Of a DNA stretch of 43,060 bases, positions 1 through 43,060 are shown one piece after another. The stretch is from a virus. The translations under genes were made by a program, and so were the position numbers. Numbering within the stretch: position 1 is the first letter of the stretch; the number at the start of each line of letters is the position of its first letter. Location: the IMG/VR virus record IMGVR_UViG_3300021962_000211, positions 1 through 43,060 of that record, one strand, 5' to 3'. Below the pieces are notes generated by a model. The model searched no databases. It was not told where the DNA came from and saw only the letters and a program-made list of their open reading frames with translations.

Positions 1-1276
1 CCTTACGGCACTTGACTAATGCACCAGAAGCATATGCACTTGGCCAAATCTTATAACGTGACTTGACCTTATGGTAGCAAGCGTCCTTCTTTTCTGAGAC
101 TACTTCACCTTCTGGTTCGAAATGTGCTACCTGAGTGGTTTTCTTGGAAGATGCTGTTTTTACGGGAATAGATTTTCTAATATCTTCAATTCTCCGACGA
201 AGATAGTCAGGATCTTGAACTGGTCCTGTCTCACGACCACCATATGGTTTTGAACCAGGCATTCCTTTATCATATTGACCTGCGTATCTTTCAGTTAGTT
301 CTTCTCTCCAGTTGGAGTATGACTCTGTTTTATTTTTGTCTTTTTTGGGTTTTGGCATTGGAGATGTAATGGGAATGATGTCTCTTAGTTCTCCACCTGC
401 AGATTTTACTGCTTTACCGAAAACAACATTAGGGTTTTGATTTCCCATATAGAAGGCTTCACTGGTTACAATCTTTGCCTTACCTTTTCTATCTGGGTTT
501 GGATCTTGTCTACGCTTCCTAGTAGTTCTTCTTTTCTTTTCTTCTGGAGACATTGCTGCCGCATCGTCAGCATCTCTACAGAATGGTTTTGACTTTTGAC
601 CTTTCTGCTTAGCACAAGGTTTTCCTTTATATTTTCCTGATACTTGTACCCAACCATCACCTTTGAACCAGTCACGAAGTGAGTAGTCTTTGTCTTTAGC
701 AGACTTACCATCACGATTACCTTCGGTGACAGTTCCTTCCAAACACTGGCAAGGATCTTCATTGCAGATGGGACATGCTTGCTCCATATAAGATGATGCA
801 GCTTCCGTATCGTGTTCGGCATTTGTAATCTTTGCCTGAACCCAAGCTGGTAAGTTATCCTTGTCAGTCTTTTTAGAAAGAACTTTTGCAAGTTTTTTTA
901 GATTGTCTGCAGATTTTTCTACCTGCTTTTTAGCCATTGATACTTCATGATCATCCTTCTCATAGTTCTTTGCTTCTTCCACTTTCTTCCTTCCTTGACA
1001 GTGTGCTCTTTGTGAGAAACCTTTTGGGTTCTTACAGTCGATAGACTTCTTATATTTCTGAGACCAACCTTCGCTTACTGCTCCACCATTACCATTGCTA
1101 CCGTTACCGTTACCATTTTTCTTGGTTTCAGTAGACTCTTCTCCAGACTCGGATTCTTCATGCTCATTATCCTTCATCAAACGACCAGAAGGCATAACAT
1201 GATGCCCTACAGGAATCTTTTTACACTTCTTTGAAGTGAAGCAATAATAGTAACCCTTTTTGCAGGATTTTTTCAT
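1..1276 (-). CDS. Cys/Lys-rich cyanophage protein, 3' end missing (DUF5872-like)
   Basis: The frame is open from an ATG at 1276 to the window edge, giving 425 codons without a stop; the C-terminus lies outside. Visible parts are a basic Cys-containing N-terminus (residues 1-25), an Asn/Gly linker (54-65), a segment with GWSQKYKKSIDCKNPKGF (70-87), a CxxC-x4-CxC cluster at C168, C171, C176 and C178 that could bind zinc, and a block around 203-256 (WFKGDGWVQV, later AAMSPEEKKRRTTRKRR) resembling the DUF5872 type. A YSNWREEL motif lies near 320 and WPSAYASGALVKCRK at 411-425. Such motifs recur in large cyanophage virion-associated proteins, but the function is unknown. It starts 5 bases after the gp16 stop, where T4 would have gp17, so it is either an inserted gene or part of a different late-gene order. 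Confidence 0.72.
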   Translation of the reverse strand, partial: MKKSCKKGYYYCFTSKKCKKIPVGHHVMPSGRLMKDNEHEESESGEESTETKKNGNGNGSNGNGGAVSEGWSQKYKKSIDCKNPKGFSQRAHCQGRKKVEEAKNYEKDDHEVSMAKKQVEKSADNLKKLAKVLSKKTDKDNLPAWVQAKITNAEHDTEAASSYMEQACPICNEDPCQCLEGTVTEGNRDGKSAKDKDYSLRDWFKGDGWVQVSGKYKGKPCAKQKGQKSKPFCRDADDAAAMSPEEKKRRTTRKRRQDPNPDRKGKAKIVTSEAFYMGNQNPNVVFGKAVKSAGGELRDIIPITSPMPKPKKDKNKTESYSNWREELTERYAGQYDKGMPGSKPYGGRETGPVQDPDYLRRRIEDIRKSIPVKTASSKKTTQVAHFEPEGEVVSEKKDACYHKVKSRYKIWPSAYASGALVKCRK

Positions 1277-1281
1277 TATTA

Positions 1282-1713
1282 TTAGTCTTGAGTCTTATTA
1301 TTATTTAGAAAACCTTGCTTGAGTAGTTTCTGAAGTTCTGATGTGGATCCAACAAATACTGCATTGTTTGTGACGGTATTTGGTCCCTTGTTATTAGCAA
1401 CGTCTTCCTCTACATCCTTAAGTTTCTTTTGCAAATCAATCAGTTTATCTGTTGTATCGGCAACACTCTTGATTAACTGACCAGCAACTTCATATGCTCT
1501 TGGACTTCCCCCTTCGCCAGCAAGTTCCATGATTCCATTGATTGCCTCTTGTCCCTTTTCAATAAGAGAATATAAGTTTGCCCTTGTGTATTCATAATCT
1601 TTTTTAATATCAGTCTTCTGCTCAGGTTTTTGAATACTACTTGGAGTATCATCAACCTCAACAATACTACTCTCAACATTGAGAGCTTGATCAATGGAAT
1701 CAAATTCAGACAT
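1282..1713 (-). CDS. gp16: Terminase small subunit, gp16-like
   Basis: This 143-residue protein has a variable acidic N-terminus. A predicted helical core (about residues 40-105) includes YEYTRANLYSLIEKGQEAI and a KSVADTTDKLIDLQKKLKDV helix, followed by a short C-terminal part. T4 gp16 is a similarly small helical protein that forms a ring on DNA, recognises the genome concatemer and regulates the gp17 packaging ATPase. The position directly after gp15 matches the T4 order 13-14-15-16. Six bases separate it from the gp15 stop. The large subunit gp17 is not visible in the window. The assignment rests on sequence resemblance plus synteny. Confidence 0.85.
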   Translation of the reverse strand: MSEFDSIDQALNVESSIVEVDDTPSSIQKPEQKTDIKKDYEYTRANLYSLIEKGQEAINGIMELAGEGGSPRAYEVAGQLIKSVADTTDKLIDLQKKLKDVEEDVANNKGPNTVTNNAVFVGSTSELQKLLKQGFLNNNKTQD

Positions 1714-1719
1714 AAGTTA

Positions 1720-2520
1720 TTAAATATCAGATTGTTGTGTGGGACTATAGGATTTGGAATCACCGAAGTATTCCCAGGTTTCCGTAAATCCAAAGTCATC
1801 ACCTGGATTAGCATCAATTGGATCTGGTACTGCTGTGTATCTGACTTCTCTCTTCGCAGTTTGTGTATTTGTATCAGCGTACATATCAACAATAACCTTA
1901 CGAATGAGACCTTCTGGATTATCAGCAACAGGTCCGAACAGATAAGTTTTGGCGGTAAATTGTAAAGTATATATCAGTGCTCTTCTTGTGGAAAAATCAC
2001 CCTCATAGTCATCCTGCATTGCAACACTATTCAGAACAACTGGAATATCTCTTTTTTCTCCAATTGACTCTACAAGGTCAATAGTTAAATTGAATGATGG
2101 TTGAAAATAAGGTAAAATCTGTTCAACAACCTGAAGCGCATCATCATTAAGTTTGCAGAAAATACTAAGTTCAAATCCAATATTATATGGTACAGGCATA
2201 AAAACCTTCTTCATTCGATCATTATTATCGACTGCTCTAAAAGTCTGAGTTATACCAGTTTTTCTAGATGCATCATACTCAATAGAAGTCATTTCGAAAG
2301 ACATTCTAGGTAGAGTAATCTGAACTGGTTTATCCAGATTTGCTTGCTGCTCAAGTCTTGCTAAAAACTTTTGGGCAGGACCATATGCTAATGGAACACT
2401 AATAACACTATTAATATTTCCACTAGCATCTTTATGTTTGATTTCAATCTGATTAAACAGAGTTCCAAACGCTATAATTGTTTTACGAATAATTTCGTGA
2501 TAGTAATAAGTTCCTAACAT
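1720..2520 (-). CDS. gp15: Tail sheath stabiliser / tail completion protein gp15
   Basis: The 266-residue protein is close to T4 gp15 in length (272) and shares its recognisable pieces. These are an N-terminal YYYHEIIRKTIIAFGTLF start, an LPRMSFEM stretch, FELSIFCKLNDDALQVVEQ followed by ILPYFQP (the best conserved block), RDIPVVLNS, and an EGLIRK segment near the C-terminus. In T4, gp15 forms a hexamer at the end of the tail that caps tube and sheath and joins the tail to the gp13/gp14 neck. The ATG overlaps the gp14 stop as TAATG, so translation is probably coupled. Confidence 0.93.
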   Translation of the reverse strand: MLGTYYYHEIIRKTIIAFGTLFNQIEIKHKDASGNINSVISVPLAYGPAQKFLARLEQQANLDKPVQITLPRMSFEMTSIEYDASRKTGITQTFRAVDNNDRMKKVFMPVPYNIGFELSIFCKLNDDALQVVEQILPYFQPSFNLTIDLVESIGEKRDIPVVLNSVAMQDDYEGDFSTRRALIYTLQFTAKTYLFGPVADNPEGLIRKVIVDMYADTNTQTAKREVRYTAVPDPIDANPGDDFGFTETWEYFGDSKSYSPTQQSDI

Positions 2521-3899
2521 TAGTAAGTACCGAATGGATTAGACTCTGAGAAATCGATTATACTGTCTGCCTGCAATTCAATCTCTTCATTTTGCCTGTA
2601 TTTATCTGTCTCTGTGTTTGCCGCAGAAACTTTGGTCTCATAAGCAGCACCAGACTTGGATCCAGTAATAATTTCACCTGGATAGAATGTACCAGTTGTA
2701 ATACCGACTCTAAGGATATTGGTATCGGTATCCCAATTTTTGACTCTTGCTGAAGCACCAGATCTTGAACCAGTTACAACTTCGTTGAACCAGTATGTTC
2801 CAATACCAGTTGTTGCAGCTGTTGCAACTGTTACGGTTGGTGCAGAGAAGAATCCTGCTCCAGCATCTGTAATATTGATTGAACTTATAGTTCCAGCAGC
2901 ACTTACAATTGCCGTTGCAGTCGCTGGTATATTTGGTGAGAGTGATGGTAGTGAGAAAGAAACTGATGGCGCAGTAGAGTATCCAGCACCTCCATTATTA
3001 ACAACAATACTGATAACACCCTTCTTGTCGGTAACGATTCCACAAGTAGCAGCAGCACCAGTTCCACCACCTCCACTGATAGTAATAGTTGGTGCTACGG
3101 TATATCCGGCACCAGCATTTGTAAGAATAATTTCTCGAATTGAGGTTATACTATTTCTAGTTGTTGTAATAGCAACTGCTTGAGCATCAGTTCCCCCAGA
3201 AGGTGCCGTTGTAATAGCAACTGTTGGTGTACTTGTGAATCCAGAACCATCATTATTCAGGAATATTTGTCTTACATAACCAGTTCCAATGGTAGCAGTT
3301 GCTGTTGCTCTTGTTCCACTGGAGTACATTGATACGTCAACAATATATCCAATATCTTCTAGAACTTCGTCTATTTCATCAATAGAAGTATCGAGAACTT
3401 CATCTTCATATTCGAAGAGTTCACACTGAAGTTCATAAACGTAATTTTTACCTAACTGGTAAAAAGGTTTTTCGTGCTCAACAAACTTTACTTCAAATAA
3501 TCTCTTTCCAAGAGGGAAATATACTAAATCACCTTCTCTTGGTCTATTAAAAACTGCAATTTCATTATCATCTTCACCTTCCAAAAATGGGGAAATAAAG
3601 TCTTCAAACCTTTCCCTTGATATTACAAGTGATACTTCATCTCTAACACTAACACCAAATTTAGTCATAATATCACCAGCACCACTATAACCATCGTAGT
3701 TATTGAGATATGCTTCCAATAAGAAGTTATCGTCAAAAACTGACGACTGTATCTCTTCAAGAATAGTTTGTTTTCTTACAAACTTTCTTGGAATATAAGT
3801 TACTTCAACCCCATATATTTTGAGTTGCTCGTTGATCAACTCTTGTATGAGTCTTTGTTCTCCTGAAGAACCTTGTAAGAAAAAAGGATTAAGTGCCAT
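2520..3899 (-). CDS. gp14: Neck protein gp14 with a large Gly-rich insertion
   Basis: Residues 1 to about 190 look like T4 gp14 (MALNPFF start, EQRLIQELINEQLKIYG, FNRPREGDLVYFPL, FEVKFVEHEKPFYQLG, YELQCELFEYEDE). The conserved end, SDxIIDFSESNPFG-like, is also present. Between them, about residues 197-433, sits a Gly/Ala/Thr-rich insertion with repeated pieces of the form GSGF..TPTVAIT, GAGYTVAPTITISGGGGTGA, GAGYSTAPSVSFS and GAGFFSAPTVTV. This makes the protein 459 residues against 256 in T4. gp14 and gp13 form the neck connecting the filled head to the tail. The insert resembles modules in the giant tail proteins of this window. TAATG overlaps link it to both neighbours. Confidence 0.92.
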   Translation of the reverse strand: MALNPFFLQGSSGEQRLIQELINEQLKIYGVEVTYIPRKFVRKQTILEEIQSSVFDDNFLLEAYLNNYDGYSGAGDIMTKFGVSVRDEVSLVISRERFEDFISPFLEGEDDNEIAVFNRPREGDLVYFPLGKRLFEVKFVEHEKPFYQLGKNYVYELQCELFEYEDEVLDTSIDEIDEVLEDIGYIVDVSMYSSGTRATATATIGTGYVRQIFLNNDGSGFTSTPTVAITTAPSGGTDAQAVAITTTRNSITSIREIILTNAGAGYTVAPTITISGGGGTGAAATCGIVTDKKGVISIVVNNGGAGYSTAPSVSFSLPSLSPNIPATATAIVSAAGTISSINITDAGAGFFSAPTVTVATAATTGIGTYWFNEVVTGSRSGASARVKNWDTDTNILRVGITTGTFYPGEIITGSKSGAAYETKVSAANTETDKYRQNEEIELQADSIIDFSESNPFGTY

Positions 3900-4756
3900 T
3901 ATCCAATAAAGTCGAGAGGTGGTAGTTCATAATCCATAGACATGCGAGATTGAATCTCAGCAAGTTCTCTTTCGGCATCATCATATAACTGTCTACCGTT
4001 AAGTTCAATTCCACCAGGAAGTTTTACACCATTGAACTTGATTAAGTTTTGACCCCACTGACGCTTGATGAGAGCAGTCAGATATCTCTTTAAGAAACTA
4101 TCATTATAAACACCAGTATATGAATCTGGATCTAAAATTCTGTGGCAGTCAATAACAATATAATCATTTTCAGTCATACTCTGCCAATCAACATCTAGAT
4201 ATAACCTATCTTGCCTCTTGTTATATCTTATCTGCTTATCTGGAGTTAATAGAAAATCAATATCTTCCAAATATGTTTTGGTCATTGCATACTGAAGAAG
4301 TTCAACTGAATTGAAGTAGTAAAGGTCATTCAAAAACAGTTGATACTTGATACTAAACATTCCTCCAGAAATGGAACTAGTATCAAACTTAAAAATCTTT
4401 TCAATTCCGATAACTGAATCTGGAACTTGAATAAAGTTAGAAGTTTCGTAATAGTTTGAAGTGGTTGTGCCGTATCCACTAATGGATGTTGATGTAGCAC
4501 TTGTGGTTACAATACCCGTTGTATTGGTGCTTCCACTCTCATTTGATGCTCTTCCTCTGTCTAAGTCTGCCTGAGTAAATCTATACTTCAGATACATTCT
4601 TTCAACACCATCAAAATGACGCTCCTGAAAATATTGAAGAGCATCATCTACCAGGTCGTCAATTTGATCATCATCAACGTTGATCTCCAACACTGGAGCG
4701 CCCAAACGTCTCAAACAATAATCGATAAGTCCTTGGCGTGTTGATGGTTTTGCCAT
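3899..4756 (-). CDS. gp13: Neck protein gp13
   Basis: The 285-residue protein begins MAKPSTRQGLIDYCLRRLGAP and continues with EINVDDDQIDDLVDDALQYF, the signature start of T4-type gp13 (309 residues in T4). It is thought to bind the portal after packaging and, with gp14, to form the collar to which the tail attaches. A Ser/Thr/Gly-rich patch near residues 75-100 (NTTGIVTTSATSTSISGYGT) is probably a surface loop; such patches are common in marine phage versions. The gene is coupled to gp14 downstream and to the coiled-coil ORF upstream by TAATG overlaps. Confidence 0.94.
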   Translation of the reverse strand: MAKPSTRQGLIDYCLRRLGAPVLEINVDDDQIDDLVDDALQYFQERHFDGVERMYLKYRFTQADLDRGRASNESGSTNTTGIVTTSATSTSISGYGTTTSNYYETSNFIQVPDSVIGIEKIFKFDTSSISGGMFSIKYQLFLNDLYYFNSVELLQYAMTKTYLEDIDFLLTPDKQIRYNKRQDRLYLDVDWQSMTENDYIVIDCHRILDPDSYTGVYNDSFLKRYLTALIKRQWGQNLIKFNGVKLPGGIELNGRQLYDDAERELAEIQSRMSMDYELPPLDFIG

Positions 4757-4974
4757 TAGAATTCCTCAGCAGATAAATTATCCGTCTTTGTAGGTTTTTT
4801 TCTTGTTGATATTTTGCTCAACTCTTCTTCTTGTTCAGCATTTTTCTTCTTTAAAGCTTCAATAGTTTGGTTAGCAACCATAATCTTTGCTTCCAGAGCA
4901 ACAGTTTGTGAAAATAAATCTGATGCTTTTTGTTGATATACAAGAATTAGACTTCTATAATCAGTTTCATTCAT
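4756..4974 (-). CDS. Small coiled-coil protein upstream of gp13
   Basis: The ATG at 4974 (MNETDYRSLILVYQQK) gives 72 residues; an upstream TTG at 4986 is possible but less likely. The sequence is almost wholly helical with heptad-like leucine/isoleucine spacing (residues 5-55) and a basic, Thr-rich tail. It lies between the fibre-like gene and gp13, where T4 carries wac (fibritin, a coiled-coil whisker protein). It is far too short to be fibritin and no sequence link can be claimed. It follows a strong terminator and has a late promoter about 40 bases upstream. A virion or assembly role is inferred from position only. Confidence 0.7.
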   Translation of the reverse strand: MNETDYRSLILVYQQKASDLFSQTVALEAKIMVANQTIEALKKKNAEQEEELSKISTRKKPTKTDNLSAEEF

Positions 4975-4983
4975 GATTGAATA

Positions 4984-5009
4984 CAAAAAAAGGTGGGACT
5001 AGCCCACCT
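4984..5009 (-). terminator. Rho-independent terminator after the fibre-like gene
   Basis: On the minus strand a perfect 7-bp stem (AGGTGGG / CCCACCT, arms 5009-5003 and 4997-4991) with a 5-base loop is followed by seven Ts. It ends transcripts that come through the 679-residue protein gene. Confidence 0.88.
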
Positions 5010-5010
5010 G

Positions 5011-5018
5011 TATTTATA
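5011..5018 (-). promoter_or_regulatory. T4-type late promoter TATAAATA
   Basis: A perfect TATAAATA on the minus strand lies one base before the terminator stem. In T4-like phages this -10-like box is read by the late sigma factor gp55. Expected initiation falls within the first bases of the hairpin, so it would restart transcription for the coiled-coil ORF and gp13-gp16. Confidence 0.8.
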
Positions 5019-5032
5019 ATCGCTAGTTAATA

Positions 5033-7072
5033 CTAGAACGAACCACCATCGATAGTGATATTTTCTAGACTTCTTGTAGTTCCACTACAGGAAATAACTT
5101 GTGATTGACCAGCACAATCATTGACCCACAGAGAACCAATTTCAAATCCTGCATATGTGATACTACCCATAACGCTGGTAGTTTCTGTAACTTCAGAAGC
5201 AACTACGATTCTTCCAGCACTGTCGTCCCAGAACATAGCAGCGGTCTTAGCGGAACCGCTGTAGTAATGTAGGACAATACCAACGTCAATGTTTGCGTCG
5301 GAAGAAGGAGCAACAAGTGAACCACCGCTGTTGACTAGACCAACCTCAATCAGAGAATCTTCAACTTTCAGAGTCTCTGTATTGATGATGGACTGAGTTC
5401 CAAGAACGGTGAAGTTTCCGTTAACAGTCAGATCATCAGCAACCGTAACTGTTCCACCAGTTGAATCGAGTGTTAGACCACCAGATGAGGTAGAAACTGT
5501 GTTACCATCAATGGTTACGTTATCAACAGCAGCGGCACCCGTTACGGTAAGTGTAGTACCATTGAAGGTTAGGTTTCCACTATCCTCTAGTTCTCCAGAG
5601 GTTCCAGCAAGAACAACTCTTCCTGAGGTGAGGTCGCTAATTGCGGCACTGGAGGCGACTAATGCACTACCACCAGATACGTTTAGACCACCGTTGAAGT
5701 CAACAGCACCAGTTACGGTTAGACCAGCACTAACAACAGCGTCCTTGGTAACTGCGATAGAGTCGGTAACTGTAACATCACCGGTAACTGTGAGAAGTGA
5801 ACCGTTGAAGGTTAGGTTTCCGCTGTCCTCAAGAGCACCAGAAGTACCAGCAAGAACAACACGACCAGATGTTAGATCACTAACAGTAGCAGATGAAAGT
5901 GTGGTTTCCGCACCAGAAACATCAAGACCGCCATTGAAGTCAACAGCACCAGTTACGGTGAGAGCAGAACCAACAGAAGCATCTTGAGTTACTGTTAAAG
6001 AATCACTAACAGTAACATCTGAAGAGAATGTTGATACTCCAGTTACATTAAGACCGCCAGCACCAACTCTTAAACCATTACCACTGTAAGTAAGATTTGC
6101 ACTATCTTCTACAGCACCACCAGTTCCAGCAAGAACAACTCTTCCAGAAGTAAGATCTGTAATTATTGCCGAGTTTACACTCAGATCAGTACCATCATAA
6201 GTAAAGTTTGCATCGTCTTCAAGAGCACCACCAGATCCTGCAATAACAACTCTATTATTTGTTAGATCTTCTACTGTTGCAGAAGCAAGTGTTGCTTCTC
6301 CACCAATATCTAATCCACCATCAAACGTACCAATACCAGCAAAGTTGGCGTGTCTCCACTGCTTGTTAGCATCTCCACCAACGTCATATGTATTGTCGTC
6401 GTTTGGAACAAGACTTGAAACAAACTCACCAGCAACATTGATATCATCGGTGTTAGCATCACCGAGGTTGATTGTTCCACCCCTAAAAGTTACAACACCA
6501 ACGAACTCTGAGTATCCCTGAACGTTTAGGTTTCCACCAACGGTTACGTTCTTATTAACACCAAGACCACCGTCAATTTGGAAAGCACCAGTATTAGCAT
6601 CTCCAAGAGTATTGTCGGTAGTATTCGATACCGTGGTGATACCAGAGATATCAACTTCACTGTTGATATCTACAAGTGTCGTATTAAATGTAGCGATGCC
6701 AGTGAATACTGGGTCAGCAGAACCACTTCCCCATGATAGATTTCCGTTTCCGTCATTAGTGAGGACGGTATTGGAAATACCCTGTGTTCCGGGGAAAGTG
6801 TAAGTTACGATACCAGCAAGAGATGCTGGAGCAGCAAGACTGATATAATCCGAACCGTTTGAACTTCCTTCAACAAGGTTGACTGCAGAACCAGTGCTAG
6901 CAGTCTCTACTCTCCAGAATCTAGATGAACCAACGAATTTATTGGTTGACGTTTCTGATGTTAAACCGACATAAAGATCGTATCTATCGGTTGTAAACCC
7001 GGGTTCACCTGCCCTCAATCCTGGGAGATTACTAAAAAGACCCCTCTTAAACTGTAATACAGGAGCAGCCAT
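5033..7072 (-). CDS. Repeat-rich tail-fibre-like structural protein
   Basis: The 679-residue protein starts MAAPVLQFKRGLFSNLPGLR then AGEPGFTTDRYDLYVGL, an N-terminal block seen in many cyanophage fibre-like and adhesin-like virion proteins that may anchor it to the particle. The body is beta-rich (Gly/Ser/Thr/Val) and contains four units of the form DLTSGRVVLAGT..G.LEDSGNLTFNG near residues 267, 306, 397 and 477. They are separated by VTGAVDFNGGLDVSG-like strands. The C-terminal part (about 560-679) has more aromatic residues and two cysteines and may be the tip. The gene sits where T4 has its short fibre and whisker genes, between the gp8 cluster and gp13. Host-binding is an inference. It ends in a strong terminator. 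Confidence 0.72.
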   Translation of the reverse strand: MAAPVLQFKRGLFSNLPGLRAGEPGFTTDRYDLYVGLTSETSTNKFVGSSRFWRVETASTGSAVNLVEGSSNGSDYISLAAPASLAGIVTYTFPGTQGISNTVLTNDGNGNLSWGSGSADPVFTGIATFNTTLVDINSEVDISGITTVSNTTDNTLGDANTGAFQIDGGLGVNKNVTVGGNLNVQGYSEFVGVVTFRGGTINLGDANTDDINVAGEFVSSLVPNDDNTYDVGGDANKQWRHANFAGIGTFDGGLDIGGEATLASATVEDLTNNRVVIAGSGGALEDDANFTYDGTDLSVNSAIITDLTSGRVVLAGTGGAVEDSANLTYSGNGLRVGAGGLNVTGVSTFSSDVTVSDSLTVTQDASVGSALTVTGAVDFNGGLDVSGAETTLSSATVSDLTSGRVVLAGTSGALEDSGNLTFNGSLLTVTGDVTVTDSIAVTKDAVVSAGLTVTGAVDFNGGLNVSGGSALVASSAAISDLTSGRVVLAGTSGELEDSGNLTFNGTTLTVTGAAAVDNVTIDGNTVSTSSGGLTLDSTGGTVTVADDLTVNGNFTVLGTQSIINTETLKVEDSLIEVGLVNSGGSLVAPSSDANIDVGIVLHYYSGSAKTAAMFWDDSAGRIVVASEVTETTSVMGSITYAGFEIGSLWVNDCAGQSQVISCSGTTRSLENITIDGGSF

Positions 7073-7094
7073 TTTTTAACTTTACCTTTTTATG

Positions 7095-7102
7095 TATTTA
7101 TC
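7095..7102 (-). promoter_or_regulatory. Probable late promoter (GATAAATA)
   Basis: This 7/8 match to TATAAATA on the minus strand lies in the 42-base gap upstream of the fibre-like gene, about 23 bases before its ATG. Confidence 0.5.
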
Positions 7103-7114
7103 TTATAATAAAGT

Positions 7115-7351
7115 TCAAAAACTACCATAATCGATTACATCGTCAGATACGGCGTCAGCAAGATCTAGTATTTCTGCTGGAGTGACGTGTATGTATTTAT
7201 TTGTTGTAGAATCATACATTAAAAGTGTATAATTCGCCTTGTCAGTCGCATCAATATCAGTCAAATCTCCAACAGCAGCTGTTGAAGATCTATTAGAGGC
7301 AATGACTTTGATTCCCTCTCTTTGACCTACCCTTACTTTGATGTTTGCCAT
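7115..7351 (-). CDS. Small virion-type protein, unknown
   Basis: This is a 78-residue protein (MANIKVRVGQREGIKVIASN start). It has a beta-rich N-terminal half, then DLTDIDATDKANYTLLMYDS and a C-terminal acidic helix. The TNKYIHVTPAEILDLADAV segment resembles the ends of small structural proteins found beside cyanophage fibre genes, but I do not recognise a family. Its ATG overlaps the previous stop (TAATG), and it precedes the fibre-like gene by 42 bases. A fibre accessory role is possible from position only. Confidence 0.68.
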   Translation of the reverse strand: MANIKVRVGQREGIKVIASNRSSTAAVGDLTDIDATDKANYTLLMYDSTTNKYIHVTPAEILDLADAVSDDVIDYGSF

Positions 7352-7689
7352 TAGCGAGTAACTCCCTTACTTACTAACACCATTCCCTCAACAACTCTGG
7401 TCATATATGAAGCAGAATTTGTAACAACTACATCATAAACATACCTACCTTCTTTTAGGTTTGCTGTTTGTGATGTGGATAATCCAATTGTAATTTGCCC
7501 AGTACTACTTCCAGTAACAGTAGAGGTAAATGTAGTTACACCAGTAGCACTTGGGTGTTTTCTCATCTCAGATTTAACCGTATACCCATTCAAATTCAGT
7601 GCAGAATTAGTTCCAGCATCTTCTAGCGTGAAAACTTGACTAAAATCAGTTCCACCATTGATAACAATATTACTAACGTAAACAGACAT
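7351..7689 (-). CDS. Small beta-rich virion-type protein
   Basis: The 112-residue protein begins MSVYVSNIVINGGTDFSQVF and has a pattern of alternating strands (YTVKSEMRKHP, FTSTVTGSSTGQITIGLS, GRYVYDVVVTN, TRVVEGMVLV). This suggests an Ig-like or BppU-N-type beta sandwich. No catalytic motif is seen. It is coupled by TAATG to the following small gene and lies between the 2347-residue tail protein and the fibre-like gene, so a baseplate or fibre-connector role is a reasonable inference. Confidence 0.68.
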   Translation of the reverse strand: MSVYVSNIVINGGTDFSQVFTLEDAGTNSALNLNGYTVKSEMRKHPSATGVTTFTSTVTGSSTGQITIGLSTSQTANLKEGRYVYDVVVTNSASYMTRVVEGMVLVSKGVTR

Positions 7690-7711
7690 CTTATCAAATG
7701 GTCTTTACAAG

Positions 7712-7719
7712 TATTTATG
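7712..7719 (-). promoter_or_regulatory. Possible late promoter (CATAAATA)
   Basis: This 7/8 match to the late box overlaps the end of the 59-residue ORF upstream, about 22 bases before the ATG at 7689. Confidence 0.4.
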
Positions 7720-7894
7720 CTAAACCAGAGATAGCAAAATTCTTAATAACTTCTTGTTGTTTCAGATAAAGTTTAAAATAAGACTTAGCGAAGTTTTTTA
7801 GTTCATCAACGTCTAACTCATCAATAAGTCGAGAGTACTTTTCGTACTCAAACATTTTATTCATCGACTCTAGTTGAATTTTGTCTGGGTCCAT
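7715..7894 (-). CDS. Small conserved-type helical protein (MDPDKIQLE)
   Basis: The ATG at 7894 gives 59 residues: MDPDKIQLESMNKMFEYEKY, then SRLIDELDVDELKNFAKSYF and KLYLKQQEVIKNF. It is all helical and acidic with aromatic residues. I recall similar short ORFs at this place in cyanomyovirus genomes, with no known function. It overlaps the end of the upstream coiled-coil ORF by 38 bases in another frame, typical of this compact late operon. A longer reading from 7927 would deepen the overlap and is less likely. Confidence 0.7.
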   Translation of the reverse strand: MDPDKIQLESMNKMFEYEKYSRLIDELDVDELKNFAKSYFKLYLKQQEVIKNFAISGLA

Positions 7895-8078
7895 TGATGA
7901 TCTCCATAAGTAGGGATTTAATTTCACTAATATCTTCTTTTATCTGATCGATTTCCTCTCTTTGTTTTTTCTTTTCTGCTCTCAATTTAACATATTGTAA
8001 ATACTCCGCAGTATCAGTATTTACAATAGCACCTGAGTCTTCACGAAACAGGTGCTTATGACCTTCAACTCTCTTCAT
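7857..8078 (-). CDS. Small coiled-coil protein after the 2347-residue tail gene
   Basis: This 73-residue protein begins MKRVEGHKHLFREDSGAIVN, followed by a charged helix (about residues 27-62) with REEIDQIKEDISEIKSLLME heptads, typical of a short coiled coil. It starts one base after the stop of the upstream giant gene. An assembly chaperone or connector role would fit, but nothing in the sequence proves it. Confidence 0.7.
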   Translation of the reverse strand: MKRVEGHKHLFREDSGAIVNTDTAEYLQYVKLRAEKKKQREEIDQIKEDISEIKSLLMEIINGPRQNSTRVDE

Positions 8079-8079
8079 A

Positions 8080-11000
8080 TTATGCTAGGGCAATAGTTCT
8101 CAGATCCTTGAATCTTGGGGATTTTGCTTCATTTGTTCCGTTCATAACGATCTTGATTCTGAAAGCATTGAACTGCTCAAGTTCATCAGCACTAAACTGA
8201 TACTCAAGGAACTCACCATCATTACTTGCGCGTACAAATGCGTCCGCTCTACCACTATTTAATGTAGAATCAACAACGGAATCTCCATAACCATCACCAT
8301 CAGTATCCTTCAGGTTATCATAACCTGGGAATAGTTCATATGCCTGCTCAACTCCATTTGAATCTGCTCTAAAGAGTTGATAAAGAACTCTAAAGTCTGC
8401 AGAAGAGTGGCGATAGGCAGAAACAAGAACCTTGAGTGATGTCGCTGGTTGCTTCAGTCTAACTATGCTTGTAGCATAAACTGCGCTATGTGGATCCTCT
8501 TGTACAAGATTGACCCTACCATCAAACGCATAATCACTAACTGGGTTATTCAGTCTATTTCTACCAAATACAATGGATGCTGTGGAAACATTAACAGCAG
8601 GAGAAAGGTTTGCATCTGCTGTCTGCATTGTTAGACCAAGTGTGAATGACTTGTTCTTTGGTAGAGATGTTAATCTCGTTGTTTCGTTGATTTGTGAAGC
8701 AACCATTCTAGAAGTGGTCAATTCATTTACATTGTTAAGTTCGATAGTTTCATATCCCTGGTCAGTAAATGATACTTCAGAACCACCAGCACTTGTAGCA
8801 GAAACCGTTCTGATTTGTGCTGAGAGTGATGTACTTTCACCTGGAGTTAAGACACTGAATTGTGGATCAACTCTATTATATTGAACGTTCTTAGTTGCAG
8901 AAGCATCCTTTCCACCAACAGTATTCTCATCGGTGAAACTTAACTGACTGTCTCCAGAAGTTCTAGTTCCACGATCAATTTGTAGGTGATAAGTATCAAA
9001 GTCTCTTAGTGACTTGAGAGCAGTGTCTGATGGTAGGTTATGTTGAGTATTGATTCTGGTGAGAGAGATACCATTTAACTCATATGGATATACTTTATCA
9101 CTAATGTTGTGTGTTCTAATCAAAGAACTATCAATTCCTCTAGTTCCAATACCAAGTGTACCAGCTCCGCCGCCGCCAGCAACAATAGAGTTGTAGAAGA
9201 TAATCTCATTATTTACTTTCAAGTAACCTTGGGAAGTTGAGATACCTTCGAACGTTGCAAATAGTGATGTATTAGCAACCGAAATAGTGGTATCGCTAAT
9301 AGCAAGTTCGGCATTCAGTGTGGTTGGAATTGTATCTGGTGCTAGATCAGCAAGAACAACGACGTTATTGTCGGCGTGCATTCCATGATTTGCCTGAGTT
9401 ACTTCAATAACTCTTCCATCATAAAGGTTGCTAATAACGTCAGAGTCACGGATATCAGTATTAGCATAAGCAACAGCAGTGCTTGCATCACTGTAAACAA
9501 CCAAGTCTTGACCAGCAGTAAACTCTTCACCCTGAACATTTGTTAGATACAGGGTATCTTTTCCAGTCAGAGTAGCAACAGAAATCTGTGCGTTCTTACC
9601 TTTCACAACGCTTGAAGTGGTAATGCCTAGGATGTCTCCAACAACATATCCATTTCCAGCAAGGGTGATAGTTGGTGTTCCTGATACAGCACCACCAGAG
9701 AAGGTGATCGAAGCAGTAGCACCACTTCCATTACCTGTGACTGAATATAGAGGAACATCAGTAAACGTGCCTGTGCTATATCCAGCACCAACTCTATTTA
9801 CGGAAACTGTATTGAGGTTTCCACCAACTTGCTCAATGTATCCACTGATAGCAGAGGCAGTTGTACTATCACTTACCTTCTTACCGATAGTAAGAATACT
9901 ATCCATAGAAGTGGTAGTTGTAATACCAACCTTCAGTTTTCTTGGTAAAGTCTTGATTGAGTTTTCATTAAGTTTACCGACATTTGTGTCTCTGGTTCCC
10001 AATGATGGGTTGTAGAAGTATGCTACACCAGGAGTTGTGGTAAACTCTGCCTTATAAAGTTTGAACTTGAGATCTTCAAACTGGTTAGCAGTCCAAATAG
10101 TACCATTTTGAGACTTAAAGAGACTTCCTCCAACATATTGCTTGGTAGCAATGACGCTTTCGGCATCAGGTAGAGTTGAAGTGTTTACAGTCTTCTCACC
10201 CATTCTAGCGATCCAGACCTCATAAAGATCTGAATATGGTGAAAGAAGAACTACAGCATACTCAGTATCTGCTTCCAGGTAAACTGGTGATGGGAATTTA
10301 ATGTTAGTTGCTACCGAAGCATCTCTTGATGTCTGGATTTCGGATGGATCAAGAGTAACTCTTGAGTATTCTGTTACAAGATTCTTTGTAGGAATACCCA
10401 GTTCAACTGTTCTCAGTTCAACGAAGAGTTTTTCACTGTCGTCTTTGTTGGCGAAGAATACATCAATACCAGTCATGAATGCACCACTTTCATCAACAGT
10501 GAATGACTGCGCTAGTGGGTCATATCTTTCAACTTCAGTGATTCTCTCAAAGATGTTGATTCTACCAGTGGTTGTATAGTTTGTTTCAGCACTACTGATA
10601 AGTGTACTTCCAGGTAGTTGTGCCTCGTTAGTAGCACTAGAAGTCAGTCTGAAGGTCTTAGTACCAGTGGTGAATCTTAGTGGGGGTGGTGGCGATGCTA
10701 GTGGGTTCCTGAAGAACATAGAACCATAGATATCACCAAACGTATCGGCAACGAGTCTGATATTTGCTACCGATGCTTGAGCACCACTTGTTTCGCCAAG
10801 AAGTACCATTCCAGTTGTAAGATATCCATTATACTTACCAAGAACTTCTTCCTGAAGTGCTTCAACGTCAACGTTTAGAACGGTAGAAGAAGCGGAGTAT
10901 GAAGTTGGAAGAGTAATAGACTTATTGTATGGGTTCAGACTGAAGGTAGTTGTTGGACTTCCACCTGGTCCAGTCTTGTGATTGGGTTGAACAACTCTAC

Positions 11001-14000
11001 ATGTGAATAGATTTGATCCACCAACATAACCTCTTACAGTCTCACCGACCTGGAATACGCCAGAGGTCATGGTGATTTCTACAAGTTTTGGAACGATATC
11101 CAGACCACTTGTGCTATCGAAGAAGTGGTAGTGTCTTGCTAGAGGTCTAAGACCAATAGCCTTGAACAGTACGTTTCTTGAGCGAATGTGTGGATCTGGT
11201 GTAGAAGAAGATAGAACCGTTCTTGATCCAACAACTCTTGTAGCACCACCAGAACCACCAACGGTTCTAGTTCCACCGTCTCTAACAATGGTTCTTGTCC
11301 AACTATCAGTCTTTGGACTTAGTTCGATAGCACCATTGAACTCAATGACGTTGAATGGGTTGACGTTTTCAACTCTAGTTGCTAAAGGTTGTTCAATCCA
11401 TGACTTTTCAGTGTACTTGAGGGTGATTAGATCACCAGTCTTTTGAACATTCGAGTCGAGTAGACTTAAATCTTCACTGAAGTTAGCAGTCTCCAGATTA
11501 ATCGATGGGTCAAGTGCTGGTTGTGGTGATAGTGAATGGAAATCAATAGGAGTGATTAGTTCATTATCAGCAGTATCAATATCAGCAGTTGTTTGTGCTC
11601 TATCTAATCTCTGATTATCTTTGAAGTCATCGACAAAGAAACCAGACTTATATCTATCCAAACCATCAACATCTCTGACTTGTAAAGTCTTGGTGTTAAG
11701 TTCAAGGAGTGAAAGTGAAGTTACAGTCTCAAGATTTTCGACTCTATCTTCAATCTTTCCAATATCTCTCATGGTATATCTTCTATTATCAACAACAGTA
11801 ACCACTGCGTCACTGGTGTCGTAGAGATATGCTGGTAGAGAAATTGTTCCAATCTCCATAGCATCATCACTGTTTGATGGTGCCTTTGGATTTTCTGCAG
11901 ATGCTCCTTTGATTATGTTGAAAGCACCTTCTTTGTTCAGTACTACCTTATCAATTCTTGGTAAGTAGAAGTCGTATCCAATTAGAGAACTTTCGTTAGG
12001 TGCAACAACCAATGTTGGGTTAATACCAGCAGTTGCAAATGTTCTACTATCAAAATCAAATGGAGATGTTGTTGTTGAAGTGAACTGAGCAACTCTTGGT
12101 CTGAAGTCAAGAGTATCAGTTGCTCTTCTACCATCACTCATTAGAGGGATGTCGGTTGTATATCTATCGGAAGTATATGAGTTTACCGTATAGAGGTTAC
12201 CAGCATCATTTGTAGGAATAGTATAGTGGTTGAATATAATTAACAGTCTATGGGAAGGAATATAGTTATCACTTCCTCTAACAATTCTAGCGTAGTCGTA
12301 GAATTGATCTCTAACACCCTTATCTAAGGTATACTTAGTTGTAATGTCTTGATAGTTTCCTTCATTTACTGCCTGAACAGTTGAGATAATATTCGATTCT
12401 CCAAATGTAGCAATTTCACCAACAACAAACTTGTTAGCGTTTAGATAGACAATCTCAACTTTAGTTGCAGAGGATCTTGTTACTACCTGAGCAATAGCAC
12501 CGCTAGTAGAACCAACGACTCTTTCACCAAGAATTGAGTTTGTATCTAATCCAAGACCAGATGGGAATTCAATAGAATCTAAAGTTGGAGCAGAAGTATC
12601 ATAGGACTCATATATTGCTAGAACTTCTACAACATCAGGTAAATTCAGACAGATTTCTTTATCTTCAACTCTTGTACCATAGAAAGCACTTTCTGTAAGA
12701 CCACTGATTGCAGTAGATATTCCAGAATTGGTGTTAATAACACTAACCTTTTCACTTCTTGTGAAGTTCTTGGTCTTGCTTGTGATTGAGTTCTTCTTGA
12801 CTGTAGTATTAACAGTTACGTTGGATGATAGTGATGGAGTTAGACCAGTAAAGGTGATTGTCTGACCATTTGAACCAAGAGAAACCTGGTCGGAGGTCAA
12901 ATCTTCAATACTTCCATCAGCATAGAAAACAGAGTATCTTTCAGTATCAAATGTTTCAAAGAAAGCACTGCTGATTCCTGTTGAAGAAACATTAATTGTT
13001 AGTGATCCTGTTGAACTTGTAGTTTGTTGCTTTAACTGACTGGATACTAGTAGATTTGAACCAGCAAGATTAACAGAGGCAATATTTTCTTCTTCTAATG
13101 GTGCAAAGAGACCACCATTATCTTGAACTAGTGGTACGCCAATAGAGAACGTAACATCGGTATTAGAACCAGGAAGAGCACCGTTACAGACACCACTGAT
13201 GCTTTCTACAGCGGCAACAGTCATTGTGTTGTCGTTATTTACACTAACAACTCTGTTGAATGTCTCATCAGCAGTACCAGATATCTGATATCTGATGATA
13301 GTATCACTCTTAATACCAACAAAGTTCTTGCCTGGGCAACTTACTGCACCAGCACTAGTGATTCTGATTGTATCAGCAATACCGAAGTTCTTAGGAAGTT
13401 TTCTTTGAAGAACTAGGTCACCAATAAAATCAAGACTCATATCACTATCGATAGTATTAGAGTCTTGGTATAATGATTTTACATCTTGAATACCCCAAGA
13501 TTTAACACTCTTGATAGTTCTTGAAACTTCTTTGGTTTCATTGATAAGAATTTGCTCACCTTCTATGAAGGTTCCAGATGTTTGAGAAATCTGAATCGTT
13601 GCACTTCCACCTGGGTTTGTAGTAAGATATCCAGATGCACCACTACTTACACCTCTAACATAAGAGCTAGCAGGAACTTCTGCATTAGTTACAGATTGGT
13701 TTAGGGTTAGTTGTGTATATGTCTGAACATCGAACAAATACAAATCCCACTCTGAAGCATCATTAGAATATGCAGCGTCAGTCAAACTGAATGAATAAAC
13801 TCTTGCCTCACCAATTTCAGTTCCAGTTGCAGCAGTAGAAGATGAACCTCTTCTTTGATTCTGAAGTTTGACGATATTTGAGTTGTTATTGACGCCAAGG
13901 ATAGGTGTTCCTTGAACGTTATTCAATCTCATCAGAGTTCCAAACTCAAATGGAACAAGCGCTGATGAAATAGATTTCTTATCTCTTGGTTTTTCTACAT

Positions 14001-15123
14001 CAATATTAGTTGTAGAAATAGTTTCAATATCGTATCCCTTTACATAAGCTCTTCCAGGAGATACTTTTACGGTCAATAGATCTTCTGATGGTGTATTACC
14101 TTGATCAGTGCTTTGACCTGAGGTATATACTCCACCGTTTGATAGTCCATTATTCAATGACTCACTTACTTCTACACTGAATTCATCTACAGCATAATCC
14201 CCAGACTCTTCGAAAGTTCTCTTAGCGAAGTAGTCTCTGATTAAATTATAACTTGACTTATTCTGTAACTTTTTGATTTGTCCATTTTCAATTCTAATCA
14301 GTTCAACGAATGTCTTGTCGTCAAAATCTGTTAGAAGTTTTTTGGATAAAGTTAGAGAAATCTTTAATCTATCAGCACCTGGTGCTGCATAGTTGGAATA
14401 TCCCTTAGCATTATCATATAGTGAATTATCATCCTTAGCAGTTACAAGTTCTTCAATAATGGTGAGACCAACTCTATATGAAGAATCTGCTCTATATGCG
14501 TCAAGAACAATCTTATCTTTTGCTACGTCTACAAATGTTCCTCTGATGAAATATACACCATCGGCAATACCTACAGAAGTACCAACTGCAGTAGCATCTT
14601 GATCTATTAGAGATGCAACAGTTTCTCCAGCATTTACTGTAGTATTTCCATAAGTGAATCCTGATTCTGTGATGAGAACTTCACCATCATTAAATGGAAC
14701 TACTTCGCCAGCGTTGTCGGCATTTAGATACCTTACAAACAACGTTAGGTTTGTAATCCCTTCAGATTCTGATACGTCTAACCACTTATCGACAGTAGCA
14801 ATGACTCCAGAGGTTTGTCCTCTGAGTTTCTTACCAACTAAATTACTTGCGTAGATGTTAACATCAATACCCAAGTGGTCAGAGTTGAGTTTTACTGAGT
14901 TATAATTAGCATCAAAGGTTACCCCACCAGGGATAACCATAGAACCTTCTTTAAAGATATGACTTCCAAACGATTCTATCTGATTTTGTAAGATAGACTG
15001 GAGAGTTGTTAGTTCTCTCGCCTGGATTGGATATCCTGGTTTAAATAAAACCCTGTAGAAATTATCATACTTGTCAAAGTCATCATAATAAGGGTTTATA
15101 TTGAGATTCGTTTTCTGTGGCAT
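8080..15123 (-). CDS. Giant DUF4815-like tail/baseplate protein, 2347 residues
   Basis: The N-terminus (NINPYYDDFDKYDNFYRVLF, then KPGYPIQARELTTLQSILQNQIE) matches the start of DUF4815-type cyanophage virion proteins; this domain probably covers the first few hundred residues. Long beta-rich stretches follow, with GSGAT/GAGYS modules (for example NRVGAGYSTGTF) and a repeat about an initiating 'state' of the form TTLNAELAISDTTISVANTS..F. A DTDGDGYGD calcium-binding-like loop lies near the C-terminus, and the end is RIKIVMNGTNEAKSPRFKDL. It sits after gp8, where T4 has gp9, gp10 and gp11, so a baseplate-peripheral or fibre-attachment role is inferred. The only break upstream is 3 bases after gp8. 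Confidence 0.82.
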   Translation of the reverse strand: MPQKTNLNINPYYDDFDKYDNFYRVLFKPGYPIQARELTTLQSILQNQIESFGSHIFKEGSMVIPGGVTFDANYNSVKLNSDHLGIDVNIYASNLVGKKLRGQTSGVIATVDKWLDVSESEGITNLTLFVRYLNADNAGEVVPFNDGEVLITESGFTYGNTTVNAGETVASLIDQDATAVGTSVGIADGVYFIRGTFVDVAKDKIVLDAYRADSSYRVGLTIIEELVTAKDDNSLYDNAKGYSNYAAPGADRLKISLTLSKKLLTDFDDKTFVELIRIENGQIKKLQNKSSYNLIRDYFAKRTFEESGDYAVDEFSVEVSESLNNGLSNGGVYTSGQSTDQGNTPSEDLLTVKVSPGRAYVKGYDIETISTTNIDVEKPRDKKSISSALVPFEFGTLMRLNNVQGTPILGVNNNSNIVKLQNQRRGSSSTAATGTEIGEARVYSFSLTDAAYSNDASEWDLYLFDVQTYTQLTLNQSVTNAEVPASSYVRGVSSGASGYLTTNPGGSATIQISQTSGTFIEGEQILINETKEVSRTIKSVKSWGIQDVKSLYQDSNTIDSDMSLDFIGDLVLQRKLPKNFGIADTIRITSAGAVSCPGKNFVGIKSDTIIRYQISGTADETFNRVVSVNNDNTMTVAAVESISGVCNGALPGSNTDVTFSIGVPLVQDNGGLFAPLEEENIASVNLAGSNLLVSSQLKQQTTSSTGSLTINVSSTGISSAFFETFDTERYSVFYADGSIEDLTSDQVSLGSNGQTITFTGLTPSLSSNVTVNTTVKKNSITSKTKNFTRSEKVSVINTNSGISTAISGLTESAFYGTRVEDKEICLNLPDVVEVLAIYESYDTSAPTLDSIEFPSGLGLDTNSILGERVVGSTSGAIAQVVTRSSATKVEIVYLNANKFVVGEIATFGESNIISTVQAVNEGNYQDITTKYTLDKGVRDQFYDYARIVRGSDNYIPSHRLLIIFNHYTIPTNDAGNLYTVNSYTSDRYTTDIPLMSDGRRATDTLDFRPRVAQFTSTTTSPFDFDSRTFATAGINPTLVVAPNESSLIGYDFYLPRIDKVVLNKEGAFNIIKGASAENPKAPSNSDDAMEIGTISLPAYLYDTSDAVVTVVDNRRYTMRDIGKIEDRVENLETVTSLSLLELNTKTLQVRDVDGLDRYKSGFFVDDFKDNQRLDRAQTTADIDTADNELITPIDFHSLSPQPALDPSINLETANFSEDLSLLDSNVQKTGDLITLKYTEKSWIEQPLATRVENVNPFNVIEFNGAIELSPKTDSWTRTIVRDGGTRTVGGSGGATRVVGSRTVLSSSTPDPHIRSRNVLFKAIGLRPLARHYHFFDSTSGLDIVPKLVEITMTSGVFQVGETVRGYVGGSNLFTCRVVQPNHKTGPGGSPTTTFSLNPYNKSITLPTSYSASSTVLNVDVEALQEEVLGKYNGYLTTGMVLLGETSGAQASVANIRLVADTFGDIYGSMFFRNPLASPPPPLRFTTGTKTFRLTSSATNEAQLPGSTLISSAETNYTTTGRINIFERITEVERYDPLAQSFTVDESGAFMTGIDVFFANKDDSEKLFVELRTVELGIPTKNLVTEYSRVTLDPSEIQTSRDASVATNIKFPSPVYLEADTEYAVVLLSPYSDLYEVWIARMGEKTVNTSTLPDAESVIATKQYVGGSLFKSQNGTIWTANQFEDLKFKLYKAEFTTTPGVAYFYNPSLGTRDTNVGKLNENSIKTLPRKLKVGITTTTSMDSILTIGKKVSDSTTASAISGYIEQVGGNLNTVSVNRVGAGYSTGTFTDVPLYSVTGNGSGATASITFSGGAVSGTPTITLAGNGYVVGDILGITTSSVVKGKNAQISVATLTGKDTLYLTNVQGEEFTAGQDLVVYSDASTAVAYANTDIRDSDVISNLYDGRVIEVTQANHGMHADNNVVVLADLAPDTIPTTLNAELAISDTTISVANTSLFATFEGISTSQGYLKVNNEIIFYNSIVAGGGGAGTLGIGTRGIDSSLIRTHNISDKVYPYELNGISLTRINTQHNLPSDTALKSLRDFDTYHLQIDRGTRTSGDSQLSFTDENTVGGKDASATKNVQYNRVDPQFSVLTPGESTSLSAQIRTVSATSAGGSEVSFTDQGYETIELNNVNELTTSRMVASQINETTRLTSLPKNKSFTLGLTMQTADANLSPAVNVSTASIVFGRNRLNNPVSDYAFDGRVNLVQEDPHSAVYATSIVRLKQPATSLKVLVSAYRHSSADFRVLYQLFRADSNGVEQAYELFPGYDNLKDTDGDGYGDSVVDSTLNSGRADAFVRASNDGEFLEYQFSADELEQFNAFRIKIVMNGTNEAKSPRFKDLRTIALA

Positions 15124-15126
15124 TTT

Positions 15127-16674
15127 TTAGAATTCCAGGATAATTTTAACGTCTTCTTTTTGTCTAGAATTTCTGGTAATAGCGGGACGATTATCAAGAT
15201 ATACAATGTCCCCTGACCCTTTATTTATCTCTGGACTGGCAACTCCGTTTGTAAACTGAGTTCCGAGGGCAATCAATTTTGTTCCAGATGGATTGGTACT
15301 AATACCAGTAAATCCAGTATCAATAGAACCAGAGAAACCACCAGTTGAGGTTACAGCGTTTGCATTTGAAGCAAAGTCGTACAATTTAGCGTTTGTAGAA
15401 ACACCAACGTAATCTGTAGCATCAAAGTATGTTTGGTTCAGGAAAGAATTTCTATCTTGGAAATACTTAAGAACCTTAGTCTCCGTATCATATGAAGCAA
15501 CATACCCCTTAGCAGTTCCACCAGTCACTGCTTGACTAATCTTATCACCGACGGATACAGACCCAGTAACTGATGTGAATTTAATTCCACCCAGAGATGA
15601 GAATTGATTCTCTGTAAACAGACTTGTAGAACCAATAGAGGTTGGATTCTTTACAATACCAATCTGGGCAAATGTTACATCAGTTGGGAAATCTTTTGTT
15701 GAATCATCAAATCTAGCATAAACAAGAACTTTATCTGCACCAAGTTCTTTGTAAATATCGTAACCATGACCCTTTGATGGTGGGATGATTGGAATCAGTT
15801 TTGCCTTGGTTGATGAACTTGAGTTGATAGAACCCAAGTCAACCATACCATAAGTATAGTTTTTACCACCAGAAGAAACAACACTGCTCGTTATTTTTCC
15901 ATTAACATCAACGTCAACAATAACCTTAGCTCCACTTCCATCACCCAGGATATTAAGTTCGTGGGAACCTTGAGAATACCCAAGACCTTGTGCATCAATA
16001 TAAACTTTTTTTATCTGATTTTCATTTGTATCCGAATCACCATTATTTCTTACTGCGGAAATCTGAGCATTAGTGGAAGATGCCCAATCACTTGGTAGGG
16101 AAATATATTCAGTCGAGTCAAACTTAATAATATCACTTGGTGAAACCGTATACAGATACTTCCACAAATAACTATCACCACTTACACCAGCCTTAGATGG
16201 CTCTAAATCTGTAAATGTGGGTTCATCTAGAGAAGCATTACCGGCGGTATTAATTCCAGATGAACCATTATCAATACAAATATAAACTTTATACTCACTA
16301 TTCATTACATAATAGTTTGCATCATAAAGTCTGGAAGACTTTGTAGTGGGAGATAAATTCGTCAGACTGTAGTCATGACGATACATTTCATATTTTGTTC
16401 CTCTCGTCCAGTCAACTCTTCTAACAAGTCTTCTGACGTTAGCAGAAGTCACCTTCTTACCGAAGGACATGTTATCACCAACAAAACTTTGATAATCAAA
16501 ATTATCAGTTGGACTGGGAGTGTTGGTATCCCAGTCCGTGGTTCTACCGTATCCAACCACTGCTGGGTTGGAAAGACCTACAAAGATATAATATGAATTT
16601 GAAGAACTGGTGACGGAATCTACAAAATTTCCCGCATTTAATATTCTAAACTGATCTGTTACAATTGCCGCCAT
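15127..16674 (-). CDS. gp8: Baseplate wedge subunit gp8
   Basis: The 515-residue protein begins MAAIVTDQFRILNAGNFVDS and contains SSSNSYYIFVGLSNP, WDTNTPSPTDN, VRRLVRRVDWTRGTKYEMYR, DSYLWKYLYTVSPSDIIKF and the C-terminal NRPAITRNSRQKEDVKIILE. These are signatures of the T4 gp8 family, which forms the dimeric wedge component binding gp6, gp7 and gp10. T4 gp8 is 334 residues. The extra length is a central part (about residues 220-440) with GLGYSQGSH and GGKNYTYG units similar to modules in its giant neighbours. It has its own late promoter 19 bases upstream. Confidence 0.9.
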   Translation of the reverse strand: MAAIVTDQFRILNAGNFVDSVTSSSNSYYIFVGLSNPAVVGYGRTTDWDTNTPSPTDNFDYQSFVGDNMSFGKKVTSANVRRLVRRVDWTRGTKYEMYRHDYSLTNLSPTTKSSRLYDANYYVMNSEYKVYICIDNGSSGINTAGNASLDEPTFTDLEPSKAGVSGDSYLWKYLYTVSPSDIIKFDSTEYISLPSDWASSTNAQISAVRNNGDSDTNENQIKKVYIDAQGLGYSQGSHELNILGDGSGAKVIVDVDVNGKITSSVVSSGGKNYTYGMVDLGSINSSSSTKAKLIPIIPPSKGHGYDIYKELGADKVLVYARFDDSTKDFPTDVTFAQIGIVKNPTSIGSTSLFTENQFSSLGGIKFTSVTGSVSVGDKISQAVTGGTAKGYVASYDTETKVLKYFQDRNSFLNQTYFDATDYVGVSTNAKLYDFASNANAVTSTGGFSGSIDTGFTGISTNPSGTKLIALGTQFTNGVASPEINKGSGDIVYLDNRPAITRNSRQKEDVKIILEF

Positions 16675-16692
16675 CGTAATAGCTTTTTTCTA

Positions 16693-16700
16693 TATTTATA
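16693..16700 (-). promoter_or_regulatory. T4-type late promoter TATAAATA
   Basis: A perfect late box in the 30-base gap between the 3955-residue gene and gp8, just after the former's stop codon and 19 bases before the gp8 ATG. Confidence 0.8.
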
Positions 16701-16704
16701 ACCA

Positions 16705-19700
16705 TCATAGATCCTTCTTCAGAGCGCCATTGCTTCTCAATCCATATCCACGTCTCTGGATTGTTGGGAATGTTGATAATCCAGAGTCAACTGTGAGACC
16801 AGTTACACCGATAGAAATAGGTGAAGACGCTCTGGAGAACCCCGATAATCTACCCCAGGAGAAGTGTCCTCGTGGATCAGTTGCACTACCAGTCGTTGAT
16901 AGACCAGTCGTTAATGTTGTCGATAGAATGTTACATGTAGCAACACCAGTTGTAGAAGATGAGTGGAAGGAATTGATAATGTAGATATTATCTAAGAATG
17001 TAGTTCCAATTCCAACAGTAGAGGAATCCGAACCATTGATAGAAGTAACACCAGAACCAATGCTTGTCCCAAAGACATAGATTGGATATCCTTCTTGTAG
17101 ACCAGTGAATGAAGATGCATTCAGAGTAAACTTGATTGCTAGAGGATTTCCGCCAGTTCCAACCGTAGTTCCAATTCCAGTAATAGTTCCAGCAAATCCT
17201 GCAACAGCAGTCATGTTCAGTACATTTTCAAATGATACTGATGGTAAAGTTGTTAGAACTTGTGGAGGTGCAGTATGAGTGTATCCAAGACCAGCATTGG
17301 TGATGCTAACTGCAGTGATTGTTCCATTCGAAACAGTTGCAGTTGCGGTAGCGGTAGTTCCGATACCAACACCAACTTGCTTTGGAGCAGAGATCTTAAT
17401 CACTGCAGAAGAACCAGTGTATCCAGAACCACCATCTGTGATGGTAAAGGAACTAATAGTTCCAGCAGCAGAAACAACTGCGGTTATTGCTGCAGCAACT
17501 GGGTCTGTAGTTGTATTAACAATCAATGCGTCAGTTGAATTTCCACCTATACCATTTTCATAATTAAAGAGTTGAGCATCATCAACGAAGATTTCCGTAT
17601 CGGAAGTGGAGAAATCACCAATAATCTTGGCAGTTGGGTAAACTTGACCTTCGATTGAATCTCTTGACTTGTAAATCAATTCGCCACCGAGGTTCTTATC
17701 TACTTTTTGCTTTATCCAACTAAAATCCTTATAGTTGGTATCATCAATACCAAGACCACCATAGATGTTAGTTTCAACTTTATCAGAAGCATTGATATTG
17801 TAGATTGTTCTTGGATCCTGAACAGCACTATTAGGAGTTTTATTCAGTTGAATAATATCACCAACCTTGATGGTCTCATTGATATTAACACTAACACTAT
17901 CAGTGTCTCTTGTTCCCATGTAGAAGAATATATCAATGATATCATCTTCTTTTGGTGCTGTTGTGAATACGATAGAAGTTCCACCTTCAAAGTTGTAATT
18001 GACGTTTGGTTCTTGAAGAACTCCATCAATATAGATTAGTAGCAATGCTTCCAGATCAATAGCGGCAGAATCTACGTTATTTGAATCGACTTCGAAACTT
18101 AGCAAATCACCATTGTAATACAGTGGGAATCTCTTTCTTACACCATTCTGAAGACTTGAGATGGAGTCAATGTAATCAAACTGTCCAAACTGCCATGCTG
18201 CAAAGTTATCGCTGAAGACATCTAGGACTTCTAGTTCAAAGTCATTTACTGGGGAAGAGAGACCTGCGGCAGTTACCAAACCAACTGGTTTGAACTTATC
18301 CCCTTTTCTGAATCCCCAACCAGGTCTAGTAATCTTGAATGAAGTAACTTCAAACAATGTAGAACCGATACCAACATTAGTAACAGCAGCACCAACCTCA
18401 ACATTAAGTAGAAGTGCACTTCCAGTATCTGTAGTAGCACCAATACCAAGGCGAGAAACGCCAACAACAGATAAGTTTTCGTAATTTGGTTCTGGTATTT
18501 GGATAGTTGGATTTGAACTATATCCAGTTCCACCATCACTAACAGTGAACGAAAGCGTTCCACCAGCACCTACAGTTGCTGTAATTGTTGCAGCATCTCC
18601 TGTGTGATTTGCGTCTGTTACCCCAATAGAAACTGTTCCACGATAACCAGAACCAAGGATGTCGGTAGAACCAAGTCCAACGGACTGAATAACCCCACCA
18701 GAAATAACAGCAGTTACTGCAGCACCAACAAGAGGAGCAAAACCAAGACCTTGTGTTGAACCAACGGAAACAATCAAACCACCTCTAGGGAGCAGATTCT
18801 GGTTTACATCATAGTCTGAGATAAAGGATGCATTATTAACACCACTAAACACGATGCTTGAGATACCAGCATTTTCAATGAAACTGTAGTTGCCGCCAGG
18901 ATTATTGGAGGTTGTTGGTGTTTGGAACATATTATTGATGAACACCAAACCACTACCAGTTTCAATACCAGTGGTGTTTGCTCCACCAACGGTTAGTCTA
19001 TAAGTAGCACCAATTCCAGTAAACTGTCTTGTGATGTTATCGTAGATTTGGTTGGTTGAATAATCCTGTCTGAGATAAACTCTTCCAGTAAATGTTGACT
19101 TAGCATAAGGAATGTTGCTCTCATCAACCAACTCTTGAGTGTTTCCTCTAGGAGCTTCTGTAAAGTGGATCTTACTTCTGGTCATGTTGTAAGAACCTTG
19201 ATACACTCTAACGGTTGTTCCGTCAGTGTGGGTTGTCGCTAGAGTTCCAACGAAACCTCTTTCACTCTTAACAACATTGAATGAACCAGTTCCTGTGATA
19301 GGACCAATAGTTGTGGTTCCGATACCAACTGCATCAACCTTGACGAATTCATCATCAATCTTCAGAACATCACCTGGAAGTATCGAGGAAATACCAGAAA
19401 CTCCGAAGTATGTTGCTCCAACAGAAATAGAACCACCATTATCAAAGAGAGTATGACTGATTGGGGTGAATGCTAGAGGAGATCTAGCAACACCGTCAAT
19501 AGTAATGAGAGATTTCTCTAGTTTCTTACTCATTTCTAGGGTATGAGCATTTCCAGAACCAGCAGAATTAAAGGTTACTGCTGTTCCCGCATTAGCATCA
19601 GACTTACTTGTAGCAAGTTTGAATTCATTATTATTAATCTTGATAGCATAGACATCAACTGGTAGAATGTTGGTATCAGACATAACCATAGCGGTATATG

Positions 19701-22700
19701 AACTACCAACAAATGATGATCTTGGTGTGTAGGTTAGTTTTTCACCAGTGCTGAAGAAGTGATCATTAATAGTGAAAACACCAGTACCAAGATTAACAAC
19801 TGTGGAAATACCTGGATCAAATTGCTTCTCAAAGATTGGTACTCCATCATGCTTAACATCAAAGTCTAGTTTGTTAGTTCTATCTCCATTGATAGAGTCA
19901 AACTGTTCTGTTACTATCTTTTGGTTTACTGTTCCATAAGAAAGTACCGCAGGGATGTTATTCAAATCTTTTTCAGTCTGAATAATCTCATTATAAGTTT
20001 GGATTGTGATATCATCAGAAATATTTGAATCTGGATAGAATATCAGATTGAAGTCAGTTCCAGATATCTCTGAACCAAACGTACCAATTCCAGTTGTGCT
20101 CTGAATTGAAAGATAAGGATACTGTACAGTAAATGTGTCTGTAGTATCATGATCAAATACGATTTGATGCAGTGCTGAAGTATTTCCGTAAGAAACTTTA
20201 GCAGTTGTTTTTACTGTAGTAACATCAGTAACAGAGTATGTTAGGATGGTTGAAATTCCAGTTCCAGAGAATACTGAATAGTTGGATTCTAATCTACCTT
20301 CTTTAACTGCACTGTCTGGTTGACCAGATGCCTTAAAGATGTGAGTTCCAATACCAGATGCGGTTGTACCAAAACCAACGACAGAAGACCTTACCAGAAC
20401 TTCATTCGCCTCAGTATTTTCAAACTTGAGTGATAGAACTCCAGAATCTATGCTAGAAGTAAAGGTTCCAATGAAGTTGTTTGATATTTGTGAACCAGAA
20501 TTGTTATCGAAGAAGAAGTCAGATTTGTAAGTATCAGACCCATCATGGTCAATGAACATATCAACAACAGTCTTGTCCTTCGTTACAGTATCTGTAAGTT
20601 CAATAATTGCGAATAGAGACTCTGCTGTAGTCGATACTTTTTCATAAACGGTTGCTGTAGAACCTACTCCAACAGTTACGTTGGAACCAATCAAGTCTAC
20701 AAATCCGACTGACTGAGTGTTAATACCAGCAAGAGTAGTATTGAAATTGGTTTTGATAAACTTAATATCATAATCGGACTGATATGGATCATCTGGAGTG
20801 AATCTGAGTTTTACATTTCCAAAGGAATCCTTGATTGCCTGCAAATCACCTGCTTGAGTTGCAGTGTTGAAGATGGACGATTTTTCAACGGTAATCAAAT
20901 CATCGGAAGGAGTGTTCAGAACAACAAGTTCAGTAGCTTGTACATCATTTGTGTTTGGATTTATAATCTGAACAAAGTATCTGCTATATCCATCATTGGC
21001 GATGAAAGTATCAATATCTTTATAGAGTGTAGTATTTGCATCTTCTGCATTAGAGAACTGACTATTGAAGTTATCAATTGTAAGAACTCTATTGGTTCTG
21101 CACTCAATATAATCACTGAGTTTCTTATTCTGCAGTTTAACGAACTTGGACTTGTTCGATGTTACATCAGTATCGATACCAAAATCAAAGAAGTTGATAG
21201 CATCAACTCTCATTGTTGTTCCATCAGCATTAACATTAATAATATCAACTAATGCTGTGCTAGTTGATAGATTGCTAGTTGCTGCAGATACTCTTCCTTC
21301 ACTTGTAATTCCAGTATCTGAGAAGTTTTTGATGCCTGGTGGGTGAAGCAGTCTATTTACAGGATCTACCCAATCTTCATATACGATAGGACTCTTGATT
21401 GTGTATGAAAGATTCTGATAATAGTCATTATTTGGAAGGACTTGATAGTCTTCATCCAACTTACCAATATCATTTGACCATCCATAGTCTGTGTTTAGAC
21501 TATAGTTGATTGTAAATATTCCCTTGTTCTCTTGAACAGAATCAATAGTTGCTAGAGCACCAGAATCCTTTCCAGAGATAACCTCACCAACACTTAGAGT
21601 GTATGTTCCATAAACCTTAATAGAATCATTTAGATTATCAGTAATAATCAAATCTCTCTCAATATAAGTACCACCAGACTTAGTGTAAAGAGTTTCACCG
21701 ACAATAAATGGTAGTGGTTCTTGGGTTACGTCAAAGGTTGGATAGTTGTTTCTGTTAACAAGGAAAGCAAATGAATTTTGGGATGTGTTTGCTACACCAG
21801 CGTTAGTAGCATATGGTGAAATATCATACTCGACTTCTGCTGGGTTTGTGTTTCTGTAGGCAGTTACTCTGAAGAAGTTGTAACTGTAGTCTGCAGAGTT
21901 AAATCCAGTACCAGTTGTTGATGCTAACGATATGTTCTCAGCAAATACAAAGTCACCAACAACAAATGGTACTGTCGATGCAGTAAATCCATTAACTGGG
22001 GTTGAGAGAACACAAGTTACAACACCTGCTTGTGAGGTGAAGATACTGTTTATACCAACACCATTGCTATTGTTGACTGAATAGATTTTGGATTCTACTT
22101 CAGATATTCCCTTTGGAGACTCTACAATTTCAACAGAAGAGATTGCTGCGCCTTGCATCTTCGCAATTACAAGACCAGTATCATATGCCGTTCCAGTTGA
22201 TGGATTAACAATTACTAAATCTGGTGCTGAAGTGTAACCAGAACCACCAGATGTAACATCAATGTTGGTAATTTCATTTCTGTTTACAACGGTAATATTT
22301 GGTGAGATGTAAACTTCAGGATTTAGAGTCTTATCTGCAGAGAAATCAAATCCAGGATCTTGAATTGTAATTTGATTGATTCTACCTAGAGTCTTAGATG
22401 TTGGGATAATATCTGCGTTTTCACCAATAGAGGATGCAATGCTAACGAACTTTGGAAGTTTCTTGTAGTTTGCACCACCAAAAGTGATTCTCATAGAATC
22501 TACACCACCCAGTGCTCCCAATGATGTTGTGGAGTACTTAAGAACACTTGTAGAATCTTGGTTGTAATCCAAGTCTTCTGGGACACCTCTCAGTGAAATA
22601 TCAAAAGTGGTAGCGGCAACACCAGAAACAGTGTATGTTCCGTTGTATTTGCTATCTACAAATAATATTTCATTATTGTTTCTAACATCAGTATCAGCAG

Positions 22701-25700
22701 TGCTTATAAATCCAGACTTATCTAACTGATAATAAACCTTAGATGGTAGATCTTTGCTGTAGTTAAGTGTAAATGTAGCAGTGGTTGTAACTCCGACTGT
22801 TCCAACACCAATTGTGCTGAAGGTTGTTGATGAACCAATAGAAACTAGTTCATTCTCAAACTCTTTATCATAGAACAACTTGAGAGTATAACCATCGAGT
22901 GAAGTATCAGATACATTAAAGACTAGATTGTTATCTCTAACAACTTGGAGTTGTGGGCTAATCTTAGACAGTTCTTGACTGGAACCACCAGTTGAACCAA
23001 GACTTACAACAGATGGTGGTGTGGATACAGCGTCATAGTATGTTGTTGTTAGGTTGATAGTATCGTCATCAATTCTATAAACAAAGTAAGCACCAGTAGA
23101 CAGACCAGATGCAACTAAATCTGAGGCATTGTAGAATACTTTATCTCCAGTCTTAAGACCATGATCAAGTATGGTCAGTTCATCGGTTGATGTGTTGACT
23201 GCTGTTGAATTGAATCCGATTGGGTTAGCAAGGAGTCTATCATGCTCCGAATTGTACTTAAGATATACTGATACAGAAGTTCCAATACCTACAGACTGCT
23301 CAGAGTTTAGGGTTAACTTAATAGTATCTCCATTAGTGAGATTGTGGTCTGTTGAAACAGAAACTCTTGCTTTGATCTTTTCTGCTCTAGCAGTTACTTG
23401 AGTTTTGTTATTTGTTAGTGAGTATCTGTAGTCTGTGCTGTCTCCGTTAGAAAGAATATTTCTAAAGTACAGACCTGCAGTATTTGTTGTTAGACCAACT
23501 TGTGTGCACAGACCAATAAAATCATCAGACTTCTTGATAACAAATAGTGTTTCCGTGTCTCCACTTAAAGGAATTCCAAATGTGGAGCTAGTTTCAGTAT
23601 TTGAAACTGTAAATCCTTGAGCACCACTGTATTTTTCAAAAGTTACTTGTTGACCAGTCTTGAATGGATGATTTGGTAGATAAATGTTTTGGATAGGAAC
23701 AGATACTGATATAGTTCTATCACCAATTCTATAATCATTGGAGTATGCAGATCCTGTCGTGGTTCCGATTCCAACTGATTGAATTGGGTTGAAGTATATC
23801 TTATCGTTCAGAGAAGAATCAAAGTAAGTTGTCTTAACTGGTAGGGTGAATCTATTTGTAGATACAAATACGTCAGTAAATGATGTATGAGCAGAACCTG
23901 AGACACCTCTAACAACCCTTATAACCTTATTGTCTGGATAAGTGCTAAGAACAGACATTCTCTCTGTTCCAATAGCAACTGTGGTCCCTGCAGATACTGT
24001 AGATGGAATGTTAATAACGTAGATATCGGTTACGAAACCAACAGTCGAGTTTGCGGGAACTTCAGCAACCAACTTAGTTGACTCTGATGTAACTCCAATC
24101 TTGTGCAGTTTGGTTAGATTTGGTACAAAGGTTGATAGACCAGAAATGATGATTTGATCATTCTCTAGGAACGTGTGGTATGGATCAACATGAACCGATA
24201 CCTGATTAGAATTGTCCCAAGTAAGAACTGTAGACTGATATGTTTGAACCGTTGTGTTTACATCAACAATAGACTTACCAGTTACAGATTCAACGTAAGC
24301 GGACAATCCACCACCATTTGTATCTGTGTTATCAAATGATGCAACATCATTTACTCTATAGTTGCTTCCAGGTTCATTAATATCAAATCCGTCAACAGAT
24401 CCCTTTGTAATGGAATCAATGACTGCAGTCTGCATAAGAGTCTCATAAGACTCTGAGATGAAGTCATTATTTGCGTATTTGTCTCCAATCTTATATGGGA
24501 ATGTATTTCTTGTTAGTTTGGAGTTATTGAAGTCATATCCTTGGTCAATATTTTGTACAACTGGAAGTGAACGATAGGTATGACCTAAGAAATATGGGAA
24601 CTTACTATTCTTTCCATCACTAGTAATGCCTACATGATAAGCATATACGCCATTTGGAAACTCAGGTGTTTTAGCATATCTTCCGTTATGCTCATCCAAA
24701 TCTCCAGATGAATTGAACTTATAATCTTCTACAAAGAATCCTGCAGTGAAACCTAGTGGTCTATCAACAACATCTGACGTTGATGTTACATATCCACTAT
24801 CAAGTATCTTGATTCCAGAGTTGATATCTGAAGCATCTGTGTAAGCATATGCACCATAAATTGGATTACCATCATAAGCCCACCCAACGATTGGTGAATG
24901 TGCTGTACCATTATCACCAAACTGGGAAGAACCGATGCTAGTTGTGTATCCAACAACACCATATCCAAGTTCACCATTGGTTTGAATTAGAATTTCATCG
25001 CCAAAACGATAGTGATTATTGAGGGTAAGAGGTCTTACAGATGCTTCAATGTTTCCATTTCTGCCTGCAGATGTAACTTGAATTGAAGTTGTATTTTGAG
25101 CGTATCCAACTCCGGGGTTTAGAACAACAACGTTAGTAATCTTACCACCAGATACTATTGCTCTCAGTTTAGCGCCAACACCATCACCGGTTACAGTCAA
25201 GTCTGGTGCAGAGGTATATTCACTACCACCACTGGTTACTTGAACAGAAACGATAGATCCACCAGAAATTAGTGGTTTCAGTTCAGCATCTTTACCATTT
25301 TTAATCTTAACGTTTGGTTTCTTGTGGAAGTTAAGAACAGTTGTTCCATATCCAGTTCCAGTTTCATAGAGATAGAGGTCTACGATCTCACCTCTAACTA
25401 CTGGAGTTGCAGTGATAATACCAGTTAAACCATCATACTCAACATTAATGGATAGGGTAATATCTGGATAAGCGAAGTTTTGGAGTCCACTTCCTACAGC
25501 AGTAATAGAAACTGGGAGTCTCTTGGTGTAGTTTGTAGTAACAGTTGCACCAATACCAGCATCAGCAAGTTTAAATGAGTCATCAGAAACTTTCAGGACC
25601 TTGTAACTTAGAGTCGTTGATAAACCAGTTACTGCAGTTCCGTCAGTCGTGTAAACAACAACATCACCGTCGGCAAACCCATGACCAGTAAATGTGATTG

Positions 25701-28572
25701 TATTCTCAACGGTAGAGATATTTTCGGACTTAACTTTTAGTTTTCTATTCTGATATCCACTTCCAGGATTAATAACTTTAATTGAACTGAGAGTTTTCTT
25801 ACCCTCATACATTCTGAACTTATGAATACCCTGAGAAGTTGTAGTAAATCCTACGGTGTTAATACCACTAGAGTAGTTCTCGAAAGATTCGTACAACTTA
25901 ATTGTTGTGGTATTTACCAACTCGGCATAGTATACAGATCCACTATTCAACGCTAGGTCTTGGTGGGCATTACTTCCACCATAAGTGCCTACACCAATAG
26001 CATCATTTCCATTTCTGCTGTATACGATAGCATCACCATTTCTGAGATTGTGTGCTTTAGGGAAGGTGATTGTTTCGTTAGAAATATCAATTCCACCACC
26101 ATCTGATGTTAGACGTGCATCAAATTCAACTTCACGATATCTTGTACCAACGATTGGTTCTAGTATTGCTCCAGTTCCATTACCACCAGAAATAGTTACT
26201 GAAAGAACATCCTTAATATCAAAGTCTTGTGGATCTACTTTAACTTCTTTTACGGTTCCTTCTAATACTGGTCTAACCAAAGCGGCAGTATATCCAACAC
26301 CAGGAGAATCTATTTCAATGTCTGGAGGAGAAATAATATCATAATTGGTTCCACCATTGTAAAGACGAACACTTTCCAGAGGACCATAGTAAATCTTATC
26401 GTCTGATTTGTAGTTTAAAATCTCAACACCATTAACCAACATACCAATAGACTCTGGTAGTGTCGGTGTATCATTACCATTTTCAATATTTCTGGTTAGT
26501 GGGAACTTCTTAAGAAGTTTTTGGGGATAAATGTATCCACTTCTCTGAGCAGATAGAGTGAAAGTATGTGAACCAGTAGCACTATCTGATGTAAACTCAA
26601 CTGGATTATCACTAACAATCAGTGATCTTGAAGCATATAGTTTGATTTGGTTTGTTAGGGGAAGAACCTTAACGTAGTAGTACCCCTCACTTAGACCATT
26701 CAAGGAAGAATCTGAGTATGTGTAATAGACTTCATCACCAGTGATGAAAGGAACGTTAGTAGCAAAAGAGATAACTGAATATTTTTCAGTTGTGGTATTA
26801 TATCCTTGAAGGGCACTTCCACTTGCAGAAGATATCGTTGCCTTCAGAATTGATTCTGTAATCTCATATGATGGTAGTGAGTTTGAAGCAACATATCCAT
26901 GTCCACTACGGTCAGTATAGACATTCTGAACATCGCTAGTCAGAGTGTTATCACCATAGAAAATATCAGTTCCACTACTAGATGCAGTGTTTAGTTTTCT
27001 TCTAATGGTATAGATTACTGTTAAACTTGAGGTGAATCCACTGAGGTTATCGAGAGTTACTTGCTTGTTAACTGCATCAATAACGGAAACTGTAGCATTG
27101 CTGTGAAGAACAGTCTCTGTTACTCCATTTAGAATGTCTACAGTATCACCAACTTTTAGACTTGACTTATCAAGTTCACTCTTTAATTGGAAAGTTGAAC
27201 CATTAATGCTATCAACTTCAAATCTTGAGCTGGTATTGTATATCCAACTATTAGCAAATATTTCCTTATCGGTCTTATTTGTAGATGGATTCAGGATTTT
27301 TTCACCAACATTCTTGGTGTAGATTTTTTGACCCTCTACCGAAAGTAAAATATCATTAGTTGCTTCAAATTCAGACAATACGCCTGTGATTCTGAGTTCT
27401 ACTTTCTTTGCAGTATCTCCATTTTCATAACCAAAGAAGACCTCATCAGTTCTGATGTCTGCCTTTGTTGGAATTGCAACACTAACACCAGTACAACCAA
27501 GGAACTGGTTTACAGTCTTCGCAGTATACGTTACAGTATTGACGCCAGAAATTACCTTTCCAGTGTCTGCAAATCCGACAGTAGAGTCAACGGTGATTAC
27601 CGATGCACCTACAGATACTGGATTAATAACTTTTGTTTGAGGTTGAATTTCAAAAGTACCTTCAATAAGGTCTCTATCGTCAAATCCAACAAACAGACCA
27701 AGTTTGAAATAAGTATTGATACCAGATCTGGTGAAGATTTCTACTTCAGATACTGATGCTTTGGTCTCAGAATCTGAAGACTTGACGATTGTTTGACCAA
27801 CCAGGTTGTTGGGGTCGCCAGAGACTCTCTCTGCAACAACAACTTCTCTTCTGATGAACTCTGCAGAAGATGGTTTTACAAGGTGCTCTTCTAGGTCGAT
27901 TACCTGGGGGACAACACCATACAGAACTTTGAATAGAATCTTATATGACTCTTCCGTTCCTTTTGCTTCATAAAGACTTCTTGCTTCTTTTATGAAGTTA
28001 TTAACATCCAGATTTGATACGAAATCAACATTCTCAAGACCTGGAGTGAGGGAGTACTTGAGTTTGTTGTAGAATTCTTTGAGGAAAAGAGAACTTAGGT
28101 TCTTTACAGAACTTCCAGAATCGTGGGATACTGCGGATGAAGTATTGAATAGCAGTTCTTCTGGATTCAGATCCGTCTTATATGTGGTAATACCACTAAA
28201 TCCTCTGATACAACCAGTAAAAGAGTTTGTAGTGATACCAGTATAGGTGATTATCTCATCACCAATCTTAAACAGACCATACTCATGAGGGAATCCCTTT
28301 GTTGATGCAACTTCAACTGTATCGACAGTAGAAGAGATGCCTACAGAAAGAGTGGTCTCACCAGTGATTACTTCGGGAGTTAGATTATCTAACTTCAAGT
28401 ACTGGTCAAGATTATTTGAGAGGTCTGAAGGACCACTCTGATATTCTTGAGAAATATAATACTGTTTTAGAAAATCTACTGTTTTTGGACTTTCCGAAAG
28501 TATGAATTCTGGTAGTTGACTCTCGATTATTTGCTGAACTTTTACCCTCTTCTCAAAGCCCGTTTGTATCAT
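16705..28572 (-). CDS. Giant baseplate/tail protein, 3955 residues, with YHYH-like domain
   Basis: The gene occupies the T4 gene 7 position (between gp6 and gp8). It is probably a baseplate wedge component, although T4 gp7 has about 1030 residues and no direct similarity is claimed. The N-terminus (RVKVQQIIESQLPEFILSES) and a helical part near 150-230 (FLKEFYNKLKYSLTPG, YEAKGTEESYKILFKVLYG) look like the conserved attachment region. The rest is a chain of beta modules: GxGY..APxI/V units, 'GD.V.Y..GL..G..YYVK...IKL' units, and 'GDEIITYTGI' units. Residues about 1225-1335 (HSPIVGWAYDGNPIYG, later YAKTPEFPNGVYAYHV and FPYFLGH) match the YHYH domain. The start is one base after the gp6 stop. Confidence 0.85.
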   Translation of the reverse strand: MIQTGFEKRVKVQQIIESQLPEFILSESPKTVDFLKQYYISQEYQSGPSDLSNNLDQYLKLDNLTPEVITGETTLSVGISSTVDTVEVASTKGFPHEYGLFKIGDEIITYTGITTNSFTGCIRGFSGITTYKTDLNPEELLFNTSSAVSHDSGSSVKNLSSLFLKEFYNKLKYSLTPGLENVDFVSNLDVNNFIKEARSLYEAKGTEESYKILFKVLYGVVPQVIDLEEHLVKPSSAEFIRREVVVAERVSGDPNNLVGQTIVKSSDSETKASVSEVEIFTRSGINTYFKLGLFVGFDDRDLIEGTFEIQPQTKVINPVSVGASVITVDSTVGFADTGKVISGVNTVTYTAKTVNQFLGCTGVSVAIPTKADIRTDEVFFGYENGDTAKKVELRITGVLSEFEATNDILLSVEGQKIYTKNVGEKILNPSTNKTDKEIFANSWIYNTSSRFEVDSINGSTFQLKSELDKSSLKVGDTVDILNGVTETVLHSNATVSVIDAVNKQVTLDNLSGFTSSLTVIYTIRRKLNTASSSGTDIFYGDNTLTSDVQNVYTDRSGHGYVASNSLPSYEITESILKATISSASGSALQGYNTTTEKYSVISFATNVPFITGDEVYYTYSDSSLNGLSEGYYYVKVLPLTNQIKLYASRSLIVSDNPVEFTSDSATGSHTFTLSAQRSGYIYPQKLLKKFPLTRNIENGNDTPTLPESIGMLVNGVEILNYKSDDKIYYGPLESVRLYNGGTNYDIISPPDIEIDSPGVGYTAALVRPVLEGTVKEVKVDPQDFDIKDVLSVTISGGNGTGAILEPIVGTRYREVEFDARLTSDGGGIDISNETITFPKAHNLRNGDAIVYSRNGNDAIGVGTYGGSNAHQDLALNSGSVYYAELVNTTTIKLYESFENYSSGINTVGFTTTSQGIHKFRMYEGKKTLSSIKVINPGSGYQNRKLKVKSENISTVENTITFTGHGFADGDVVVYTTDGTAVTGLSTTLSYKVLKVSDDSFKLADAGIGATVTTNYTKRLPVSITAVGSGLQNFAYPDITLSINVEYDGLTGIITATPVVRGEIVDLYLYETGTGYGTTVLNFHKKPNVKIKNGKDAELKPLISGGSIVSVQVTSGGSEYTSAPDLTVTGDGVGAKLRAIVSGGKITNVVVLNPGVGYAQNTTSIQVTSAGRNGNIEASVRPLTLNNHYRFGDEILIQTNGELGYGVVGYTTSIGSSQFGDNGTAHSPIVGWAYDGNPIYGAYAYTDASDINSGIKILDSGYVTSTSDVVDRPLGFTAGFFVEDYKFNSSGDLDEHNGRYAKTPEFPNGVYAYHVGITSDGKNSKFPYFLGHTYRSLPVVQNIDQGYDFNNSKLTRNTFPYKIGDKYANNDFISESYETLMQTAVIDSITKGSVDGFDINEPGSNYRVNDVASFDNTDTNGGGLSAYVESVTGKSIVDVNTTVQTYQSTVLTWDNSNQVSVHVDPYHTFLENDQIIISGLSTFVPNLTKLHKIGVTSESTKLVAEVPANSTVGFVTDIYVINIPSTVSAGTTVAIGTERMSVLSTYPDNKVIRVVRGVSGSAHTSFTDVFVSTNRFTLPVKTTYFDSSLNDKIYFNPIQSVGIGTTTGSAYSNDYRIGDRTISVSVPIQNIYLPNHPFKTGQQVTFEKYSGAQGFTVSNTETSSTFGIPLSGDTETLFVIKKSDDFIGLCTQVGLTTNTAGLYFRNILSNGDSTDYRYSLTNNKTQVTARAEKIKARVSVSTDHNLTNGDTIKLTLNSEQSVGIGTSVSVYLKYNSEHDRLLANPIGFNSTAVNTSTDELTILDHGLKTGDKVFYNASDLVASGLSTGAYFVYRIDDDTINLTTTYYDAVSTPPSVVSLGSTGGSSQELSKISPQLQVVRDNNLVFNVSDTSLDGYTLKLFYDKEFENELVSIGSSTTFSTIGVGTVGVTTTATFTLNYSKDLPSKVYYQLDKSGFISTADTDVRNNNEILFVDSKYNGTYTVSGVAATTFDISLRGVPEDLDYNQDSTSVLKYSTTSLGALGGVDSMRITFGGANYKKLPKFVSIASSIGENADIIPTSKTLGRINQITIQDPGFDFSADKTLNPEVYISPNITVVNRNEITNIDVTSGGSGYTSAPDLVIVNPSTGTAYDTGLVIAKMQGAAISSVEIVESPKGISEVESKIYSVNNSNGVGINSIFTSQAGVVTCVLSTPVNGFTASTVPFVVGDFVFAENISLASTTGTGFNSADYSYNFFRVTAYRNTNPAEVEYDISPYATNAGVANTSQNSFAFLVNRNNYPTFDVTQEPLPFIVGETLYTKSGGTYIERDLIITDNLNDSIKVYGTYTLSVGEVISGKDSGALATIDSVQENKGIFTINYSLNTDYGWSNDIGKLDEDYQVLPNNDYYQNLSYTIKSPIVYEDWVDPVNRLLHPPGIKNFSDTGITSEGRVSAATSNLSTSTALVDIINVNADGTTMRVDAINFFDFGIDTDVTSNKSKFVKLQNKKLSDYIECRTNRVLTIDNFNSQFSNAEDANTTLYKDIDTFIANDGYSRYFVQIINPNTNDVQATELVVLNTPSDDLITVEKSSIFNTATQAGDLQAIKDSFGNVKLRFTPDDPYQSDYDIKFIKTNFNTTLAGINTQSVGFVDLIGSNVTVGVGSTATVYEKVSTTAESLFAIIELTDTVTKDKTVVDMFIDHDGSDTYKSDFFFDNNSGSQISNNFIGTFTSSIDSGVLSLKFENTEANEVLVRSSVVGFGTTASGIGTHIFKASGQPDSAVKEGRLESNYSVFSGTGISTILTYSVTDVTTVKTTAKVSYGNTSALHQIVFDHDTTDTFTVQYPYLSIQSTTGIGTFGSEISGTDFNLIFYPDSNISDDITIQTYNEIIQTEKDLNNIPAVLSYGTVNQKIVTEQFDSINGDRTNKLDFDVKHDGVPIFEKQFDPGISTVVNLGTGVFTINDHFFSTGEKLTYTPRSSFVGSSYTAMVMSDTNILPVDVYAIKINNNEFKLATSKSDANAGTAVTFNSAGSGNAHTLEMSKKLEKSLITIDGVARSPLAFTPISHTLFDNGGSISVGATYFGVSGISSILPGDVLKIDDEFVKVDAVGIGTTTIGPITGTGSFNVVKSERGFVGTLATTHTDGTTVRVYQGSYNMTRSKIHFTEAPRGNTQELVDESNIPYAKSTFTGRVYLRQDYSTNQIYDNITRQFTGIGATYRLTVGGANTTGIETGSGLVFINNMFQTPTTSNNPGGNYSFIENAGISSIVFSGVNNASFISDYDVNQNLLPRGGLIVSVGSTQGLGFAPLVGAAVTAVISGGVIQSVGLGSTDILGSGYRGTVSIGVTDANHTGDAATITATVGAGGTLSFTVSDGGTGYSSNPTIQIPEPNYENLSVVGVSRLGIGATTDTGSALLLNVEVGAAVTNVGIGSTLFEVTSFKITRPGWGFRKGDKFKPVGLVTAAGLSSPVNDFELEVLDVFSDNFAAWQFGQFDYIDSISSLQNGVRKRFPLYYNGDLLSFEVDSNNVDSAAIDLEALLLIYIDGVLQEPNVNYNFEGGTSIVFTTAPKEDDIIDIFFYMGTRDTDSVSVNINETIKVGDIIQLNKTPNSAVQDPRTIYNINASDKVETNIYGGLGIDDTNYKDFSWIKQKVDKNLGGELIYKSRDSIEGQVYPTAKIIGDFSTSDTEIFVDDAQLFNYENGIGGNSTDALIVNTTTDPVAAAITAVVSAAGTISSFTITDGGSGYTGSSAVIKISAPKQVGVGIGTTATATATVSNGTITAVSITNAGLGYTHTAPPQVLTTLPSVSFENVLNMTAVAGFAGTITGIGTTVGTGGNPLAIKFTLNASSFTGLQEGYPIYVFGTSIGSGVTSINGSDSSTVGIGTTFLDNIYIINSFHSSSTTGVATCNILSTTLTTGLSTTGSATDPRGHFSWGRLSGFSRASSPISIGVTGLTVDSGLSTFPTIQRRGYGLRSNGALKKDL

Positions 28573-28573
28573 T

Positions 28574-30454
28574 TTATCCTCTCTTTAGTTCTCCGTTTAA
28601 GTAACTAGAAGTAACTTTATAACCGACGCCAGAAATCTGTTCGCCAGATGTTATAGTATCTTTAACCATATTTATGGTGCTATCAGCAACAGAAAAGGAT
28701 AGATATAGATCCTTTAGACCAATGATATCGTTAGACTCTGGGAACGCCTGAATCTCTACAATATTATTAGCAATTGCTGTAGATGTGATGTTTAAAGTGT
28801 TGAGAATGATCTCACCTTTCGTGTAATCTACGGTGCCTGCAGACTTCACCACGACCTCATACTTCCCAGTCTCGTTAATGTCCTTAACGATAGAGATAAC
28901 GCCCTTCCCGTTGCTTCCAGGTACGTCTGTGAAGTAGAACGTGCCTATTCTACCAGCGAGAGTGAACCCTGTGCTCTTGATATTGAACCCATCCTTGTTG
29001 ATGTGGAACTTATTACCAAAGCAAAGTTCATATTGTGCAGATTGGTTGATTAGTGCTTTTAGATTTCTGCGAATGATAACTCTTGTAATATTAGAGGTAA
29101 TCGCATTATCACTATTATCAATTGTCTGGCACAACTTACTATATTTGAATCTACCACCAAACTGATTGATGTTTGCCTTGGCGAAAGTGTTCAGAACAGA
29201 GGTTACTTTTGTCTTCAGTGCATTAACATTGCTAACCTGGGAACTGTTGTAGTAAACTCCAGAGTTAATTTCAACGTAAAGGACCTTAAGATCAGTAATT
29301 CTCTGGTTAATACCAGAAAGTGCATAATCTTTCAGTTTTGTAAGGATAGTTTGCTTGTCGAAGTCGGAAACAAAGTCACCATTCTTTGGTTTGATGCTAA
29401 TAATGACGTTTCCGAACTCTGGTGGGTCTAATTCTTCGCCACCAACGACAGAAACTGACTCTGTGTTAGGGTAAATTTGCTGAATAATCGCTTCATAGTC
29501 ACGAGTCGTCACTGCTCTATGCTGAGAAGCGTAAATTCTTGGTGCGAAGTACTTAATTGAGTCAATACTTTCAATCGCACTGCCGTTTGCTGACGAATTT
29601 ACGGTTGTAACACTAATTGTATTGGTTGGAATGACCGTATTTGCTAAAGAATCTAAGAATCTACCGGAGAATGAGAAATTAGACGCTCCATTTCCGTCTT
29701 CACCATCAGTGATAATGTATGAAACGGTAATAACCGCTCCATTTTCCAGTTTTTTGCCGAAATATCCGTCTCCAAACAGAAGTTCGTACTTTTCATCCTG
29801 AACTTCTTGAATCAGATAGATTTCTGAACTCTTATTGATGTTTAAAATGTTGTCTACACGGGAATATTCTCTTCCTTCACCACTATCAGAGAGTCCTTTG
29901 ACTTTTACGACAATAGTTGAGGTATCAATGAAGGAATTATCAAGAATAAAACGCTGATCAAGTGATCCATCGACCAAAAATTGCTTCTTGAGATACGTTC
30001 CTTGATAGATCGTAATGTTGTTGAAAGAAGCAGCACCAGAATTGATTGTTGTAGTGATGCTTTCTGGTATTGAGAAGATATAATTGCTGTTTTCTGCCGT
30101 CCCTACGCACACCAGACCCGCCTGTAAGGTCAGTGTATCCGATGATGAGGTAGTTGATGCGCTCAAACTTACAGTTGCCTTAGCGGCGTTCCTGGAGCGA
30201 GGTACATAACCAATGTTTCTGGCGAGAGAAACGACATTTTCTCTCAAAGTTGCCGAATCCAAGAAGGATTCGTTGACTACCATGTTCGCATTGAATGCAT
30301 TAATATAGGTATTATATGCTAGCGTGTCGATTAAGACAGAAAAATTAGACCCCTCAAAGTCAAAATCCGTGAAATTTGAGTTAGCACGGAGATAATCTTT
30401 GATCGAGGTCCTTATTTGGTCAAAATCGAGGTTCGTAAACTTTGTAAAAGGCAT
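28574..30454 (-). CDS. gp6: Baseplate wedge subunit gp6
   Basis: The 626-residue protein (T4 gp6 has 660) starts MPFTKFTNLDFDQIRTSIKD and shows the family's strong N-terminal block (TDFDFEGSNFSVLIDTLAYN, ANMVVNESFLDSATLRENVV, LARNIGYVPRSRNAAKA). The middle part includes ASQHRAVTTRDYEAIIQQIY and PPEFGNVIISIKPKNG, typical of J-like baseplate proteins. Together with gp25 and gp53 it forms the core wedge bundle that joins wedges into the inner ring. It lies 4 bases after gp25, the same order as in T4 (25-6). Confidence 0.95.
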   Translation of the reverse strand: MPFTKFTNLDFDQIRTSIKDYLRANSNFTDFDFEGSNFSVLIDTLAYNTYINAFNANMVVNESFLDSATLRENVVSLARNIGYVPRSRNAAKATVSLSASTTSSSDTLTLQAGLVCVGTAENSNYIFSIPESITTTINSGAASFNNITIYQGTYLKKQFLVDGSLDQRFILDNSFIDTSTIVVKVKGLSDSGEGREYSRVDNILNINKSSEIYLIQEVQDEKYELLFGDGYFGKKLENGAVITVSYIITDGEDGNGASNFSFSGRFLDSLANTVIPTNTISVTTVNSSANGSAIESIDSIKYFAPRIYASQHRAVTTRDYEAIIQQIYPNTESVSVVGGEELDPPEFGNVIISIKPKNGDFVSDFDKQTILTKLKDYALSGINQRITDLKVLYVEINSGVYYNSSQVSNVNALKTKVTSVLNTFAKANINQFGGRFKYSKLCQTIDNSDNAITSNITRVIIRRNLKALINQSAQYELCFGNKFHINKDGFNIKSTGFTLAGRIGTFYFTDVPGSNGKGVISIVKDINETGKYEVVVKSAGTVDYTKGEIILNTLNITSTAIANNIVEIQAFPESNDIIGLKDLYLSFSVADSTINMVKDTITSGEQISGVGYKVTSSYLNGELKRG

Positions 30455-30458
30455 CTTT

Positions 30459-30860
30459 TTATCTGGTAGCCTCTAATAAGAATGTAAATTGTTGCGCTGG
30501 AATGTCTTGACCGATGATATTGTACAAAACTGTGACCTCAAACGTGTTATTATCGGGTTGAGGATCAACATCTACCCTAACATTATTGACTCTTGGTTCA
30601 AAATTAGCAATCGTGGTCAAAATTTGCTCTTGAATGACGGTAGCAGTACCAAAATCGACGAAATCAAACAGACTTGAGCGCACATCAGACCCTAAAAGTG
30701 GTTGAAAAAAGCGCTCATTTGGTATTGTCTGCACTAAATTACGAATTGAACGGGTAATTGCCGCCGCATTCTTGAGGACAGGTAGATCTTTAGTCACAGG
30801 ATGGGGCTCAAAAGACAAACTAATGTCCTTAAATGCTCTAGAAACCCGTGAAATCGCCAT
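30459..30860 (-). CDS. gp25: Baseplate wedge subunit gp25
   Basis: The 133-residue protein (132 in T4) starts MAISRVSRAFKDISLSFEPH. It carries the GPW/gp25 signature: NAAAITRSIRNLVQTIPNER, then FFQPLLGSDVRSSLF and the C-terminal EVTVLYNI. The EPR motif at the sheath-nucleating end is present as FEPRVNNV. gp25 starts sheath polymerisation on the baseplate. A perfect late promoter precedes it, making this the likely start of a late transcript through gp6 and the giant tail gene. Confidence 0.95.
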   Translation of the reverse strand: MAISRVSRAFKDISLSFEPHPVTKDLPVLKNAAAITRSIRNLVQTIPNERFFQPLLGSDVRSSLFDFVDFGTATVIQEQILTTIANFEPRVNNVRVDVDPQPDNNTFEVTVLYNIIGQDIPAQQFTFLLEATR

Positions 30861-30882
30861 TTGTCAAGAAGTTTTCTTGCTT

Positions 30883-30890
30883 TATTTATA
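30883..30890 (-). promoter_or_regulatory. T4-type late promoter TATAAATA
   Basis: A perfect late box 22 bases upstream of the gp25 ATG, in the 31-base gap after the preceding small gene. Confidence 0.82.
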
Positions 30891-30891
30891 T

Positions 30892-31152
30892 TTACATCCA
30901 AGGATTGCCATAAGTTGGCTCTGTTCCATAGTCCCAATCATCATAATCTTCATCATTACGAATCTTTTCATGAAGTTGTGACTGTTTTTTCAAGTCATGC
31001 TTCTGTTCATAGTCCATGATTTCTTGAAGAAATTCCTTCTTTTCCTCATAGACATTGATTTTTTGCATTGAACCATAGTCTGAAGCAAGTTTTGTGGTGC
31101 CCCACATCTGCTTCATGTACTCTGTGTTTCTATCGACAGGTGATTGTCCCAT
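30892..31152 (-). CDS. Small conserved-type cyanophage protein upstream of gp25
   Basis: The start at 31152 (MGQSPVDRNTEYMKQMWG) is chosen because AGGAG lies 7 bases upstream; it gives 86 residues. The protein is highly charged: a helix-rich middle (YEEKKEFLQEIMDYEQKHD) and an acidic, Tyr/Trp-rich tail (NDEDYDDWDYGTEPTYG). No domain is recognised. Its place before gp25 and its late-type promoter suggest a late gene, possibly structural or an assembly factor. Confidence 0.72.
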   Translation of the reverse strand: MGQSPVDRNTEYMKQMWGTTKLASDYGSMQKINVYEEKKEFLQEIMDYEQKHDLKKQSQLHEKIRNDEDYDDWDYGTEPTYGNPWM

Positions 31153-31162
31153 TTTAGCTCCT

Positions 31163-31170
31163 GATTTATA
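31163..31170 (-). promoter_or_regulatory. Probable late promoter (TATAAATC)
   Basis: A 7/8 match to the late box lies 10 bases upstream of the ATG at 31152, closely followed by the AGGAG ribosome-binding site. Confidence 0.55.
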
Positions 31171-31223
31171 CAAATCAGAACTTTTAGAGGGGTTGCTATC
31201 CCTTATGACTTATTTATTTTCAT

Positions 31224-31249
31224 GAAAAAGGGGGGTCTAATGCCCCCTT
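31224..31249 (-). terminator. Rho-independent terminator
   Basis: On the minus strand GGGGGC-ATTA-GACCCCC forms a GC-rich stem with a short loop followed by TTTTT. It closes the transcript of the glycosyltransferase and two small genes before the gp25 operon. Confidence 0.9.
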
Positions 31250-31253
31250 GTGT

Positions 31254-31403
31254 TTAACCTTTACCTTGACCGCGATAAGGTTTACGCGCTTTATTGCGAG
31301 AAGACGCGGCGTACTTCGTTCCACCCCCTGCTCCTTGACGAGACTTTTTAGGCGGACCAGGAATATAAGAACTCTTATTCAGTCCAACTTTTGCCTTAGC
31401 CAT
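31254..31403 (-). CDS. Small basic protein, 49 residues
   Basis: The frame from ATG 31403 reads MAKAKVGLNKSSYIPGPPKK followed by SRQGAGGGTKYAASSRNKAR and KPYRGQGKG. It is very basic (about 14 Lys/Arg and almost no acidic residues), Gly-rich and probably disordered. I recall nearly the same short protein next to the late genes of T4-like cyanophages. A DNA- or capsid-associated role is likely but unproven. The start overlaps the upstream stop by 8 bases, and the terminator follows 5 bases after its stop. Confidence 0.82.
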   Translation of the reverse strand: MAKAKVGLNKSSYIPGPPKKSRQGAGGGTKYAASSRNKARKPYRGQGKG

Positions 31404-31569
31404 AACAATTCTCCTTAATGATTTCAGTGTCCAATTCTTCAGGTCTTGGAGTGCCTGTCTGATAGTATTCTACCGACAGGTCCTCCATTGTATCGAAATA
31501 CTCCTCCTGAGTCAAGTGGGAGTATATCTTCCTCCCCTTACAATAGATATTGTAAAGTTCGTTAGCCAT
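31396..31569 (-). CDS. Small protein coupled to the glycosyltransferase
   Basis: The ATG at 31569 overlaps the glycosyltransferase stop as TGATG and gives 57 residues (MANELYNIYCKGRKIYSHLT, QEEYFDTMEDLSVEYYQTGT, PRPEELDTEIIKE). It is acidic and helical with many tyrosines. No known family is recognised. Translational coupling suggests co-expression with the glycosyltransferase. Confidence 0.72.
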   Translation of the reverse strand: MANELYNIYCKGRKIYSHLTQEEYFDTMEDLSVEYYQTGTPRPEELDTEIIKENCYG

Positions 31570-32324
31570 CAAATAATCCTTGTCTTCTCGTGACCAACTC
31601 TGATACGAGGATCGCACCAGATTTCAAAGCCTGCTTCCTTTGCATCTAAACAGAACGATACATCCTCTCCGCACATATCTTGTACGTCACCAGATTCAAA
31701 GACTTGCATCTTTGGAGCAAACCAGGGATACTTCATCTCTTCGTGCTCAAAGACTCCATGCTTAATTATTAACCAACCAAATCCTGCATAGTCAACAGTG
31801 AATGGTTTCTTACGCTTCGACATCGTTTCCAATGTCTCATGATTCATGACTCCTCCATTGTTCTTGAAGTCGTCCTCTTCCATCCAGTGTGCTACAGAGG
31901 TCGTTTGCCCGTCTTCCGTACAATACCAACCACTAGCAATATCCTGATCCATCAATACTAATTGTAAAAACTTTTCAGTATTGAAAACAATATCAGAATC
32001 AATCCACAATTGATAATCATACTTCAGCTTGCCGTCCCAGGGAATCTGGTCAGGTCCACGAAGTACATTCGCCCCTAGGCACTTGCATCGTGCGAAGTTG
32101 ACCATCGAGGAGTAGTCTTGAGAAATCTGAATACTAGCACCGCTCTGTACGATATCAAAACAGAGCTGTACGAAGTTCTTTAAGAAGGTGTAAGAAACTC
32201 CGCGCCCAGGTAGACAGAAGACGATTGACTTACCACGGATCATCTCCCGTGCCTTCTCATAATCGAATTCTACTTCCTTGGTGACTGTCGGAGTCTTTGC
32301 TTTTACAGTAAATCCTTTAGCCAT
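31569..32324 (-). CDS. Glycosyltransferase, GT-A type
   Basis: The 251-residue protein has a Rossmann-like start (SIVFCLPGRGVSYTFLKNF), LGANVLRGPDQIPWDGK, and a DxD metal/nucleotide-sugar motif in YQLWIDSDIVF (D109-S-D111). It also has an acceptor-side loop and the late CGEDVSFCLDAKEAGFEIWC segment with VGHEK near the C-terminus. This pattern is typical of the GT-A glycosyltransferases common in cyanomyoviruses. The sugar and the acceptor (host surface, DNA base or virion protein) cannot be told from sequence. A TATGAT -10 box lies about 24 bases upstream. Confidence 0.82.
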   Translation of the reverse strand: MAKGFTVKAKTPTVTKEVEFDYEKAREMIRGKSIVFCLPGRGVSYTFLKNFVQLCFDIVQSGASIQISQDYSSMVNFARCKCLGANVLRGPDQIPWDGKLKYDYQLWIDSDIVFNTEKFLQLVLMDQDIASGWYCTEDGQTTSVAHWMEEDDFKNNGGVMNHETLETMSKRKKPFTVDYAGFGWLIIKHGVFEHEEMKYPWFAPKMQVFESGDVQDMCGEDVSFCLDAKEAGFEIWCDPRIRVGHEKTRII

Positions 32325-32347
32325 AAAACAGTGTAATTACATCAGTT

Positions 32348-32353
32348 ATCATA
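32348..32353 (-). promoter_or_regulatory. Sigma70-like -10 box TATGAT
   Basis: TATGAT lies 24 bases upstream of the glycosyltransferase ATG. No good -35 is seen. Confidence 0.4.
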
Positions 32354-32372
32354 CAGCATTATCTATATGAGG

Positions 32373-32416
32373 TCAAGTGCTACGCCCTTGAGTATCAAGT
32401 GCCGCGCCCTTGAGTA
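32373..32416. repeat. Two tandem 22-bp repeats after the AbrB-like gene
   Basis: Copies at 32373-32394 and 32395-32416 match at 20 of 22 positions. Each starts TCAAGTGC and ends GCCCTTGAGTA, so each has TCAAG/CTTGA inverted ends. The array starts directly at the stop of the AbrB-like gene and lies upstream of the glycosyltransferase promoter. It could be an operator pair or a weak terminator. Confidence 0.75.
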
Positions 32417-32614
32417 TTAATCCTCTTTAACCTCAGTGATAATGATTGCTTCCCCGTCAATCTCCATGTTCACTACAGTGCCCTCATACCACCCAAACTC
32501 ACTCAATACCCATTCAGGTATATTAAAGTAGTACTCCCCAGTTATTGGATCGACCTCTACAGTCGTATAATTTTCTCCGGGATTTTTTTGCATCTCAGGT
32601 ATTCGTGTTTCCAT
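32417..32614 (-). CDS. AbrB/SpoVT-like small DNA-binding protein
   Basis: In this 65-residue protein the stretch GEYYFNIPEWVLSEFGWYEG then TVVNMEIDGEAIIITEV fits the swapped-hairpin AbrB pattern (strand, IP-x-x-hhx-x-hGW-x-xG, strand-turn-strand). Such small regulators occur in cyanophages and as antitoxins. No toxin gene is adjacent. It may act on the tandem repeats directly after its stop. No Shine-Dalgarno is seen; TATATAAAA lies 6-8 bases upstream of the ATG, hinting at a very short or absent leader. Confidence 0.62.
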   Translation of the reverse strand: METRIPEMQKNPGENYTTVEVDPITGEYYFNIPEWVLSEFGWYEGTVVNMEIDGEAIIITEVKED

Positions 32615-32697
32615 TTTTGTTTTATATAGAAAAGATGTGAGTTTAATATTGAGCTCGTGATCGTAACACTTTATAGCTTATGGGGACCCATCGCTTT

Positions 32698-32722
32698 TTA
32701 AACGCGCCCCGACCGCACGGGG
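32698..32722 (-). terminator. Hairpin, possible terminator of the basic Ala/Arg protein gene
   Basis: On the minus strand CCCCG-TGCGGT-CGGGG is followed by CGCGTTTAAAAA. It is the last GC-rich element of the island; the T tract is short, so termination is likely but not certain. The whole 32.70-32.77 kb stretch is C/G-rich. Confidence 0.5.
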
Positions 32723-32769
32723 GCGGCGGCGGGGGCACTGCCGGAGCACGAACCCAGAGGCGCTGGGGG

Positions 32770-33108
32770 TCAGAGACCCAGGCGCTCACGGGCAGCGGCG
32801 CGACGGTCGGCAGCATACTGGGCGGCAGCGCGACGCTTAACGCTGTCCAGGTCACGGACCATAGCAGCACCGATGCCGACCTGACGGGTGATGGTTTGAC
32901 CCTTACCACCGCCGACAGCGTGAGAAGCGGTCTGACTGTCGCCACCCTGAACAGAACCCATAGCAGCGCCGCGACCATGCTGGGAGTTACGCTGCATGGT
33001 CTCACCCTTACGGGGACCACGGGTACGGAGGCACTTGATGGTGACTTCCTTACCAGCGGCGTTAAGGTCGGCAGCGATAGTGGAGAGGTTGGAGAGGGAA
33101 GCGTTCAT
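32770..33108 (-). CDS. Small basic protein with highly biased codons
   Basis: This 112-residue protein begins MNASLSNLSTIAADLNAAGK, followed by VTIKCLRTRGPRKGETMQR. A Gly/His/Gln-rich middle and an Arg/Ala-rich C-terminal helix (VKRRAAAQYAADRRAAARER) complete it. It is strongly basic, with a disordered centre; DNA or RNA binding is plausible. Codons are almost all of the highly expressed type (CGT, GGT, ACC, AAC, TCC, GCT), which supports this frame over the longer antisense frame. TATCTT at 33135-33140 is a weak -10 candidate, with leader GGAACACAACCCG. Confidence 0.68.
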   Translation of the reverse strand: MNASLSNLSTIAADLNAAGKEVTIKCLRTRGPRKGETMQRNSQHGRGAAMGSVQGGDSQTASHAVGGGKGQTITRQVGIGAAMVRDLDSVKRRAAAQYAADRRAAARERLGL

Positions 33109-33167
33109 CGGGTTGTGTTCCTTTCGACCCTTATAAGATACATCAGAACGGGGGTCTGTGCCGAAAT

Positions 33168-33190
33168 GGTGGACAGTCCCCCAACTGTCC
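33168..33190. repeat. Dispersed hairpin repeat, copy A
   Basis: The core is GGTGGACAGTCCCCC then AACTGTCC, with 7-bp arms GGACAGT/ACTGTCC around a 6-base loop. It begins directly after the stop of the putative nuclease gene and can act as a transcript-end hairpin. Confidence 0.8.
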
Positions 33191-33940
33191 TCAGTACTCC
33201 AGAACCTGGGGGGCAGCGTCGGAAACCAGAGCGGCGACCTTATCCTGTTGCAACTTGAGAACCACTTGAGAGTTGCGGTTCGCTTTGCTCAAACCCAGAA
33301 ACGCCTTGATGCCGTTGTTGCTGGTTACACGGAGACGGAGCCCCAGGTCCAGGGTTTCGCCGTTACCCTTGAGAACAATGCGGCGGGAGGTCGTACCCTT
33401 ACCACTCACAAGGTGGGCAGTGTAACCAGCAGACAGGCAACGGGCGGCACGGATGCTATCATGCCCCATCACGTAGCAACGCTGGGCGGCGGTGTCGTTG
33501 ATGACCATGCTCATCCCGTGGTTAGCGTTGATCAGTTCAGAGATCAACCAAGCGGTGAGGGTCTCCGAAGTGATGGCGTTCAGAGCATCGCTACACACTT
33601 CGTTAAAGAGGTCTCGGGTTTCCTCTACGATGGCGCTACGCTCATCGGTGCCCCATTGGCGGGCATTGGCGACGAAGGAGCGGAAGTCTTCAAAGCGGGC
33701 AGAGTCCAGAAGGGCATCGGTTTGGGAGGTGTTGACCCAATCGAAAGACCCATTCTTAAGTCCTGCTTTGTGCTTGATGCTGATAGGGGTAGCACCCGCC
33801 ATGGCGTCCGCTTTGTTACGGGTGCCGCCCAAGTGGGTCACAGTCTCAGCGAACACCTTACGGGCGTTCAGAAGGGAGATGGTGTCGTGCTCATTGGCGA
33901 CACCAGAGTGATGAACGGATCCGTTGGTTTGGAAGGTCAT
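33191..33940 (-). CDS. Putative PD-(D/E)XK-fold nuclease
   Basis: The ATG at 33940 gives 249 residues; a GTG at 33961 would add seven. The N-terminal half shows a nuclease-like pattern: E17 in VHHSGVANEHDTISLLN, D45 in GGTRNKADAM, and ISIKHK (K56 and K58), followed by GSFDWVNTS. The spacing E-(28)-D-(10)-xK and the KADxxxxxxISIK form resemble PD-(D/E)XK restriction-like enzymes, though Ser replaces the usual acidic residue before the Lys. The C-terminal part (LRLRVTSNNGIKAFLGL, VVLKLQQDKV) is beta-rich. Host-DNA degradation or a homing function is possible. GC-rich codon use is unlike the late genes. It has its own TACAAT promoter and a hairpin after the stop. Confidence 0.5.
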   Translation of the reverse strand: MTFQTNGSVHHSGVANEHDTISLLNARKVFAETVTHLGGTRNKADAMAGATPISIKHKAGLKNGSFDWVNTSQTDALLDSARFEDFRSFVANARQWGTDERSAIVEETRDLFNEVCSDALNAITSETLTAWLISELINANHGMSMVINDTAAQRCYVMGHDSIRAARCLSAGYTAHLVSGKGTTSRRIVLKGNGETLDLGLRLRVTSNNGIKAFLGLSKANRNSQVVLKLQQDKVAALVSDAAPQVLEY

Positions 33941-33978
33941 GGGGAATCGGGTGAGCGCCACCCGTTTGAACTGTATGT

Positions 33979-33984
33979 ATTGTA
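33979..33984 (-). promoter_or_regulatory. Extended -10 promoter TGC-TACAAT
   Basis: TACAAT preceded by TGC lies about 38 bases before the ATG at 33940. The leader contains CAGTTCAAACG, also found in front of the gene starting at 39771. No clear -35 box. Confidence 0.6.
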
Positions 33985-34000
33985 GCAGATCGGGGGGACC

Positions 34001-34288
34001 TTAGAGGTCCTGCATCATGGAGTTGATCTCCATGCCGTCGATTGCGGGATCGTCCCAGCGGCAACCGTCGGGGGTCTGTCCAAGGTGGCGACCGATCTGC
34101 CCGTCGGTCATGCAGCGAACGAACTTCTCCCAGGGGGTCTCCAGTCCTTCACGGTAGGTCACACATGCCTTAGCGGTGTTGTAGAGGAACTCATCGTTTC
34201 CAATCCACAGGGCGACGTTCCAGGTCTCCCAGTTTGCCCAACCGTTGTAGGTTTCGGTTTCGGTGACCATGGAGGTGAGTGCTTGCAT
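34001..34288 (-). CDS. Small NGWxNWETWNVALWI-type protein
   Basis: The start at 34288 (MQALTSMVTETETYNGWANW) gives 95 residues. The block YNGWANWETWNVALWIGNDE (residues 14-33) is the hallmark of a widespread family of small phage and plasmid proteins of unknown function. The rest is helical with TYREGLETPWEKFVRCMTDG and an acidic end. GC-rich codons resemble neighbouring island genes. It has its own TATACT promoter with the leader ACTTCAGTCAAACGAAACC, nearly identical to that of the gene at 39771. A GGACCT/AGGTCC hairpin spans the stop. Confidence 0.75.
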   Translation of the reverse strand: MQALTSMVTETETYNGWANWETWNVALWIGNDEFLYNTAKACVTYREGLETPWEKFVRCMTDGQIGRHLGQTPDGCRWDDPAIDGMEINSMMQDL

Positions 34289-34310
34289 TTGGTTTCGTTT
34301 GACTGAAGTC

Positions 34311-34316
34311 AGTATA
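34311..34316 (-). promoter_or_regulatory. Sigma70-like -10 box TATACT with repeated leader
   Basis: TATACT followed by GACTTCAGTCAAACGAAAC, then the ATG at 34288. It aligns almost base for base with the promoter at 39795-39800. Confidence 0.62.
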
Positions 34317-34332
34317 AGGGGTCGGAGGGGGT

Positions 34333-34545
34333 CTACTGAGCGAAGCAGTGACGGTTTACCCACTGTCCCTTAGAGGTGTCACCACTGAACCAAAGCATCT
34401 TAAGGATGGCACGACGCGACACACCAGTATGGCGGTACTCAGTCAGGGGGGAGGCGAACCAACGGACGCGGGCGGTTCCCGTGATGGGGTTCAGGCGGAG
34501 GGTCCAGACTGAACGGGAGTCGTTGCAGTTGATCGGGTAGCGCAT
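34333..34545 (-). CDS. Small unknown protein, GC-rich island
   Basis: The ATG at 34545 gives 70 residues: MRYPINCNDSRSVWTLRLNP, then ITGTARVRWFASPLTEYRHT, GVSRRAILKMLWFSGDTSKG and QWVNRHCFAQ. The TSKGQWVN ending slightly recalls KTSC-type small domains, but this is weak. It is basic, with three tryptophans. The gene is flanked by its own TACAAT promoter and the next gene's promoter, so it is likely transcribed alone. Confidence 0.65.
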   Translation of the reverse strand: MRYPINCNDSRSVWTLRLNPITGTARVRWFASPLTEYRHTGVSRRAILKMLWFSGDTSKGQWVNRHCFAQ

Positions 34546-34567
34546 CAGGTCCGTTGTGGTTGAGAGT

Positions 34568-34573
34568 ATTGTA
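34568..34573 (-). promoter_or_regulatory. Extended -10 promoter TGC-TACAAT
   Basis: TGCTACAATACTCTCAAC leads into a short leader ending ACCTGATG at the ATG at 34545. It shares this arrangement with the promoter at 34720-34725. Confidence 0.6.
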
Positions 34574-34586
34574 GCAGGTCGGAGGG

Positions 34587-34697
34587 TCAGTCCCACCACC
34601 CGTTGCGGGTGTTGACCTTCATCCCCATGGCAGCGCAGAGCATGGGGAACCCGATGGCGGCGATCATCAGGAGACCAGCGGCGAGGTAGTGATTCAT
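34587..34697 (-). CDS. Small single-span membrane protein, 36 residues
   Basis: The frame from ATG 34697 reads MNHYLAAGLLMIAAIGFPML then CAAMGMKVNTRNGWWD. Residues 4-25 form a clear hydrophobic span, followed by a short charged tail ending NGWWD. It has its own promoter and leader (TAGAATACTCTCAAC ... ACCTGATG) and GC-rich codons like its neighbours. A small membrane effector is plausible; function unknown. Confidence 0.65.
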   Translation of the reverse strand: MNHYLAAGLLMIAAIGFPMLCAAMGMKVNTRNGWWD

Positions 34698-34719
34698 CAG
34701 GTCGTTTGCTGTTGAGAGT

Positions 34720-34725
34720 ATTCTA
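34720..34725 (-). promoter_or_regulatory. Sigma70-like -10 box TAGAAT with repeated leader
   Basis: TAGAATACTCTCAAC followed by a leader ending ACCTGATG; near-copy of the promoter at 34568-34573. Confidence 0.55.
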
Positions 34726-34739
34726 CAGGGTCAGGCGAC

Positions 34740-34964
34740 TCAATCGCGGTCGGAGATGTGCCAGCGTCCCCACTGTCCCTGGGGGCGGGTTGCTTCCCAC
34801 TTGCTGAACCATGCCTGCTGGGGGTTCTCAGGTTCAGGGGTCAGGATCTCAGTAGAACCAGCAATCTCAGACTGAGCGCGGATCGCTTCGAAGCGCCGTT
34901 GCTGCTGCTTCACGAATTCGGTGTAGTCTGCCATGATGGCGTTGAGGTCGGGTGTTTTGTTCAT
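34740..34964 (-). CDS. Small unknown protein, possibly leaderless
   Basis: This 74-residue protein begins MNKTPDLNAIMADYTEFVKQ, followed by an amphipathic helix (QQRRFEAIRAQSEIAG) and a Pro/Trp-rich end (PQQAWFSKWEATRPQGQWGR). No family recognised. The -10 box TATAAT lies only 6 bases before the ATG, so transcription probably starts at or within a base or two of the start codon. Codons are GC-rich like the island. Confidence 0.65.
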   Translation of the reverse strand: MNKTPDLNAIMADYTEFVKQQQRRFEAIRAQSEIAGSTEILTPEPENPQQAWFSKWEATRPQGQWGRWHISDRD

Positions 34965-34970
34965 GCTGTC

Positions 34971-34976
34971 ATTATA
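34971..34976 (-). promoter_or_regulatory. -10 box TATAAT placed for a leaderless start
   Basis: TATAATGACAGCATG: the hexamer ends 6 bases before the ATG at 34964. Confidence 0.55.
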
Positions 34977-35005
34977 GGCACGGGGTCGGACGGTTTCGGG
35001 CGATC

Positions 35006-35029
35006 GGTGGACAGTCTGAAAAGTGGCAC
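35006..35029. repeat. Dispersed hairpin repeat, degenerate copy D
   Basis: GGTGGACAGTCTG then AAAAGTGGCAC resembles the GGTGGACAGT family at its left half only; the right arm is degraded. It lies in the 225-base gap between the island genes at 34964 and 35190. That gap otherwise holds only the terminator and a plus-strand TACAAT of uncertain meaning. Confidence 0.4.
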
Positions 35030-35153
35030 AAGGTGACTGGTTTGGGGTCCGCTGGGCTCTACAATACGGTCACAAGCGAAGGAGGGGCAGGGTCGCCCTT
35101 ATGACGAAAAAGGTCGCCACTCCCCCTGCCATAAAATAAAAATAAGAAAGTAT

Positions 35154-35180
35154 AAAAAAAGGGAGGTTATTTCCTCCCTT
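35154..35180 (-). terminator. Rho-independent terminator
   Basis: Minus strand AAGGGAGG-AAATAA-CCTCCCTT (8-bp perfect stem) followed by a run of Ts, 10 bases after the stop of the 119-residue gene. Confidence 0.9.
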
Positions 35181-35189
35181 AAGCATAAC

Positions 35190-35549
35190 TCATGCGAGCA
35201 GCAGTTCGTTAGAAAGAGTGCCCAACTTCATGGCGTTACGAAACTCAGTGGTGAAGAATTCAGTGCCATTGTAGAGGCGAATGAACCACTGATAGTCTTT
35301 CTGAAATACACCTTCCCCAGCGATTGCGTGCTCACTCAGAATAGCATTGATGCGGGACTTGGTGGTCACAGACTGATAACCACCGTCCCAAAGACGCACA
35401 CCGAAGTCACCAACCTCTGCAATCTTATTGCCATGGAGATATACCGTAGAGGTGTTAGTTTCGGCGTCAAAGGTAACTTCAGTGTTAGCAGACTGCCAGT
35501 TGATGCCGTTAGTGATAGCGGCGTTCATTTGGGTTTCGATCTTACGCAT
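35190..35549 (-). CDS. Unknown cyanophage-type protein, 119 residues
   Basis: The protein begins MRKIETQMNAAITNGINWQS and contains ANTEVTFDAETNTSTVYLHG, NKIAEVGDFGVRLWDGGYQS and VTTKSRINAILSEHAIAGEG. The AAITNGxNWQSxNT...YLHGNxIA...GGxQSxTTKSRINA pattern recalls a recurrent uncharacterised family of small phage proteins. It looks like an alpha/beta fold, without catalytic motifs I can name. Codons are biased to the highly expressed type. It is followed by a strong terminator, and the leader GTCAAACAACC resembles other island leaders. Confidence 0.72.
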   Translation of the reverse strand: MRKIETQMNAAITNGINWQSANTEVTFDAETNTSTVYLHGNKIAEVGDFGVRLWDGGYQSVTTKSRINAILSEHAIAGEGVFQKDYQWFIRLYNGTEFFTTEFRNAMKLGTLSNELLLA

Positions 35550-35610
35550 GAGAGGTGAGGTTGTTTGACTTGAGATAACAATACAGGATCTGGGGGACTT
35601 GTGTCGGTTT

Positions 35611-35635
35611 GGTGGACAGTCCCCCGACTGTCACA
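35611..35635. repeat. Dispersed hairpin repeat, copy B
   Basis: GGTGGACAGTCCCCC then GACTGTCACA; arms GACAGT/ACTGTC. It overlaps the stop codon of the 58-residue gene at 35631, as copy A abuts a stop. Confidence 0.8.
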
Positions 35636-35807
35636 CCAGGAAGGTGGAGGGGTCACCGTAGTCTCCGACGATGTTACCGAAGCAATCGCGGATCTCAGCG
35701 TAACCGAACTCCTCAGACAGGTCCAGGCAAATCAGCATAGCACGGTCCAGGTCCGTGGTGGTTTCGTTCTCCTCAGGAGCAGAGGGGCAAAGGATTTCGT
35801 AAGTCAT
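35631..35807 (-). CDS. Small acidic unknown protein, 58 residues
   Basis: The start at 35807 gives MTYEILCPSAPEENETTTDL then DRAMLICLDLSEEFGYAEIR and DCFGNIVGDYGDPSTFLV. It is acidic with three Cys and looks like a short alpha/beta protein; family not recognised. GC-rich codons match the island. No clear promoter is visible upstream. Copy B of the hairpin repeat covers its stop and copy C lies about 40 bases upstream of the start. Confidence 0.65.
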   Translation of the reverse strand: MTYEILCPSAPEENETTTDLDRAMLICLDLSEEFGYAEIRDCFGNIVGDYGDPSTFLV

Positions 35808-35847
35808 GAAGACATGATGACACGGATTCGGACGCAATGGGGACAAT

Positions 35848-35872
35848 GGTGGACACCTACCCGACTGTCACA
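35848..35872. repeat. Dispersed hairpin repeat, copy C
   Basis: GGTGGACACCTACCC then GACTGTCACA matches copy B at most positions, but substitutions in the left arm weaken the stem. Confidence 0.65.
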
Positions 35873-35884
35873 ACCCCTCCCTTC

Positions 35885-35930
35885 TGATACGAATCCGTAT
35901 CAGCAAAAATATAACACTACGAATCCGTAG
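35885..35930. repeat. Two hairpins with identical AATC loops
   Basis: TGATACG-AATC-CGTATCA (35885-35902) and CTACG-AATC-CGTAG (35917-35930). The arms differ but the G-AATC-C centre is the same. They lie between the GC-rich island and the AT-rich region. Confidence 0.75.
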
Positions 35931-35977
35931 CGGCAGCCGACCCAAAGTATAAAACAGTGGCGCACGAGTTAGCATCA

Positions 35978-36025
35978 CAAACTCATGAAGAGTTTGCTAT
36001 ACTTAAGAACGAACTTGTAAGTATA
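35978..36025. repeat. Two consecutive inverted repeats
   Basis: CAAACTC-ATGAA-GAGTTTG (35978-35996, 7-bp arms) is followed by TATACTTA (35998-36005) paired with TAAGTATA (36018-36025), 8-bp arms with a 12-base spacer. The arms carry TATACT/TATAAT-like boxes on both strands. No gene overlaps them. Confidence 0.75.
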
Positions 36026-36027
36026 AT

Positions 36028-36055
36028 AATGTGCCAGTAATCATAGTGGCACATT
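36028..36055 (-). terminator. Hairpin spanning the end of the 36-residue ORF
   Basis: AATGTGCCA (36028-36036) pairs with TGGCACATT (36047-36055), 9-bp perfect arms and a 10-base loop. It overlaps the stop codon of the ORF at 36054. On the minus strand an AT-rich stretch ATTATTATAC follows, so it may be a weak terminator or a processing site. Confidence 0.55.
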
Positions 36056-36164
36056 ACATCTCCACTTCGTATTCTTTTATGTTAGTGTTAACTTCTTCGT
36101 CACCATGTAGATCTAAAAGATCTCTCCAATTTAGACTGCGTAAGTCTAAATCATCATAACACAT
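36054..36164 (-). CDS. Very small acidic protein, 36 residues
   Basis: ATG 36164 opens MCYDDLDLRSLNWRDLLDLH then GDEEVNTNIKEYEVEM. It is acidic with an LNWRDLLDLH helix; no signal or membrane segment. Start CYDDLDL echoes the YDDYDLD start of the neighbouring 54-residue ORF, so the two may share an origin. Support is compositional: long open frame for this AT-rich region, clean bounds, and a hairpin at the stop. No family recognised. Confidence 0.55.
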   Translation of the reverse strand: MCYDDLDLRSLNWRDLLDLHGDEEVNTNIKEYEVEM

Positions 36165-36273
36165 TACGTTGAGCGTTATAGTAACTAGGCGCTTGTTATG
36201 TGTTAACATGTGACTAGATGTGCGTGTTTACGTATAATCTAGTGTGTGTATCTAGATGTGTATTATCTAGTAC

Positions 36274-36289
36274 ACATTATGCATAATGT
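36274..36289. promoter_or_regulatory. 16-bp perfect palindrome at a stop codon
   Basis: ACATTATGCATAATGT is a perfect palindrome without a loop and includes the TAA stop of the 54-residue ORF. A dimeric protein site is more likely than a terminator. Confidence 0.55.
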
Positions 36290-36441
36290 TGATACGCAAG
36301 CGTGTTGTAATCTTGTGTATCTCGTGCATAATCCTCGTCGAGATCTTGTGCATCTAGTTGAGCATAATACTCGTAGAATACATCCTCGTCGAGATTATAA
36401 TCGTTGCTAAATGTATAGTCGAGATCGTAATCGTCGTACAT
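36277..36441 (-). CDS. Very small Asp/Tyr-rich protein with LDED repeats, 54 residues
   Basis: ATG 36441 opens MYDDYDLDYTFSNDYNLDED then VFYEYYAQLDAQDLDEDYAR and DTQDYNTLAYQHYA. It is extremely acidic and rich in Tyr, with three (D/N)LD(E/Y) units encoded by the DNA repeat ATCTCGAC. Such a composition could mimic DNA or bind cations or basic proteins, but this is speculation. A TACAAT promoter lies 33 bases upstream. I recall similar short acidic ORFs in cyanophages. Confidence 0.65.
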   Translation of the reverse strand: MYDDYDLDYTFSNDYNLDEDVFYEYYAQLDAQDLDEDYARDTQDYNTLAYQHYA

Positions 36442-36528
36442 AATTCTCGTCGAGATCTGATGAACGCTTGTTTATTGTAGCATATATCTAGTCGAGATTC
36501 AACCTTTCTAGGTATAAGTCTCGTCGAG
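36334..36528. repeat. Palindromic CTCGTCGAG repeat family
   Basis: Perfect copies of CTCGTCGAG start at 36334, 36385, 36446 and 36520, with degenerate copies near 36416 and 36488. On the minus strand they read ATCTCGAC. Three of the six lie in the 54-residue ORF; the others lie upstream of its start. Confidence 0.8.
36474..36479 (-). promoter_or_regulatory. Extended -10 promoter TGC-TACAAT
   Basis: ATATGCTACAATAAAC on the minus strand, 33 bases before the ATG at 36441. Confidence 0.6.
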
Positions 36529-36540
36529 ATTCATAACCAT

Positions 36541-36548
36541 TATTTATA
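36541..36548 (-). promoter_or_regulatory. T4-type late promoter TATAAATA
   Basis: A perfect late box in the gap upstream of the 54-residue ORF, giving this small gene both a sigma70-like and a late promoter. Confidence 0.65.
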
Positions 36549-36655
36549 AGTTTCTGTGAATTTATGTGTGGGTCTCCTGATATTTTCGCGGGCGTCAGAC
36601 TTGACAACTTGCGCGTCTTATGATACGCTCGCTAAACTTGCATAAGATCCGACCC

Positions 36656-36708
36656 TTTATAAGGTTTTAGAGAGTATAAGGAGGAGGGGTTTATAAGGTT
36701 TTAGAGAG
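36656..36708. repeat. Two 19-bp direct repeats
   Basis: TTTATAAGGTTTTAGAGAG occurs at 36656-36674 and 36690-36708, exact copies 34 bases apart, in a non-coding gap. The spacing, close to three helical turns, would put bound proteins on about the same face of the DNA. Confidence 0.85.
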
Positions 36709-36808
36709 GTATTATGATACTAATTCATATCATTATTCAACCTTATTACGAATACTTATCAAGAAGAATAAAACATTCATTTATATTTAAAAAGGTATTT
36801 TTAATACT

Positions 36809-36829
36809 AAAAAACCCCATTTAAGGGGT
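36809..36829 (-). terminator. Rho-independent terminator after the MKTF genes
   Basis: Minus strand ACCCC-TTAAAT-GGGGT followed by TTTTTAG, 24 bases after the stop of the 115-residue gene. Confidence 0.8.
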
Positions 36830-36852
36830 AAAAGTGCTAATTTTAACTTATT

Positions 36853-37200
36853 TTACCTTTGTTTTAGTTGTGCTACCCTACCAGTACCATAAGGTTGATT
36901 ACCAGAAGGAATTAACTGTTCTCTCTTCTTCTGTTGTTCTTCTCTATTACGTTGTGCTAATGGTTTCAATGCTAGATCATATAATGCTTTACCTGCACCA
37001 ATACCAGTAGTAACAACAGAAGACATTGGTGCAATATTCTTAGGTACTGCTTCTAATGCTTTTAACTTAGGAAGCATTGTTAGTGCATGAGTTGTTATAA
37101 ACGGTACTGCTTGTCTACCTGCATATCGAGTACCATAATGTACTGCTCTTAGACTTCTGCTAATGTCTGCTTCTTGAATGAATTGATTGAATGTTTTCAT
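36853..37200 (-). CDS. MKTF-type protein, likely packaged internal protein (115 aa)
   Basis: The N-terminus MKTFNQFIQEADIS closely resembles the capsid-targeting sequence of T4 internal head proteins (MKTxxEFIxEA form), which the gp21 protease cuts after an I/L-x-E site; here FIQE-A fits well. The rest is basic and partly hydrophobic (YAGRQAVPFITTHALTMLPK, MSSVVTTGIGAGKALYDLAL) with a Lys/Arg/Gln-rich tail. The inferred role is a protein packed in the head and ejected with DNA. TAATG coupling to the sister gene and a terminator after it make the two a small unit. Confidence 0.68.
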   Translation of the reverse strand: MKTFNQFIQEADISRSLRAVHYGTRYAGRQAVPFITTHALTMLPKLKALEAVPKNIAPMSSVVTTGIGAGKALYDLALKPLAQRNREEQQKKREQLIPSGNQPYGTGRVAQLKQR

Positions 37201-37598
37201 TAGTCTAACCCCTGTTGTTCTGCTGCTTTTCTCATTCTTTCACGCATTGCTTGTCTACGCAAATCCCTTTGTATTTGGGGTTGGTTTGCTCTTGCTGCTG
37301 ATGCTTCTCTTCTTGCAGTATCAGTACCAATTAACTCATCAATACCTTGTTCTGCTTTTTCTCTTGCCCTACGTTGCGCTTCTGCTTTACGTTCTTCTTT
37401 CTTCTGTCTATTATAAGCATCATTTGGATTAAGGCGACCACGTTGTACATTAGGAGTACGGGGTTTAGCAGTATCCGCCTTCATAAGATCAGATACTAAC
37501 TTAATACCACCAACAATAATAGGTAATGCTGCTTTACCTATAGGTGCTGCTAGTGGTAATACTAACGCTGCTTCTTGAAACTCTTGAAATGTCTTCAC
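37200..37598 (-). CDS. MKTF-type protein, likely packaged internal protein (132 aa)
   Basis: A GTG start at 37598 opens MKTFQEFQEAALVLPLAAPI. The first ten residues match the T4 capsid-targeting form, although the cleavage-like site is FQE-A rather than the usual I/L-x-E. A hydrophobic stretch follows (residues 11-38), then a very charged helical region (RQKKEERKAEAQRRAREKAE, and RRQAMRERMRKAAEQ at the end). It pairs with the next gene by a TAATG overlap and shares the start motif, so they are probably duplicates in function. No clear Shine-Dalgarno lies before the GTG. Confidence 0.65.
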   Translation of the reverse strand: MKTFQEFQEAALVLPLAAPIGKAALPIIVGGIKLVSDLMKADTAKPRTPNVQRGRLNPNDAYNRQKKEERKAEAQRRAREKAEQGIDELIGTDTARREASAARANQPQIQRDLRRQAMRERMRKAAEQQGLD

Positions 37599-37610
37599 CG
37601 CTATGATGGA

Positions 37611-37859
37611 TTACTTCTCATCATATTTATTTGCTCGTGACTTAATGTATTTCAACTGATGATAATACTCAGGGAAACATAACACTAACGTACGAGTCTT
37701 ATGGTGTATTGGACAATGGATAATATCCTCCTCATCCTTACACTTCACACCTATTTCAATCGTTATGTATTGGGAATCTTTGTAGTAGATCCAACCTTCT
37801 ACTGAGTGTTTATCTTTATTCCACATTACATAATCATCGACTTCAGGCGTATAAGGCAT
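37611..37859 (-). CDS. Small conserved-type protein (MPYTPEVDDYVMWNK)
   Basis: The 82-residue protein begins MPYTPEVDDYVMWNKDKHSV, followed by EGWIYYKDSQYITIEIGVKC and KDEEDIIHCPIHHKTRTLVL. The N-terminal part looks like a small beta barrel (VDDYVxW...GWIYYKDxxYITIE) and the CIHH-like CPIHHK plus Cys residues could hold a metal. I recall close relatives in many cyanomyoviruses; function unknown. It overlaps the gene upstream by 17 bases. Confidence 0.75.
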   Translation of the reverse strand: MPYTPEVDDYVMWNKDKHSVEGWIYYKDSQYITIEIGVKCKDEEDIIHCPIHHKTRTLVLCFPEYYHQLKYIKSRANKYDEK

Positions 37860-38166
37860 ACTCTAATGGATTGAGGTTGAGGGGCATAGAAGTATAAGGA
37901 GATGTGTTTGTGAGTTGTACTACATCTCCTACTGTTTTTGAGTTAATGGGGGCGTGGAAACGTTTGGTCTTTGTATTGTAGAATCCCCAGATAGTACGAG
38001 TTGGAGCACCACCATTGTACACAAACCGACGATTACATAAAAGGAAGACAGCAATAACATCACGCTTGAATTGTACTGCCTCATATTCATAATTAGTCGG
38101 TGGTTGATGTGGTATCAGGGATAGCACGAAGTCGCTTAGGATTTGTTCCTTCATTGATGAGTTCAT
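37843..38166 (-). CDS. Small unknown protein with overlapping start
   Basis: The frame from ATG 38166 has 107 residues; the conserved-looking part starts near NYEYEAVQFKRDVIAVFLLC and continues RRFVYNGGAPTRTIWGFYNT and KTKRFHAPINSKTVGDVVQL. The first 24 codons overlap the previous gene by 74 bases, so a later, non-ATG start is possible. It is probably an alpha/beta protein; no family named. It overlaps the MPYTPEV gene at the other end. Confidence 0.62.
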   Translation of the reverse strand: MNSSMKEQILSDFVLSLIPHQPPTNYEYEAVQFKRDVIAVFLLCNRRFVYNGGAPTRTIWGFYNTKTKRFHAPINSKTVGDVVQLTNTSPYTSMPLNLNPLEYALYA

Positions 38167-38275
38167 CTAATAATGCTTTCGCCTGTTCTTTGTTCAGTTT
38201 GGTAGAATTGCCTGGTACAACTTCCCATCCAGTCGTAACAAACTCTTCAACCTTATACAGTTTCTCTTCAGTCAT
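38093..38275 (-). CDS. Small acidic protein, 60 residues
   Basis: MTEEKLYKVEEFVTTGWEVV is followed by PGNSTKLNKEQAKALLDELI and NEGTNPKRLRAIPDTTSTTD. It has a short beta start, a helix (LNKEQAKALLDELINEG) and a basic end, reminiscent of small cyanophage ORFs with an LYxVEEF...GW.....LTKEQ pattern. It starts three bases after the upstream stop. Function unknown. Confidence 0.75.
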   Translation of the reverse strand: MTEEKLYKVEEFVTTGWEVVPGNSTKLNKEQAKALLDELINEGTNPKRLRAIPDTTSTTD

Positions 38276-38278
38276 TGT

Positions 38279-38512
38279 TCAAGTGGTGAATGTTTCTACA
38301 ATACCTGATTCTTCATCGTTCGCTAATGCATAAGTCGATGCTAGCGTAACCTTTTCCATAATCAGGTTATCGTATTTAGAATCACATTCGTCCCGCCAAT
38401 CTAACAAAATATCATGGCATTCAACGTCACTTTCAGCAATGACGTTTAATAAACCACCATACTCTGATGAAGGAAAAGGAACCCAATAATCAACCAAATA
38501 CAGGTACTTCAT
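38279..38512 (-). CDS. Small conserved-type protein (MKYLYLVDYWVPFP)
   Basis: The 77-residue protein begins MKYLYLVDYWVPFPSSEYGG, followed by LLNVIAESDVECHDILLDWR and DECDSKYDNLIMEKVTLAST. Its length and its YWVPFPSSEYGG/CHDIL motifs match a recurrent cyanomyovirus protein of unknown role. It appears alpha/beta, with a strand, a helix including the CHDILLDWR part and a second strand. A TACAAT box lies at 38541-38546 inside the upstream ORF. Confidence 0.78.
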   Translation of the reverse strand: MKYLYLVDYWVPFPSSEYGGLLNVIAESDVECHDILLDWRDECDSKYDNLIMEKVTLASTYALANDEESGIVETFTT

Positions 38513-38525
38513 TTGTGTGTGTAAA

Positions 38526-38705
38526 TTACTCCTCGATTCTATTGTAGTTTTTTGTGCTTGTCAATAGGGATAACTGCCGATTGATTTCTACTTGAAGTGT
38601 GACCAATTTATTCTTCATAAACTGCTCATACTGATTTCCTTCAATGAGTGAAAGAATGTTATTCGTTTGCATTAACGCCAAATGCAACTTCACTTCCTCA
38701 GTCAC
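38526..38705 (-). CDS. Small helical protein with GTG start, 59 residues
   Basis: The GTG at 38705 overlaps the upstream stop as GTGA, with GGAGGAG a short distance upstream. It reads MTEEVKLHLALMQTNNILSL, IEGNQYEQFMKNKLVTLQVE, INRQLSLLTSTKN. All helical with leucine heptads, so probably a small coiled coil. No ATG alternative fits as well. Confidence 0.72.
   Translation of the reverse strand: MTEEVKLHLALMQTNNILSLIEGNQYEQFMKNKLVTLQVEINRQLSLLTSTKNYNRIEE
38541..38546 (-). promoter_or_regulatory. Possible -10 box TACAAT
   Basis: TACAAT on the minus strand lies within the end of the 59-residue ORF, 29 bases before the ATG at 38512. Confidence 0.35.
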
Positions 38706-38848
38706 AGAAACTCCTCCATCAAATAATCGACAGTCACTTCCATCTTTGCCGCACTGTTCTCCAGAAACTCATCCAATAATTCAGGAGCATCCTCCTGCAT
38801 TACCGTTAAAGTCTGATACCACAGTTTAGTAGGAAGGGACGACATCAT
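38702..38848 (-). CDS. Small acidic helical protein, 48 residues
   Basis: From the first of two ATGs (38848) it reads MMSSLPTKLWYQTLTVMQED then APELLDEFLENSAAKMEVTV and DYLMEEFL. It overlaps the end of the upstream ORF by 23 bases and ends in the GTGA overlap with the next gene. A longer start at 38953 would lie mostly inside the upstream gene and is not preferred. Helical and acidic; function unknown. Confidence 0.65.
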   Translation of the reverse strand: MMSSLPTKLWYQTLTVMQEDAPELLDEFLENSAAKMEVTVDYLMEEFL

Positions 38849-39032
38849 TTCGGAGTCCTGTTTCTGTTCGGTCAAGAGTTTCCCAAATTGAGTGAAGTCG
38901 TTCGTAGAGTGCTGCTGTTGATCCATACTCTTTCGCAATGCGGTTTTCATCAATGGTTTCTATTAACTGCAATGCAGATAGAATTACTCCTATCTCATGC
39001 ACGTTTAAGTTAATATCTACATTCGTCTTCAT
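38826..39032 (-). CDS. Small helical protein with strong ribosome-binding site
   Basis: ATG 39032 is preceded by GGAGGA and by a TGC-TAAAAT promoter, so this is the start of a small operon. The 68 residues run MKTNVDINLNVHEIGVILSA, LQLIETIDENRIAKEYGSTA, ALYERLHSIWETLDRTETGL. The ELGVILSALQLI...EYGSTAALYERL pattern looks like a helical hairpin and recurs in small cyanophage ORFs. Function unknown. Confidence 0.75.
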   Translation of the reverse strand: MKTNVDINLNVHEIGVILSALQLIETIDENRIAKEYGSTAALYERLHSIWETLDRTETGLRNDVVPSY

Positions 39033-39056
39033 TGGTCCTCCGTATAAACTAATACT

Positions 39057-39062
39057 ATTTTA
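39057..39062 (-). promoter_or_regulatory. Extended -10 promoter TGC-TAAAAT
   Basis: TGTGCTAAAATAG lies 24 bases upstream of the ATG at 39032 and is followed by a clear Shine-Dalgarno. Confidence 0.6.
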
Positions 39063-39067
39063 GCACA

Positions 39068-39268
39068 TTAGTCTTGCAGTGAAAAGTTCGGAGCCCACAT
39101 AACAACATATTGTCCGTTATCGTCTCCCTGTGCTTCAAACCATTCTGCATACTCTTCATATAATGCACGACAGGTGTCTTCCTCATCAACTTCTGCACAA
39201 CTCTGGCACAATGCATAAATGTGGTCCAGTTGATCTTCAACAATGTCGATACGTTGTTCGTCAGTCAT
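39068..39268 (-). CDS. Small acidic Cys-containing protein, 66 residues
   Basis: The start at 39268 (MTDEQRIDIVEDQLDHIYAL) lies one base after the stop of the upstream small gene; this is preferred over a start 51 bases earlier inside that gene. It continues CQSCAEVDEEDTCRALYEEY, AEWFEAQGDDNGQYVVMWAP. Helical and acidic, with CxxC. Function unknown. Confidence 0.68.
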   Translation of the reverse strand: MTDEQRIDIVEDQLDHIYALCQSCAEVDEEDTCRALYEEYAEWFEAQGDDNGQYVVMWAPNFSLQD

Positions 39269-39269
39269 T

Positions 39270-39410
39270 TTAGTAAGTCTGAAGTGAGTTGATTTTATCA
39301 TGAAGCACAACCAAATCAAAGACGTTTTGGTTCACTTCACACAAGTCCTGCGACTCAAGAAGTTCAAGCAGAATCTTGATTTCTTTCTGTGAAAGTTCTA
39401 AGGTTTCCAT
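39270..39410 (-). CDS. Very small Leu-rich protein, 46 residues
   Basis: ATG 39410 overlaps the upstream stop as TAATG. The sequence is METLELSQKEIKILLELLES, QDLCEVNQNVFDLVVLHDKI, NSLQTY. It matches the short pattern LSxKEIxxLLxLLE seen in many phage ORFs. Support comes from the tight coupling on both sides. Function unknown. Confidence 0.68.
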   Translation of the reverse strand: METLELSQKEIKILLELLESQDLCEVNQNVFDLVVLHDKINSLQTY

Positions 39411-39646
39411 TACTCAACAGGCATCAAAGACTCAAGCATTTCCTCATCATAGAGTTCTATAACCTCTCCCTTAATGTCATCTTCGGTGCAATCCTGATAG
39501 GCATCCATCAACATATCAAAGCACATCTGACACAAATCATCCATATCCATGCCTTCAACAATCATGTTGGCATAGTTCTCTTTCAGTTGATTGAGTTGTT
39601 CGTTGTTCATGATGTTAGGGTCAGTAGGAAAAGAAACGAAAGACAT
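39410..39646 (-). CDS. Small acidic Cys/Met-rich protein, 78 residues
   Basis: The sequence is MSFVSFPTDPNIMNNEQLNQ, LKENYANMIVEGMDMDDLCQ, MCFDMLMDAYQDCTEDDIKG. A start at the inner MNNEQ is also possible. Its helical YANMIVEGMDMDDLCQM...EEMLESL pattern is one I recall from cyanomyovirus genomes; it is uncharacterised. It is coupled by TGATG to the gene upstream and by TAATG to the next. Confidence 0.75.
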   Translation of the reverse strand: MSFVSFPTDPNIMNNEQLNQLKENYANMIVEGMDMDDLCQMCFDMLMDAYQDCTEDDIKGEVIELYDEEMLESLMPVE

Positions 39647-39771
39647 CAGTAGTCGTAGTTAGCGTTCAGGTACTCATTAACGTCGAACTTGTTGTCTTCG
39701 TCAAGTTCCTGCAACTCAGGAATGTCGAAGATCTCACCAGGAGCGTCAGCAATCTCAAAGAAGTCGTTCAT
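39646..39771 (-). CDS. Very small acidic protein, 41 residues
   Basis: ATG 39771 opens MNDFFEIADAPGEIFDIPEL then QELDEDNKFDVNEYLNANYD. It is the first gene of a coupled string (TGATG with the next) and is directly preceded by the TATACT promoter with leader GACTTCAGTTCAAACGAAAC. Strongly acidic; function unknown. Confidence 0.68.
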   Translation of the reverse strand: MNDFFEIADAPGEIFDIPELQELDEDNKFDVNEYLNANYDY

Positions 39772-39794
39772 GTCGTTTCGTTTGAACTGAAGTC

Positions 39795-39800
39795 AGTATA
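39795..39800 (-). promoter_or_regulatory. Sigma70-like -10 box TATACT with repeated leader
   Basis: CCCTATACTGACTTCAGTT then CAAACGAAACGACATG. Near-copy of the promoter at 34311-34316. Confidence 0.65.
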
Positions 39801-39808
39801 GGGCAGAA

Positions 39809-40045
39809 TCAACCCACCGTGCGGGGGTACTGAGCCAGTTCCTCAGGCGTCACATTCGGCACAATGGTGACGGTGAGGCGCTTCCAACCACGGATCTCAC
39901 GGATCCCCTCTACCACTTGGTTCACCATGCGGTTATGCTGGGAGTCGCGTCCCTTGGCGGTCTTGCACTTAGGGCGCTGAGCATACAGGATGCTGGTGGT
40001 GTCGTCGCTGTTGTCGATTTCGATGCGGTAGGTGGTCTTCAGCAT
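39809..40045 (-). CDS. Small basic protein, 78 residues, VTPEELAQYP tail
   Basis: MLKTTYRIEIDNSDDTTSIL is followed by YAQRPKCKTAKGRDSQHNRM and VNQVVEGIREIRGWKRLTVT, ending VTPEELAQYPRTVG. Beta-strand start, basic loop, helix, strand. GC-rich codons and the promoter type are like the 33-36 kb island rather than its neighbours. Sequence related to its last codons recurs at 40101-40126 and in the metallopeptidase gene's end. Function unknown. Confidence 0.68.
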   Translation of the reverse strand: MLKTTYRIEIDNSDDTTSILYAQRPKCKTAKGRDSQHNRMVNQVVEGIREIRGWKRLTVTIVPNVTPEELAQYPRTVG

Positions 40046-40071
40046 TGGGGCGTTCCCTTGACTACCTTAGT

Positions 40072-40077
40072 AGTATA
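40072..40077 (-). promoter_or_regulatory. Sigma70-like -10 box TATACT with repeated leader
   Basis: GTGCCCTATACTACTAAGGT then AGTCAAGGGAACGCC precedes the ATG at 40045. Shares both parts with the promoter at 41834-41839. Confidence 0.62.
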
Positions 40078-40118
40078 GGGCACCAGAGCACCCCAGAGAG
40101 GGGTACTGTGCCAGTTCT

Positions 40119-41024
40119 TCAACTGGTCTGGAATCGACCGCTGTTAAAGTTGGCGCGACTGAACGCCTCCCGCTTCACTAATTTGAAAAGACCGAACTCA
40201 TTCGCATAAACATAACCCTCAGCGTCAATTCGATCGAATCCCACATAAGCAGTGGGTCCATTGTTGCGACAAACCATCAAACAGTCGTCCTTAATAGCCT
40301 TGACTAATTTCCACAATCGAATTAAGTTGCGGTCGCAGTCGCAGGCGATGGTCAGTGCCTCCTCGTCCAGTTCGGCACCGACTTTTATGAAAGTGTTAAA
40401 TACCTTCTTCATTTCCTTCGCTTTCTTATCACTTACGAACTCACAGGTAGTAGACATTTGCTTAGCAAAACCCACAACCTCAATCATATCCTCAAATCGG
40501 TCAGCACCGTATGCTATCCATGCCTGAGGTTTGATAAACTTACAGTGATGAGTATCAGTCAGACTGAAGTCCAACGGGCGACCAACTGCATTGCGGAGAT
40601 CACTCTCAGCGTCATAATATGTGTGAGGTGCAATAATGATAGTCTCCCTAATCACACTGGGGAAGACATAGGTAATGGTGTTAGGTTGATACTCATCACT
40701 ACCACCAACACCGATAAAGTCGCCCTGCAAAATCCACGGAGTACGCGGCAGATAGTCATAGCAAAGATGTAGAATCTCTGCTACTTCACCAGTATGATTA
40801 TCATCAATGTCCTGGTGGGATTCATTGATCTTGATCTTTACCTTATTGAATACACTTTTCGTACCCACAAAGAAGTTACCAGTAGCAGGATTGCGTCCCC
40901 ACACAATAGCAGGAGCACCGTCAATCTTCAGACTCAACTTACCATCAGTCACAAACCAATTCAGTGCCGAAAGGTCACCCGTAAGGATAGAATCTTCGGG
41001 GTGTTCGATGTGAGTGTTTTGCAT
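40119..41024 (-). CDS. Putative nucleotidyltransferase of the RNA/DNA-ligase fold
   Basis: The 301-residue protein starts MQNTHIEHPEDSILTGDLSA. It shows, in order, the motifs of covalent nucleotidyltransferases: motif I KIDG (candidate nucleophile K33, in LSLKIDGAPAIVWG), motif III-like LQGDFIG (100-105), motif IV-like EGYVY (from E269) and motif V-like FKLVK (K281, K284). This set is found in RNA ligases, DNA ligases and capping enzymes. No OB-fold or other C-terminal domain follows, and the length fits a minimal catalytic domain. The substrate could be RNA, DNA or a protein. It starts one base after the upstream stop; CCAGTT-GAAG-AACTGG forms a hairpin at its stop. Confidence 0.6.
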   Translation of the reverse strand: MQNTHIEHPEDSILTGDLSALNWFVTDGKLSLKIDGAPAIVWGRNPATGNFFVGTKSVFNKVKIKINESHQDIDDNHTGEVAEILHLCYDYLPRTPWILQGDFIGVGGSDEYQPNTITYVFPSVIRETIIIAPHTYYDAESDLRNAVGRPLDFSLTDTHHCKFIKPQAWIAYGADRFEDMIEVVGFAKQMSTTCEFVSDKKAKEMKKVFNTFIKVGAELDEEALTIACDCDRNLIRLWKLVKAIKDDCLMVCRNNGPTAYVGFDRIDAEGYVYANEFGLFKLVKREAFSRANFNSGRFQTS

Positions 41025-41025
41025 T

Positions 41026-41232
41026 TCAGTTAAGAATGTGACGGTAATCGATGGACTTGATGCACCAACCTGCGGCAGAAGTAATCTCTTCTACAAGGTC
41101 GTCACCATCATCTGCCTCCCAGAATGTGCCAATGTAGTCATCATACAAGTCAATACGGTCTTGCTCCGTTAGTTCTTCCTCAGCAGCATCACAGTCAAGA
41201 TCAAACTCTATCTCAGTGACTTGGAATTGCAT
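41026..41232 (-). CDS. Small very acidic protein, 68 residues
   Basis: MQFQVTEIEFDLDCDAAEEE is followed by LTEQDRIDLYDDYIGTFWEA and DDGDDLVEEITSAAGWCIKS, then IDYRHILN. It looks like a small alpha/beta protein of a kind I recall from cyanomyoviruses (MQFxVxxIxFDxD...GWCIxSIDYxxxL). Coupled by TAATG to the upstream gene and ends one base before the ligase-like gene, so the two are probably co-transcribed. Confidence 0.75.
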   Translation of the reverse strand: MQFQVTEIEFDLDCDAAEEELTEQDRIDLYDDYIGTFWEADDGDDLVEEITSAAGWCIKSIDYRHILN

Positions 41233-41372
41233 TAGAATAACTCCAGTTGGGCAAACATCAGGTGGTCGTCACAACTATCAGAGTCGTGAAGGTCAAGCAT
41301 ATCAGTATCAACATGCTTGACCAGTTTGCTGAAAAGAAAGTCAACAAACTCTCGGTTTTCTTGTGTAATCAT
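41232..41372 (-). CDS. Very small acidic protein, 46 residues
   Basis: ATG 41372 opens MITQENREFVDFLFSKLVKH then VDTDMLDLHDSDSCDDHLMF and AQLELF. It has coupled ends: ATGA with the upstream gene and TAATG with the next. Helical N-terminus, acidic middle. Function unknown. Confidence 0.68.
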   Translation of the reverse strand: MITQENREFVDFLFSKLVKHVDTDMLDLHDSDSCDDHLMFAQLELF

Positions 41373-41530
41373 TCTCCAAACATTTCGGTGAAGAGGTCAG
41401 GGCGATTCTGACGGTCATACTCTTCATTAACATAGATGATTGCTGCTTTGATGCCCATCACCTTGAGATTTGCATCGTGCAGTTGCTTCCGCAGGTCATA
41501 CAGTTGCTGGTTGCGTTCGGTGATGGTCAT
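41369..41530 (-). CDS. Very small protein, 53 residues
   Basis: ATG 41530 opens MTITERNQQLYDLRKQLHDA then NLKVMGIKAAIIYVNEEYDR and QNRPDLFTEMFGE. It looks like a helical coiled segment (RNQQLYDLRKQLHDANLKVM). Overlap ATGA with the next gene supports coupled translation. Function unknown. Confidence 0.7.
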   Translation of the reverse strand: MTITERNQQLYDLRKQLHDANLKVMGIKAAIIYVNEEYDRQNRPDLFTEMFGE

Positions 41531-41569
41531 TGTAGGAAAAGAGGGAGGTTTGATGAAGGAAATGTGGAA

Positions 41570-41806
41570 TCAGCAGTAGACAGGAGAGTAGTCAGAACCG
41601 CTGTATGCTTCCAGGTTAAAGTCCAGGACTTCAGCACCGTTAGCAATGTACTGGTTGATGTCGTACAGTGCGTCAGACTTCACACGGGTGGTGAAAGAAG
41701 TCATTTCAGTTTCCTCACCCTTGTGCCAGATCACACGCTTAACGAAACGCTTGCCGCTGCCCACAGGGAAGAAGTCGATAGTGGTAGCGGAGGTTTGGAG
41801 TTGCAT
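41570..41806 (-). CDS. Small unknown protein (MQLQTSATTIDFFPV)
   Basis: The ATG at 41806 is chosen because a TATAAT promoter and repeated leader directly precede it; an earlier start would lie inside the metallopeptidase gene. The 78 residues run MQLQTSATTIDFFPVGSGKR, FVKRVIWHKGEETEMTSFTT and RVKSDALYDINQYIANGAEV. Beta-rich with a helical segment. Codon use is GC-rich like the 33-36 kb genes. Function unknown. Confidence 0.7.
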   Translation of the reverse strand: MQLQTSATTIDFFPVGSGKRFVKRVIWHKGEETEMTSFTTRVKSDALYDINQYIANGAEVLDFNLEAYSGSDYSPVYC

Positions 41807-41833
41807 GGGGGTGGTTCCCTTGATTACCTTGTA

Positions 41834-41839
41834 ATTATA
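41834..41839 (-). promoter_or_regulatory. -10 box TATAAT overlapping the metallopeptidase stop
   Basis: The metallopeptidase stop codon TAA is part of the TATAAT box (CTATAATTAC). The leader AAGGTAATCAAGGGAACC matches that of the promoter at 40072-40077. Confidence 0.65.
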
Positions 41840-42311
41840 GGGCACAGAGGCGGTTGGGAAACGCTTGGTGTGCCACCTCTTCAACTGTCACAAGACCCCT
41901 ATCTATCAGATAGTCATGATACAGTTCTTCTTCCATATATCGTGCTTCTACCTCATGAGGTTGATACCAATACTCATACTTTTCGACTGGTTCTTTAGAA
42001 TAACACAATTTTCCGTAACGGGAGCGCAGCAGACCATCCACCCATTGCTTCATGTGGGTCAACTCATGAAAAAGAGTTTTTACATACAACTCCTTGTCCA
42101 TGTAGGTATTCATTTCAATCAGAAAGTGCCGTGGGCGATAAGACTCATCCACGACATCACAATACCCATAAACCTGCTCACGATTCAGACCACGATGTAC
42201 AATATCCAACGTGATCTTATGTCGTGGGAAATACTTATTCAGAAACCAAGAGGTAACATCCTCACAGAGTTTCTTAGAATAACCGTATCCAGAATGGTGG
42301 ATGTAAGACAT
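41835..42311 (-). CDS. HExxH zinc metallopeptidase-like protein
   Basis: The ATG at 42311 gives 158 residues, starting MSYIHHSGYGYSKKLCEDVT. The core is LYVKTLFHELTHMKQWVDG with HELTH at 82-86, the zinc-binding/catalytic motif of gluzincin or SprT-like peptidases. A downstream YWYQPHEVEARYMEEE (E120/E122) may provide the third ligand. The N-terminal part has two short strands (ITLDIVHRG, RHFLIEMNTY), as in SprT-like folds. Cyanophages often carry such small predicted peptidases; the substrate is unknown. Its C-terminal VTVEEVAHQAF recalls the tail of the gene at 39809. Confidence 0.75.
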   Translation of the reverse strand: MSYIHHSGYGYSKKLCEDVTSWFLNKYFPRHKITLDIVHRGLNREQVYGYCDVVDESYRPRHFLIEMNTYMDKELYVKTLFHELTHMKQWVDGLLRSRYGKLCYSKEPVEKYEYWYQPHEVEARYMEEELYHDYLIDRGLVTVEEVAHQAFPNRLCAL

Positions 42312-42369
42312 GAACCCCAGTGAAGAAACCAAATGAATGAACTAATGAATATGAGTTTATGTGTCGCAG

Positions 42370-42573
42370 TCATGCCCAAGCACTCATAAACTCATCCATA
42401 CTGAATATCTCATCAGTACCAGTTTCCTCAACTAACTCATCATAAGACATTTCTTTCAACATCTCCAGGTATTCTTCAGGAGTTGCATCTACATCAGGAT
42501 CGAAATCATCATGACAAAGAAACACATACTCACTGTAAAGTGCTTCGATTAGTTGTTCTTTACTGTACTTCAT
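42370..42573 (-). CDS. Small acidic conserved-type protein, 67 residues
   Basis: MKYSKEQLIEALYSEYVFLC is followed by HDDFDPDVDATPEEYLEMLK and EMSYDELVEETGTDEIFSMD. The YSKEQLIEAL...EYxFLCHDDFDP...EEYLxxLxxMSxxELxEET pattern is one I recall across cyanomyoviruses. Acidic helical protein of unknown function, coupled by ATGA to the upstream gene. Confidence 0.8.
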   Translation of the reverse strand: MKYSKEQLIEALYSEYVFLCHDDFDPDVDATPEEYLEMLKEMSYDELVEETGTDEIFSMDEFMSAWA

Positions 42574-42836
42574 CGTGCGATAATGTCAACAGATTCAATC
42601 AACATCATTGCCAGGTCAACCTCAACATCCTCATCAACAATGGGAATGTTAGCATCAACGAACTCAGTTGCAAGTTCTGCTAAAAGTGTGGTCATTCGCT
42701 CATCAGCATAAGCAAAGGTCGCAAAATCACTCTTGAAACCATCACGCAGCAGACGAAGAGATCGTGTTACTGTCAGGTCTTTGATTTCTTGTTGGTAGTC
42801 AGTCATTTGAGGAAAGATTTGAGTTTGCAAATACAT
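42570..42836 (-). CDS. Small acidic protein, 88 residues
   Basis: ATG 42836 overlaps the upstream stop as TGATG (MYLQTQIFPQMTDYQQEIKD, LTVTRSLRLLRDGFKSDFAT, FAYADERMTTLLAELATEFV). A start at the inner MTDYQQ is possible and would match a more typical N-terminus. Helical and acidic; unknown function. Confidence 0.72.
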   Translation of the reverse strand: MYLQTQIFPQMTDYQQEIKDLTVTRSLRLLRDGFKSDFATFAYADERMTTLLAELATEFVDANIPIVDEDVEVDLAMMLIESVDIIAR

Positions 42837-43060
42837 CAACGCTGGTAAAGATAGCCACCCGCCCAGTCAGCATGTTGCAGCAACCATTCACGTTGCTCAA
42901 TCAATCGCAGGTCATAACGAACACCTTTGGCAGGAGACTTCCAGGAAGCAGACTTATACAGTTCGCCAGTCTTCTTATCTACGAAAGCATGGACAGAGCA
43001 GGAACCGTGAGCATCCATGATAATTTTGTGATACTTACGTCCTTCCTCAATGTAGAACTT
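42836..43060 (-). CDS. Unknown protein, 5' end outside the window
   Basis: The frame remains open to the right edge: KFYIEEGRKYHKII precedes MDAHGSCSVHAFVDKKTGEL and YKSASWKSPAKGVRYDLRLI, then EQREWLLQHADWAGGYLYQR. The true start is outside; the internal ATG at 43018 is unlikely to be it. The pattern FYIExGRKYxKIxxxxxxSxHAFVDxxTGxxYKxASWKxPAKGVRYxL is one I recall in phage proteins of unknown function, possibly a small beta domain. Confidence 0.75.
   Translation of the reverse strand, partial: KFYIEEGRKYHKIIMDAHGSCSVHAFVDKKTGELYKSASWKSPAKGVRYDLRLIEQREWLLQHADWAGGYLYQR

Follow-up and report, generated by a model that had tools for sequence, protein, structure and literature searches.

Two small genes, P2 and P1, stand next to each other on the minus strand of a virus sequence and open with nearly the same short peptide, and the question that they raise is whether this peptide is a T4-type capsid-targeting leader that brings their products into the phage head. 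The window that we analyzed is a complete IMG/VR virus record of 43,060 bases. Judging by its sequence relationships, it is a fragment of a T4-like cyanophage related to S-SKS1 and S-SRM01. These two Synechococcus phages gave the best matches to its baseplate region among phage records, and the DUF6267 genes closest to its own are those of S-SKS1, S-SM2, and S-SRM01. Neck, tail, and baseplate genes are present in the window, and genes 20-23, hence also gene 21, are absent from it. A gp21-type prohead protease is encoded by both S-SKS1 and S-SRM01, though not by the window fragment.

The P2-P1 gene pair and its relatives

Both open reading frames of the initial annotation were confirmed on the minus strand, within 37598-36853 (Table 1). 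The stop codon of P2 shares one base with the start codon of P1, which would be the arrangement of a translationally coupled pair. The mature proteins had been predicted to be basic, and this was borne out, with isoelectric points of 10.6 for P1 (105 aa) and 10.7 for P2 (123 aa) and net charges of about +11 and +10; a small, basic mature protein is also a trait of T4 IPI-III. Hydrophobic segments had been proposed for both proteins, and by the 19-residue Kyte-Doolittle mean such a segment is clear in P2 (1.95) and just moderate in P1 (0.93).

Table 1. Features of the P2-P1 locus (positions in the window; a slash marks a predicted cut)
Feature	Position	Strand	Description
Late promoter-like motif, T4 type	37624..37631	-	AATAAATA; 33 bases upstream of the P2 start codon
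P2	37200..37598	-	132 aa, GTG start, begins MKTFQEFQEAALVLP; leader, hydrophobic segment, and basic helical C-terminal region
P2 leader	37572..37598	-	MKTFQEFQE; predicted prohead-protease cut after Glu9 (FQE/A)
P2 hydrophobic segment	37512..37568	-	ALVLPLAAPIGKAALPIIV; residues 11-29, directly after the leader
P2 basic, predicted helical region	37212..37421	-	Residues 60-129; contains the conserved RANQPQIQ block
TAATG	37198..37202	-	P2 stop and P1 start sharing one base
P1	36853..37200	-	115 aa, ATG start, begins MKTFNQFIQEADISRS; leader and basic protein
P1 leader	37171..37200	-	MKTFNQFIQE; predicted cut after Glu10 (IQE/A)
Terminator-like hairpin	36814..36829	-	ACCCCTTAAATGGGGT plus T run; 24 bases past the P1 stop

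Searches with Pfam, PHROG, and NCBIfam gave no match above noise for P1 or P2. Against 50,697 phage records, P1 had no match and P2 had one that is not credible (E=9). An AlphaFold model of P2 consists of helices with a mean pLDDT of 68 (66-93 in the RANQPQIQ block), and Foldseek found no significant match to it. As neither the phage records nor the PHROGs revealed homology between the mature parts and a T4 internal protein (IP), we class P1 and P2 as leader-bearing cargo rather than as IPs.

Relatives of P2 were found in environmental contigs (designated L with a number). The leader is retained in them, as are the conserved blocks PRTPNVQR and RANQPQIQ. In those that align from the N-terminus, an aromatic residue is always found at position 4 and Phe7 never varies, but the predicted cut shifts, being FQE/A in the window and L006, LHE/V in L003, and LQE/A in L004. 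The C-terminal domain of P2 stands behind a canonical MKTFSQFITE/A in L124, where the hydrophobic segment is missing, and L039, L040, and P-SSM2_205 have mainly the leader and the hydrophobic segment in common with P2 and differ in their tails. In L003, L004, and L036, the first gene is followed by more leader or leader-like genes, as P2 is by P1. Judged from these arrangements, the leader is the constant element of the P2/P1 region, and the modules that follow it are exchanged in the manner of a cassette.

The window also contains repeats. One that is G+C-rich and dispersed, with TGGTGGACAGTCCCCC-ACTGTC as its core, is found between small genes at 33150-33189, 35593-35632, and 35830-35869, and 36322-36533 holds several copies of a palindrome-like repeat, CTCGTCGAGAT, in and around a small MYDDYDLDYTF gene that occurs in related loci too. 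The sequence TATAAATA at 36548 points away from this gene.

Leader residues and the T4 targeting peptide

For T4 IPIII, the first ten residues are reported to suffice for incorporation, with residues 4 and 7 carrying targeting and residues 8 and 10 carrying processing, and the same source gives a length of 10-19 residues for T4 propeptides (PMC9026906). Both P1 and P2 have the targeting residues, an aromatic residue at position 4 and Phe7 (MKTF..F), and both leaders end in the form of a prohead-protease site, with a hydrophobic residue at -3, Glu, and a small residue (I-Q-E/A in P1 and F-Q-E/A in P2). The P1 leader agrees with that of IPIII at all four key positions (aromatic 4, Phe7, Ile8, and Glu10). 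The shared leader-type start that had been claimed for the pair is thus present in both proteins, with the reservation that in P2 the match is at positions 4 and 7 and the Glu sits at 9 instead of 10. The usual cleavage site in T4 is I/L-x-E, and P2 has FQE instead.

We scored 87,400 shuffled N-termini from two cyanophage proteomes with a matrix derived from the leaders of T4, S-SRM01, and P-SSM2, and none of them scored as high as either leader. When the matrix was based on just the three T4 internal proteins, a single one of the 87,400 shuffles reached the P1 leader and none the P2 leader. The two leaders are therefore far beyond chance. A search of the 43-kb record for other gene starts of the form MK[ST][FY]..F, which the initial annotation had called for, found none. 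When used as a permissive DNA pattern in T4, this form recovers ipI, ipII, and ipIII plus gene 61.1, whose hypothetical product (NC_000866 18966-19130) starts MKTFKEFIKE/D and which lies outside the known internal protein set. In S-SRM01, the pattern has ten sites versus three for its reverse; eight of the ten read MK[ST]F..F, seven of these eight at annotated gene starts. The leader-type genes gp165, gp167, and gp168 of S-SRM01 stand directly behind its DUF6267 gene, in a neighborhood like that of the window. The DUF6267 gene of the window itself (40119-41024, minus strand) has no leader and looks ligase-like by eye (KxDGxP). A relative in L080 (947-2098) starts MKTFAQFISE/A, and the family profile phrog_455 reaches 22 positions upstream of the start of the window protein.

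The same type of ending occurs in the major head protein genes of these phages: near its N-terminus, gp23 has FLSE/A, LLTE/A, or ILTE/A, which by analogy with T4 are presumed to be the gp23 cleavage sites. In our limited search of open-access papers, we found no description of this leader in cyanophages.

Compared with T4 IPI, IPII, and IPIII (MKTYQEFIAE/A), the likeness covers the MKT-aromatic-x-x-F start and the Glu-Ala end, and with IPII and IPIII also the Ile8 and Glu10 of the P1 leader. The mature proteins are likewise small and basic, and their genes would lie outside the head cluster. The differences are that the mature parts of P1 and P2 show no similarity to the T4 proteins, that the P2 leader is one residue shorter (FQE/A) and the leaders of some relatives are longer, that the hydrophobic segment of P2 is absent from T4 IPs, and that P1 and P2 are coupled with a late promoter motif upstream.

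Leader-type starts in other phages and in virion proteomes

The DNA pattern MKTFxxFxxEA occurs in at least 120 viral contigs, and a permuted version with identical composition, the single control pattern of the scan, occurs in 1. Some of the contigs may be unrelated phages or chance. Among the matches listed, 121 of 124 open ORFs of at least 40 aa, the carriers form about 55 sequence clusters, and a T4-like core gene is present on 81 of 120 fragments. Known domains starting soon after the leader, again among the matches listed, include adenylate kinase, glucosaminidase, lytic transglycosylase-like, GNAT acetyltransferase, P-loop kinase, nucleotidyltransferase, and DUF6267. The 51 cluster representatives of these matches have a mean column identity of 7% and little in common beyond the residues fixed by the pattern, and because the carriers are alike just at those residues, common descent of whole proteins does not explain the leader start. 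Taken at face value, this breadth would be a larger result than that for P1 and P2, and it rests on one control pattern. In T4-like phages of aquatic bacteria, the leader could be a general, exchangeable loading code for a large injected arsenal; in some of these phages the prohead protease would also cut cargo polyproteins, and P1 would be one of the resulting modules that occurs on its own as well. We rate this reading at slightly less than an even chance.

Published virion proteomes offer a more direct view of such leaders. Table 3 of PMC10665884 gives 52 virion proteins with coordinates for the related phage S-CREM2, out of 219. From OR473000 we translated every one of the 219 annotated genes, and the resulting N-termini were scored by a leader matrix for which T4, S-SRM01, P-SSM2, and the window family supplied the training sequences and S-CREM2 was excluded. 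Five N-termini stand clear, namely those of gp15, gp154, gp6, gp136, and gp14, with scores of 6.6-11.6 against 3.7 for the next; gp154 is a cytidylyltransferase, gp6 a SAM lyase, and gp14 kinase-like. All five are in the published virion list, which may include contaminants (p=6.5e-4, or p=4.4e-5 with the detected annotated structural proteins removed). The separation was less clean when the matrix was built solely from the three T4 leaders, with 5 of the top 7 in that list. Over all S-CREM2 virion proteins, the AUC of the leader score is just 0.53, as expected from the absence of leaders on tail and baseplate proteins, and the test depends on a small number of top scorers. These published data show that leaders of the P1/P2 type are associated with virion proteins in S-CREM2.

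Further S-CREM2 candidates seen by eye are gp13 (MKDLHSFLTE/Q) and gp12, with an internal LRFASFMAE/A. The published name of gp12, Cas9 (PMC10665884), was set aside, as Pfam gave no match. A short block, LGL..DGHG.Y.D..TG, follows the leader in gp12 and gp14 of S-CREM2 (L024) and in P-SSM2_194 (L021), and in these otherwise unlike proteins it is possibly a shared cargo module.

Other cyanophages add less. In S-SZBM1, one of three high-scoring leader proteins, a cytidylyltransferase, is on the virion list (p=0.36), and proteins 191 and 192 are absent from it; with one of three detected and a list of 30 proteins, this phage neither confirms nor contradicts the association. The T4-GC190 cytidylyltransferase of P-SSM2 starts MKSFSQFLTE/T, and T4-GC190 is reported from virions of S-SM1 (PMC3037559). 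The cytidylyltransferase/T4-GC190, SAM hydrolase, and kinase-like proteins of cyanophage virions have the same kind of leader as P1 and P2, which we recognized from their sequences (MKDFDSFLEE, MKRFDAFLTE, and MKNFSSFLTE). They differ in being larger enzymes, detected in virions by mass spectrometry according to PMC10665884 and PMC3037559, whereas P1 and P2 have no known domain.

Promoter motifs are consistent with late expression of such genes. The AATAAATA motif upstream of P2 recurs at -30 to -34 of its relatives in L003, L004, L006, and L036, and L006 retains it although the upstream gene differs. It occurs 12 times in the window, always on the gene-bearing strand and in several cases directly before structural genes. 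In S-CREM2, a late motif is found at five of seven leader-type virion genes versus 21 of 219 genes overall (p=9e-5); the seven include gp12 and gp13, which were chosen by eye and not by the matrix, and for the five matrix hits alone the count is four of five (p=3e-4). The terminator-like hairpin past P1 is weak evidence alone, since our search found 1 where shuffles gave 0.7, and it is the probable end of the P2-P1 unit. Because of the late motifs at P2, its relatives, and the S-CREM2 genes, together with this hairpin, the P2-P1 pair probably forms a late unit, with genes of early appearance around it. The pair had initially been described as lying next to early-type genes; the small ORFs around it fit that description, but the late promoter-like AATAAATA at -33 precedes P2. 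An analogy of P1 and P2 themselves to early genes found no support, as the motif stands upstream of both P2 and its relatives.

Probable head cargo and alternative readings

We consider it likely, with good confidence, that P1 and P2 are leader-targeted head cargo. The proposal that they are encapsidated by T4-like targeting peptides gains support from the residue match between P1 and IPIII, the five S-CREM2 top scorers, and the gp23-like leader end. As the promoter motif suggests, the two-gene unit would be transcribed late and encode cargo of the head. The 9-10 N-terminal residues would form a T4-type capsid-targeting sequence in which the precursor docks on the prohead core through Phe7 and the aromatic residue at position 4, and a gp21-like prohead protease would cut after the Glu that ends the leader, at FQE/A in P2 and IQE/A in P1. 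If packaged, the very basic mature proteins would be retained alongside the DNA inside the head and, as is assumed from the behavior of T4 IPI and Alt, would probably be ejected with it into the cyanobacterium. As to their role, our best guess, which we hold to be less likely than not, is that they are accessory proteins that associate with DNA or membranes and assist in delivering the genome or in the early takeover.

An addition to this reading, rather than a competitor, is that P1 was derived from or captured into a longer cargo polyprotein within an exchangeable cassette. A P1-like segment (56% identity, E 1e-37) is internal to a 557-aa protein of L002, where it has no MKTF start and is bounded by IIKGLMRE/Q and FENLDE/A, and the Glu of LMRE/Q aligns with Glu10 of P1. 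L033 lacks precisely this stretch, with LRRE joined to EFIDE/A, and L046, in which a leader replaces the upstream part, starts MKTFQQFLDE/ALASFLVRAAAR and matches L002 from LDE/A onward (E 2e-5). As the arrangements of L002, L033, and L046 coincide with protease-type sites, such sites mark the module borders in these sequences, with cleavage there being predicted. Against this stand the small basis of three loci, the lack of an N-terminal leader in L002 and L033, and a structural model of L033 that was unusable (mean pLDDT 38.7). We therefore hold the polyprotein origin of P1 to be possible and on the improbable side.

A true competitor is that P1 and P2 are scaffold-like parts of the prohead core, as T4 IPIII partly is, which would be brought in by their leaders, promote head assembly, and afterward have no role in the host. 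This would suit two small, basic proteins with no recognizable enzyme domains. According to PMC9026906, head assembly is slowed in T4 mutants of IPIII, and gp22 is recovered together with IPs on purification. Unlike core assembly parts, however, P1 and P2 are scarcely conserved, and the search of 50,697 phage records gave neither of them a credible match. Delivery also fits better than scaffolding because many unrelated enzymes carry leaders, and we regard a core role as unlikely. Least probable of all, in our view, is that the MKTFxxF start serves translation efficiency or binding to the membrane or to another phage assembly, with P1 and P2 acting in the cell and not in the head: T4 61.1 and an S-CRM01 acetyltransferase gene also bear such a start, and two of the three S-SZBM1 carriers went undetected in virions, but the agreement with the T4 targeting peptide at the level of single residues and its Glu-Ala end, the likeness to gp23 sites, the published detection of all five S-CREM2 proteins, and the low identity of the 51 listed cluster representatives, against whole-protein common descent, all argue otherwise.

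For leader-targeted cargo, the head-packaged ADP-ribosyltransferase Alt of T4 is the model of delivery, being packaged, cleaved, and injected. Its likeness to our sequences is by eye only, in L065 (MKTFSEFIAEA) and in the C-terminal part of the L002/L033 proteins; no sequence match was found, and nothing in P1 or P2 points to enzymes of this type. Giant phages of the phiKZ/SPN3US type, as described in PMC9026906, likewise combine a propeptide, a protease cut after Glu, and many ejected proteins, while belonging to a different phage group with leaders that are not of the T4 type.

A readable leader would matter beyond this locus. Cyanophage virions are reported repeatedly to hold unexplained cytidylyltransferase, SAM hydrolase, and kinases (PMC10665884, PMC9602691), and one of these two papers leaves open whether they are carried by the virion or left over in the preparation. 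Such a leader would bear on this question from sequence alone and would make it possible to predict, for any T4-like cyanophage, which proteins are packaged. Predicted packaging is testable in existing data, as peptides that begin right after the leader Glu.

The large proteins of L002 (6190-7863) and L033 (305-1642) are preceded by the gene that also stands upstream of P2 in the window. They have a HicA-like N-terminal part, and their C-terminal FHGTT... recalls ADP-ribosyltransferases by eye alone. We did not retain this identity, for them or for L065, as no sequence match was found: phmmer with the L033 protein against PDB sequences and tblastn with its C-terminal part against phages returned none, and the AlphaFold model of the L033/L002 protein was discarded for its low pLDDT. 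The L046 protein (2677-3564, minus strand) has, besides its N-terminal leader, a second leader-like sequence near its C-terminus, NFAQFMLE/GGG.
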